DNA of 64,000 nt. Source: Diatrype stigma (lineage: Eukaryota > Ascomycota > Sordariomycetes > Xylariales > Diatrypaceae). Position 1 is the first letter of the stretch, and each line of letters starts with the position of its first letter. Position numbers and translations under genes: made by a program. The stretch covers positions 124,001 to 188,000 of the forward strand of contig JAKJXP020000059.1 in NCBI GenBank assembly GCA_022225965.2. Direction: 5' to 3'. The notes under the pieces are model-generated. The model ran no database searches and was not told the DNA's origin. It saw nothing but the letters and a program-made list of their open reading frames with translations. Below, piece after piece: positions 1 to 64,000 of the stretch.

Positions 1-426
1 ACGATTGCCTTATGGCCCATTCAGATTTGTTGGTTCTCCTTTTGGAGGAGCTGACATAGAGAATATCGAAAAAGTCCGGGTCATCACAATGCACCTCGTA
101 CGGATTGATGCGGACAAAGGGGCCTCAACACTAGTGTCAACTTCATATACATGTAGATGATGTAGGGACTCACCGTAGGTCCTATGCAAGTCGCGAATCT
201 TCCAAGTGTATTGACCCTCCTTCCAAACGTCGTAGTAGAACTCGTACCAGTAAGTTAGAGCTGCAAGCTTGGGCCCTGGGAACTTAGAAGAAGGGGTGAT
301 GTATAGACGATACCCCCCTAAAAGCAGTAGATATAGCCCTGTTGAAGCTATAAAGAGAAGAAAGGGGTTCGTTGGACTGATAGAGAGTACAGGGTTCAGT
401 ACTGTCGAACTCTCAATCGACTCCAT
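1..426 (-). CDS. Cytochrome P450, N-terminal part (cut by window edge)
   Basis: Membrane-anchored microsomal cytochrome P450 monooxygenase; substrate unknown. Exon 1 runs 426 to 174 and exon 2 from 123 to the window edge; the 50-bp intron (GTGAGT...GAG) joins in phase inside a Gly codon. The start is the ATG at 426; the upstream open frame has no better Met. The protein begins with a short lumenal stretch, a hydrophobic anchor (about residues 18-37), then the proline-rich [10 protein letters not shown] hinge. After the intron it reads [20 protein letters not shown], a signature of the large fungal P450 clade that includes trichodiene-oxygenase-like and benzoate-hydroxylase-like enzymes. The heme-binding Cys region lies outside the window, so activity and subfamily cannot be judged. 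No biosynthetic neighbours are visible on this side. Confidence 0.85.
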
Positions 427-1059
427 GGCCAGGTCATTCTTGAGTTGCGGTGTTCGACCTTTCCGATGTAAGGATGTCCGTAGAGCTCTTTTCCATCTCG
501 GATTCTTCAACCTTTTGACAGGTATCAAGTGGGGTAGGTATAAGCATGCGGTGCCATGCGTATGCGATTCATGTTACATTTAGCAGGCGATTGGATGGCC
601 CTCAACAGTAGATAATGTCACTGAAGTATCGCTAGATGTTGCAGTGCAGGTTGCTTCCTCGGATACATACCATGACCGGCTTAATCCCACAAAGGCTCAT
701 AATGAACCAATAAGGGGCAGTCTTCGGCATATAGCGAGTACCCTAGACTACTACTACACATGCCTCTGATGATTCGCTCTCTTTTCACCAAGTAGGCGTC
801 TTGACCACTGCTAATATGAAACGGACGGGTACTAGACTTTGATTAGCCCTGTTTTGACACTGTTTCCCTAACTTGTCTTGCGCTTGTGAGCCAGAAAGGG
901 GGGGCTCTGCCACCCTCTATACTGAGCTAGCCATGAGACTATCGGCTTCGAACAATGCCCTTTAGAGTAAGAAAATCCTGATTAGGCTTTAAGACGATTG
1001 TATCCTAAGGGGTATCCTGAAATGGGTATCTAACTATACAAAACATAAGGTCAAAACAT
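427..1059. other. Intergenic: P450 upstream region and SRR1-like 3' flank
   Basis: No gene supported. It must hold the promoter of the minus-strand P450 and the 3' end of the minus-strand SRR1-like gene. Open frames here are short and show no coding bias. Confidence 0.6.
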
Positions 1060-2040
1060 CTACAGCCTTGCCCTAGTCAGCTTGAAAGACACGTCATGAA
1101 TCACCATGTCTTCGTCCCCTGCAGAAACAGCCACATCTTTTTGGCGCCGGTCTGGCTTCCTGCGGTACAAAGCCATGGGAAAGGCCCTGTCGTCCTCGTC
1201 CCAGAAGCCATTCCCACTCACGGCGCGTTTCTGATACCGGGAGATATGTAGCTTGGAAAGCTGCGCCACCTCCTTGTGCTCTGCGGTGTGCTTCTCCCAC
1301 TTCAGAAGCAGCGAGCTGAAATCATCCCCGATCAGCAGATCCACCGGACACGACTCTAGGAGCAGCCCGTACGCGTTGATAGTCAGGAACGGGCTGTATA
1401 CTAGGGTGTTCTCGTCAATGACATGTCGCGCCTCACCCAGTTCCGACGGCGATGGCGTCCTCAAAACGTGGACGCCAAGGCTCTGGAGAAATGACTCGTC
1501 GGCTCTGGTGAACGTTGGGTCTTGGGCGTAAAGTTCTAACTTAGACATCCTGCCCCTCGGCGATGAGGATTGTCGTACGTGGTCGGCGATGGCTAAGAAT
1601 ATTGCGAGTTGCTTGAACCGGCGGGATTGGTCTCTGGACTTTTCCGAGAGGCTTCCGAGCCCCAGTGATAAGACCTTTGTAACATGGGGTTGGATTCTTG
1701 CTCGGAGCATCGTCTGCATTGAGCTTGATAAAGGCGATTGATCATACTGAAATCTGAATTCGTCGTATAATTTTTGCATTCCTCTAAGCTGTTTACTTTG
1801 TTGTCTGGGGGGACTAGAGGGACCGCGGGCTGCCCCTGACGGCTTGGCCGCGAAGTCGGGTCTCGTAGTGTGAAGCATTACCATTGTAGCAGGTTGAAAA
1901 TCATGTGTAACCATTCCTAGGTACCTATAGAGTCTACTTTGACACTTATTTACGGGCGCTGCGTGGATATAAATGCATTGCATTGTGTGATTACAGATTG
2001 ATAATGTGCTCTGCAGGGGAATCTCACCAAACTCATCCAT
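1060..2040 (-). CDS. SRR1-like domain protein
   Basis: Intronless frame of 326 residues starting at ATG 2040. The C-terminal two thirds carry an SRR1-like domain: a glycine-rich VLSLGLGSLS strand-loop (about residues 123-132), RRFKQLAIFLAIADHV helix, then ELYAQDPTFTRADESFLQSL, followed by a conserved VYSPFLTINAYG segment and VDLLIGDDF. These motifs are shared by fungal SRR1-domain proteins; the founding member acts in plant light and clock signalling and the yeast homologue (Ber1) is linked to microtubule processes, but the biochemical activity is unknown. The first 60 or so residues are not conserved-looking, and an internal Met (about residue 53) is a possible alternative start. Family assignment is firm; function is not. 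Confidence 0.8.
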   Translation of the reverse strand: MDEFGEIPLQSTLSICNHTMQCIYIHAAPVNKCQSRLYRYLGMVTHDFQPATMVMLHTTRPDFAAKPSGAARGPSSPPRQQSKQLRGMQKLYDEFRFQYDQSPLSSSMQTMLRARIQPHVTKVLSLGLGSLSEKSRDQSRRFKQLAIFLAIADHVRQSSSPRGRMSKLELYAQDPTFTRADESFLQSLGVHVLRTPSPSELGEARHVIDENTLVYSPFLTINAYGLLLESCPVDLLIGDDFSSLLLKWEKHTAEHKEVAQLSKLHISRYQKRAVSGNGFWDEDDRAFPMALYRRKPDRRQKDVAVSAGDEDMVIHDVSFKLTRARL

Positions 2041-2440
2041 TGTGACTCTTACGGCTATTTCTGGGTGTTCGGAGTTTTGAACGTCCAGGGCGCGCAGATT
2101 ACAAATATGGCGTGCTTACCACATCCATCCTGCTTAGAAATTCCAATCCATGGGTCGGACAAAAAAGTCCATGTCTCACAAAGAGGAATTCAAGGGTACA
2201 ACGAGTTACCAGGATAAGAAGTTCGGTATGAGTAACAATGTAATCACCCGACTTTGCATCTAACATAAACTGCCTAACTCATCGGCAGCGCTGACAAGTT
2301 CACCGGGGTTCGCGGCCGAAATTAACGCCCCTCCGGCGCGGCCGATAGTCATTTAAAACGGTCCCGGGATCCCCAATGGTAGCGGAACATTGTAGGTAAG
2401 TAGACCCGGATGCGGCTCGCGCGCATCCAGGACACGATCC
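2041..2440. other. Intergenic spacer
   Basis: Spacer between divergent frames: promoter side of the SRR1-like gene and 5' flank of the poly-Asp ORF. GC rises sharply from about 2290. No motif recognised. Confidence 0.5.
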
Positions 2441-2511
2441 ATGCAATGCTGCGGGGGTTGGCTGGCGGCGATATCAGCGGAGCTGCACCTTGGGTCTGAC
2501 GACGACGACGA

Positions 2512-2547
<36 letters not shown>

Positions 2548-3100
2548 CGACAGGAGACTCGCGGCGGACTTGTCCCCGAAGCCCGCGGCCCGCCAGCTGG
2601 TCGCGCTGAACTTCGCGTGCCCGACCTGCTTCCTGCGGATGCACCGGATCAGCTCGCACGACGCCGAGTGGATCTCGCGGCTCGTACGCTACAGCCAGCA
2701 GATTGTCGAGCCGGCGGTGGCAACGGAGGCGGAGACGGAGGCGGTCTTGCTGTCAGACTGGTCGACGCTTTCCCGTCCCTGTAGCCCTCATCGGCCTGGG
2801 TGGAGGCAGTCGGTGCGGCCAGGGAGTGCGTCAGGCTTTTTCAGGGGGGGGGGGGGGGGGGGGGGGTGGAATGACTTTTGGCTAACTTGGTACCTATCCC
2901 TCCCTTTTTCCTCACCTCTGTCTAGCTACATAGGTAGGAACGTAACATGTACCTACACGGCGGCGGCGGTGGCGTGGTTCGAGGCCGAGGCGCGCCGGAG
3001 CGCAGGACACTCGACGCCCACGCTTGTCGAGGCGTTTGCAACGGCCGGGGTGAAGCCTTCCGACGTTGAGGCGGATGAGGCGGGGGCGGGGAATACCTAG
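2441..3100 (+). CDS. Hypothetical GC-rich ORF with poly-Asp tract (doubtful)
   Basis: An open frame of 219 codons from ATG 2441. Residues about 20-37 are nearly pure Asp, encoded by a GAC/GAT trinucleotide repeat. The next segment (RRLAADLSPKPAARQLVALN and onward, including a CPTC motif) and the end (AVAWFEAEARRSAGHSTPTL onward) have high-GC third positions typical of coding DNA. The middle holds a 23-base poly-G run and an AT-richer, CT-rich stretch ending in ctag, so an intron between about 2780 and 2925 is likely, although the frame also reads through. No family recognised. It could be a two-exon gene, a gene remnant or chance. Confidence 0.3.
2496..2551. repeat. GAC/GAT trinucleotide microsatellite
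   Basis: About 18 consecutive GAC or GAT units; in the plus frame they encode an Asp run inside the doubtful 2441 ORF. Confidence 0.9.
2844..2866. repeat. Poly-G homopolymer (23 G)
   Basis: Uninterrupted run of 23 G on the plus strand. It lies inside the 2441 ORF or its possible intron. Runs of this length are prone to length error in sequencing. Confidence 0.95.
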
Positions 3101-3626
3101 ACTGCTAGATCAGAGTGATACATGAGCCCAAGTAGATCAAGTCACGAAAAGAGTGGTGCATCCGTGGCTGTCTTGCATAGGTTGCATGTGTAGGCAGTAA
3201 AAGATCACGCATCGTAACAGTACTGTGTTGATTTTCTTGTGGATTTCAATGAGCAAGTAGCTCCAAGTAAGCAAGCGTATATAAAATGGGATTTCATCCT
3301 AGATCACGTGTCTTTCCAACAAGTGATTGATAATTTGATTTTATCGTATTATGCTGATTAAAATGCTCTGCTTCGTGAGACTATTATAATAGTCGATAGT
3401 TGGTGTTCATATCTCATTAGACATAAATCAATGGAGTGCTGTTCCTGACCAGACCCAAAGCTCGTACTTGGACAGTAGTTAGATAACTAGACCATGTCCC
3501 CCCTAGCGATATACATGCATGCGTGAGCCCGCCCCTCGCCCTTCAGGATATACTACCCGAGATGGCTCGAGGGTGAATGGGTTGATGGGCCCCCCACAGT
3601 TCCTCCTCTCTCTACCTCTCTCTACC
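3101..3626. other. Intergenic, AT-rich
   Basis: No gene supported. AT-rich spacer between the poly-Asp ORF and the convergent minus-strand gene ending at 3627. Confidence 0.6.
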
Positions 3627-4255
3627 TCACCTCACGCACGATACCGTAATGACAGAGTCGTGGTTCCAGCTCGCGCCATCGGGCAGCGGCTCCAGAGCGG
3701 CGCACTCGGGGACGAAGGCGATGGGCACGCAGCCCTCATCCGGGATGCTCTCGCCCTCGTACAGGAACCTCGGCGTGACGATCTCGGCGGGGCCGGAGGG
3801 GAAGACGAATGTCCGCCGGCAGACGAGGTACGTGCCCCCGCTGCCCGGGCCCGTTAGCGACGGGGAGACCTCGAGCCCCCGGGTCACACCGCTACCGCTG
3901 CCGGCCACCACGAGGCCGACGTCGTGCTCCGTCGGGTAGCGGGAGTCGAACTCGGTCGGCCCCTGCACGGACAGGCCGAACGGGTAGACGCCGACGATGT
4001 CGTGCACGACGGTGGCGCCCCTGCCGCCCTCGGTGGTGTCGTTCAGGTAGTAGGTCGATGGCTGGTCGCTAGCGACGCCGATGTAGCTGCCTTGCGACAC
4101 CCGGAGGCCGGACAGGTAGAGCCCGTCGACCGAGGGCGTCAGGTCCCGCGCCGGGTCGCTGAGCTGGACGCGCAGGTTGAACCCGTCGGATTGCTTTTGG
4201 CAGGGCGCAGCGAGCGCCGTCGTCGCGTGGCGGTTGCGAGTAAGCGCTGCTGCAT
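3627..4255 (-). CDS. Small secreted-type protein with out-of-frame start
   Basis: The minus frame ending at 3627 is strongly coding by codon bias from about 4225 on (FNLRVQLSDPARDLTPSVDG, LYLSGLRVSQGSYIGVAS, then a beta-rich body with three Cys and a C-terminal SVITVSCVR). No family recognised; it resembles fungal secreted beta-rich proteins. The frame contains no Met at all. The only sensible ATG (4255, context ATCACCAATG) begins MQQRLLATAT in another frame, while the body frame reads TTALAAPCQKQSDGF just downstream, which looks like the end of a signal peptide. A one-base deletion near 4225 would explain both. An intron is unlikely because no GT occurs between ATG and the frame change; an unseen upstream exon using an acceptor near 4250 is the alternative. 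Confidence 0.5.
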
Positions 4256-5397
4256 TGGTGATGATTGGTTGGTTTGTTGATCGAGATCGGTTCTAATAGG
4301 CAAGACTCGTATAGGTTACTATTCGGAGTAGTTGGTTGCCGAAGGGTCATGGGACAAATCTACGGCGGAGTCTTGTGGAACAAACGGTGTATTTATATAC
4401 GATAGGCGGGGCGCATATAGGACAGGCAGGTCTAGAACAGAGACTAGCATTCACGATGTCACCGGCCATCGATCTGACGATTTTATCTACGATGCCTTCA
4501 GAGGGGAGCAGAGCGTGGAGAGCTTGTATGCCATTCAGTCAGTGCTTAAGACAACAAGCCTGCTCAGCCACCACGCCACCGGCCGTTGCCGTGGGCCGGC
4601 TCTGAACACGAGCCTGACGTAATAACAAGTTCTTCTCGCTTCTTTACATAGTACGCTAGGTTGATTGGGATTGTGCCCATGAAGGATCATAGCGGAGCGT
4701 GCCGTTGCCGTCCGGTAAGTATCGATACGAGAATTCCCAATCAATAGCAACCTATATCGTTCTCCTAATCCGGACCCTCACGACGAAGGATCCGAACACC
4801 AACGCGCACGATGGGCGATACACGATACATGTTTATGTATAGCGCGATGTCGTAATTCAGGAAAGACAATCTACCACATGATTTCAAAGTGCCCATTACT
4901 CTTGAAACCTCCAACTGGTTACTTAAGTGCTCGGTTCCATATAGTCTCTAAAATAGTCCGTCCCTCTGACAACAGAGCAAGAAAATATATCCGCCCACCC
5001 ACAGTCCGAAACCCGAAACCAGGAAGCACTGGGGATTTGAGGAGATGAGATGTCTCAAGCTGCTATACGGGACGAGATGACGCTCACACCAACTATCATC
5101 ACATGAGTCTTTTGCGCAGGATGATGAGATGGGGCGTTGCTCCAGGATCAATTCATGGAGTGTTCGGTTACGAAGCCCACCCCAGTTTGGCTGCTCGGTG
5201 TTTCCACGAAGCGGGATTTCAGGTTTGATGGACGTAGACAATGTGATGCTTGCGGTAAGGCTCGGAATAAGGGGGCATCCATCTTATCAGACTTACTCGT
5301 CAAGATATCGAACGACCAGTTTCTTATGATTCCCCGGACACGCTTGAAACTGAATATTACTTTTAACTTTGCCAGCTACGTAGTATATGATCTACTT
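4256..5397. other. Intergenic
   Basis: Upstream of the secreted-type gene and downstream of the glyoxalase gene. Several short frames, none with coding character. Confidence 0.6.
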
Positions 5398-6854
5398 TCA
5401 AAAGTTCTCCTTCCCAGCAAACCGCTCATTCTGGACGAGCTCGATCCAGTAGCCGTCGGGGTCCAGCAGGAACGCAACATTCTTCATGCGGCCGTCCGTG
5501 AGGCGCTTTTTCCAGTTCACATTCAGGGTCTCGAAGCGCTGGCAGGCGGCGTCGATGTTGTCGACCGAGACACCTGTTTTTGACAATCAGCACACACAGC
5601 CCCATTACTTAAAACCCCAATAAACTCTCCCAGTTCGCTAATGCCGGACGGAGGGAAAGGAAAGTAAGAGAAGAAGAAAAAGAGAGCTCACAGATGTGTC
5701 CGAAGCCTTGCGGCTCCGCGTTGCCGTCATGGTACTTGAAGTTCTCGTCCTTCTCGGTCCCGTAGTTCCACGTCAGCTCCAGCAGGCCCTCGCGGTCGCC
5801 CGTGAAGCCGTCCTCCGGGGCGGCGCCGTAGCCCAGGAAGTAGAGGTTGAAGCCCGCGGCCGCCTGCTCCGACGTCCGGAACAGCGTCATGCCCAGGACC
5901 TCCTGGTAGTACTTCAGCGACTTCTCGGCGTCCTTGACCCGGATCATGGTGTGGTTCTGTTGTTACTGTCAGCCTTCTTAGCCATCCTCTCTACCTATCC
6001 AGGCAAACTCACCATGCGATACGTGCCCGGATCCGTCGTCTGCGCCTGCTGCTCCTCGGGGTCGTCGGCGCCCTTGCTGCCGGGGGTCTGGCTGATGATC
6101 TCGACCCAGTAGCCGTCGGGGTCGAGGGCGAAGGCGATGTTCTTCATGCGGCCGTCCGTCAGCCGCTTCTGGAACCGGTAGCCGGCGTCCTCGAGGCGAC
6201 GGCAGGCGGCCTGGATGCGGTCGACGCTGACGCAGACGTGGCCGAAGCCGCGGTGGGGCTCGGCGTTGCCGCTGTTGACCCGGTAGGCCGGGTCGTCCTC
6301 GGTCCCGTAGTTATGCGTCAGCTCGATCACGCCCTCGCGGTCGAACACGCTGCGGCCGTGCGACGCCGCGCCGGCCCCTTCGTACGCGAGGAAGTACAGG
6401 TCGAACTTGTTGTCGGGGAATGACAGCTTCTTCACCAGGCTCATGCCCAGGAACTCGTAGAACTTGACTAGAAGATAGAAAAAAGGAGCGAGAATAGGGG
6501 GTCGTGTTAGTCGATTCGCGTGTCATCTTCGTTTCTCGGCCCCGCCTCGCCTTCAACCGTTACAATGCCACCACCCCTTCTCCTTTTCTCAATGACCACC
6601 CTCCATTCTGTTCGACGTTCGAGCGGGTCGAGGTACTGTCTAGAGGACTTGTGGTAGGTAGTTCACGCACCGGAAGCTTTAGGGTCCTTCACTCGAAGCC
6701 TGCGATCCGAAGCGAAGACATATTAGCCATTGCGCCAGCCACAGCTATAGGACAAACAAACTGAGAACACCCGCCATGATAGATGGTTAGGGGCTGGTAT
6801 TCCTCACATCGAGTGGTTGAACTTGTAGTTCTTCGTATCCGTAGTCGTCGCCAT
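5398..6854 (-). CDS. GLO1: Lactoylglutathione lyase (glyoxalase I), two-domain
   Basis: Converts the hemithioacetal of methylglyoxal and glutathione to S-lactoylglutathione in the cytosol. Five exons (6854-6808, 6699-6671, 6467-6013, 5956-5692, 5573-5398) join in phase to give 323 residues, the usual length of yeast and fungal GLO1. It is a tandem duplication of the glyoxalase fold. Domain 1: NHSM...MSLVKKLSFPDNKFDLYFLA, GVIELTHNYG, GFGHVCVSV, DGYWVEII. Domain 2: NHTMIRVKDAEKSLKYYQEV, LLELTWNYG, GFGHICVSVDN, DGYWIELV. The metal-ligand pattern His/Glu/His/Glu is complete in both, so each half can build an active site. The 29-nt exon 2 and the 47-nt exon 1 are short but required by phase. Identification is secure. 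Confidence 0.95.
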
Positions 6855-7802
6855 GGCGGTCGCGAAGCTTCGGAAAGCGCCTGGTATATATAACTTCAGT
6901 CAATAATGTTCAATTCATCCTGGCTGTTTACCTGAACAGCCAATTAGCGAGCTCACTCACCCAATGACGATAGTGATGACGGTCCAGTTACTGCTGCTGC
7001 TCGACTGGGCAGGTGAGAGGCTTGCAAGTTGATTCTCCTCAAGGCACGCAGGTAAGACATAAGATATAAACGATTCCCTGGGTATAAAACGGCCTAACCC
7101 CCGCAAATGATATAATCAAGAGATTCTGGTTCGTTCGTTCGTTCTACCTCTGAGGTTTAAGGATTCGATGGATTTCTGGCGTCCCGCTATAAAGTTGATG
7201 CTGCTGCTTTGCGCCCCCAATTACTTCGTACGTACCAACTAATAAATGACGTCGACCCCGCAGCAGCAACGCGGGGCCCACACTTCGATTGCGATCGGGA
7301 TTCGGGAGTTTCCCGAATTACTCCATACAACTCCATAAAACCCCATGATTGGGCGCGGATCAGATTCAGGTCTTGATGCTTCATTCGCAGGTTTCTCGGC
7401 TTGGCTGGTTGTGGTAAACATACTCATCTCAATATCTCCTCCTACGTATGTTACAGGACAAACAAAACAAACGGAAAAGGAAAAACAGAAACCAGCCGGA
7501 AACGCCCCTCTCTCTACTGTCCTAGTCGTCCCCCCTTTTTACATTTGCTTCTGACCTCCCATCTGTTATATCTTACACGTGACTACCAAATATAAAGTGA
7601 CTACGGGCGTCGCTGGTGGTTGAGGTAAGAACAGAACGAAACCGAAAAAGAGAACCGATCGTTGTTCGTGGTCGCTTCCTGAAGCGAGTAAGACTTTTGG
7701 TTTCTGGCGTTGATATCAAATAGAACCGAGGTTCGAAAGGCATGCGTATCGTGCCGGTGCCAGCAGGGGCAATAATCAACCGTGTGAATCGAATCAGGTC
7801 GA
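6855..7802. other. Intergenic (GLO1 promoter, exchanger 3' flank)
   Basis: No gene supported. Contains a short cgttcgttcgttc repeat near 7131 and pyrimidine-rich stretches near 7510-7560. Confidence 0.6.
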
Positions 7803-9681
7803 TTAAGAAGACCCGAAGAGAATGCCAGTGAGCGTGCGCTCCTTCTCAAACTCCTCGCTCGGGGTGACAAAGAAGGCCAAGGCGATGATAACGTAGAGGG
7901 CCATTAACTAGATGTAGGGTCAGCAGACTGTCCATGAGGCTTGACTTCATGATCTCTTACCATGGCGCCCTCGAGGTAGTTCGATTTTCCGTCCGTCACC
8001 GTATAAATGACAATCAGTACCGACAGGGCGAAGGCGACAGTTTCGACTAAGATAATGATATTAGTACATATAAGCCCAGAATCTGGTTTATTGGGAACTT
8101 ACAGGTCTCGAAGTGAAGATCCATGGGTTTGCCCAGGATCCAACCCAGGATAACAAGAAGCGGCGTTACAAATAGGGCGATTTGTATACTCGAGCCAATA
8201 GCTACGCCCATAGCCTGTAGGAGATTGGTTAACAATGTCTGTTTCTTCAAAAGGCGGACTTTCCAAAACCTACGAGGTCCATCTTGTTCTTGATCGCCAC
8301 GACACAAGCCGTAACATGCTCGGCAGCGTTTCCGACAATAGGGATCAGGATCAAACCTATGAAATTACGGCTGATGTGTGCGCGTTCTACAAGAGCATCG
8401 ATGCTGTTGACTAGGTAGTCGGCGCAAACCGAAACCAATATGGTGGTGAGGATGAGGACAACTGCAGCGGACCACGGGCTCATATGCACCTCCTCCTCTT
8501 CATGAGGTTCTTGGCCGATCACCTGTGCATCAGGAACAGCGGCCTCGCTATCCTCCTCTCTACGCTCCGGGGTGGGGGTCTGCTGGACAGTGAACAAGTT
8601 GTGATGTGTCTTCAACTGGAACCACAGGTAAAGAACATAAAGTGTGAGGAGAATCACAGCTGTTCCCCTTGAGAGCGAAAGAATAGTCTTCGTTCTGCTC
8701 TCATTGTGCCCAGCGTCGTCATCGCCGTGTCCATTGGCTGTAATTATCATAAATAGCTGTCCAGGTATTAGTGCCAACCCCATTAGTACAGGGATAATTT
8801 ATTCTTACAGTTCCGGGGAGGATCATCGAGGCAGCAGAGAGCGTCATGAGAGAAGCAGTGGTCTGGGCAGTGCCAGAAGCAAACTCCTGTTCCGCACCAC
8901 CAGTCCCATCCTCTCTCCAGAGGTTGACGAGGTTGCCGAAGAAGAAGCACATGCCCATGACAAGCAGAATGTTGGACAAGATAGACCCTATCATGGAAGA
9001 TTTCACCACGTCATACTGGCCGTTGTTCAAGGCAATGACGCTGACCTACGGGGTTCGTTATCAGCAAGCGCGATCGAGTAGTGGCAAGAGCAAGATTGGT
9101 ATCCCTACGATTAACTCAACAGCATTGCCGAAGGTAGCATTGAGTAGGCCTCCAAGGGCTTCCCCCAGGTTTACCGAAATTTCTTCCGTGGCAAAGGAAA
9201 GAACAGCAGCCAAGGGGATGATAGCGAGGAAGTTGAGAACGAAGGTAGCCACAGGATCCCATCCTGTCTCGCCAGCGATAACTCCAATCGGCACGAAGAC
9301 GAGAAGAATGTTGACCGGGCCTTAAGATGCAGAGTTAATACGGTCACTGCTAATGCTCGAGTTATTGTGGTATGGGTGTCACGTGATGAACTTACTGCTC
9401 AAAAGAACAGCCTTCAGGATATGCCAGACATATGCTGGGAACCTGACCCAGAATTTCCGGCTGTCGGTACCAGGGGTATAGGACGAATTGAAGAAGAAGT
9501 CGCGGGTATAGCTATGGTGGGCGTGGCCGTTGATACCGCCGGACCCATTTCCCAGAAGGGAGGTGCGCTCATGAGCTTCACCATTCTCAGAATGGGGATG
9601 ATTATCGTTCATGGTGAGAGTGAAAGTCCTGGCTATCTTGTTGGCCAGTCGCTTTGTATCCGAAACTGTATCGCGATTCAT
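7803..9681 (-). CDS. VCX1: Vacuolar H+/Ca2+ exchanger (CAX family)
   Basis: Moves Ca2+ into the vacuole in exchange for protons. Seven exons (9681-9396, 9320-9109, 9045-8809, 8756-8274, 8214-8103, 8046-7961, 7907-7803) give 506 residues. After a hydrophilic N-terminus the protein shows about eleven hydrophobic segments. The two CaCA alpha repeats are intact: [16 protein letters not shown] (about 152-167, split by an intron) and [17 protein letters not shown] (379-395). An acidic loop ([17 protein letters not shown]) separates the halves, as in fungal VCX1/CAX proteins. The start is the ATG at 9681, the first Met after an in-frame stop; a further upstream exon (ATGGGCGGAGGTA at 9921 followed by GTAAGT) could give a longer N-terminus or a 5' UTR intron. 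Confidence 0.93.
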
Positions 9682-12240
9682 CACGCATCATCGTTAGCTC
9701 CAATGCGCGCGGGTGTTGGGAGTCGGTTCTCTCGAAACGTCGATGAAGCCAAATCCCGGGCGCCTAGTAAGGCTAAGGAGTGTAGACCGAGATGAGCGGC
9801 CCAATGACGATTAAAGTAAAAGTATATAGCCAGCGCTCGGCTTTCAAGGAACAAATCCAGTTATGAAGGAGAGAGAGAAAGAGAAAAGACTAGATAGTAG
9901 CTTCACTTACTACCTCCGCCCATTGTAAAATAATGTTCAGTACGGATTATTAGGGTTTTAGTCCAAGCCGAAGATGGGATAACACGGGGAGGACCAGTGT
10001 TCCGGTGGACGTAGGCGCGGGCGGGCACCAAGAAAAGAGCCCAGGTCCTGTGTCGCTACTGGGGCGATGCTGATGCTAGGCTGGACTGACTGGCACGGTC
10101 AGTGAAATGATTTGCGTTTGATCCGATCTAGGCAAAATTGGGTATTTTCTCGGCAGTCTGAGATACCTCTCAGGCCTAGGGTTGCATTGCGCGCGTGTGT
10201 GTGGGAATGTGGCATTTGGGGGAGACTGCCCAGGTGCGAGCGAGGCTTGGGCTGATTAGGTAGTCAGGTATGTATCTTACTGTGATCAGCAGCGAGTAAT
10301 TGCGAATATCAGGCTGTAGCACTCGATTCGGTACTTAGCATAGGATGCGCGGGCGGATGCAATACAAGTAAGTGGCTTGGCTGTCTCTGAATCGAGGGAT
10401 CATGTAACGAGCAACAAGAGATCTGGAATACCTTGGGGGCGCTAGATACGGTTGCTTGGGGGGCACGAGCATAGAAGGTGTAGGTGTAGGAATCGGTAAG
10501 GGGGAGCACACACTGGAAGTGCGTGCTAAGAAGCTAAGTCTACGACGAATGCAGTCCGGCCAAACTATAACCAATGTCAAGAAATAAACATCAGAACGCA
10601 ACGGATGTTTTTCATGTTTCAAACCCGTCATTCGCGTTTGATGCTGTCATCGTATCAGACGGATCTACTTGCTACTAGTAGTACTACTTACGAAGCTGAT
10701 ACGCTAAAGAGGCAGCGCGTTCTCCACGTATGCAGTAGGGCTTGTTTCCTGGGCTTGGTAGGCCTTGGTAGGCATGCTGTAGGCATGTAGGCATGCTGCT
10801 ATGCCGTATGTGTGCAGATTACTAGGGCGAACTTGGTTGAAATGCCAAGGCACTGAGGTAATCTGGTGATGAATTGGTCGTACACCCCACTACCTTCAAG
10901 GATGTAGCGACGAATCAAGCCAGCGGTGATCCATTTCGATCGAGCTGTTCCTGTTTCATTGCTGATTGAGGCCCCTGGGTCCTCGCATTCCAGGAGGACG
11001 TCAGTATTACTATACCTTATTATCATTGAACCAGGGACTATATAAGTTAGGATCATATCCCAGGGTCGGATCGTCCGGGAGCACAAATCAGTTCCCAAAT
11101 GCACCAATTCACTTCGTTGGTGGAAGAGATACAGCGAATGAGCATGTCCTTAGCGCATAAGGCTCGTCGCTATACATTGGCACTAGCAATTATACTTGCG
11201 TACGCCCGACTGACCGGATAGGTATCCATCCTTCAGTATTGTCTCGACTCTTGCGTTGCAGTCAGCAAATACCTAACTATGTTGACGAACATCCCTATCG
11301 GGGGCTATTGGTTATGAACAGACCGGCACGGAATAGTGTAAGAATCCCCAAGGAGCCAAGGGTGGCGGAGCATTGCGGCACACCAAGGTCGACGACAGCT
11401 TATCAAATCGACAAATTGAGAGGGAGGCCTCCAGAGTTCCGGCTAGGTCGTTAATAAAGAGAGGGAAAAGGATAAGCGTATCGATAATGTAATACGCAGG
11501 CTTGCTCATATCGCTAGGTACCGTAGGTATAGTCCCGAGTTGGAGGAGCGTGCCAATGTTCGTGCCAATGTGCGTGCCAGTCAGTACATACATGCATAGT
11601 GGCAGTGCAAAAAGCCCGCATATGAGCTCTCGGTAACTACCATCGAAAGCGACACCCCGATTGGTCTCCGGGAACCAATCTTGCACTCCGCAACAAGATT
11701 CGAGAAATAAAGAACGATGGCGCCCGAGACATCGCAGCGGGTTGGAACCACGTGAAGACTTAGGCCAATAAAAGGGGGTTCGCCAGAATGATATGTCAAT
11801 CAGTGCGTCCCAATGTCAAGGCATGGTAAGGCATGCATGCAGGATGTCCGGTTGCAGTAAGCCTTCAGTTCTCCATCCAGTTGCCTGTATTGTATTGTTC
11901 AGTCTAATCCAGATAATAAAAAGATGTACTTTAATCTCAAGCCAACAGTTTCACTCTGTGGTCTCCAAACAGGCTCGTCACCGTGTCGTCGTTATCGTCG
12001 TGGTCGTAATTGGCGTTGATTCATCGTTTTATACGAAATCCCGATTCGTATCCGTCCGTCCCGCTGCTACCAACGTGGCTGTCCACCAGTGTTACCAATT
12101 GAATACCAGGCAAATGGGATCTTGGGAGCACAAGCCATGCAGCTCCGAGCCCGTTGATTGCCCAGCCATGTAAAAATCCCTTCCTGTCCTCGTCGCTCAT
12201 ACAGATAGCCATGAGTCGGCAGCGTCGATCACCGTCAAAT
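9682..12240. other. Long intergenic region (2.6 kb)
   Basis: No gene supported on either strand. It probably contains the exchanger promoter (with a possible 5' UTR intron starting near 9909) and the 3' flank of the GH81 gene. Short frames at 10.3-11.8 kb show no recognisable domain. Confidence 0.55.
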
Positions 12241-15138
12241 TTACATAAACGCTTGGCTCCCTATTAGCCTCGGAGAACCCCCAACCCACCCCTTAATAGA
12301 AGATGAATCAAGGGTGAGGCGCAAGGCCAGAGGTACGACTTACCAGCACAATACGCCAAGTACCAAGCCAACGAAGCCCCGCCGTCCAGCCAGGCGGGGT
12401 CGAAGTTCTTGTCGGTGAAGAACTCCCAAGCCGCCTTGGGGTCAATTGTCGCCAGGTTCGAGTACAGGATTCCCTTCCAGCCTCCCTCTATCTTGTCGGC
12501 GCGGCCCTTGTCGAAGTACGTCTCCCACTCCTGCTTTACGAATTCCTTCGGCCGGGTAAGTTTCGTGCTCGGAAGAAGTGGGAGCATATGAATGCCCTGG
12601 ATGTATTCGATATTCGCCCCGAAGTAGGTCGTATGGTCGCACTTATTCTCGAAAAGAATACCGGCCACCTTGTTTCCAATAAAGTTCGAAGGTTGCACCT
12701 GGTTATCGGACGTATAGAGGTAGTAATGATTCAACGAGCGTGCCATGACAGACAACATCAAGTTACCCCTATATGGCGTGAGCTATATTCACCTCTGGAA
12801 GCATCAAAACAACAATGCTTGTGTTGGCTCGCGAGACTCACCTGGCTTCCATATCTGCGTCTTTAGTAGTCTTTCCCCACATCTTGATGGCATATGCATG
12901 CATCGTGTCTTCCGAACTCGATTCTTGATCCTAGAGCGCAAAGTGTCAGAATTCGGGATTCTCTTCAAAGAGGAATAGGCGCAGCCTACCTTTCCGTCAA
13001 GGGTATCGTATAGTCCATGGGCCCAACTATGGCCATGATACCAATCGAAATTCCGGAACTCGGGGAAGTACTTGTCGTCCTTTGAAGGATTGGCAATATC
13101 TCGAACCAAAGTATTCACATAATCGACATTTTCCTCAGTCAACCATGGAGGATCCAAGTACCCGATGATAGCAGCAGCATAGATAAAGTAACCGTAGTGG
13201 AAGTGATGGTCGTTGTAGTATGTGTTACCGAAGTCTGCGCCATCATTCCCGGTCAGGTAAGTGGCAGAAGAGACCAGTCCGCCCCAAGCCGCTGTTCATG
13301 TCAGCCTATATGTCCCTTCTCGAGGAAATGTTGGTCTCTTGCCTACATTCGTAATATAGGGGAAACTGCTGCTTGTTGTCCAGAAACCGAGTGAACGCTG
13401 CTTTCAGTTTCTTCAATCCAGTCTCCGCCAGCTTTGAATCCTTCAGCAAGTCCTGGACGGTGTAGCTCAGCTGTGCGAACTTTGCCAGTGCCTACCCGAA
13501 ACGTTAGTTCCAGTTGGGTTCAACCAACGCTGGAGGCAGGATCAGCGAGGGTACCTTTCCACCAAAATACATAGAATTTTGGTTTGCTTGCTGGTCGGCA
13601 TCCTGCGCTATCTCCTTCAACGCTACCGGGCTGATTTTGCGAACTGATTCGTCTGACAAGACTTTCTTCGGGCCACCGACAGTGTCCCAAGGGGAAAAAT
13701 CCATAGCGATGGGCAGGTCAGGCTCGACCATCGTCCATGAGTCTGCTATGACAGCTGTCGCCATGCCCTTGGTCGTTGTCTGTAGCTTCAGGTCTTTCAG
13801 GGCATCTTTGGTTGCCTTGTCGAAGGAGTTAACCTGATGAGGCAAAGCATACATCATGAGCTTCGTGTCCTTGTCTCCACCCTTCTCGAACTCGAAGGTG
13901 TATGAACCCTTTGCTTCCGATACCGTGCCTGAGAGAGTGACGCTGACTGGGTACGCCCCTGATGCTGCGTCTATCGTCGATTCAAAATCGCCTGGATCCT
14001 TGGTGACCTGAATAGAGCCCGTGAAAGGCTTATCCGATTTTGCCAAGCCATTGTTGATAACTTTCAGTTCGAGATTGTCACCACTCTCTGTGTGGCCATA
14101 CACGTGCCATATTTTTCCATCTTCTAGGTAGAACGTATACTTCGTGATCCCTGGTTTCGGGTCCTTGGTGGATTTCGTTACGGTTTTGAAAAAGACACCA
14201 GTGTTGATGACCGGGGTCGCACCATGATACACCCCCGTCACGAAGCCCATTCCCTGCACCAGAGGAAACGTGATCAATGGTTTTGCTTCGGGGTCTGGGA
14301 CCAGATTGACGTTGATGGATTGGGCTGCCAAGTTGTCCGTCGTCAATTGCGTCTTGTCTCCCAACTCGACAGCCGAAAGGCACAAAGACTGAATCCCAAC
14401 AGGATTCAAAAAGTATCTCGCAGCACCTGTTTCCGGTCTTACCTGACCATAGACCCTTTGGCTTGCTTCTGTGTGGGAAATCGATAACCCCCAGCTGGAC
14501 GAGGCTCCCTGACCTCTCGCCCAGGCTACGGCATATGGATGGACATACGCCGGGGAAGTTTGCTTACCTAAATAGAAGTTGGCGTAGAATTTGTTCGTGG
14601 CAAAGGGAGGATCACCGTTAATGCCGACTCGAGGAACCGGGTGGTCTTTCTTCACAGTAAATTTTGGCGCTGGGGCAGTTGTCGCAATGGCAGCACCGAA
14701 AATATTCTCTGAGGCTTTAGACATACCAACAGTCTGAGACGGGATCGATACACCCTCCAATGGGAGTGAACTGGATTTGGGAGTGGAAATCAAGGTAGTC
14801 AAGATTGGTGTCAATATCGGTGGTGTTGATGGTCTGCCGCCAGCTTCTAGGGTCGAAAGCAGAGTTCCAGTAGTATCAAGCTTCGTGCCAGTTAACAGCG
14901 GCGGAATCTGAACAGTTCTAGACGATGCTGAAGTGGTGATCACTGGTGCAGGTACAGGTTGAATGTCTACACGATATGGACTCTTAGATGTTGGGATGGG
15001 CGTGTATCTTTGGCCTCGTCCTTGTTCCGGGTGTGGATATGAACAATCCGGTTCAGTCTGTCTGTTACTCAGAGTATGAAGTGGCAATGACTGGGTAGTA
15101 ATGACCTGAAGAAACGTTAGCAGAAGATACAGCAGCAT
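12241..15138 (-). CDS. Secreted endo-1,3-beta-glucanase, GH81
   Basis: Hydrolyses beta-1,3-glucan in the fungal wall; yeast Eng1 of this family helps cell separation. Six exons (15138-13555, 13491-13347, 13291-12990, 12930-12842, 12768-12344, 12260-12241) give 854 residues. The first ATG of the frame starts a signal peptide ([19 protein letters not shown]), followed by a Ser/Thr/Pro-rich segment to about residue 195, as in ENG1-type enzymes. The GH81 domain starts near [20 protein letters not shown]. The catalytic region is present: [12 protein letters not shown] with Asp 604, and [19 protein letters not shown] with Glu 680 and Glu 684, matching the family's conserved acidic residues. [18 protein letters not shown] fixes intron 1. 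The last exon is only 20 nt (ends SQAFM), so that 3' junction is less certain than the rest. Confidence 0.93.
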
Positions 15139-16355
15139 GTCGGCAAAGATATCATGGGGAAGGGGGGTGTTCGGATCATGTATATAGGTGTAAGTCTGTC
15201 TTGTGGGAACAAGCTGCACTCGATACTCGACGTTGGCTTTTCGTGGCACAGAGAGATATGTCTAAAGTATATAATGGAATAGGAGTGTCATAAGAATCAT
15301 GAGTCTCGTTGCTAGCTCCGGGCTGATAGTATGGAAGCTCCGGATATATAAGTAACCTTGTATATAAACCGGTGTCCGCCATTTTTATAGAGCTGAGGGG
15401 CACATGGGAACGGAGCTATGTAGACCAGGCGACGAGCTGAATTTGGAGTTCATCATGTGGTTCGCATTCGAAGAATGCACTGTCTTGACCAGAGGCTGAA
15501 AAACTTCCTACCTGGTAGTATATTAAGCGAGCTAGACAGGGAGGCTAGGAATGAGACAAGCGAACGTAAAGCTTCTGTGGGAAATAGGGCCGGCGAAGAC
15601 TCAAGATATACAGAGAGATGATCACGCTGCAAGAGAGAAAATAATGTTCTTAGGTACGAATAATGGCCAAGGTATCATAGGATAGAGACAGTTGAGAAGA
15701 TGACTAGAAGTCAAGACAAAAGAGAGATTGAACCAAACCGGCTGTCACTGTTGGGCCTGTGAGCTTGTGGGTTTGCCTCACGAGGGCCCCCATAGTTCTG
15801 GCCAAATTCGGCGTTTGCAGAGCCATCGCAGTTGCCTGTCACTTTTGCCCATTACACGTCCATATGATAGATCGGGAATCAGAAGTCAATTGGAAGTGTC
15901 AAGTAAGTGTCTTGCGAAGAGAGGTGGATATGACGGCTTTTTTATACAGAACGCCCCTGCTGGGGGAGCCCAAGAGATTATGACTTAAGACATCAACCAG
16001 GAAGTCGGAATTCGGCACCGGGGGAAGTTGTGATAGGCTGGGGCAGGAGCGACACTGCCTGTTTGGTAATCACCAACGGGACACGGGACATGGCAGATGG
16101 AAACGGCCCCCAATTCTTACAGGTCAGAATGAGGCAAGGTCATAAGTGCGTGCCTATGTACCTGGCCTTATAGCGACTCCTTATAATTGAAGGCTCTTTC
16201 AACTGTCCCACTGTAGGGAATGCAGAATTAGGAAATGCAGAATTAGGACTAGAATGCCGTCGACATGCAGTTCACGATACATATAGGTATGTAACTCAGC
16301 AGCCCAAGTACCACCTAATTTAGAAGCTGTACCCCAGCATTAGAAGACCTTAATA
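15139..16355. other. Intergenic (GH81 promoter)
   Basis: No gene supported. Contains an imperfect tandem of AATGCAGAATTAGGA at about 16219-16248. Confidence 0.6.
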
Positions 16356-17244
16356 CTATAATCCCAATGCGTCATACTGGCCATCCCCATGCGTCCTGCC
16401 GCCCTTCGACTTCGCGGGGGACTGCCTATGCACAAGGTCGGTAGTTGTTGTTGCACGATGGCGATCTGCCTTCCCAACTCCACGCCTCCGGTCCGCCTCC
16501 TCCTGCTGCAGTAACCTGTGTCTCTCCTTCCTCCTCCTGCGCCTCTCGTCGGCATCCACATCGGCCAGGTGCTGCTTCTTGGCCCGGCGCACGTCCCGCT
16601 TATCGAGGAGCCAAGGCCGGCTCAGCACGTCGCGGCGGAAATCCTGGATCTTGCCCCAGAACTGGACCTCCTGGGCCGTGGACCCGATGCGCTGCACCTT
16701 CTGGATCTTGATCTGCTTGCGGTCCCGGAACAGCTTCACCCGGCCCTTCACGTCGACCACCATGCCCACATCGATGTCCGCTGCTAGCACGCTGCTGGAC
16801 GTGGTAGCGGTACCCTGCGCCGTCGCAGTTCTGGAGGATGAAGCGGCACCACCACGGGCCACTTCCTTGGCTCCCTGTGCTCCGGGCTTCGGGGGCTTTG
16901 GGGTCTCCACGCTGCACTCGATGCACTCGCCCGTGCTGTCGTCGATAGTATAGACCCGGTGGCCGTAGAAGTCGTCGATCGCGACCACCACCCCTACGAT
17001 CCTCACCCATATAATAGGATGATTCAACAAGAAGAACACATCTTGGCCTAAGATTTCCAACATCAGTAATTCGTTCATGCGCTCCTAGCCGGCGATGGGG
17101 TTCGAAGTCTCCGTTACCTTCAAAACCTGGATGCGATGCGAGGCCGTGCACATCGGTTGCTCGCAAGGGGCACCATTTATTGAAGGTGGGAGAGAGGTAG
17201 AAACAATACTGAGGGTAGAAATCGTGCGGTTCAATGCTGGTCAT
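16356..17244 (-). CDS. STN1: Telomere-capping protein STN1 (CST complex, OB fold)
   Basis: Binds telomeric single-stranded DNA with TEN1 and protects chromosome ends. Two exons (17244-17118 and 17047-16356) give 272 residues. The start matches the family: FYPQYCFYLSPTFNKWCPLR, then after the intron GQDVFFLLNHPIIWVRIVGV and VVAIDDFYGHRVYTIDDSTG with ECSVE, the diagnostic strands of the STN1 OB fold; the fold is completed by IDVGMVVDVKGRVKLFRDRK and QIKIQKVQRIGSTAQEVQFW. An Ala/Ser/Thr-rich loop interrupts the domain (about residues 105-140). After the OB fold the protein ends in an Arg/Lys-rich charged helix rather than an obvious pair of winged-helix domains, so it is a short form. Same strand as the neighbouring DnaJ gene, about 570 bp apart. 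Confidence 0.88.
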
Positions 17245-17815
17245 CGCATTTTTGTTTAGGAATCGGTTTGCTGAGCCGATTGCCTAGGCGATCCGACACA
17301 GGTCGTACTATGCGTAGGATCTTGTCACAATCGAGTACGATTGGGAATGCTAAATAAAGTGTATTTGGAAGAAATCGCGTCGCGGTCTGCCGTAGCACAT
17401 GCAAGTGGTGGTTGAAAACGCCCCGCGTTCGAACCCCCAAGCTCCCCTCAGGTGCCTAAGTATTAGCTTGTTAGGGGTATTGTTAGTGGACATTGTTGTC
17501 CAGGCAGCCCAGAGCATACTTACACTTGCTAACCTTAGAGTGATTACCAAGGACAGGTTATAGCTGTCATTTTACTTCATCAAGACATCATTGAGTGCAT
17601 TCATATGCCTCAATGTTCTATTAACGAGAAACTTAGCGCCCTTGTATTGCGTGCTACAAACCAGAGATATGTGGCCTCTATAGAATAATTACTAATGAAA
17701 TCACTCCGAAACAATACGAAGCCATCCCGTTAACCTCATGTTGATGGATTCCTGTAATCGTGACCCTGAAACGCCGTCGCCAAAAGCAAACTGAAAAGTA
17801 TCAAATTCCCCGGTT
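17245..17815. other. Intergenic between DNAJC9-type gene and STN1
   Basis: No gene seen. It holds the STN1 promoter and the 3' end of the DnaJ gene. Confidence 0.6.
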
Positions 17816-18785
17816 TCACTTTCTGCTCTTCTTCCTGAGCCGAGAGGCGGCAGCTTGGAACGCCTCTTCGGAGGGCTCCTCTTCTGCCGCACGTTTCTTG
17901 CCGGTCTTGCCTTTGCCTTTCTTAGAAGCGCTAGGGCCAGCATACTTGGCAGCTAGGTCGTCTAGAAAGCTGCTCTGATCTCGTTTCCGTTGGTTTCCTT
18001 GGATCAAAGCAGCTAGGTCCTGTTCTGCATCCTTCTTGGTCTTTTTCTTCTTGCCGCCGAACATCTTGTCGTGAACCCCCAGTTCCTTCGCGTACTCTTC
18101 CGCCTCACCAGCTTCTTTCCTAGCTTCGTTAAGTCTTGCTTGTCTGGATTTTTTACTTTCATGGGTATAAGACTTGTAGGCCGTGACATCCTTCTTGGCG
18201 ATGGCCTCGTCGATCAGCTTGCGGAAGCGTTCCTCATCTTCCAGCGGGTTACTCAGCATCACTGTCTCGTAGATCATGTTCATGTCCCCCTTGCATTCCT
18301 CGTAGCTGATCAGCAAGTCGTCTCTTTCTTCGTCGGAACCTTTGTATTTCTCGGCAAACTTCGCGATTGAATCCTCGTTGATAGCATCTCGGAATTGTTC
18401 ACGGTAGAAATCGGACCAGCTGAAGCCATCCGAGTCGACAATGGACTCAGACGTTGAACCTGTAGCATCATAGCGCTCGCGTCGCGCCGGATCGGACAGG
18501 ACAGCATATGCGAATGCGACGGATTGGAATTTCTCGTGCGCTTCCGCTTTTTGATCGTCGGGGACCTTGTCTAGTATTCATCAATGCAGTTAATATGACT
18601 GCTTCTAGAAAAGGTTGCAGAATCGTTGATAGAGTATAGCTGGGCCTACCTGGGTGATGCCTCAGAGCAGCCTTGCGATACGCGCTCTTGATCTGATCAG
18701 GCGTCGCCACCCGCTCGATTCCCAAGACCTCGTATGGGTCAATCACGGGCGGTTCACCCTCAAGAATATCTTCGGAAGCAGGCAT
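17816..18785 (-). CDS. DnaJ-domain protein, DNAJC9-like
   Basis: A J-domain cochaperone; the animal homologue DNAJC9 binds histones H3-H4 and recruits HSP70. Two exons (18785-18650 and 18570-17816) give 296 residues. The J domain spans about residues 16-85 (DPYEVLGIERVATPDQIKSA through FAYAVLSDPARRERYDATG) with HPD at 44-46; the Asp codon is formed across the intron. Next comes the DNAJC9-type helical region with WSDFYREQF and DLLISYEECKGDMNMIYETV, conserved from fungi to man. The C-terminus is Lys-rich (GGKKKKTKK, ASKKGKGKTGKKR, LRKKSRK), consistent with nuclear localisation. It shares a 397-bp divergent promoter with the deaminase gene. Confidence 0.9.
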
Positions 18786-19182
18786 ATCGAAGATGTTGCA
18801 GGCTAGTGATGATAATCACGATGATGTACAGTCAAGCCCGCCACCAGATGGATGCATGTGGATGGATGGATGGATGAAACTCATTGGGGTCATTGGGGGA
18901 ACGGAACGCGTGAGACGCGTAGAGGGCAATCACGCATCAAGCACTTATCGATAATGGGTGGGGCATGCTAACTTCAGTATGCGACCGCGGGGTTGGTGGG
19001 GCTGGCGATACTGGCGGGGTAAGTATAATTTGTGCATTGATTCCATCTCGACTTATTACCATCACCGGTGAGTGTGCCCCGTCCCCTTTGAGAGTGACGG
19101 ATTATTCTATATTTCCCAATTTCCAAATTTCTCAATCCCAAGTTCTACAAGCGAGGCCGATGCTTCGGTGATAGTCGTCATC
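18786..19182. promoter_or_regulatory. Divergent promoter, DNAJC9-type gene / DRAP-type deaminase
   Basis: 397 bp between two start codons on opposite strands, with a ggatggatggatg repeat near 18859. The deaminase leader contains a four-codon upstream ORF (see separate entry). No transcription factor site can be assigned. Confidence 0.5.
19160..19171 (+). promoter_or_regulatory. Minimal upstream ORF in deaminase leader
   Basis: ATG CTT CGG TGA ends 11 nt before the deaminase start codon. A stop this close to the main ATG could reduce initiation there. Whether it is transcribed depends on the start site, which is unknown. Confidence 0.4.
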
Positions 19183-19713
19183 ATGACACGAGCTGCATCA
19201 CTCCACCCGAACAGCATCGAAGCTGGTGACCACGAGGCCTACATGCGACTAGCTCTATCATTGGCCACCAAATCACCACCTAAACCAACGAATTACCGCG
19301 TTGGCGCTCTCGTGCTCGACGTAGCGAAAAATGAGATATTGGCTACAGGCTACACCTTAGAGCTGCCAGGCAATACGCATGCGGAGCAATGCTGTTTCGA
19401 GAAGCTAGCCGAGCAGTATTCCGTAACACCAGAGCTGCTCTCGCAGGTTCTGCCTGATGAAGTTGCTCTTTACACGACGGTAGAACCCTGTTCTGAACGA
19501 TTGAGTGGAAACCTGCCCTGTGTGGATCGCATTCTAGCCATCGGGAAAAGAATCAGGACCGTCTACGTCGGAGTGCAGGAGCCGGCGAAATTCGTCAGTG
19601 AAAATTCTAGCAGCCAAAAGCTGAAAGCTGCGGGCATAGACGTTGTTCACGTTGGTGGTACAGAAAAGGAGATTCTTGAGATTGCTACAGCAGGGCATGA
19701 AAGGTCTGCATGA
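19183..19713 (+). CDS. DRAP-deaminase-like (RIB2/RibD-type) cytidine deaminase superfamily protein
   Basis: Zinc-dependent deaminase of 176 residues, intronless, starting at ATG 19183. The zinc site is complete: HAE at 66-68 (His ligand and proton-shuttling Glu) and PCSERLSGNLPC with Cys 103 and Cys 113. The nine-residue spacing between the two Cys differs from the PCxxC of cytidine and dCMP deaminases and matches the RibD/RIB2 group, which deaminates the pyrimidine intermediate in riboflavin synthesis. The N-terminal HEAYMRLALSLA helix and NYRVGALVLD strand are typical of the fold. The riboflavin role is inference from the motif; several fungal paralogues of this group have no proven substrate. 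Confidence 0.8.
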   Translation: MTRAASLHPNSIEAGDHEAYMRLALSLATKSPPKPTNYRVGALVLDVAKNEILATGYTLELPGNTHAEQCCFEKLAEQYSVTPELLSQVLPDEVALYTTVEPCSERLSGNLPCVDRILAIGKRIRTVYVGVQEPAKFVSENSSSQKLKAAGIDVVHVGGTEKEILEIATAGHERSA

Positions 19714-20241
19714 GCATGAGCCTGTATTGCATCTAGGCTGTCTCCATAATGGAATAAACCTCGACAAATAATACTATATGTACTTTTCAGTAGAGCTATA
19801 GAAGTAATGCCACGTTTTCGAGACCTCTTTATATCTAACTTATCTAACTTGCAGTTAATTATGTCTGAATGCCTCTCGTAAGTCGGCATGGCGATCCTGC
19901 TTCTAGATACGTATGTACCGGTCGTGCCTCATATAGTCCATAGTGTCTTTAAACCTAAACATGTTTCATCCTCTCTTTAGCTTGACAGCTAATAATACTC
20001 TCTTCTGCATCTGCCAAGTACGAAATTACCTACTCCAGCTATCATCCACATTGCGTCCTGACCACGGAATATCTACCTAATATGCAGCCACACAGCAGTT
20101 CCTTATTCACGTAAGACTCTGAGAGGTCTACTCAGGAACTCACGTTGAAGCCGGTCTAGTTAATGGTCCGTGATCCACACCACCGGCTCGGCTAGGTACT
20201 TATAGCACTATAAGAAACCGGCCTTCCAACCAACAGGCAAA
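19714..20241. other. Intergenic between deaminase and tRNA-Lys
   Basis: AT-rich 3' flank of the deaminase gene. Nothing recognised. Confidence 0.6.
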
Positions 20242-20367
20242 GCCCGGTTAGCTCAAGTAGGAACCCTCATCTCTCGCTTCCATCAAGCAAATGACTAACC
20301 AAGCAACAGTCGGTAGAGCGCAAGACTCTTAATCTTGAGGTTGCGGGTTCGACCCCCGCATCGGGCT
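20242..20367 (+). tRNA. tRNA-Lys(CTT) with 53-bp insertion in the D loop
   Basis: A complete cloverleaf is formed if 53 bp inside the D loop are removed: acceptor stem GCCCGGT/ATCGGGC (one G-T pair), D stem GCTC/GAGC, anticodon stem CAAGA/TCTTG with loop CTCTTAA (anticodon CTT), variable AGGTT, T stem GCGGG/CCCGC with loop TTCGACC, discriminator T. The mature length would be 73 nt before CCA. There is no intron at the canonical 37/38 site. The B box GGTTCGACCCC is intact. A run of eight T at 20414-20421 is a likely Pol III terminator. With all stems perfect the gene does not look like a decayed copy, apart from the insertion, which must be removed or tolerated for function. Confidence 0.88.
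20257..20309 (+). other. Spliceosomal-type intron candidate inside the tRNA D loop
   Basis: 53 bp beginning GTAGGA and ending CAACAG, with TGACTAACC whose branch A would lie about 12 nt before the 3' AG. This matches the organisation of protein-gene introns in this window, several of which also start GTAGG (STN1 neighbour DnaJ, GH81, exchanger). Removal at GT-AG leaves GCTCAATCGG; because of local repetition, excision one or two bases earlier would leave GCTCAGTCGG. Both are good D-arm sequences. No tRNA-type bulge-helix-bulge context is evident here. Confidence 0.7.
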
Positions 20368-20413
20368 CAATTCCCGATGCACCTGTATCATTCAGGTACT
20401 TCGAATCATTTAA

Positions 20414-20421
20414 TTTTTTTT
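20414..20421 (+). terminator. Pol III T-run terminator for tRNA-Lys
   Basis: Eight consecutive T, 47 nt after the tRNA 3' end. It is the first run of four or more T downstream. Confidence 0.6.
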
Positions 20422-20921
20422 CTCTCCCTTCACATTCTGGCACTTTTATCTCCACCATTCTACCCCCTCTCTCCAAGGTACCCCGCCCCCTTTCTCTATC
20501 CCTCCGTCTCTCTGCTTTTCTCGGGCCGGGAAAGTCTTGTCATAAAATCCATATCGGAATATGGGACATCGATGTGGGACGTCAGAATGGCCTCCGGAAC
20601 GCCGCGGCACGTATGTTAAACAGGCAGCTGCATTTGGAGATATGTCCCAGCGCGTCGTCCCGTCTTCCAAGCAAATCCGCACTCGACCACGGCGCGGCTA
20701 CCTTTAAGTAACAATGCTCATGTCTCGCTGTTGGGTCACCGAAATGACTACCTAGAGATAGGAAATTCAGTCATACAATAAGTATTCATTAGTGTATACG
20801 CAAAAACACAGCTACGAAACCCAACGCCGCTCTACCGCCCCGGCCGCCCCAACTCTGTGCCCCGGTGGTGATATGTACCCTCGTATGCTTGACATATTCT
20901 CATCATAGGTACGAAAGCTCA
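20422..20921. other. Intergenic between tRNA-Lys and Ser/Gly-rich gene
   Basis: Pyrimidine-rich to about 20520; it then holds the 3' flank of the minus-strand Ser/Gly-rich gene. No gene seen. Confidence 0.6.
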
Positions 20922-21409
20922 TCAGCAGCTGCTACCACCTCCACTATCACCACCACCGCCGCCACCACTATCGCCTCCACCTGAGCTTGAACTGCCTCCC
21001 GAATAACCCCCTCCGCTGCTGCTGCTGCTGCTATGTCCACCACCGTGCCCGCCGCTATGTCCACCACAGGAGTCACCCTTAGTATCAGTACCGGCGTTCA
21101 AAGCGGCGTAGGTATACGGGCTGTACGGAATGTAACCCCCGCCGCTGCCAGTACCGCTGCTGCTGCTGCTGCTGCCGCTATATCCAGTGCGAGTAGCGGT
21201 GGTGGTAGTCCGAGGCTTCGCCGCCTCTGCAGTAGAAGTTGTGCGGTAGGCAGTGGTCTGCTTAGGGGTGTAAGTCGACGACGATATGCCAGTCGCCGCC
21301 GCCTTCTTCTTTTTCTTCGACTGTCGTGTAGGTTAGCCACAAGATACCTTAACACATCAAGGAGGACTTCAACGTAACGTACGAAGGGGTTGCTGAGTCC
21401 GAACCACAT
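20922..21409 (-). CDS. Small Ser/Gly-rich basic protein
   Basis: Two exons (21409-21383 and 21320-20922) give 141 residues. The start MWFGLSNPF is joined to SKKKKKAAATGISSSTY by a 62-bp intron with GTACGT, GGCTAACC and ACAG, which fixes the reading frame. Residues 10-60 are Lys/Ser/Thr-rich, then a short conserved-looking YIPYSPYTYAALNAG, a single CGGH segment, and a low-complexity tail of Ser, Gly, His and Asp ending SSC. No known domain and no clear signal peptide. The codon repeats (AGC/GGT) explain the many alternative open frames here. It resembles the small low-complexity proteins beginning MWFG found in filamentous fungi; role unknown. Confidence 0.65.
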
Positions 21410-24400
21410 CTTTACGAGTGGTGCGAATGTCCTGAGGTGACGATGTAGTGTGGTCTTGTAGCTCTCTGGTCGCGGTTTGATTGAGGATTCAGTTAAAACT
21501 GGATGGTGCCCGTTCGTTCTTTGGGTGATACTTGTAAGTCAGTTGTGTGCGGATGTCCGTCTAAGTTCCATCTCTCCGGATACAAGGTTTTCGGCCTCCC
21601 TTTATAGTTTTCCTTTCGTGACCTCGTCTCCTATCTGTCCGTCCGTCTTACCTATCCATCCAGCTTTCGAGATGCGGCCTCGACTGCCTATTATCGCTCC
21701 ATTGTCGAACGTTGAGCCCCGAGGCAGTGCAATGACGTCGCGCGCGCGCGCTATGCTTACTTACTACTTAGCGAACGACCAAAACGCGAGAAAGCGCCGT
21801 TCAGCCGCACCGACCGAACTCCCGTTACCGAACCCTCAAAATGGCAAAGGGGGGCGGAATCGCTTCACTTCACCATTCGTTTGTCAGCCTCGCGGTCCGT
21901 CCGTCCATCCATCCTTTCCCGCTCTATGCTAGGAGTAGACGGACGCGCTAGATGGCGTTGCGGGAATAGCCAGCTGCCAAGTAGCCATCGTGACCTGCTG
22001 CTTAGCGTTGGCGCGGCGCAAGGCCGATTCCTAGGGAATTCGGTCGCCGTACCGGGATAGCAGGTATCATTGTGTAGTGGTGCTGTCTAGCAAAAGGCGT
22101 TGCCACCTCACGCAAGGCATATTGGTCACGTCACCTGCCCACGGGGTAAAGATGTATTTGTGTGGTTGCTTATCGTCTCGGCTTGCTTTCAACTCTGATT
22201 CAGAGGCATCTACTTAATTTAATGTCTTGGTCTCCACACCAGCTGAACCAGAATTCGGGCTACTCCGTATTCGACTAAGAACCGACCTCTTGTTATATCA
22301 ATGATGTTTCCAGAGTCCGGTTTATACTACGGTGAAACTAGTTTCGATATAAGTCAGAATAGCGAGGCTCTCCCGTATTGAAACTACCGTGAACGAATAA
22401 CACCTAGATAGCTGAGATGAAAGGCATATGCTTTTGTCACCGAGTCTCATCATAGCAAGGCAGAATACTACCAATGACGATGCCTTCTGGGGCAGAAGAT
22501 TAATATCATCATGTGATTTCGGTTCACGATCACCGAGAGTGTTCCAATGAAGCAACCCCCCCAGGGTTCTCCCTCCCCTGGCAGGTAGCTGTGTTCCTAA
22601 CCTCCTATCGTGCCACGTTTATTTGAAGAAGCAAGACCCATCGATTCAACGTCCCCATCGGTCATGCTCAACTCCATCAGCGGGCCATTCACATGGGGTT
22701 TCAAGAAATTGGTTTGTAGGAGCAGATTTGTGTTGTGTATATACTGCCCCGTGTAGAGAAGGGGGGTGGTATATGTGTCGAAAGCACACAGGACTGTCTT
22801 CTTTGGACAAATTGAGATGGCCAAATGCGTTAAAGGCGTTATGAGACATCGTCTAGAGATTAGAAGAACGAATGCCTTGGGTTTGCTAGGAGATACGGCT
22901 ATTGCAGTCCATTGGTGTTCTTACTGCAAATGAGAGAAGGACTATCTCGGATTACTGTTTTATACTCCACCAACCGCTGTATTTGAAGGATATGCTGTAA
23001 GGTACTCTGGTATTAGAAGCTATTAGCTTTGGGAAAGAGGGGCTTGCAATGTAAAGCTCAAATCTCACATCAAAGATAATTTAGCAAAGAGGTGCCCAGA
23101 GGAATAGCCCAAGCCTTCAACGATGAGGTAACCACCTATCAAGGGTTATCATATGCATTCCTATTTGAATGACTGCAAACGGAATACGAGAAAGTATATT
23201 TCTGCATAAAGAAGCGACCAGGATATCCTTAAATATTAACCAGAACCATTATTATTCCATCATTTATATAGATACAATAGCCATATATATGGGGTTCTTC
23301 GTTCTCAACGTCCTGTAAGACACTCGATGTTGCTTTCATGACTTTTGTGTACGCTCTTGGTAAGGACAACTTACTTGAGGCATTTCCTTAGATTCTGTAT
23401 CGTCTGATAACAATATTTCCGTAATGATCAGAAGTTGTAGTCGTTGATTCGGAAATATTCATTTTGCAGATACGAGACGAATTTCTTTGCTCTGGAAGAA
23501 TATAATAAGGCCCAATCACCAGTCTTGCACAAATCAGACCTACCAGTCCTATGAGTCATACATGATAGAGCCAATCTGAAGATGTTCCATGTTTTGATGA
23601 CACGGATACTATGTTATCGAGTGCGGAACGAGCAATAAAAGTGGTGACTTCACTCTGAACTCCTGAGTGGGAGGAGCATAGTGGAACTTTATCCGGGATT
23701 CTTTGATATATATGGATATCCACGTCTTCTGAACTGCGAGCCAACCGCTGTTTGAGGAGGTGCTGATCAAAAATTCTTGCATCGTTGCAAAGGATTGGAG
23801 CCACGCACGCAATGTGGTGCAATGCAATGCAAGGCGGGAGGCCCGCCATCGGCATACGGAACTTATCAGGTACCTATAGGACTGCACTGTTTCTTCCAAG
23901 TAAAGAGTTTGCGCATCATCTCTTCTTCCATGTCATCTATGTCATGAGAACAACACTGAATCCCGTACCTTTGGACATGACAATAGTTAAGAGGATGCCT
24001 ACAAACGCTGTAAATAGTGATAGGACAAGATCCTGGCCCGTCTGCGGCTGCTATCATGATTGCCCGATCAAGAAAAGCCACAGGATGAAATACTACATCA
24101 GGACTACATCAGGCTGCTTGGGGTTGTATCGCACCTTATGAGGAACCATGGGTTTGGGCTCAAGTGGCGTGCCCGATCAGTGTTCCTGCCTTGATTGGCA
24201 TCCATGGATGTAACCTTCGACGGACGACTGTTTCGGTCGACGTCCTGACACTCCTGGTATCCTGATAGACCGGGAGGGGTAAAAGAAAACGAAGGAAAGA
24301 AAAAAGAAAAACCCGAATAGTGAATTGGCGGTGTAAGTATTGGCAGGAAAAAAGCAAAAAAAAAAATAAAATAAAAAAATCGCACACACACGAAGGAGTT

Positions 24401-25516
24401 ACACATAGCTATCACTTAGACTAGCATTCAGTATATGTATTCTAGTATCGTGAATATAAGGATGCTAGGACATCCAGGCCAGAAATGCTGAGTCCCAGAG
24501 ATCAGATAAAAGGATAAAAAGGTATTAGCTACTGAACTAAGAAGTGGAGGAGTTAGAGGGGTTATTACGTACATCAACAAACACCACTCATCTTTATTAA
24601 GGCAGTCTGCAGGCATGTGCTTGTTCTTCATGTGGGCTAAAATCCAGGCTACATTCCAGGTTATATGACGCTAACTACGGGTGCCTAATGGGAGGTAGCG
24701 CTGTCGATGCACAGGCGTTAATTACTACTTACCTAGCTAGGCGTTGTCCCACAACAGGGTGGCTGCTTCCAAAAGAACCGTGACAGGCTGACAGGACAGA
24801 GGGGTGGTAGGTAAGTCGCTAAGTACCGGTTGCTAACTACAACCTTGGAAGTCGCTACCAGTTCACACCAAAATCTCATGATCTGGTTCAAGCTCCGATC
24901 TACAAAAGCAAACGCGTGGCCAAAAGCAACAAAAGGCGGCTGCCATCGCCTCTTATTATATACATGCCATGCTCATGTTCATATTTCATATCTGTTGTAT
25001 ATATTAATACCTGGCAGACGCTGGATATAATCCATTGACCGACGGATCCTTTCTGCTTGTCCTGGCATCTGGCTGTCCCCTCCCGGCTGCTCTACACTTC
25101 CAACCCATGCCGACAAACGGATATCTTCCACCTCACGTACTGCAGAATCTCTGAGCCGCTTAGATACGATTTATCACTTATATAATCCCAGTGAGTGTGT
25201 TCATAACATCTGATTGTCCATATTATGCCCAAGTAAGAGCGAGTGAATTGTCGCTGTTTGGCGAAGCCGTTGCATTCTGGCCAGATCTAGAAGTTCTTGA
25301 TTGACAAGCCATATATGTATATATACCTACATATATACCTATATTTGTGTGTCTGCCTCATGTTATATTGCTCTTCCGACCTAGCCTACCCTTCCTAAAT
25401 TGCCTGCTCCTCGCATATCTTCATGCTACCGGCACTCAACAAGAAGAGCCCTGGACTGACATCGAACCTTCTGAAGATAGAAATAGAACAGAGCTCAGCT
25501 TATATCTGGTTTGAGC
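21410..25516. other. Gene-poor 4.1-kb region upstream of Argonaute
   Basis: No protein gene or RNA gene that I can support on either strand. Mostly AT-rich with A-rich tracts near 24350-24380. The last 100 bases are the likely Argonaute leader, including an ATG at 25423 that opens a 61-codon frame overlapping the main start in another frame. Confidence 0.55.
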
Positions 25517-28500
25517 ATGGCAGACCGGGGAAGAGGCCAGTCCCGTGGTGGCCGCGGAGACCGTGGTGGTTCTCGCGGCGGGTCTCGCGGTGGCCGTGGC
25601 GGCGGTGATGGTCCCCGCGGTGGAGGCGATTTTCGAGGCGGTCGCGGCGGTGGCGATCAACGCGGCGGTGGAAGGGGCGGCGGTGATTATCGTGGTGGAC
25701 GTGGCGGCGGCGGCGACTTTCAACGAGGCGGACGCGGCGGCGGTGGCGATTACCGCGGCGGGCGTGGTGGCGGCGATTTCCGTGGCGGACGTGGTGGAGA
25801 CTTCCGTGGCGGGCGAGGAGGGCGTGGTGGGTTTGGTGGTGGCCGACCAGAGAAGTTCGCCGGCGAGGACGAGGTTTTCCGGTAAGTTATACTCCTGTTA
25901 CCTGTTGCATGCTCAGCTAATGGGGGTTGTAGACAAGATGGCGCGCCGGTCCCCGTTCCGGATAAGGCCATCACGAGCCTCGAAGATAAAATCCTTCAAG
26001 ATCACCTTGGCACCCTCGATGTTACGAGCAAGATGTCAAAGCTGCAGATTGCGTCTACCCAAGGCAGTGGCGAGTCATTCTTCCCATGCCGTCCCGCGTT
26101 TGGCACAAATGGCAAGCAAGTCGTTCTGTGGGCCAACTACTTCAAGCTCAATGTGGCTGCCAGTCAACTCTTCAAATACGCAATCGAGGTGAAGCCGGTG
26201 AAGAAAGAGAGTACGAAAGCCCAGCCGCGGGACGCCAAAGGCAGAAAATTGCATACCATCGTCAAAACGGCTCTCCAACAGGTTGGGCAAGGAGTCCCGT
26301 TGGTCTCGGAGTTCAAAAGCCAGGTTGTGTCACTGAAGCAGCTGGCTCTTCCTGAAAACAACACGGTCATCGTCAAATACACCATTGAGGGCAAAGATGA
26401 CGAGTATACAGTCATATTCAACGGACCAACATATGTCGACCTGTCTCAGCTGCTAAGCTACCTATCTACCATGAAGGATCCTACTGGAGACACGTCATTC
26501 CCCAAATTCGAGACTGCAATTGATGTTGTGAGCGTGATCATCGGCCACAGTGCTCGGGATAGTGACCTCGTCTCTGCCCTTGGTAAGAGTCGCTATTTCC
26601 CCCTGGATCGCGATGACCAACAGTTCAGCCTTGGTCCTTCTGACTACAACACCCTCATCCGTGGTTATTTCCAAAGTGCCCGCCCCGCAACGGGTCGTTT
26701 ACTTCTCAACACCAATGTCAGTCATGGGGTCTTCCGTTTCGCTGGCCGTGTACCCGAATTGATGGGGAAGTTTGATCTCGGGGATAATGGATCGCTCCAG
26801 GCACTACACAAAGGCTTAGCGAGGCTCCGAGCACGAGTCACCTATCTGACCGAGCCGACAACATCTGGGAAGAAAGGCAAGAAACAAGCTGGAACACCCC
26901 GGATTGGTGAGAAAGCCATTTGTGGATTAGCTACAAGATTTGATGGTTCGGGAGACAACAGACCTAGGATCGCTCGCAGTGGGGCTGGACCCCACGAGGT
27001 GCAATTCTGGTTGAAAGCGCCAGCTCCCGCAGGAATGCAGGCAGATGCCTACATCACTGTATATGACTACTTCCAGAAGAGTAAGTTGATCACATACTAT
27101 ACCATTCGTATATGCTGACTGATCAACAGGATACGGAAAACAATTGGACCGTAACCTCCCAGTCGTCAACGTCGGGTCGACTGTGAGACCGGTTTACATG
27201 CCTGCTGAGCTAGTCGAAGTCATACCAGGGCAGGCTCTCAAGCGAAAGACGAACCCAGCAGAGACGGCTCAGATGATACTATCTGCATGTCGATCACCTT
27301 TCGCCAACGCGACGTCCATCACGACTATCGGCCGTGCGTGTCTGAAGCTGGACCAAAACCCGAAGCTTGTGGGTGGCCTTCGATGGAATTTAGTTTGTGG
27401 AGATGCTAATAATGTGTAGAATGAATTCGGTATATCTGCAGACAAACAACTCCTGACGGTCATAGGCCGAGAACTCATACAGCCTAAGGTCTTGTACTCA
27501 GGGCAGAAAGAGGCACCGGTGAGGCAGGGCTCGTGGAATATGATCAAGGTTCGCGTGGTCAAGCCTGGTAGGAAGATCACCAAGTGGACCTATGTGCATA
27601 TCGACCCGCGAGACGAGGATGCTGTCATTGATTCCATGGGCAAGTGGGTATCATTTATGCAAGAGATGGGAATCGCCATTGAATCGAGACCTATCCATCC
27701 TAATGGTATCAATGTTTCAACCAGAGGCCAGTTCATCAACAACCTGAGGCAAACGTTTGAGAGCCTCAGAGCACAAGACCCCCAGTTCGTCTTCATTGTG
27801 CTACCAAGACAGGACACCGCCATCTACAACGCTGTCAAACTCTTGGGCGATGTCCATTATGGATATCACACAGTTTGCGTGGTGCGCAAGAATTTCATCA
27901 AGGACAGAAGCCAGGAACAGTTTTTCGCCAATGTTGCTCTTAAGGTGAATCTCAAAGCGGGTGGTGCAAACCACAAGTTGAGGGACGATGTTAGCATCAT
28001 CAAAGATGGCAAGACTATGGTCGTCGGGTATGATGTAACCCATCCGACAAATCTGTCAGGTAATGCCGAAAACCTGCCCAGTTTGGTAGGGCTTGTGGCC
28101 AGCGTGGATAAGGACTTGGGTCAGTGGCCAGCTTCGGCATGGGCACAAGAAGGGAAGGTTGAGATGCTCGATGAAACGCTCGAGACCGCATTCGTCGAGC
28201 GGCTCAAGTTATGGCAACGGTACAATCAGACGCGCCTTCCAGAAAACATCATCATTTTCCGCGATGGCGTTTCTGAGGGTCAGTTCAAACAAGTTCTGGA
28301 AAAGGAACTTCCCTTCATCCGAGCGGCCTGCAAGGGAACATACCCGGCAAACAATCCGCCCAAGATATCCATTATCGTGTCGGTCAAGCGTCACCAGACA
28401 CGCTTCTTCCCAACAGACAGCAGCCACATGACGAATTCCCGGAACATCACGAACGGGACTGTGGTAGACCGTGGCGTCACTCAGGCCAACATCTGGGATT

Positions 28501-28903
28501 TCTTCTTAACCGCCCACCAGGCGCTGCAAGGTGAGCCGATTCCGGATAATCCACTCAATTATGTATGACTGCGATTGCTAATCATGAGCCTATAGGAACT
28601 GCTCGTCCGGCGCACTACACTGTGTTAATTGACGAGGTTTTCCGTAGCACTGTCGGACGGGATGCCGCGAACACCCTGGAAAAATTGACACACGAGTTAT
28701 GCTACCTCTTCGGCCGCGCAACGAAGGCCGTCAGCATTTGCCCCCCGGCGTACTATGCTGACATACTGTGCACACGCCAACGTGTGTACATGGCGGATAT
28801 GTTCGAGAGAAGCGATGACCAGTCCGTCTCGAGCGATAACCGGGCACGCTTAATGGGTGCGCGTATCCACCCCAAACTCAAGGACACCATGTACTACATC
28901 TAA
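25517..28903 (+). CDS. Argonaute, QDE-2/AGO type with RGG N-terminus
   Basis: Guide-RNA-loaded slicer of fungal RNA silencing. Five exons (25517-25881, 25933-27080, 27130-27368, 27420-28530, 28596-28903) give 1056 residues. Residues 1 to about 118 are almost entirely RGG/GGRGG repeats, as in Neurospora QDE-2. Then come the Argonaute N domain, linker, PAZ, MID and PIWI domains; YGKQLDRNLPVVNVG and LIQPKVLYSGQKEAPVRQGS lie just before MID. PIWI carries the complete catalytic tetrad: Asp 789 (VVGYDVTHP), Glu 832 (GKVEML), Asp 866 (FRDGVSEGQF) and His 961 (RPAHYTVL). The C-terminus ends HPKLKDTMYYI. Slicing competence is inference from these residues. The ATG was chosen because the RGG frame starts there; an overlapping upstream frame precedes it. 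Confidence 0.96.
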
Positions 28904-30116
28904 ATGCTCGCTACCCCGAGATGATGGGCTACATAGGATCAGGCCTTGATGGTTTTCGGACAGGCACACGGAGAGCTTCATACGGCTAGATAAGCTACGC
29001 CTAGGGCTCCCCTTGCCTTCCTGAGTTCCTGCTCATGCACTGAACTCGTTGACTTCGGTGCAAGTAGTTCTTGCAACATATTCAGATCTAGCGAACGCGA
29101 TAGCGGGACGCGTTAGGCCAGCAGCTTCAACCAGCTTTTGCATTTACCACGCGCGGCAGTATAGTATGGCTGAGGATAGATAAAAACAAGCTCGTCGTCG
29201 AGAGTTTTCGAAAAGGGGGTCGGAAATAGGAAAAGAACACGCAGCAAGCGATTCCTGTTTGACTAGATACCTAGACCAGTAGATGGATAACAAGGGCGCA
29301 TTTTTCCTTTCTCGATACATTACGTCCGGTGTTGACCACACACCCCGTGAGCTTCCATGACGGAGCTGTACTAATCGCAATCCAGTTCATCTAGAGAAAA
29401 TCTATTCCGCTTTTTGCTTAGTGCTAATATACTCCCCGCCCCCTTTTCATATAACATACATACTGGCCGTCGTCTTTCCGGCAGGCTGCAGCAAGTGATC
29501 GATCCCCTTTCCTGGAGTTCTACGTACTTGGTACATACATACCTACCGACAGTCACTTCATGAAGTCCGGTGCGAGAATGATGCTATCAAATTGATGCTA
29601 TTCTCAATGCGCCGCGTCCCTAGCCAAAGTACTTAGGTGAGGCCATGCTACCACGGTGCTATGCATGCCATAAAGTGCATAGAACTGCGGGCGCAACAAG
29701 AAACAACCTAAGATAATGAATGAAATCCAATTCACGCCGTTTGCCCACGAATCCATTTTCTAGCGTTCCCAATGCCCATGCCCAATGCCAACGACCAACT
29801 CCACGATAGATATATACCCTTTGAATGCTAGCCCAAGAAACCAAACCTTCCAATTGCGCCTTCCGATCCGATCCGATCCGATCCGATCCGGTACGAAGTC
29901 TTGAAACTGCATACTGATTACCTTAAACTGTCTAGGCATGGATGCGTGCGCCCGAGCGCTTTCCCTCTTTCTTCCATACGAACATTTGCATGATCCCTAC
30001 CTTCGTCTCTGACTCCGTAGTTCTACATTCGTGTATATACGTTTTTATAAAGAAAGGGGAAGGAATATAAAATGAGAGAGGGCGGCGGAAGGGGTCAAAG
30101 ATGCTCCCCTAGCTAG
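28904..30116. other. Intergenic, convergent genes
   Basis: 3' flanks of Argonaute (plus) and the histidine kinase (minus). No gene supported. Confidence 0.6.
29863..29890. repeat. CCGAT pentanucleotide microsatellite
   Basis: About 5.6 perfect copies of CCGAT (equivalently GATCC). Confidence 0.95.
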
Positions 30117-33100
30117 CTAACACCGCGTCGCCGCCGGTGAGAGTGAAAGCAGGACTTCGATCTTGGCTAGGAGATCCGGGATCCGGAAGGGCTTGGAAAC
30201 GACGTCGTCCATGCCGGCGCGACGGGCGATGGCGACCTGCTCATCCCGAACGTTGGCGGTGACGGCGATGACTGGGACGTGAGCGGCGCGTGTCACTGTT
30301 GCTGTTGCCTTTGTTGATGTTTCTATCTCTGCCTTTGCTGCGATACCACCACCACCACAGCCACCATTCCGAGCAATGATTCCCGCGGCCTCCATGCGGC
30401 GGATCTCTCGCACGCAAGCCAGGCCGTCCATATTCGGCATCTCGAGGTCCATGAGGACGACCGAGAGGGGGCGGCCATCCTCGCGGACCCAGGCCGAAGC
30501 CTCCAAGAAGGCGAGCGCCTCGACCCCGTCGCCCGCCGCGCTGACCCCGGCCCCCGTCTTCCGGAGCTGTCGCACCAGCACGTTCTGGTTCACCAGGTTG
30601 TCTTCCACCACGAGCACCTCGAGCTCGCGCGGGTCGAAAGGGTGGTGGTGGCGGTTGTGGCATTGGTGGTCGCGGGGCTTCTTGCCGTCATTGTCGTTAT
30701 CGTGGTCATGAGCATCGTCGAGCTTCGGTACTGACATCAGTCGCGCTGGCGCTGAGGCTGAGGTTGGGGCTGGGGCGGGGGCTGAGATGGGAGTTGAGGT
30801 TGGAACTGAGACTGAGGTCGCCGACGCCTCGCCCTTCGTGCTGCTGTTGTGAATGTTGCTGCACATGCGAGTGCTGGGGCCAGAAGAGACGGTGCTAGTG
30901 CTATTAACGGCGGGGGACTTAGCCGCGACAGGTGCTTGCACCACCGCAGGGCGGGGTACTGGAGACGGAGACGCAAAAATTCGGTTCTGACGCTGCTTCC
31001 AGGGCGCGACGATGTGCTGCGGCTTGGAGGACGTGCTTCTTCGTCTTCCCACGAGGTTCCGCTCCCTATCCCGCTCGATGTTAGGCGAATAGGCATGGTG
31101 GTATTGGTGATGATGGTGGTGATGGTGGCGGCGATGGTCCCCGCCGTGAGTTAACAACGACAATGATGACCGCAGCGGTGGCGACGGCGATTGCGGCGCA
31201 GACGCCCTCCTAGCCTTGATGAAAAACCCGAAGGTGCTGCCGCGCGCGGCCTGGGAGGAAACGCCGACCTGGCCGCCGTGGAGCTCGGCCAGCTGGCGTG
31301 AGATGAAGAGGCCGAGGCCGCTGCCGCCGTATTGGGCGTGGGTGCGGGGCGATGCCTGCGAGAACCGCTCGAACAGGACGTCGACCTCGGCCGGTGTCAG
31401 GCCGCAGCCTGTGTCCTGCACCTGGAAATGGACGCAGAGCAGCTCGCCGTCTCCCCAACCACTGCCACTGCCACTGCCGCTGTCACCACCATTACCACTA
31501 CTACCACCACCGCCACCACTCCCACCATCTTCATCTCCCGGCAGGTCTTCTAGCGCGCTGGCGCGGCGCGTCCGCGTGGGGATATATCGAAAGCAACCTG
31601 GGGCGTGGGAGAAGAGGGGCGGGTCGCGGGAGACCCCGACGGAGAGGGTGATCTGGCGTTCGGCGGAGCCCGAGGTGAACTTGATGGCGTTAGTGACGAG
31701 GTTGATGAGGATCTGCAGCACGCGGCTGGGGTCGAGAGTGACCCAGTCGACGCCAAGCGCGGCGAAGCTCGGCTCGACCGTACAAACCATGCGGATGTCT
31801 TTGGCCTGCAGTTCGGGCTCGAACATGCGCACGACGCGGCCCACGACCTCGGCCGGCTGCGCCGTGGTCGGCGTCAGGGCGAGTAGGCTTGAGTCCAGCT
31901 TCGAGACGGTCAGGATGTCATCTACGATCGACTTCTGGTGCTGCACGCACAGAGAGATTGTCTGCGCCGACTCGATGCAGCTGTTCACATCTTCTAGACC
32001 CGGCGGCCGGTCGCACGATCGATGCTCCTTCAAGGTCGACAGGATGTCGTCTGCGCACTGGAGGATGGCGCTGAGGGGATTCCTCATCTCGTGAGAAGTG
32101 ATGTCGATGAATTCGTTCTGCTGCCTCCTCGTCTCTTCCGCCTCCTCGATCTGGCGGGCTTGCAAGCCCTGCACCCATTTCAGATGGGAAATGTCGGTGA
32201 TCGAACCCATCACGGACCGTAAGGAACCATCGGGTGCAAATTCGGGATGCGCAGTGACCATGACCCAATAGTCAATAGCTTTGCCGTCCAGGCCGACGGG
32301 TTGCACAGGCAACCTCTTGAGCCGAATTTCACCGGTCCACGGAAGATGATCCACAGCCATACGGTCCCAGCCATCCTCCACCACATTAATGCTAGCTGCC
32401 TCTATGGGCTCCTTCCAGGACATCGGGGTAAAATCCTTTCCCCTCGGATGACCGGTCATCTGAAAGTAACGCTCATTCGCTTCCTGCAAGATTCCATCCG
32501 GGTCGATGAGAAACATTCCCAGGGGAGACAGTTCGGTCATGCGCCTCAATCGATTGGTCTGCAGGGCTAACTGATGTGAGAGTTTCTGCTGCTCAAGAGC
32601 TGCAGCCACAGCCATATCTCGGCTTCGCCGAACTTCGCCTTCGAAGAGCATGTACGAGGCCAGCGAGGTCGCAAGCTGCCTATTCAGCATGCTTGTAAAC
32701 GCTCTGTATCCGTCGTCATATGGCCGGCGGGGATTGACTCCAATAACGAGGAATGCCAAGACGAGATCGCCATTAGTAGGACGCACAGGAAATATGACCG
32801 CTTCCCGGCAGGGCTCTCCAAAACCCCGGAATTTGATGCCTTCGAGGAGCTCTTCAGGAAGTGATCCGTCTCTGGTTTGGAGTAAAGTAGGCTCTCTAGT
32901 ACGCATTGCTTCTCGAAAGGCTGGCACGAATCCCTGGCGACTTCTTTTCAGATCCATCTGCTGAGGGGCCGCGATGTGGCCTTTTGGAACCCCAATAGCT
33001 CCCTCAAGAAAGCATGACCTCAGTGATGTAGTGCTCTCGGAGGAGATGGAGGACTGGTCCTCGTCCTCGTTTTCACCTACTGAGTAGAGAAGAGCGAATG

Positions 33101-34560
33101 GTACATCGCAGTGGTTGTGCTCCAGGGCTTCAAGCAGCAACTTCCAGAAGTCTTTCATCGTTTTTGCACGTGAAATAGATGCCCCCATCTCACTGATCGC
33201 TTGCATTCTCCGTTGACTCAATACCGATTTCGTTGTTTCGAATGCGGAGTTATAAAACCCCAGGATCTGATTGGTACCGCCGTACAGTGGCGTCCATGAC
33301 CACGAATAGAACGTCTCCTCGAGGAAGCCCCGTCGCTCTATAGGCAGGAAATCATCTTCCCTCCGAACACTAACACCTGTTCGACCACATTCGGCGAAGA
33401 TATCCTTAACCGAGTCCCAGACCTCGGAGAAGGGGCCGTAGAACCCTGTACCCATGAGGCTCGGGTGCTTTCTACCGGCAACCTCCACGGCATAAGCCTC
33501 ATTGTATAGCATGGTCAAATCGGCACCCCAAAATAAAGCTGTAGGATCTGAACATATATGTTAATTACTTCTTATGTAGGGCAAAAAGATTGCGGTAAAA
33601 CCCCGGAACCCCTTCAATTTGATTTGGACAAGGCGTAGCGAAAGAATACCCAATGACTAATGGTATAGGGGGCACACAATCATGATATGAACAACTTCAC
33701 TTACAAGGAGTTAACATAACGAGGTTTGCAATCTGACGAAACTCCTTGGACCACTCCGCCATCGATCCTAGAGGGGTATTTTCCCAGGGCACTGTTCTGG
33801 CGAATTTGATATGCGGCGATAATACTCCCTTGGGATTCGGTATTGTCCAGTCCACAACAGCTTTCTCCGGTGTGCCAAGGATTAGTCTCTGGCTCTGCGA
33901 GGAGCCACTCGTAGTATCAGAACTTGAGCCAGTTACTAGGGATGGATTGTCATTCCTAGAGGATATGAGAGTGGCGATTGCCGTGGGTTTGCTACCCTCT
34001 GTCAGCGATAGGGAGACATTGTTCCATGAGAGGGACTTTTGCTCTTGATCTCCCGCTCCCGCTCCCGCCGGCTGCTGCTCTCCATGAAGAGCTTCGGCAG
34101 GATCCGCCGAGAAGTCACAGGTAGGCATTCCTGAAATCAGTCTCCATCTCTTCCTGACGGTACTGCCAGTCCAGATCAGATCAAAGAACTGGCAACTTCT
34201 AGGGACGACATCCTTCGAGCTGCCGGATTTGGTCGGCCCTGTAGCCCAGGTGCTGAAATTTTCGTAGACGGCTGGTGAATAGGCAGCATCACGACCGACG
34301 ACAACGTCGAATAAGCTCTCATGCACCCGGAGGGCAGAGTTGCAGAATATGGGAGAAAGGCTTTTGGCGTTAGTGGTGACGCTGTCGTCGGGGTCTAGAT
34401 CGATGACAAAGGTAGGACGAGGGTCCTGGTCTAATATCTCGGTGATGCTGAGCGAGCTGAATTGTTCCCGTGAACTCACTTGGTCTGTCTCTGGACTCAT
34501 CCCTTCCCGGTGAATATCGTCAGTCGCCAGTGACGCCCTCGACTGGAAGATCCCGGCCAT
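30117..34560 (-). CDS. Hybrid histidine kinase (PAS, GAF-like, HisKA, HATPase, REC)
   Basis: Two-component phosphorelay sensor. Two exons (34560-33705 and 33538-30117) give 1425 residues; the 166-bp intron joins PC|SLFWGADLTMLYNEAY in phase. Order: N-terminal sensing region with TPLGSMAEWSKEFRQIANLV; a GAF-like region; a PAS domain near 620-745 (ELSPLGMFLIDPDGILQEAN); HisKA with phospho-acceptor His 768 (DITSHEMRNPLSAIL); HATPase_c with NLVTNAIKFT, DTGCGLT and GSGLGLFIS; a long low-complexity linker rich in Gly/Ser, His and Pro/Ala; and a receiver from about 1260 with acceptor Asp 1316 (VVLMDLEMPNMDG) and Lys 1401 (SKPF). No transmembrane segment is evident, so it is probably cytosolic. The receiver carries a Gly- and Thr-rich insertion before HVPVIAVTA. 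Which of the fungal HHK groups it belongs to cannot be settled here. Confidence 0.93.
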
Positions 34561-34812
34561 GCCGACGGAAGCCAGGGGCAGTTCGCTAGGGAAGCTTCGA
34601 CTTTAGCTTCTTGTGACTATTGTGGCTATGGGAAATGGCCATGCTTAATTAGCTCCGGCGTACTTTGATGCCCTGCTTGAGACGAGCGGGCATGAGTTCT
34701 GAGAGGCGTGACGCTCGAACGCTAATGGAGCCGTGAGGCATTTAGAATAGAAAAAGTCGTGAAGCACAACAAGAAAGAGCATGGGCGTTTAGGATCACCT
34801 GGCTACATACTT

Positions 34813-34851
34813 ACATTATACATTATACATTATACATTGTACATTATGTAC
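34813..34851. repeat. ATTATAC tandem repeat
   Basis: Heptamer ATTATAC repeated, decaying to ATTGTAC and ATTATGTAC. Confidence 0.85.
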
Positions 34852-35043
34852 ATACCTGACCTGGCCAGAGGTATCGACCTAAACGTGAAGTGGCTACCAA
34901 CATTTGAACCTACTTGTGTAGTACCCGCAGCTAATGATGTGTCTCGCACCACCTGTGCCATCGCGCCATTCCACTACCACTCTAGTACCTCCATACTTGA
35001 CTGTATTGTACTTGCCTAGACAGCTTATCGTGTCTCAGAAGCC

Positions 35044-35071
35044 TAACGCTTAACGCTTAACGCTTAACGCT
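35044..35071. repeat. TAACGCT heptamer x4
   Basis: Four perfect tandem copies of TAACGCT, with a further related unit (CAACGCTTA) just downstream. Confidence 0.95.
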
Positions 35072-35250
35072 CAGTTCTCAACGCTTATTTACCTACCACT
35101 TACCACTCACCTTACCTACCTGTAGTACATTGGGTCTGGTCTGGCCCATCTAGCCCATCTGGTCCATCTGGCATCTGCCCATCCATTGGCATCTTACGTA
35201 CGGAAATGGAAGCTCCACCCCTCTCTAGCCCCGTACGCCCCTCCCTCTCT

Positions 35251-35287
35251 GCCAGTGCCCAGTGCCCAGTGCCCGGTGCCCAGTGCC
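35251..35287. repeat. CCAGTGC tandem repeat
   Basis: About five copies of the heptamer CCAGTGC, one with a single change (CCGGTGC). Confidence 0.9.
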
Positions 35288-37137
35288 GTGGCAGGTAGCA
35301 CTTGATCCGAGTAGTGGACGAAACTCTGAAATCCCGAGATCTCGAACGGTGGTTACATACATACCACATACCACATACCTACCACATACCACAAGCTTTG
35401 CAAGTGCAGCAAGTGGTAGATGAGCTTGCCATAGGCTGCACGAGCCAAGTCTGACATGTGGAGGAGGATAAGCCCACATGCGCGCACCCGTTGGTGTAAC
35501 CTACCTTCCCTACCTACCAGATATGTAGACTGTACATGGATATAGTAGGTACCTAGCCGTTCGACCAATGGCATGCAGTGCAGTAGAGGTGATGCAGATA
35601 CACCGTTCCAAGGTTTCTACTGCGAGTTGAATGGTGCAGGAGGCGATGCCTAGGACCTCCCTAGGTACTAGGTAGCAGGATGCACGAAGCAATGTGAGAT
35701 GCACGACCTGGATACCTGACAGATATTGAAGTAGCTCCTCTGTGCTGATGGCCATCAGTCATATCTTATATTTTAGATGAAAGTGGTTTAGAAAATTAGA
35801 TAAATCCAGTATATACTATATACTATACGTCTCGACTAAAAATACGTCCGAAACGATATCATCATGACTCATCACCCCTACTGTCTACACCTACACCCAG
35901 GCCTACACCTACATACGTCTGTGGGTACCTCTTCAGCCCTGTGACTGGGTTCTTAATTATGGTTCATGAACCCCGTCCAAACTTTATTCTCAAGAGTCGG
36001 GCCTGGTTTCGTTTCAGCCCAAAAGTCGACCCGTACATTTTCACTATCACTACTACACAATGCTTTCGCAGTCTGCAGTCACAGACTCACAGATGATTTG
36101 CTGCGCATTGGCCTTGGCAATGCCACCCTACCTCCTATCAGCCTTGAATCTGCAAGACAGGCAAGTCGTTCCATTGCATAAACCGCTTCAGCCCCTTCTC
36201 CAATGGCAAGCGTTGTTCTTAGACACATCCCTTCATCACTACGTATTGGATGGTTATATTCTCCGTATAGGCCTGTTTCCAGCTTCATGAGATGGTTCGT
36301 CATCCTCGACTAAAACAGTTGTTGTCACGGTACGTATCTAGCGAGAGTACTGCCCGCTAGACCTTTGTCTCAATAGGGGTACAGAGTTCCATGTCCTTGG
36401 TTTGGCCCTCTTGAGTGATATATATATAAGCCGGCTGTCAGTATCCACCTATTACAGTCAAACCCGTCACAGCCAATGTTCGCCCATGTTCACATGACCA
36501 TAGGAGTCTCTTGGTATCAAGAGCCCCTGTTGTGAACTCGAAGGTGGGCAATCGTGTGTTGTCGAGCTTCCAGCAAACTGTTCGAGAACTCCGTTGAGGC
36601 ATATATCGACGCCTCACATACCACGACTAGTCTTACCGTGTCAGCAACACCGCTGTTTCGAGTAAGACCCCCCGAAAATACGGACTACAGTTGAACGGAA
36701 GACATGCTATGAGGCTCTTAGCTAGGCAATGATGTTGGCGGCAGATGCCAACTCCCGAGAATCCATCCTCAGCATAAGCATGCGGGATCAAGCTATCGTC
36801 TCATAATGCACAGGGCGTTTTCGTTTCGTCTCATCGTATCGATCGCTTTCATGTAGATTTCTTCTATGTGTCAACTGCAGTCACTCGTTTGGGGCTTCCC
36901 TAGTCACACTAAGGACATCAAGTCGTCTTTTATACAAAAGGGGGTGCTACGAGCCTTACGATAGCGGATAGAGTGTGTACTCGCAAGTGCTGCCACGCCC
37001 AGGTTGTCAAAATCCCAAGAATCCCCACCTACTCACCTACCTACCTACATACCACGTTTCCATCTCCCCTGAGATATCACCTTGATACAGCATAACGTAA
37101 GGAGACCAAAGAGTCAAGGACTTCTATAATACGTTCT

Positions 37138-37480
37138 TCAACAACATACGACCAGTCGTGCTCCTACTGCCATTAGAATCAACAGCAGTCCCACCAAGAA
37201 ATACCAGTAGGGGTGACGAGCGGGAGAACGCGCCCGCAACCCTGGATCTTTCCGAACAAGCCTATCTCCGGCTACAGCAAACTCCCCCCACCCCAAGAGC
37301 GTCGTCGCGTCTGGCTCCGCGTTCCGCACCAGCTAAGGCCCGAAGTCGTGCCAAGGCTCGTGCATTTCGACCGGGACCGTCTACTACCACGCCGACACTA
37401 AACGGTGCGGCGACTCGTGGATCTCCTCCGATGCCATGTGCTGTCCCGACGGCTCGTGTATTTCTTTCAGGTAGTAATAT
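37138..37480 (-). pseudogene. Possible gene remnant ending in a transmembrane helix
   Basis: The minus frame ending at 37138 reads LVRNAEPDATTLLGWGEFAV, a basic stretch, then HPYWYFLVGLLLILMAVGARL and a short Cys-containing tail, which looks like a genuine C-terminal membrane anchor. Immediately upstream in the same frame is EMHEPWHDFGP followed by a TAG. Either the TAG is the end of an intron (cttag acceptor) with the first exon unresolved, or the frame is broken by one nonsense change (CAG to TAG). An ATG at 37436 opens MASEEIHESPHRLVSAW in the same general area but stops soon. No family recognised. Confidence 0.25.
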
Positions 37481-37858
37481 GATGATGGGAGGAAAAGACT
37501 GAAGTGGCAGATCAGCTACGTGTATCGTGAGTGACCTACAATTTTATCCGATGCTTGTCGTCGAGGGCTTGCGTTGTACATGTAAGACTTGGTTATATAT
37601 GTACTTCGGGTCATTTATCAAGTCGTTTCCATTTCAATGTATATCACTGGCATGGTGTAGCATTTTTAGTCACAAATCACGTCCACCTTACATTCTACGA
37701 TTTGCTCTTCATCTTAGGACAAATAGTGCATCGATATTGCCTCTGAATCATATCCCCCGCCTCGGCGGCCAGATGATTCTTAGGTATTTTTATGAACATA
37801 TAACTTTGTGAACACTAACTTTAGAGGTATATTTTAGAAGTGCCAACCCTGTGTTCAT

Positions 37859-38371
37859 ATGCTTCTCAGCCCGCTTCCTAACGCGCCTCTTTATATATCA
37901 ATGTTCCTTCACAGCCTCCAGCGGAGACAGGTCCCCAAGTCTCACGATACACGGAAGCTATTTCGAAATACCAACCAGACCTTGCTTAGCTTTACCATAC
38001 CACCCACCCACCCGGTCATAGTCATACGCATTGCATGTATAAAAATCCAACAAGCAAACCCATCCACCCCCCCTGACCGACTGACCGCCCACCATGTCTA
38101 CTCCCAGCGACTGGGCCACAACAACCGCATCTCGCACAAGGTTGTCTTCCCCAAGCACCACCACAAGGATAGACTCGAGTACGCCAAGCCGCCGACGGAC
38201 ACCAAAGCGTCGCGCAGCCCCGACGCCGGCTCGGGTACCAAAGGAGGCTACCGCGGTCAACACGCCGGCAGCAGTTCCTCGAAGGGCGGGCACAAGAGCG
38301 GCGCCAGCGGCCACCACACGAACGCGGAGCTGAAGGGGAAGAAGCCGGCGTGGCACGGGTACTTCATGTAG
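37859..38371 (+). CDS. Small basic His/Ser/Gly-rich protein, 5' end uncertain
   Basis: An open frame from ATG 37859 to 38371 (170 codons). From about 38095 the third positions are almost all G or C and the sequence is protein-like: YSQRLGHNNRISHKVVFPKH, DRLEYAKPPTDTKASRSPDA, then Gly/Ser/His-rich to KPAWHGYFM. The first 75 or so codons look non-coding, so the true first exon is probably elsewhere; CTGAC sites and a cccag acceptor at 38109 suggest an intron. A well-placed ATG at 38094 is in another frame and gives only a Ser/Thr/Arg-rich 79-residue product. No domain recognised. Confidence 0.4.
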   Translation: MLLSPLPNAPLYISMFLHSLQRRQVPKSHDTRKLFRNTNQTLLSFTIPPTHPVIVIRIACIKIQQANPSTPPDRLTAHHVYSQRLGHNNRISHKVVFPKHHHKDRLEYAKPPTDTKASRSPDAGSGTKGGYRGQHAGSSSSKGGHKSGASGHHTNAELKGKKPAWHGYFM

Positions 38372-39839
38372 AACGGACATCTTTAGACTGGCTTGCTTGC
38401 TGACCATGAACCGGATGGTGGCACTGGACCGGAGTGCTCGTCAATATCTGGTATGGACAGGAGTCATGTAAATTGTGTTTACGGCGGTGGCAGCTGGGTG
38501 GTATGTGGGTAGTTCTGGTGCTTACGGAAAAAAACTAGACGGCAGATGGCGGGTCAGCAAACTACTAAGATTAGAGTTATAGGACTGCTTTATACAGCTC
38601 CGATAAATCTCCACACCAGACCACGATGGTATGAAGGGGAGAAGAGTAAGCTGACTTTTCGATATTGAATGTTCGCAAACTTATTTTAGAGCAACATGAA
38701 AATGGCTATATGATATGACACGCTTGGTTTGATTAGGGGTTACTTGGATGAAGTCTAGGTTCCTGAGTGAAACCGGGAGAGTCACTTAACGATCATTGCG
38801 TCTCGCTTTCAGTTTAGTGTTGAGTATTAATACAGTATAATTATGACTGGATGTATGTGCTTATTCTGTGTATGAAGGGAGCTGAAAGAATAAGAATAAA
38901 ATTGTTTGCTCAATATGTCTTGTTGCAATAAGAGACCCGCTGTTGACCCAGGGGGATCATAGCCCCCTCCCGTCCGTCTCCTGTTATCCAACTGTACATG
39001 TATCCAAGTATTCTCCAACTCCCCTGAGATCTGCTGAACTCATTACCACACCAATCTATAAGTATATCATATCATCCCTGCATGCTCCTAACTCCTTTCA
39101 TCATCTCCCATCTTTGAACACTCGTCGTGTCATGGCATCGCTTTCGGAGACTTCCATGCCCGGTCTGGGTAGAGAACACCAGCCAATGACCTTTGCCACG
39201 CCACCGACCCGAGGAGGGCGATTCCGCAAGACTTCCTTTCACCAGTGGGCAGAGGTCGTCCCATCAACCTTGTGCCTAATGCAGTAGCATTGAGGGGTTC
39301 TGAGGCATGCCACGCGCATCTAGGAGGAAGCGAGCCACCCGTGCCGTCTCGGACGAGAAAGGGTGCTTCTTCCGCTTTTCTTTTGGTCGTCTTCGAACTC
39401 TAGGCTCATGGCTCTAGGTACTTGTGACCAACCCCACAGCATGGCCCTGATAATCGAAAATAGCGGGGTCTCCGTTCTCATAGAGTTAATCAGTTGTTCG
39501 CTGTGCTGGGCTATGTTGTGTTGTGTTGTAATGAACTAGGTACCTAGCATGAAACCCATGTTTCTCACCCCCCAAGGACGGCTGCCGCTCATCTCATGTG
39601 ACCGCGAGTATGAGAGTAAAGTGAGACGAGGAGCAACGCCACTCACTTCGCCCACGTTTTGAGTTGAGGTTGTAGGCCAAGCTGTCCTTATGGGCCGCAT
39701 AGTATCTGCAACCGCAGTTGCCACAATCGTGGACTGGGTTCAGAGGGGGGCGGCCGCCAGGTCTCGTAGTAGTAGCGGTGGCGGCGGAAAGGGCACTAGT
39801 CGAAGTTTGCCATGTTTCGTGGTAAGCTTCAGAGCGGAA
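38372..39839. other. Intergenic, convergent flanks
   Basis: No well supported gene. A 52-codon plus frame from ATG 39132 (MASLSETSMPGLGREHQPM) is possible but has no independent support. Confidence 0.5.
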
Positions 39840-40727
39840 TTATGCGCAGGCAACGGCCCAAGTCACAGGCTTGGGGGCGTCGACAAGCTTCGAGGCCTCT
39901 GGTGCCGGCGTGTTTCGTGCTGGAACCTTCGGCATCGAGCGAGGTGGCGTTGCTTTTGAGCCGCTTGGTGGTGACGTAGCCGACGAGGCGGCTGACGCAC
40001 TGGATACCGTCTGAGTGGAAGAGCTCGAGGACTCAGTCTCGCTAGTAGTAGTGGAGGGTGCCAGTCTTGGGTTGCTGTTGCGGCTGACAAAGCCCCAAGT
40101 CTGCTGGCGGGGCGAGACCACCGAGCAGCAGCCGCTATCAGTGGGGTGTCCCGACTGAAGTCTAAGACGCGGGTCTGCGAGAAGATGGCTGACCCTCCTG
40201 TTTCTCTTCAAGATGTGCTGGCGCAAGTCGGCGAGGCTGTCCTGCTCCATGCAGAGTATCCTGTTGGCCTTGTTGAAGAACTTGAGCGTGCTGACAGGAA
40301 CCAGATACACGCGCTGCACGTAGACCCAGCTGGCCTGGGGCTTGGGCATGGAGCCCGCCTCTAGCAAGAAGTGAGGACGCTCACGCGTCGGTGACGCGCT
40401 GCCAAGAAAAGCGCGGAAGTCATCGGCGGCCTTGTGGCGATGTCTGGGCTGCTTCCAGGGTGGGAGGAAGTCGTTGTCCGGTCCCGATCCATAGGCGGAG
40501 ACGGACGTGACGAGCACATGTGTAGCGCTAGGCGAGTGTCTCTTGAGGATGATGACGGGGTGATTAGTTGCCCCTTTGTGTACCTGGCCGGATATTATGA
40601 GATCCTCGTAGTCCTTGTTGCTGAACTCTTCGTGAGACTTGAGAAATGCAATTTCGCCTTCTCTCCAGTCGTAATCATGATAACTCATCTTGTGAGAGAT
40701 TTTGTTTGATCTCCAGGTGGTAGCCAT
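39840..40727 (-). CDS. Hypothetical protein, 295-296 residues
   Basis: Intronless frame from ATG 40727, the first true ATG. The N-terminal two thirds look globular: WREGEIAFLKSHEEFSNKDY, LIISGQVHKGATNHPVIILK, THVLVTSVSAYGSG, and WVYVQRVYLVPVSTLKFFNK, a beta-rich pattern. The C-terminal third is a disordered Ser/Thr/Pro/Ala-rich tail. No signal peptide, membrane segment or catalytic motif seen, and no family recognised. Codon usage matches neighbouring genes, so I take it as a real gene of unknown function. Confidence 0.75.
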   Translation of the reverse strand: MATTWRSNKISHKMSYHDYDWREGEIAFLKSHEEFSNKDYEDLIISGQVHKGATNHPVIILKRHSPSATHVLVTSVSAYGSGPDNDFLPPWKQPRHRHKAADDFRAFLGSASPTRERPHFLLEAGSMPKPQASWVYVQRVYLVPVSTLKFFNKANRILCMEQDSLADLRQHILKRNRRVSHLLADPRLRLQSGHPTDSGCCSVVSPRQQTWGFVSRNSNPRLAPSTTTSETESSSSSTQTVSSASAASSATSPPSGSKATPPRSMPKVPARNTPAPEASKLVDAPKPVTWAVACA

Positions 40728-42277
40728 GCTGATTGTATGTGGTATGTGATGAAAAGATAGCAAGAGAGAGTGTGCTCATGTACATATAAGCGAGTGTGGA
40801 AGCAAGATGCCAAGATGAGCTCGAAAATCTGGCAGTAGGATGGAATAATGGTATAGACAGGTGGATGATAGATGAATGGGGAAGGAAATGAATGTGGGAA
40901 GAATGCGGGCATCTTGTCCTCTTTATATAGGCGTATTTTTGACCGGATTGGATCAGCGGGTGGAATAAGATTCAAGATGAGCCATAGGAAGATTATCATT
41001 ACCAAAATAAAGCCACAAAAGCTATGGAATTCTGAACGTAAAAGCAGGCCGAGAAGAAGTCTGTGGTTTAGTTGAATCCATCAAGAATTGTGTAGCCATA
41101 GTCATGGTACCTGGACTGAGTGACATAGAAAAGGTTTCAAGGTTTCTAGGAGCAGGTGAAACCATCGGGTCGATGGACCATAAGAAAATAGTCAAAACAA
41201 GCCAATGCCGGATGCTGAGCAAGTGTAAACATGAGAGGAAGAGAAAGTTTAGAAATTCCTAAGTTTCGTTGTCAGATTAAGATTATAGTCCTTTCCGTTA
41301 AAGTTCGATCAGTTACCTAGGCGACACAAGGAAATAGGCATATGAATTGAGGCTGTATTTGTACGACTAGTCTAGTTCGTACCTATAAGTACGTACGGGT
41401 ATGGATAATTATAATATAAGTTGAAGCCCCTGGCTCAGTGCCTTTTATTGGTAGTATTTAGTTGTTTTAATCAAACACCAAAAGACACAAAACCCAAAAC
41501 CCAGCCTGATACTTTGACCAGTGCACGAAGCAAACCAAGATGAGGGCACTGAGCTGAATGATTGTGATTTTCTTGAGTAATACTTCGTAACCTTATTGCT
41601 AAACTTCACGAACCTACAGCCGTTGAACATCGCGACATCTTGGCATCTTGGCACCTCGGCGGGTTGATTTAAAGTTATGGAATGAGTGGGACTTCCTACG
41701 CAAGTGTCGCGAGGTGATATCGGGTCGGGCCCGATGATATCAGCTAACGACGGGATGATGTTCGGGATGATGAGATCCTACATACAGAGCATGTAGGTGC
41801 CCCACTATGATATGCTTACATAGTACGTACCTAGTAGGTATAGACCCGATAAGCGATCAGCGATAGATAAGCCCCGCCATGGCTGGCACTCATTCCGTCA
41901 CCCCCCACCAATCGACTGTCATGGAACTTTCCAAAGCGGCAACGGTATAGCGATAGGAGGTCCGAAGAGGTAGGGGGTTAGCATTGCTTACACAGACCGA
42001 CAGACCCTTAGATCTTTGTATGTAAAACAACAATTACACCCATGATATTTTTTATGACATTTGTTTTCATACTTTACGACCCAATTGCATAGAATAACCA
42101 TAGCCCTATAACACAGCGTTGCTCTCGCTAGAAGTCCCAACTAGCAATACAACCTCGCCGGTGATCGCATCCAAACCTACCCCGCAGTCCTTCCAGTCCC
42201 CCTTTCTTGCGCATCTACTGCGAAAGTATTGCGCCGAAAAGAAAGGCAGAAACACTGCGAATATAACACGTCGCACG
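40728..42277. other. Intergenic 1.5 kb
   Basis: Divergent upstream regions of the hypothetical gene (minus) and riboflavin kinase (plus). No gene recognised. Confidence 0.6.
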
Positions 42278-43210
42278 ATGTCGACAGAACCGCCGTCGAG
42301 CCGCCCGGAGATCGTGGGTCCCGACTCCGGGCCCGAGCCGCCGTACCCGCTGCGCATGGAAGGGGAGGTGATATCTGGATTCGGGCGCGGATCCAAAGAA
42401 GTTCGTCATACACCCAACCCACCCATCCATCTCTCACACCCTTTTACACCTCAGTTATAACTGGGTGGGTGGCTGGCTGGCTAACAACCGCAATAGCTCG
42501 GGATCCCGACCGCCAACCTCCCCGTCGACACCGCCGTGACACCGTGGATCGAGTCCGCGGAATCCGGCGTCTACTTCGGCTACGCCTCCCTGGCGCTGCC
42601 CCCCACGCATCCGGACTACGCCTACCGCGACGACCGCGACATCCTGTCGCCCACCAGCTACGACGCCGAGCTCCATTCCCAGCCGCAATCGCAACCGCCA
42701 TCGCAACCGCAGCCGGAATCACAACCACCCACCACCGCTGCGCAAACAACAACAACAACAACAACAGCAACCACCACCACACCAGCAGAAACCGCACCAC
42801 CACCCGCACCGACCTCGCGCACCCCGCCCCCGCCCTACACGACGACGCAGCAGGAGCAGCAGAAGCGGCGGTGGCACGTGTACCCGATGGTGATGTCGAT
42901 CGGGTACAACCCGTTCTACGGGAACGCGGCGCGGTCGGCCGAGGTGCACGTGCTGCAGCGGTTCGGGGCCGACTTCTACGGCGTGCCCATGCGGCTGCTG
43001 ATCCTGGGCTTCATCCGCCCCGAGCGCGGCGACTACGCCGGCCTCGACGCCCTCGTCGCCGACATCCGCACCGACTGCGACGTCGCCCGCCGCAGCCTCG
43101 CCAGGCCCGCCTGGACCCCGCCCGAGCTGCTGGCTTCTTCCGCTGTTGATGGGGAGGTGGGGGCGGGGGGCGTGGTGTTAGATGATGGGGGCTGGTTGGT
43201 TAGGGATTAA
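42278..43210 (+). CDS. FMN1: Riboflavin kinase with long low-complexity insertion
   Basis: Phosphorylates riboflavin to FMN. Two exons (42278-42400 and 42497-43210) give 278 residues, longer than the usual 190-220 of fungal FMN1. Residues 18-71 carry the kinase core start: [30 protein letters not shown] with the PTAN motif (45-48) that binds Mg-ATP, and [11 protein letters not shown]. Residues about 72-163 are an insertion of Pro/Gln/Ser, a poly-Thr run and Pro-rich sequence. The core resumes with [20 protein letters not shown] and SAEVHVL, including the catalytic Glu 190, then DFYG and [14 protein letters not shown]. The short C-terminal Gly-rich tail is not conserved. The start is the first ATG in frame. 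Confidence 0.92.
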
Positions 43211-43515
43211 AAAAACAGGGAGTTGATGCGAGGGATCAGAACTAGACTAGACCTAGACTGTGTGGACTGGATTGGACTAGGGGGGCCGGTGGGTGAAGGG
43301 AGAGAGGAATGAGTGAGTAACGGCATTCGACTGATAGATGGATGGATGACCACGGCAAATGCCGGGGACCCATTGGATGACTTCTACGAAAATATGGCAC
43401 TGTTTTCCTTCGCTAGGTTCGGGGTGGGGTTGGTGAATTCGAAAGCAAGGTCCCAATCAGGAATAATGGGATGATTTAGAGCTTGGACTTGGTGTTTGCC
43501 ATATACCGACTGAAT

Positions 43516-43537
43516 ACTACCTACCTAGGTAGGTAGT
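43516..43537. repeat. 22-bp perfect palindrome built on ACCTAGGT
   Basis: Reads ACTACCTACCT / AGGTAGGTAGT, a perfect inverted repeat with no spacer. Confidence 0.9.
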
Positions 43538-44020
43538 CAAAGCAAGAACAACAAAACCTCACCATGGCCACTAGCAATGCACGTTGATCACTGATGGGCG
43601 GAGGAAGAAAGAAAAATAAGAATGCAGGGTCTCCCGACCATTGGTAATCAGCATCATCATCATCATCGACGTCGTATGTATTCCGTCCGGTTAGGAAACC
43701 CCAATGTATATCAAAAACCCCCTGGGCCCTTTCCAGGTGCCACCTCTATATAGGTATATGTGTTTGTAGCATGTTCCGCAAATGCATATACAAGACAAGA
43801 TTACATTGACCAGCTCCCCCGCTGTGGGGGGAGAAGAGCTCTAAGCCCGCGAGCCCCATCCAGAACGCCGCCCATTTGCTTCCGTTATACCTTCCCCGAG
43901 GTCCCCGAATGTGGCAGGATATGAAGGGAAAAGAAACAATGTAAGTAGAGAGAAAATCAAGAAAGGAAAGACCCCTCTGTCAAAACCATCCATGCGTATG
44001 TATGCAAACGTGTCGCGTGA

Positions 44021-44034
44021 CCCCCCCCCCCCCC
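44021..44034. repeat. Poly-C homopolymer (14 C)
   Basis: Lies 16 bases beyond the AcuK stop codon, in its presumed 3' UTR. Confidence 0.95.
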
Positions 44035-44049
44035 AGAAAACAACCGTTG

Positions 44050-46463
44050 TCATACCGCAAGTTGGTCATGATTACGTTGATAGCAAGGTAGGAACTGTGT
44101 CGACTTGATTAGCAAAGTCTACCCAATGGCATAACTGCCTCATGATGAAGAAGGGATGGTGGCAACTGGAATGGCGAAGATGGATAGGATAACGTATAGA
44201 GCGGTGCCATAAACTTACATTCATAACCATCAGCATCGGGATATCGAAAACATCACGCTTGATGGTCCAACAATACGAACAATCAATGCCGCCATCCTTT
44301 TCGAGTTTAGATATGCCGTGCTCGCCATCTATCCTCGTAACCCGGCTGCTGAGAATGCTGCTGCGCGGGTCTCTTGGAGGGGCTGGCTTGTGGTTGTTGC
44401 CGTCCTTGCCGTTGCTGCCGCCGTTGAGGTTCTCGCTCATCTCCTTGGTTTGGTACTTGAGTAGCCGGCATTTTCTTGTCACGTGGCCTCGGCTATCTCC
44501 AAAAGCGAGCTGCGCGTAGTCTTCGTAGAACTGAATGACGCTGTCGTCGTCCATGAACTCGGCCATGAAAACCGGTTGCTTGCCATCTGAGGGTTTCCCC
44601 ACCTCGGGCTGGATGTGCTTGAGCCTCGGTGTAGCTAGTCCGGGTTTTCCCGAGCCGCCAAGACCACCGGCATCACCACCCGATGAGGATCCTGATCCAC
44701 CTGTGTTAATATTAAGATTCGGCTCCTTGCCCAGCAAGATATCCTTCGGCCACCCCGTCAATGCAATAAACTCCTTGTTAACAGCAGCTACCTCCCCTGT
44801 TCTCCGGCAAACAATCGTCGGTGCCGAGCAATGGCCCATGAAGTCTTCGTACTCGAATAGCGTGCGTTGAAGGCACTTCTCCATGAAGATAAGGTCCTGC
44901 CTGTTTAGTGTCCTCGTGCAAGCGATAAACGACGGTCGTATGCTGGCTAACGACTTCGCGATACGGAGCGTCTTGCTAGCAGAAAACCTTCTCTGAACGA
45001 AGGTTGTCAGATTGTGGAATCCCGTCAGGTACGGGTATGGCTCTTTGACCGTTTCGTAGATGGAGGACGGATCTCGGCGTCTGCCCAAGATAGATTGCGG
45101 CCCGAGCCTGTTGTTGTTCGCACTCGACGACGTCTTGAGCTTCGGCCTCGTGGGCTGCGCTATAGGCTGAGAGCTGGTAGGCGTGTAGCTACCACCCGTC
45201 TTTGGTGAGCTATCGAACCCGTAGTTAGTAGGTTGTGGACTTGCCGTATTGTCTGTACCCGGACTCGCCAAACTATTTGGCGTCGGGCCAGCTGCGGCAA
45301 CGGCATACGCGTGAGGCAATCCGTGCTGAAGATTGCCCTGCGCATATATGCCGTTGTGGCTCTGATCCACGTTCATATAGCTGTCCACCATGCCGTGATC
45401 GTAGAGCTGCTGGTTATACTGGCTACCCCCGTTTGAATACATCGGCGCCGCAGTGTAATTCACATCGGTGCCGGCTGGCTGCGATATGGACCCTTCCCTA
45501 GGGGGCGTCTCGGCAGCACCTGAGGACATGTGTCCCAGCATGCCGAACTCGAGCGCACCATAGTGGGACCCGAAATTCAGGCCTTCGAGATCGAAGTTGA
45601 AGATCGCTGGGTTGCTCGGGTCGAATAGCGCGGTAGAGTAACCAGGCATCTCACTTGAGACCTGAGGCACCGTCACGTTGTTCATGTTGCCTGATCTTGA
45701 ACCGTTGGGCGGTGGAAACCCAGGCGACACGGGCGATTGCTGGTTCCCGTAGGGCAGACCTTCTGACATGCCACCCACCTGGTTTTGAGTGCTGCCAGGA
45801 TACATCTGGTAGGGCGAATTGCTTGCGTGCTGATAGTACGAGGCTTCTGAAGTCACATTAGAAGACGGCCTCCCGTTGGAAGACCTCGCCACAGTGTTTG
45901 GGTTATAGGTCGGGCCAAGGACCGGGCGCAATGCTTCTGGTGGAGCATCGTGTAGATACTTCGCCTTCTTACGGACACCGTCCTGGCACCCGTCGGCCAG
46001 CCCACGTTTTATGCACCTCTGGCAAGGTCTTTCATCTCCTGTCGCGGTGCGTTAGTTACCAGATCCAATCTTCCACTGCGCAAAAGCAAGGCGGTAGGGT
46101 GATAGGTAGATTCGACAGGTCGCATGCAGATGCGTGTTTCGCGCGGACTGGGAGACGTTCCATGTAATCATAAATCATATAACACAATGCCGACTACTTA
46201 CCGCAGGTTAGATGCGCTCTCTGGCAGGCGAAACACGCACGTCTCGCCTTTTTCCTCCTGGGCCGATGAGGGTCTTTAGGGTCATACTTCTTCTTCACGT
46301 CGGCAGAGTTCTCGGTGCCAGTCTCGGGTGACGTGTTGTGTTCAGCCATCTTTTCGTCGTCGTCGTCGTCCTTGATGGGGTGTTCTAGATCGTCGTACTC
46401 GTTCTCATTCTCAGACATGGCATCTGAGACCTCTGTCCCATTTGCCTCCATGTCTTCCGGCAT
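44050..46463 (-). CDS. acuK: Zn2Cys6 + PAS transcription activator of gluconeogenesis (AcuK/ERT1)
   Basis: Nuclear regulator of PEPCK and fructose-bisphosphatase genes on non-fermentable carbon, acting with AcuM in aspergilli. Three exons (46463-46202, 46038-44219, 44094-44050) give 708 residues. Acidic N-terminus, then a basic [20 protein letters not shown] leading into the zinc cluster Cys 77, 80, 87, 93, 96, 105 (CX2CX6CX5CX2CX8C), split by intron 1 in the Gly after Cys 87. The linker [20 protein letters not shown] is diagnostic of AcuK/ERT1. A long Ser/Asn/Gln-rich middle follows, then a PAS domain (about 478-545) and a C-terminal [20 protein letters not shown]. The last 45-nt exon ([14 protein letters not shown]) is inferred from family ends reading MN-FLPC. 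Confidence 0.93.
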
Positions 46464-47688
46464 CTTGTCTTAGTTTTTTATATTCCAGCTCCTCAGCTCT
46501 GGACCCGCGACGAAGGCACACGCGGGAATGCAGGGCCCTGGTCAGCTCTGGCGCAACCACACTTCCGCCCAGAGCGCGTGTGTATCTGGTGAACGAACTC
46601 CTGCAGGAGTGTGACCGTTAGGGCCAGGCAGGGGAGGGGAAACTACGCCTAACTACGACTAAGGGTAATAATAGGGTACTCCTCCTCCCACCGCCCTTTG
46701 GGTTTCCTTGGGGGCCTTGTCTCTTGGTATGAATCGTGGACCAGTAGCAGGAGACTCCTGGACGTATGCAAGCCAATTACGTCGTATAAGGCAGTATATC
46801 AAAAACTGGGAAGACTGGGAAGACTGGGAAAATGGAGGAGCAAGCTAGCGCGGGTTGTGTGGTGCTGTGACCGTCCGCTGGTGGTGCGACGGAGCCTTGT
46901 ACGGCGCTGTACGTTTCCCAATATATTTAAGGTATGCGTGTTCCAGCGTGTATGTGTATGTGTATTGCGTATCGTGTATTGTGTATTGTACAAGCACCCA
47001 GGCAACCAAGCACAAAGCCAGGGCGCGCGCGCGCGCTCGTATTCAGGTATTCAGGTGCGGACTGGCAGCCCAGACACCAATTGGCTTTCTCCCCGTACCC
47101 AAGGTGGCGTTTCCTGTGCGACAAGACGACCGGTTCGACGAACGGTTCTATCCGCAGAGAGTACAGATCGCGGAGAATTTTGTTTTATTCTGGGACCTCT
47201 CTCCCCTCTCTCGGTACTGGACGAGGAGGGAGACGGTGCAAGCCTGCAAGGGGAGAGGACGACAGCGACAAGGCCGTAACACCGACCACCCCGGGGAGCT
47301 AAAGCTAGAGGCTAGCTAGAAAGCAGTCGGTCATGCGGCGTCGGCGCGGCGGATAAGGCACTTGGGTGAAGACTGAAACCTGGGGGAGAGGTGTGTTCGA
47401 GATGCGGGACGGTCGATGCTCCCTGCACCTACCCGCGTTCGCATGTGGCACTGAGTGCGCACAGTAGACTAGACTATCGGTATTTTCGGATAGAGAGGGA
47501 GGGACTAGACTGCCTCCCAGACTGCCTCCCAGACTCCGGTAGAGACGGTTAGAGACGACGTGGATTACACAGTCGCGCGCGCGTGCGATGCGCACTACAT
47601 ACGCACGCACGTATGTAGGCAATTAGGGAGATATGTGTACGTAGGTTCCTGGTCCTGTAGGTACCTGGGGTGGATGTCTGCGGTGTCC

Positions 47689-47715
47689 GAGGTATCTGAG
47701 GTATCTGAGGTATCT
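47689..47715. repeat. GAGGTATCT nonamer x3
   Basis: Three perfect tandem copies. Confidence 0.95.
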
Positions 47716-48103
47716 CGAGCGTGTAGGCATGTAGGCATGTGGGTGTGGGTGTGTATGCCTATGCCTATATGCCTGAGCATGGAGTATGCGTGCGCATGTA
47801 TGTCTGGATGTGTGCGTCTGCTATATCGGCGATGCTATATCGGCGTGTACGTCTGCGCAAGGTCGCGATTTGGGTTGCCGATGGGTTGGAGAGATATACC
47901 TAATGCACGATGAGATATGTAGGAGTACGAAGCGTATAGAACATGTATATGTATACCTGAATGCGACCTACATATGTGGGTATAGATAGGAGTTTGTGTA
48001 GATGGTGCCTATGGTGTATATGTAGGTCTCTACGCAGGTATACGATATATGTAGGTGGGTGTAGATCTTCCAATGCAGGCGGGCAGGTGGCGGCAGTACT
48101 ATG

Positions 48104-48175
48104 TTAGTGGTGGTAGTGGTGGAGGACTTTGGTGGTGGTGGTGGTAGTGGTGGTAGTGGTGGTGGTAGTGGTCGA
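48104..48175. repeat. GGT/AGT-rich trinucleotide tract
   Basis: Imperfect (GGTGGTAGT) repeat on the plus strand. Confidence 0.85.
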
Positions 48176-49530
48176 TGTGGAGTAGAGAATATTTGGCGTG
48201 TTTTAATGGGGGCTTTTTTCTTTCAATTCTTGTTTCTTCCTCCCTCTTTTTCTCTCCTTCTTGTTTGGAACAGCAGAAGAGAAGTCACTACGGCCTTCAA
48301 AGATGAGAAATGATATATTCAATGTCCAATGATTGGCAGCCAGATATTTACCTGTTGTTTATAATATACCTGCCTATTCGTAGGTGGTAGATATATGTAG
48401 GTAGGTAGTATAGACAGCTGGTTTGTCGGGCTCTGTCTCCGACTCTCTGGTGTAACCCGAAAATGTGAGCCAGGAGGCAGGAGGCAGGATCCAGCAGTCG
48501 AGAGACTGGTTGACTATTACCTTTACCTAGTAGCCGACGTACTATTAGACAATCGATTCGTCCGAGCTTGCCATATTTCGGTCTAGCTCCTTACGACGCA
48601 GTCTACATAGTACGGGAAAAGAAAGGAAAAAAGGTACGAGGTAGGTATGGAGCTCTCAGGTCCGGCCAATCAGTTCTGGCTGACTCGATGGTTAGGGCAG
48701 GAGCATCAGTCAAAGCAGCAATTTCTATTTTGCTTTCTCTCGTTGTATCGCAAGCCCGTCGTTCTGATAGGTCATGACGGATACCTGAGCTTCATGGTGC
48801 GTGGTTTATGGTGGAAGGTACCGGCAGCAGGTAAGGTAGCAATGGAGGAGAGCAAGAAGGTACTACCTACATACTACCTAACTACCCTGTCCTGCCTGTA
48901 CAGTCGGCCGAGAAAAGGGCGAAAGGATTTCCCATTCAATTCAATTGACCTGTTCCACTGCGGGGTTCGCAATTGGAGAAACCCAGCCCGCCTAATGAGA
49001 GGCGGCAGCAGCAATGCATAGAAGACGCTCCACCTACAGGGCAGTGAGCGCAGCCCAGTCCAATCAAGCCGGTCAATCAGGGCAGTCTGGGCAGTCTGGG
49101 GAAAGAACATTTGAGAAACCGATAATAGCCATCAACGAACAACCTACTAGCTACTACATGTATGTAGGTACCTATCTAGAGACAACCATCATGTTGCACC
49201 CAAATCGGCCAATCATTCATCACCATCACCAGCAGGTTGCACACTCGAGCGGGCAAGGTGGCAAGGGCAAGGAAGGTAAACGTGCGCTAACTACCTACGT
49301 AGACGCAACTATGGCTCGCATGAAGCAGGGAACAGAAGAAGCTCCTATCATGTGGAGGTAGGTATGTTGGTAGGTAGGTAACTTCCAGGTTCCCAGGTTG
49401 ATAGACCTCGATGGAGATGGACGGCAGGGGCAGTCTGGTCACTGGTGTGGCTATCTTCATGGCAGCTGCCGGGTATCAACCACAACTCATTACCTGCATA
49501 CGGTACATCATGGATGCATATATAGGCAGG

Positions 49531-49548
49531 TAGGTACCTAGGTACCTA
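49531..49548. repeat. 18-bp palindrome TAGGTACCTAGGTACCTA
   Basis: Perfect inverted repeat made of two overlapping TAGGTACCTA units. One of many such motifs in the spacers. Confidence 0.9.
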
Positions 49549-50206
49549 CTTGAGCAACAGGTGGTCGTCAAGCAACTTGGAGCGCTGAGGCTTCCAGGTT
49601 CCTTGTCAAATACGAAGTAGTTTCAGATGTTTTGCATCTGGGCTTATAGGTACTGGACGACCATCGTACCTACCTACTACCTACTAGGTATGTAGGTACT
49701 GACTCGTCTGCCAGTCTGCATAACACCTGCAGGTAATAAACGAGTCCCCTACCGATCTACGCAGTCTGATATATCATTAGGTATGTAGTTGGTCAGCTTG
49801 GAGATCTTCCTCGAGTCCCTCCACTGCAGGTGACTGGCTGGCTGGTTGGCTGACGGATTGGCGGGTTGACCATCGCCAGCCGGGCTTTCTTATAATTCCT
49901 CCATGTTTCTAACTTCCAGGTTGCGAGGCCATTGACGTATCGGCCAAAAAAGAATGGCTGACCACTCATCCCGCGGGATAACATGCGTTGATTGCGTCTT
50001 AATTGAGAAAGCCTTTGGCAACGGCAGCGGCAGCGGCAGACAAACACAAGCTTCCTTGGAGATGCAAGATGCGAGCCGCAATCCATTTTTAATCAACGCA
50101 ATGGAACCCTATTCGTCTACCGACCTTCCTATCTGACCAAGCAGATCCGCAATCTGTTATCGGTACCTGTGAGCTAGGTATGATGGTGGGTAGCAGGTAG
50201 TGGGCG

Positions 50207-50304
50207 ATGAGTGATGGGTGATGGGTGATGGGTGATGGGTGATGGGTGATGACTGGTGGGTGGTGGGTGGTGGGTGGTGGGTGGTGGGTGGTGGATGGGT
50301 GGTG
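50207..50304. repeat. Compound minisatellite GATGGGT / GGTGGGT
   Basis: About six copies of a GTGATGG heptamer run directly into about six copies of GGTGGGT. The plus strand is strongly G-rich in GGG blocks, so G-quadruplex formation is possible. Confidence 0.9.
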
Positions 50305-50759
50305 ATGGCAGATGGCAGATGGGAGGTTAAAAGACAGGGAGGGATTATGGAGGCAAGCCCATCTCATCGATGGATTGAAGTCACCGGGGAAGCGACGTAC
50401 TTGCACATATCTGGAGCTTTATCCGCCGGCTCTCCAACAGCATCGCATCGCAAGGTGCTTCCACTTATTACACTTACATTCTCCCGAGTTTCCAGAGGGC
50501 GAAAGTGTACATGGGACTACGGCAGTGCTGTCAAGAAGGTATCTAAATATCCACATATCTACATATCTCCATATGCGAGCAGCAACAACGCGGATGCCAT
50601 AGGCGAAGACGGCCCTTTTGCCTAATGCCCTCCTGTCGGTCTTATTGGCCCCCCCACGCAATGCAGCAAGCCCCATGGACTAATGGACAACCACGAGGGC
50701 ATCATTGGGTATCATTTGCATGATTGGCACATCTGGCCCAGCCTGCCTGCAACTGCAGT

Positions 50760-50760
<1 letters not shown>

Positions 50761-50794
<34 letters not shown>
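50761..50794. repeat. GCA trinucleotide microsatellite
   Basis: Eleven uninterrupted GCA units. Confidence 0.95.
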
Positions 50795-50797
<3 letters not shown>

Positions 50798-53700
50798 CTT
50801 GCAGGTCTTCCCAGCACTACATGCTTTTGTGTCCTCGCCTATGTGCTTCCTTGGCAGCGTACTGCTCGACGTCCCGAGGTACCCGGAGTGCCTGAAGATC
50901 TTGGCTGGTTTCGATCTATTCACTTCGCCGACTATAGGCGGACTACGAAGTTGCCCTCGCAGTGTCTTTGTCTTTAGCCCCTTGGTAACAATGGCAAGGC
51001 AATAGTAGCTCCAGCCGATGTTTCCCCTATCCTGCCTATCCATGGAGCATCATCTTGATGGCATACGCCCACGCTAGGTTGTATGCATACTCTCCCAATC
51101 TATCTACTCTAGATCGCTCATCCAACTGTAGTCCCCGGCGCCACTCACCTGCTGCCACAGCGCCCTGCATGGCGGTGAGCTCCATTTATCTATTTAACTT
51201 AAACGGGCTATCGATTACACCACATCTCGTCGAATATCTGATACAAGCCGGGATAACGTCATTGACCATAGCATGGTCGAGGAAGACAAGTGATCCCAGG
51301 GGGTGTCCTAGCCCATCTTCGTCAGATGACGGGATTCGCAGATTTCTCGATTACGTTCTGCGGCTGGAAAATCCCAACGGCTTTCCTTGGTCTCTGCGCC
51401 GGCTAGGCCGTCTTCCGCCCAATATTCAGCCTCTTGGGTCTCGACTCGTGCCCAGTGGCTGCTCCTTAACACTTGCATAGCTGCATTGTAATAGTCTCGG
51501 CATCCAGGTACCTGAGCTAAAGGGGCAGGCCTTGTACGTGCGGGCCTTCTGCACTCTGCACGCGCCGCCTTTCTCGCGCGGTACGGGACGAGGAGCGGGA
51601 ACTACTTCAGAGCATGTTGCCTATGAGGTGAATAACGCTTGCTGCCATTCAACTATTGGTTCCCGGCTACTGAAATAAAATGCAATTCTGGGTACGTGCT
51701 TCTATGTTAATCCTGAAATAGTAACAATCGACTTTACATGGGCTGGCTGAACGGCTGGATGAGTTGTATGACCCAGAACATAGAACTCCGAATGTACCCC
51801 GGCTCGAGGAAGTCTGCTGCCATGGTCGATACAATGGCCATACGCATGGGGACTTGCATAAGCTGTACGCACATGCAACATAGCGTATTGCTTCTACCGA
51901 AAGAGCCAAGAGCCACCATGATGTCAAACACCAGGAAACCGCCCATTCGAGATCCCCCAGGTGAAGATCGTGTTCGATAAACGAATGCGCTGCAGCGCAA
52001 TCCAATCGGTTAGTGGCGTGCCTAGGGCGTATCCCGGATATGCAACATCAAAAGATGCCCTAGAAGCCTTTACCAAGCCATTACACATTCTGATTAAAAT
52101 GTCCCCAGCCAGTTGCCTTGCTCCGTACCACCGACTAAAACATACTCGTGTCAACATCGTCCAAGTTTAGATCTGCTAGATCGGAATCTACGACGGAGGT
52201 GAGTCTCGGAGATCACAAGATCGCCAATCAGTATCAGCGTCGGCCTTCAGTTCCAGCTCTTGCTCGTGTTAATACGCCCCGGAACCGGTTCCTAGTGCTG
52301 ACCGGAACTATATTTCCACGTCCTGCAAATAACAGTACAACACGTGAGTAGTCACTGTCACAAGAATCAGGTGTAGTATATCTCTGACTGATTCAGCTCA
52401 CACGAGGAATAAGATTAGCCGAAGTTGGTAACCCGGAATTCGCTTATAGTTTCCTAAGACCCAAAAGCTCCTCCACCTATCAAAAGGGGATAAGGTTCAA
52501 AAGAAGCAAAACATCCATGGATCATATGTTCATGGGACTTATGTCGATACGCTCATCATTCCTTGCTTGGGAGGGAGAATATGAATAGTAAGAGGGGAAT
52601 ATGAATATGAACGGCACGCTCGTTGGGAAAAAGCCTGGATGTTCATTACCGTGGCAATCTCAGCGTGGCTTGCATCCAGCGTTGTTTTGCTAGTCTTCTC
52701 CCCCAGTCTGATATCAATGTCCCCGCGCACCGTCGCTAGTCACCGGTCACCAAGGCTGCCAGGGTTTATTCCTACTCTCAGTCGATAGAGGAACTCGCCG
52801 GTTTCACTGGAAGATATGGATAGACCGGTCAACAAGTTTGCCCTTGACGTTTGCATTTCCAGCGAGCGAGTGGGGGTGGAGATTCACGATGGCCGTTTCA
52901 GTATCCAACGTTGGAGTTGTAAATCGCATTGCAGTCACTTACCCCCATGGAACCCCGGTCCGATCTGGATAGTGGAGAGGTTTTCCCGGTTCTTGGGAAA
53001 ATATCTGTCATATCTCATCGGATCGGTCCCACATCCGGATCTAAAATGAGGGGGTACTGGGGGCACCTGGGCAGTGACTATGCGTAGTAGTCAGGGCCCT
53101 GACTTGATGTGAGAGCCTCACCGGACTCCGAAGTGTCTGGTTGCATATGTACGCACCTCGACCAAAAGGGAGTTATCAAACCTTTTGTCATTTGCTAGGC
53201 ATGAAGCTGGGATAGTGTGGAGTGAAGCGGCCGTTGGTTTACCTCTAGAATCCGGGGACGATCCTACGCTGCCGACCTAGACGTTCACACGATTGAACGC
53301 TCCATCCTACACTACCTGATACAGCCAATGCGCACAGCTCAAAAGGCATCATGGATGATGAATAGGACCGCTCTATTGCTTCGCTGTCTCCCAGAATAGG
53401 AGGGGGCCTGTATTCTTCCACAAATCACGGCGCTCGGTGATGGGAAGCCAGCCGAATGCAACCCAACGCGCAACGTTCGTGCATGCTGGGTATTGCACCT
53501 ATCTCTCATGCTCGACGCCTCAAAAGTACGTGTAATATTCTTGGACCGATCAAGCACTACGGTGACATTGCAGTGTTCTGGAGATCCCATCGCCTTTTTC
53601 GTGCCTCGAGGGCAGATGATGATACCTACCTCACTTCGTACCTACCTACGTACCTATCTAGCCATCTGCGCACCTATTCAGCACCTACCCGTCATCTACG

Positions 53701-54702
53701 ATTGGGTCTTCCTTGAGGCTTCTCAACGGTTGGTCTCTCCTAAGCATCAGCCAGCCAAACATCGTAGAGACATATACGAGACTTGGCGGCGTTGCACTAG
53801 TGGATATTCGCTGGAATTCTCGGTCTCGATTCTATAAGGGGAACTGATACGAACATAACTTTCCTTTTCCCCCCTTGGTACTGTCAAAAAGGGGGCCTAT
53901 AAGTCGCGGTCCTCAATAGTGAGGTGGGAAACACCAAGAGGGGATCAGCAGAGCTACCACATGTGCTATGCGTGCCTAGAAACGCCCTGGAAGTTACCAA
54001 GTCAAGCAACCTAGTATGTGTGTCGTATGTCGGTAGGTTAATTAGTCAAAGTTGGACACATACATCGTACATCGCGGTGGGATTTAGCCGCAAACAGAGG
54101 GGATAAAAAAAGGGATGCAAGATGCAATAAGCTGCAGATGTGATGGACTAGATCGTAATACGCACGCTGTGACGGTTCATTGTGGTATACATATATATGC
54201 ATATTATACGTGACAATGGCATCCCGCAGCCAAGGAACCCTTCCACGCCTGTTTGTACATGCATGTCTGTCCGTCTTTGGTCTCCCTGGCTTTCCTATCT
54301 GGACGTCCCGAAGGCATAACCATCCAGAAGTGAGAGCGAGGGGCAAGAACGCCTGCGCCATGCAAATCAACAAAGTAGTTAGTTACAATACATCGATCTC
54401 GATTCGTATGGGAACAATCAAACCCAAGTCGGCCCAACCCCTCATCATTCCCTGTCTGCCCTGTATCTCGCCTGGGTAACGGTCTTGTCTGTCTACCCAA
54501 GCTGCCTATCTAGTCATCTGGTTGCCATTCGGCCCTACGTGTCTCTTCATGTCCGTATTCGCAACCCCAAGATATTATCCGTAGAGTCTAACTAGTCAGC
54601 CCCCTGTCGCCATGCCGGATGGGCATCCGACGGCAAGCGGCCTGCTCTGCCAGAGTAGTAGATTTCATTAAAAACAAGAAAGGAAAAACACGGCCGCTTT
54701 CC

Positions 54703-57575
54703 TCAGTACGTCTCGGCCAGCCCTTCGGTGCTAAAGTCGGGCACGTCGCCGGTGCAGTCAAAGTCCTTGTCGTAGGCCTTCTCGGGGAGGATGCCGGCGG
54801 CGAGGCCCTTCTTGTAGCTCCAGAGGGGCGCGCTCTCGGTGTCCCAGTTCCAGTACCACCAGCCCCAGCCCTTCTCGAACGAGACCATCTGGGCCTCGGC
54901 GAACATCTTGAGGAACTTCTTGTACTCGTCGCTGTAGGTGCCCGGGTCGGCGTTGGCGTCGCTGCAGCTGCAGGTGTGGTCCTGGGCCGGGCAGCGCGGG
55001 GTCAGCGCCTCGCTCGACGGGTCGCCGCTCGCGTACGTGCCCTCCCACCGGTTGCCCCAGCCGACGTTGGTCAGGTGGCGGGCGCAGTCGGTGTCGGCCT
55101 GGCTCCACTCGGCGAACATGGTGGGGCCGTAGCCCGTGGCCGTGTTCATGCTCTGCTCCGTCTGCTGGGTCCAGCCGTCGCAGGCGTACTGCACCTTCTT
55201 CTGGTGCGTGTAGACGATCTGCTCGCTGTTGAAGATGACGTACTGGTGCACGTCCAGCACGAGGTCGTCGTACCCCGTCATGCGCCCCTGCCAGTTGCCC
55301 AGGCCCATGAACCCGTCGCCGAAGACCACCGGGGCCGTGACGCCGTTCTTCCGCACCAGCGCGTACGCGTCCGTCGTCCACTGCACGACGGAGTCGGCGT
55401 CCAGGTCCACCATGCGCGGCTCGTTGGCCAGCCCGTAGAACGCGAGCACGTTCTTGTACCGGTCCTGCGCGAAGAACTGCGACAGCCGGTCGTGCACGTC
55501 GAGGCTGCGCTGCCGGTTCAGCTCGCCGTCGGTGCCGTTCAGCCACCCCACGACGCCCAGCCGGCCGCTGTGGTTCCAGCCGTTCTGCGACCCGGGAAGC
55601 GCGTGCAGGTCCAGCTTGACGCGCAGGCCCTGGCGGCGCGCCCACTCGATGCCCCGCAGCAGGTACCGCCACGAGGTGCGGAAGACGTAGGGGTCCTGGT
55701 CGTAGGTCGCGACGGCCCAGTACGAGAAGGGGATGCGGACGTGGTCGAGCCCGGCGGCGCGGATGTCGACGAAGTCCTGCTCCGACACGAACGTGGCGTA
55801 GTGCTGCTCGAGCGTCGACGCGGCCGTGCGCGGGCCCAGGTGCGTGCTCAGCGTCCACTCGTCCACGATGCCCAGCTTGCTGTCGTAGTCGAACAGCGAC
55901 GGCGTGATGAACGGCTCCAGCGACAGCCAGCCGCCCAGGTTGACCCCGCGCGCCGGCGTCTTCGCGTACGAGCCCCAGGCCGCGTCGAGCGCGGGGACGC
56001 GGTCGTTGGCCGCCACCGAGTCGTCCCAGCTGCTGTCGAGCCCCATCACCGGCAGCCCGCCCACCGTCTCGTTCGTGTACGTCACGTTGAAGTCCTTGGT
56101 GTCGTACCACGTGAACGGGTCCAGGTACGTGCCCCGCGCCGCCGTCGGGATGTCGCTCTCCGACACCCCGGACAGGTTCGACGTGTCCGGCTCCGAGGAG
56201 CCGACTCCCGAGGATGCGCTCTTGTTCTTCTGGCTTACCGTCGCGGCGACGATGATGATGATCAGGAGCAGGACGAGGATGCAGCCGCCGAGGATCCCTG
56301 TTGTTTGTTAAGAGTATAAGTTAGTCCCCATAGTAGTGAGATCGTTTCTTGCAAGGGGAGGCGAGGCGAGGCGAGGCGATGTAGTTTTTCGAATGGTGAG
56401 TATAGAAGAACAAGAAGAAGATGAAAAAGAGAAGAAAATATGAATGGATGACGGGCATGTACGTGGACATATGTTGCTTACACTTCCGCTTCTTTTTGTC
56501 ATGCCACCACGACGACCATGCCCCGTTCGCCCAGGGCCACCTGCCGCCCCCCGACGAGTGCAGCATCTCCTTTTCCCTTTCCATGCTGTCGTAGCTGCTG
56601 GCCGTAGTCCTATTGCCCCTACCGCCGCGCAGCGCGGGGTTCCCCCGGCCCTCCTCGGCGATAGCGCCGCTCACGAGCCGCGACTTCTTCCTCCCGTGGT
56701 GCTTGCGAGGAGGCCCCTCTGCCGCATCCCCGCGTTCGTTTTCGTAATCGTAGTCTCCGTCGTCGCCGTCCGCTCCTGTCGCGTAAGCTGCGTTGTGTCG
56801 TCGGTCCTTGCTCCTCCCGGGGTTGTGTGTAGATTCGTATCCGGCGTCTTCCGCCGTTGCGTATTTCTTCTTGCGCCGTCTCTCGCCCGCGCCGTGCGGG
56901 GAAGAATTGGGTTCTCTGTCCGAGTAGCGGTAGGGTTCTCTCCGCCTGCTCCGTTCTCTGCTCGCGTTTTTGCTCGCGTTGCGCTCTGTAGCCGCCAACC
57001 CCTCCTGTTCACGTCTCCGCCGCCTTTCCCGCTTTTGGGCTGCGTAGACACTATCCGAGTCGCCCGGCCCTTCTCTCCTCCGGCTCTCTGCCCTTGGTGA
57101 ATCATAGCCTCCCTCCGTCGCTGCCGCCGCATGCCTGTGCTCCCCTGTTCTCCGCCGTCTCTCCCTCTCCCGCGCCCTCTCCCTTCGTGGCGAATCATAC
57201 TCCCTGTCCGAATCTCTGTGCTCATCTCTCCGCGGCCGCTCTCGTCTCGGCGACTCGTATTCCGCATCGACAGCCTGATAATCGCCTTGCCGCGGCCTAT
57301 CCCTTTCGCGCCTTCGCCGCCGCTCTGGTTGTCGCGAAGACTCGGGCTCCGAAGCAACACCCCTGGTGTTATACTCATTCAATTGAGCGAGTGCATCGAT
57401 AGAAAGTTGCTGCCCAGCACTACTGCCACCTGCATGACTCAATGAGTTTTTCTAATCATCACCACTTAGGCTTATGATGCTTTCGCTACTTACGTTTTTT
57501 ATGGCGATGTTTCCGATGTTCTCCAGACTCCCCACGACGACGTGCAGGTTCTGGTGAACTGTCGCGCGGCGCCAT
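54703..57575 (-). CDS. exgD: Membrane-anchored exo-1,3-beta-glucosidase, GH5 (exgD type)
   Basis: Cleaves glucose from beta-1,3-glucan at the cell surface. Three exons (57575-57494, 57429-56482, 56297-54703) give 874 residues, the usual size for exgD. Type II membrane topology: a 343-residue cytoplasmic N-terminus, Arg/Glu/Asp/Ser-rich with repeated YDSPRRE-like units, then a transmembrane helix at 344-365 (WILGGCILVLLLIIIIVAAT), a stalk, and the GH5 domain. ARGVNLGGWLSLEPFITPSL, HVRIPFSYWAV and GLANEP (acid/base Glu 636) and MFAEWSQADTDC (nucleophile Glu 740) are all present. Exon 2 starts at an internal cag so that MAPRDSSPEPARRRGE joins GSSAGQQLSIDALAQLNEYN in phase. It is divergent from the dehydrogenase gene. 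Confidence 0.94.
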
Positions 57576-58170
57576 GGCCGTCGGGCTCGATTGGGCTGAT
57601 CAATGTCGGGTGCAACTTGTTATAAGGTACGATGAAAAGCCGTAGGTGAGGAATTGAGTGTAAGACTTCATATGCTAGACTAGGTAAACGACTGTTTCTT
57701 TCTGCCCGCATACGCAAGCCAAGAGTATCCTTACTATACCTAGGTCTATTTACGGAAGTAATCTTCAGTGCCACATTGACCTGATCTCAAGGAAGCTAGT
57801 CTTCATCCGTCATCCTATCAGGGATTGAGACGTATGCCTGCCAGGTTGTTGAACCGATACGAGCTTGTTGACCGGACAACGATCTAATCGGGCGGCTACA
57901 GCCTGCGGTGACTAGGAAATACGGCAATCGTTGAAGCCAGTCCGCCACTCCGCTGACCTCGTTCTTAGCTCCCGGCGGTCTTGGCTCATGTGGGGTTTTG
58001 GCCCGCCGACTATAAGCTTTCATTGCCGTAGATAAGCGAGTCGTCATAGCTTATGACGGTAGAGGGGAGTGAGTTCCTTATGTCTCCCTTCCTTTGGAAT
58101 TTGGAGGTTCAACTTGCTTGCTGACGATGATTGTTCTCAGGTAACAACAATCTAGTCTCATTCGTTCGCA
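57576..58170. promoter_or_regulatory. Divergent promoter, exgD / branched-chain dehydrogenase E1-beta
   Basis: 595 bp between opposed start codons. No specific site assigned. Confidence 0.5.
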
Positions 58171-59454
58171 ATGAAGAACTACTCGTCGATTTACTATCTT
58201 AGGAAGACGCTGGCGTCTGCATCTACTCATTCCTCTAGACTTGGACTTACATGCAACATAGCACGGCGGTGTTATTCGACACAACTTCCGAATGCGAGAC
58301 TCAATGTGCCGGTGGATTACTCAACGACGTCGTTGCTTGCTCATGCCTCGCAGACCGCACTCAGCAATCCTGAGCTACCCCCAGAAGCTCGGAATGGCAC
58401 GACCAAGCGAATGAATCTCTTCCAAGCGGTCAACGATGCCTTATCCACTGCACTCACAGAAGATGAGAATGTGTTAGTATTTGGAGAGGACGTTGCTTTT
58501 GGCGGTGTTTTCCGCTGCACAATGAAGCTGGCAGAGAGTTTTGGAAGCGATCGTGTGTTCAATACACCGTTGACAGAACAGGGCATCATGGGCTTCGGCA
58601 TAGGATTAGCTGCTGAAGGCATGCGGCCCGTTGCCGAGATCCAGTTTGCCGATTACGTCTACCCTGCATTTGACCAGTTGGTCAACGAGGCTGCGAAATA
58701 CAGATACCGAGACGGAAGCTGCGGTCGGAGCGCTGGAGGCCTGACGGTGCGGATGCCATGTGGAGGTGTCGGTCATGGGGGGCTATATCATTCGCAGTCA
58801 CCTGAGAGCCTTTTCACCCATATCCCGGGTTTGCGAGTCATCATTCCTAGGTCGCCTTTGCAAGCAAAGGGGCTGCTATTGTCCGCGATCAGAAGCAATG
58901 ACCCGTGCGTGTTCATGGAACCCAAGATCCTGTACCGAGCAGCCGCCGAACAAGTCCCCTTGGGACCGTATACTTTACCGTTATCTAAGGCGGAAGTATT
59001 AAAACCGGGAGAGGACGTGACTATCATATCGTATGGGCAACCACTTTACACTTGCAGTTCGGCGATCCAGAAAGCAGAACAGGACCTGGGGGTTTCGATC
59101 GAGCTCATAGACCTGCGGACAGTCTACCCCTGGGATAAAGAGACCGTCTTCCAGAGCGTGCAGAAGACGGGAAGGTGCATGGTTGTCCACGAATCTATGG
59201 TCAATGCCGGTATTGGGGCCGAGGTTGCGGCGGCTATCCAAGAGAACCCGGAGACTTTCGTACGGCTCGAGGCCCCAGTGGCTCGTGTGGCGGGGTGGAG
59301 TATACACACTCCGTTGCTATATGAAAAGTTCAATGTCCCTGATGTCGCAAGTGAGTGTTCCTGATACCTGGACTACAATCCAAAGGTGTCTGAATAAGAT
59401 ACTAATGAGACCTTAGGAATATATGATAATATCAAGAAGCTGCTTGAGTATTAG
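58171..59454 (+). CDS. Branched-chain 2-oxoacid dehydrogenase E1 beta subunit, mitochondrial
   Basis: With the alpha subunit and thiamine diphosphate it decarboxylates 2-oxo acids from Leu, Ile and Val in the mitochondrial matrix. Two exons (58171-59350 and 59417-59454) give 405 residues. The N-terminus is rich in Arg, Ser and Thr without acids (LRKTLASASTHSSRLGLTCN), a good import signal, cleaved probably near RRCYSTQL. The mature part has MNLFQAVNDALSTALTEDEN, VFGEDVAFGGVFRCT, RVFNTPLTEQGIMGFGIGLA and IQFADYVYPAFDQ, and the C-terminal domain IELIDLRTVYPWD, EAPVARVAGW, PLLYEKFNVPDV. The FGGVFRCT and PAFDQLVNEAAKYRYRDG patterns fit BCKDHB better than pyruvate dehydrogenase beta. The last exon encodes only RIYDNIKKLLEY. 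Confidence 0.93.
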
Positions 59455-59866
59455 GCTGAATATTACGCAGAACGATTGCGTTGATCCATGCTAGAGGGGT
59501 GCGAAGGGTGTTGTATTTCATTTTTATACTTATACTTAATTTATATCACAAGCGTAGCGGTCATTGAATCCGTACAGACATGTCGAGTTGCTGCTACCCC
59601 TGTAAGTAGCTGTCCTTATCGATTACTCTTAGCCCACATCAAGGCTTGGCAGTCACCAACCCACTCTGCCATTTCCAAGGTTGCCCCGCGTTGGTACTTG
59701 GAATTACCACTGTGAATGTTTCAGGCCCGGCCAGTTGACTTAGGTACACCGTACGGACTGTGGACTATTGACTTACCACTTAACCACCACCGACCGTACT
59801 ACAACCTTACTACAACCTTACTACAACCTTACCCTCAAATAACACCTCAGAAGTATAAAGGCAAAA
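59455..59866. promoter_or_regulatory. Upstream region of capping protein gene
   Basis: Holds three exact tandem copies of an 11-mer (listed separately) ending 35 bp before the start codon. Confidence 0.5.
59799..59831. repeat. CTACAACCTTA 11-mer x3
   Basis: Three perfect tandem copies in the likely 5' leader of the capping protein gene. Confidence 0.95.
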
Positions 59867-61093
59867 ATGGCAACGGCCCTATCTACAGTCGAGTCCTTCG
59901 TAGAAGGCGCTCCTCCCGGCGAGGTATTACCCAGCTATACACACCCACACACTCGCTAGGTCTATCTATGTAGGCTGGAATAGACGAGAGCAGAAGCTAA
60001 CTCCTAACTCGGACAGCTGGCAGATGTTATAGCTGGTATATCTTCCCCCCTCAAATAGTCGACAGCGACGCGTATAGTGCGCATCATCAGAACCTAGCTC
60101 AACGTTTGCGCTCCAGATATCAAGGCCCTCACCATAGACGAGCCCGACATCGTCGCCCAGCTCGAGCCCGCCTTCGAGAAGTACAACGAGGAGCAGTTCG
60201 TCACCGTCAAGCTGCCGGGCAGCACCCAGCAGGTCATCATCAGCTCACACAGCTTCCTCGGCGATGGCCGGTACTACGACGTCGAGAGCTCGTCCAGCTT
60301 CGCCTTCGACCATGTCACGCAGGTTAGGCCGGCTTCTTCACCCGGACATATGCATCGAGCTGCAAAGAGATAGGGGTAATAACACGTTTGTACAGAAAGC
60401 CAGTGACGTGCAAAGTCACGTATTGGAAGGTGCCCAGGTCGATCTCGTGTATGCTTCACCCATCTACGAACCGGGCCTCTTCATCACGGACACGGTAAAA
60501 GCAGAGACTAGTGGCTAAGGTGGATTATAGAAAGTCGACGCTGAAGTCCCTGTCGACGTACGTTGGGGAGCATTACCCTAACGCCGCACACGGCGTATAC
60601 CCGATCGAGAGCGATTCCAAAATAGCCGTCATCATAGTGGCCAACAAGTACAGCCCGAGCAACTACTGGTAGGCTAACTGCTGCATCCTGCGAAAAAGGG
60701 AAGAGAAGGAATGGCAGCAGAAACCACTAACGCCCAGTTTTTAGGAACGGCCGATGGCGTTCCGTTTACATCTTCGACCCGTCGTCGAGCAGTCTAGAGG
60801 GCAGTGTCAAGGTGGACGTGCACTATTACGAAGACGGCAACGTGCGGCTGCTGACGAACAAGTCCATCAACTCCTCAGTGCCGTCGGGCACGGGCGCCGG
60901 CATCGTCAAGGAGATCGGGACGGCGGAGAAGAAGTACCAGGAGGAGTTGAACCGGGGTTTCACGAACCTGAGCGAGGGCGCCTTCAAGGGGCTGCGGAGA
61001 CAGCTGCCCGTCACGAGACAGAAGATCGAGTGGGACAAGATCACCAGCTACCGCGTGGGACAGGACATCGGCGGTGGTAGTTCCCGCCGGTAG
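59867..61093 (+). CDS. CAP1: F-actin-capping protein subunit alpha
   Basis: Forms a heterodimer with the beta subunit and caps actin barbed ends. Six exons (59867-59923, 60017-60035, 60117-60322, 60396-60446, 60520-60668, 60745-61093) give 276 residues, the usual length. Diagnostic segments: STVESFVEGAPPGE|LADVIA|DIKALT, the FEKYNEEQFVTVKLPGS strand, VIISSHSFLGDGRYYD, the family signature region VDVHYYEDGNVRLLTNKSIN, and the C-terminal FTNLSEGAFKGLRRQLPVTR ending in a short amphipathic tentacle-like tail. The 19-nt second exon and the GTTAGG and GTGTAT donors are unusual, but every junction preserves phase and the conserved reading. Identification is secure. Confidence 0.94.
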
Positions 61094-62758
61094 AGTGGGA
61101 GGAGTGAAGAGAAGGAATGATGAGCGAAGGAGCGAGCGAGCGAGCGAGCGGGTAAGCCCGCTTGTGTGAAAACGGGCTACTATTACGAGTTAACGTGAAA
61201 AGCAAAAGCAGATAGAATGTGACAGCAATGATTCATCTACCTGGCTGTATACCTACCTCGCTACCTACTCCCCAACTAAAGATCTGCGCGGTTGAAAACC
61301 TAGGTAGATAATTCTCAAGGCGCCAAGCTGTGATGAGTTTGGGTCGGGGTCGGCATATAGTCGGGGTCGGTATATACATAGTTGGTTGTGCTGTGCCCGG
61401 TTCGGCATCTTCCCGTGGTAGGGTATTTATAGAACCCCGAGTAGACTCCGGCAACCGCCGCTTTCGGATTACCCCATGAAATCCATAAAATGGCATGCGC
61501 AGTACACCGGAGCCACGCTATTCCGGCTGCACCACTTCGGGCTTGGAGCCGGAGATAACGCAATGGCGTCAGTCTTAAAGAAAGAAGGCAATTATGTAGG
61601 TGACCAACCTAGGTATGTTGATAAGTACCTACCTACAGCTAGGTATGTAGTTACAGAAGTCTTGGTATTGGATATCTCTCGCCGTACCAAGCTCTTTGGT
61701 ATATATGAGAGGCATACCTACATATGTACGTATCGTCCGCAGTGCCCGCATAGTTATGAGTGAGTATCAATTGCCTTGGACATGAAGATGAACCACCTAC
61801 CTGTGTATTCGTACTGATTTTAGGTAACCCGTCCCTTCTCCCTTTGATAAGGAATAAGGACACGATAACCTATACTCGCTTCCGCGTAACTACTATGTAG
61901 GTAGAGACTGGACTGGGGCTAGCTTATAACGGCGTAGGTACTTAGGTATGCGTGTAATTCGTAGTTACGTGGTTTGGTGGTGATGGTGGTAGTGGGATCT
62001 CGGAGCCTCGGAGACCCATCTCGGACGATCAGCCCATCCATACCCAGCAACCCAGGCAGCTCCAGGTAGGCGACCTACCCCACAAGGAACTTGAGTGATT
62101 CAGCGCCTTTCAGCGTTCCGTTTGACATTAGGAAGTCTCTGATTGGCCAGCGTGGGAGATAAAGTCCAGCGACGGGGTGAGCTTGACCGCTAAAATGCTG
62201 GAAATTTCTAGGGGGGCCAGGGGGGTAGACAGCTAGTGGTAGACGCCAACTGTTCACTAATGGCCTACCTAGGTAGTATGTACCCTTTTAGAGTTGCCGT
62301 AGCGGGAGCAGGTAAGAGGGTGAGAGATTGAGAGGGCAAGAAGAGCGGAAAGAGAAGCGGTTTTCGAGTTTTCCAAAAAGCCAGCGCAAGGGCCTTGAGC
62401 TAAAAATTAATTTAACTTACCTTTTGATCGGTATCTAATCTTACGACCGAAATCCCCCCAGATCCCTACCTTTACCACCACGCTGCCGACTTTCTCTCCT
62501 CTGCGCAACTCCATATCAGCCAGCAAGCAAAAGTCAGCCGTTGCTTCGTTTTCCCTCCCGTCTTCCCATCGAGTCCTTATTTCCAGCGTCGTCGTCGTCG
62601 TTCTTGTCGTCGCAACCTCACATAGTCTTCTCGCCTCGGTAGAATCTCTTCAATCGACTACGATCTACGTATCTATACCATTCATAATCACCATACCACC
62701 GATTCGCTCCAGCAGCTTTTTTAATACTCAAAAACCATCCGACCTATAATCCGCAACA
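61094..62758. other. Intergenic 1.7 kb; cytochrome b5 promoter and leader
   Basis: A GAGC tetranucleotide repeat lies at about 61131-61151. From 62480 on the strand is pyrimidine-rich, typical of the leader of a well-expressed fungal gene. No gene supported. Confidence 0.6.
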
Positions 62759-63593
62759 ATGGCCTCCGAGAAGGAATTCACCTTTCAGGATATTGCTGAG
62801 CACAACACGAAGAAGGACCTGTTTCTCGTCGTCCATGATAAGGTCTACGATGCCACCAAGTTCGTCGACGAGCATCCGTAAGTCGCTACCCTCCCCCCGG
62901 GTTCTGCTTGTCTTTCCAATTGTACATGTTCTACCTCTAGCCTGCGACCCCGAGCCTATCCCGCTGTATCCGGATCGATGTATTACAGCACATGCAGGGC
63001 CGCACTCTGGATATATACTGGACAGTGCTAGCTTGGGTGGTTATCTAGAGGCCACATATATCTATCGATCTATGGGTCTACCCGTACTACCTGTTATCTG
63101 TTATCTACTACCGCAAGACCGAGTAATGTCTTGATTCATGTGCTGACAAAAGTGCCCGAATCGCAGCGGTGGTGAGGAGGTCATGCTAGATGTCGGTGGC
63201 CAGGATGCGACAGAGGCGTTCGAGGACGTCGGCCACAGCGACGAAGCTCGGGAAACACTCGAGCAGATGCTCGTTGGTACGGTAAAGCGACAGGTGAGTC
63301 TTCTACCGCGACCCCCCTCCGTTCTTGCATCCCTTTGCGATGCCTTTCACAGACCCGTGCCCGCCCGCACGCACGTTCTCTAGATTTCGATATAGCTGTT
63401 CTAACAAGCCTCTCCCCGATCTTAGCCCGGTGACCCCAAGCCCAAGGCCAACCAGCCCTCGCTATCACCGTCCGCGAACACTGATTCTGCCGGTTTCGGA
63501 ACCATCTTATACGCAGTTATCTTCATCGGAGGCATCGCTGCCTACGGTGCTTACCAGTACCTCCAGGCCCAGGAGAACAACAAGAATGCCTAA
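62759..63593 (+). CDS. CYB5: Cytochrome b5, tail-anchored
   Basis: Electron carrier of the endoplasmic reticulum that supplies fatty-acid desaturases, sterol enzymes and some P450s. Three exons (62759-62877, 63167-63293, 63426-63593) give 137 residues. Heme domain: [40 protein letters not shown] with axial His 39 in HPGG (intron 1 falls in the Pro codon), and [10 protein letters not shown] with axial His 63. A Pro/Lys/Ser linker leads to the C-terminal membrane anchor (about residues 107-126, [20 protein letters not shown]) and a short polar tail QAQENNKNA. Length and order match yeast CYB5. The ATG has a strong context (CGCAACAATGGCC). Confidence 0.96.
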
Positions 63594-64000
63594 TCAAGGG
63601 GCGGGGATGTGTTTTGACGACGACCGGTTGCATTTTGATTGGAGGGGAAAGGGGGTAGGGAGCGGGTTTGGCTGAGGAGCGAAATGAACATATGCGGATG
63701 GATGAACTATTGGATGCCAATGGATGTCCAGACTGGTTGGCTGGTGTCTATACTACCTTCAACAGCACATTTATCATCTTTCCGACACTTTTAATAGGCC
63801 AATCTAACTTGGTTCTCCAAGCTTCATATATGCTCTCTTACGTATCCGCAAGACTGCCTGAAAATACACTGCTTAATGAATTAAAACACAAGCAGGGTGT
63901 CATACCTATCCTCTGTACAATCTCGATAAGAGAGCTTGGTGCAATACGGTTGGCCTGTCCACGGACATGAGATGCTGGATAAGCTGCTTACTTATGTGCG
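63594..64000. other. 3' flank of cytochrome b5
   Basis: 3' UTR and spacer to the window edge; no further gene seen. Confidence 0.6.

Follow-up and report, generated by a model that had tools for sequence, protein, structure and literature searches.

A tRNA-Lys(CTT) gene with an insert in its D loop

The window, by which we mean the whole stretch of 64,000 nucleotides analysed here (on contig C59 of the genome of Diatrype stigma, a wood-inhabiting fungus of the Diatrypaceae in the order Xylariales, class Sordariomycetes), carries a tRNA-Lys(CTT) gene on the plus strand at positions 20242-20367 that is interrupted within the D loop. The locus reads GCCCGGTTAGCTCAA, then 53 bases, then TCGGTAGAGC...ATCGGGCT. 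Exon 1 (20242..20256) corresponds to positions 1-15 of the tRNA, the insert of 53 bp (20257..20309) lies between positions 15 and 16, and exon 2 (20310..20367) provides positions 16-73, with the anticodon CTT at 20328..20330. When bases 20257-20309 are left out, all 21 of the 21 stem pairs of the cloverleaf are standard, which bears out the sequence-only reading of a tRNA-Lys(CTT) gene with intact stems around 53 bp of extra D-loop sequence. The remaining RNA of 73 nt has the cloverleaf as its minimum-free-energy fold (−28.0 kcal/mol, anticodon CUU), and its sequence is shared with four genes of this genome that have no insert. Removal of the insert at this locus leaves an intact cloverleaf and a lysine anticodon.

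Standard tRNA searches saw the gene in part or not at all. The Rfam tRNA model gave only a partial match in the window (20302-20359, 30.8 bits), compared with 70.8 bits for the uninterrupted tRNA-Lys(CTT) copies. ARAGORN found 0 tRNAs in the window, while it reported Lys(ctt) for each of the four insert-free copies. Its failure to report the interrupted genes carries little weight because, as run, it also missed several tRNAs with ordinary introns in the anticodon loop.

The surroundings of the gene contain, on the same strand, candidates for the signals of a Pol III transcription unit. These are a TATA-like element, TATAAG, at 20209..20214 (33 nt 5′ of the tRNA), a putative composite A box, TAGCTCAAGTAGG, at 20249..20261, a B box, GGTTCGACC, at 20346..20354, and a run of eight T residues at 20414..20421 that is likely to be the terminator. 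The A box, the B box and the T run were recognized as consensus matches only. A trailer hairpin (20375..20403), which an alignment of six genes showed to be common to all tRNA-Lys(CTT) genes of this genome, lies between exon 2 and the T run.

The insert has the anatomy of an mRNA-type intron

The insert starts with a candidate 5′ splice site GTAGGA (20257..20262), contains the putative branch site ACTAAC (20294..20299, inside AGCAAATGACTAACC, with the branch A at 20298) and ends with a candidate 3′ splice site CAG (20307..20309). The start, the branch motif and the end are as originally described from the sequence, but the branch A had been placed about 12 nt from the end and by our count lies 11 nt from the last base. 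A second interrupted gene, on contig C53, has an insert that starts with GTAGGAA and ends with TAG, and its branch A lies at 13 nt. Both inserts thus have a GT donor, a YAG acceptor and an RCTRAY motif at a distance that conforms to the rules given for fungal introns, namely an RCTRAY branch site at 6-36 nt from the acceptor (PMC5832005). The same source gives GTRWGT as the donor consensus (PMC5832005), from which GTAGGA departs at two positions.

We determined how often such an arrangement arises among the 127,896 segments of 53 nt in the window, counting both strands. Ten of these have GT...YAG together with RCTRAY at 6-36 nt from the end, so that the chance likeness to an mRNA intron is about 8e-5 per segment. 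Under a stricter test, in which GTANG and ACTAAC were added, the insert was the only 53-mer to pass.

A GH81 gene adjoins the tRNA gene in the window (12769-13554, minus strand). Its four introns measure 55-73 nt and have the donors GTACCC, GTAGGC, GTAGGC and GTGAGT. In this small sample of four introns from one gene, GTAGG is an ordinary donor of this fungus (GTAGGC in two of the four), and the earlier statement that the insert has the anatomy of the mRNA introns in this window is upheld by these neighbouring GTAGGC donors. With two GTAGGC and one GTACCC among four introns, donor sequences in this fungus may be relaxed. The introns were mapped with the annotated protein; this mapping printed seven introns, the last three of which were dropped as forced because the end of the protein did not align to the DNA. 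We chose this approach over a de novo intron catalogue built from chained open reading frames, which was too noisy (a branch site in 18 of 74 distinct candidates).

A group I or group II intron does not fit the insert. At gathering scores the only Rfam match in the window was to the tRNA model, the models for group I and group II introns remaining unmatched, and 53 nt is too short for an intron of either group.

Six tRNA-Lys(CTT) genes and their flanking elements

The genome of this one species (48.98 Mb in 224 contigs) was searched for further copies. Exactly six places match a 22-letter stretch of exon 2 when as many as 3 mismatches are allowed, and each of them matches with 0 mismatches. 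The genome-wide count of CTT copies to which the sequence-only reading had pointed is therefore four uninterrupted genes (on C12, C40, C122 and C170) and two interrupted ones, the window copy and the copy on C53 (positions 1501-1651 of region L010). The C53 copy carries a D-loop insert of 56 nt at the same site as the window insert, and a further 22 bases in the anticodon loop, at 37/38; it gave no Rfam match at the gathering score, and ARAGORN also missed it. A query of 221 bp matched 7 places at E≤10, all of them tRNA-Lys, in a DNA search that skips common words. The sequence AGCAAATGACTAACC itself, with at most 1 mismatch, occurs 5 times in the genome (4 times for the reversed-pattern control), two of these matches being the interrupted tRNA-Lys genes. 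An introner-like mobile intron would have many similar copies in other genes, and such copies may lie among the words that the first search skips.

A TATANN or TATGTA word lies 33-49 nt upstream of every one of the six genes, in a tally made with no chance control. The consensus of the Pol III A box is TRGYNNAR-N(1-3)-GG. The insert splits this box, and in both interrupted copies the first five bases of the insert restore the match: TAGCTCAAGTAGG, made up of 8 nt of exon 1 and 5 nt of the intron, matches from the same start as TAGCTCAATCGG of the intact genes. Since GG would appear at a permitted spacing by chance in about 1 of 8 cases (our own rough estimate), this restoration is a suggestion and not a proof. 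By completing the A box, GTAGG perhaps keeps the gene transcribed, and such a role would explain why GTAGG is conserved.

A trailer of about 40 nt is common to the six genes (20368-20421 in the window, regions L001-L004, and L010) and can form the hairpin, after which comes a T run. In the alignment, 95.4% of the cells of the hairpin are paired, and one pair is changed on both sides in the window copy, from U-A to C-G. A second double change can be obtained by moving one gap by hand and was left uncounted. Over the six sequences the covariation was not above that of shuffled alignments (159 of 500), and we rejected the hairpin as a proof of function. Trailers of at least 20 nt with apparent self-complementarity also occur in at least two other tRNAs (L038 and L041), so tRNA-Lys(CTT) is not alone in having a hairpin trailer.

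The tRNA parts are unchanged while the inserts have diverged

The two D-loop inserts differ at 20 of 56 alignment columns and agree at the other 36. The agreement is concentrated in the putative splice signals: the 6 donor positions, 9 positions of the branch region and the 2 of the AG are identical in 17 of 17 cases, compared with 19 of 39 among the remaining columns (Fisher p = 1.4e-4, for a signal set picked after the alignment had been seen). The identical stretch around the branch site comprises all 15 positions of AGCAAATGACTAACC, and together with a second conserved block, CTCGCTT, it reaches past the minimal splice signals. By contrast with the inserts, the tRNA positions are the same in all six genes (73/73), both in exon 1 (6/6) and, the 22-nt insert of the C53 copy aside, in exon 2 (6/6). 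If the exons had drifted like the inserts, the probability of finding them unchanged would be 1.6e-23 at the identity of the non-signal columns or 9.8e-15 at that of the whole insert, figures obtained by simple multiplication that leaves gene conversion out of account.

These data bear on the possibility that both interrupted genes are pseudogenes, an insert having been gained once and then duplicated in copies from which no tRNA is made. The four intact genes could supply the tRNA, and a review presumes that short insertions in the D or T arm, found mostly in a single member of a large set of synonymous eukaryotic tRNA genes, are a sign of pseudogenes (PMC4090602). The insert-free CTT copies (four of six) are half of what would have identified the window gene as a dead copy according to the sequence-only reading; the conservation speaks against a dead copy. 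Pseudogene decay would be expected to reach the tRNA body, where we found 0 differences in 73 positions in either copy while more than a third of the insert columns had changed, and it would not be expected to spare splice signals preferentially. The borders of the insert are also exact, and the TATA-like word, the A-box match, the B box, the trailer and the T run are all kept. When 26 kb of the window was compared by blastn with a 16-kb region surrounding the C53 gene, a single similar stretch was found, consisting of the tRNA, the insert and the trailer, and there was therefore no recent larger duplication and no assembly echo. Unchanged tRNA parts and kept signals in a copy as diverged as that on C53 argue against dead copies and against an assembly error, and we regard two dead copies as improbable. 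The conservation argument comes from two mutually related copies, and gene conversion could help to keep their tRNA parts identical. Because four uninterrupted copies exist, the two interrupted genes are in principle dispensable, and selection on them may be mild.

Survey of other tRNAs and tRNA-like sequences

The tRNA model RF00005 gave 44 matches in the genome, with 63 of 1714 candidates scored. We read 29 of these by eye: 22 are nuclear-like tRNAs with ordinary D loops (including the 4 intact tRNA-Lys genes), 6 belong to an AT-rich tRNA-like repeat, and 1 at a contig end is ambiguous. Three further matches (on C23, C195 and C62) belong to the same repeat. The remaining 12 matches, which the D-loop survey left out, all lie on C79 and C159, and these two contigs look mitochondrial. 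As for the size of the non-coding complement, the Diatrype stigma genome paper gives 163 non-coding genes (PMC12217926).

Four sequence patterns were also used to look for D-loop introns. The pattern TRGCTCARGTANG had 30 matches (26 for its reversed control), 25 of which were discarded by a search for a B-box-like word within 260 nt alone; two of the other five are the tRNA-Lys copies, and L052, L064 and L070 were rejected, having no Rfam tRNA. Of 20 matches to TRGCTCARGTGNG (control 21), two have a B-box-like word and neither is a tRNA with a D-loop intron, L102 having also been tested with Rfam and L103 judged by eye only. The 8 matches to YAGTNGGTAGAGC (control 28) comprise the 2 tRNA-Lys copies and 6 sequences that by eye are not tRNAs. 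Finally, AGNTGGTTAGAGC had 4 matches (control 5), three of them tRNAs with ordinary D loops and inserts in the anticodon loop, and the fourth (L096) by eye not a tRNA. In this partial survey of the one genome we found no other tRNA with an mRNA-type D-loop intron; a restriction of such introns to tRNA-Lys(CTT) is not proven.

The AT-rich repeat family comprises L089-L094 and L033-L035 (on C17, C21, C12, C27, C11, C75, C23, C195 and C62). Its members hold a tRNA-like unit with shared flanks and are perhaps a mutated tRNA-headed SINE. Separately, a tract of L064 (about 1605-1680) has the outline of a tRNA, GGTCGTC...GACGATC, along with a B-box-like word, and Rfam did not report it at the gathering score.

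Introns in U6 and U3 and the probable route of removal

Two small structured RNAs of the same genome are interrupted by mRNA-type introns. In the U6 gene (L022, C103:111417-111512 and the sequence downstream, minus strand; the single reported match, with 47 of 2374 candidates scored), an intron of 55 bases follows ...GCATGGCCCCT and runs GTAAGT...TATTAACC...AAATAG before GCACTAAGGATGACACGC, with borders set by eye. It has the branch-like word TTAAC, and the Rfam match runs into it and misses the 3′ exon. The U3 snoRNA gene (L095, C7:681451-681746 and the sequence upstream, minus strand; again the single reported match, with 24 of 514 candidates scored) has a 93-base mRNA-type intron near its 5′ end, GTGAGT...GCTGACC...AACAG, whose borders were likewise set by eye. 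U6 is a Pol III transcript (PMC10484740), so in this fungus the spliceosome very probably already acts on one Pol III precursor.

The insert in the tRNA gene lies at 15/16 and not at 37/38, the canonical position of tRNA introns. The tRNA splicing endonuclease, or some other nuclease, could nevertheless cut it out and tRNA ligase join the exons, its likeness to an mRNA intron then being a coincidence. Ectopic introns in the D arm exist in some eukaryotes (PMC3978253, PMC4090602), and action of the endonuclease on the 22-nt insert of the C53 copy would be expected. Such cutting of the D-loop inserts is very unlikely, since over 32 placements in each copy we found no bulge-helix-bulge, that is, no 4-bp helix with 3-nt bulges, the best central helix having 3 of 4 pairs in both; furthermore, the positions conserved between the inserts are the spliceosomal signals, and a coincidental likeness is as rare as the window count indicates. 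That the insert is retained and functional in some other RNA, such as a precursor spliced only under certain conditions or a tRNA-like molecule whose D loop is greatly lengthened, is the least probable explanation, for although the two conserved blocks exceed minimal splice signals and folding allows a short hairpin in each insert, about half of the columns outside the signals differ, the unchanged tRNA body points to a tRNA as the product, no Rfam family besides tRNA was matched at the gathering score in the window, L009 or L010, and the exact restoration of a tRNA on removal would be left unexplained.

Discussion

We consider it likely, on the strength of these sequence comparisons, that the window contains a working nuclear tRNA-Lys(CTT) gene whose D loop is interrupted at 15/16 by a spliceosomal intron of the U2 type. 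The original reading of the insert as a spliceosomal-type D-loop intron gains support from the C53 copy, the U6 and U3 introns, the GTAGG donors and the absence of a bulge-helix-bulge. From the same material we infer that the gene is transcribed, that the intron is removed, that the spliceosome is the agent and that GTAGG has a double role. In this scheme, transcription by Pol III would rely on the TATA-like element, on an A box that owes its 3′ half, GTAGG, to the intron, and on a B box shifted 53 bp downstream. The spliceosome would then excise the 53 nt in the ordinary two steps, using the branch site ACTAAC and the acceptor CAG, whereupon the D arm could close and the 73-nt tRNA could fold and undergo the usual trimming and modification. 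In the C53 paralogue, the insert at 37/38 would have to be cut out by the tRNA splicing endonuclease as well. With less assurance, we lean towards the fuller proposal that the tRNA is matured by the spliceosome, that one sequence serves both as 5′ splice site and as 3′ half of the A box, with the two under joint selection, and that the C53 precursor depends on both the spliceosome and the Sen endonuclease.

The closest parallels are the introns of fungal U6 snRNA and U3 snoRNA, which are also mRNA-type introns in short structured RNAs and occur in this very genome. Here, unlike in those cases, the host is a tRNA, which has a splicing enzyme of its own, and the insert sits in an internal promoter, the A box. 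The U6 gene of S. pombe likewise has an intron, and Canzler et al. (2016) are said to have studied U6 introns. mRNA-type introns are also known in nuclear rRNA genes of ascomycetes, one title on the subject being cited in PMC11782384; these too interrupt a gene that is not an mRNA gene, but they belong to a Pol I transcript and not to a tRNA. Ordinary introns at 37/38, which are cut by the Sen endonuclease, resemble the present case in that a nuclear tRNA gene is interrupted, and the C53 copy even has an insert at that site; they differ from the D-loop insert at 15/16 with its mRNA-type ends and branch site, for which we found no endonuclease-type structure. Among small structured RNAs, U3 and U6 have been singled out as the only ones in which introns are known to be frequent (PMC5832005). 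Ectopic introns at D-loop or other non-canonical sites of eukaryotic tRNA genes are described for Cyanidioschyzon merolae, where they depend on a bulge-helix-bulge, and for the nucleomorph of Guillardia theta, where the inserts measure 3-24 nt and their route of removal is given as unknown (PMC3978253, PMC4090602). The inserts described here, in contrast, measure 53-56 nt, carry spliceosomal signals and show no bulge-helix-bulge. In a partial literature search we found no published report of spliceosomal introns in nuclear tRNA genes, and we do not claim a first report.

For annotation, the two genes would be a warning: the Rfam tRNA model matches one of them incompletely and misses the other at its gathering score, and inserts in the D arm tend to attract the label of pseudogene (PMC4090602). 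The wider meaning depends on whether the proposed splicing is true. If so, transcripts of tRNA genes made by Pol III can reach the spliceosome, and the GTAGG of these genes would be a natural case of letters common to a promoter and a splice site. Textbooks keep the splicing of tRNAs and that of mRNAs in eukaryotes apart, as two systems that have substrates of their own; if the spliceosome processes a tRNA precursor, the two would be joined.
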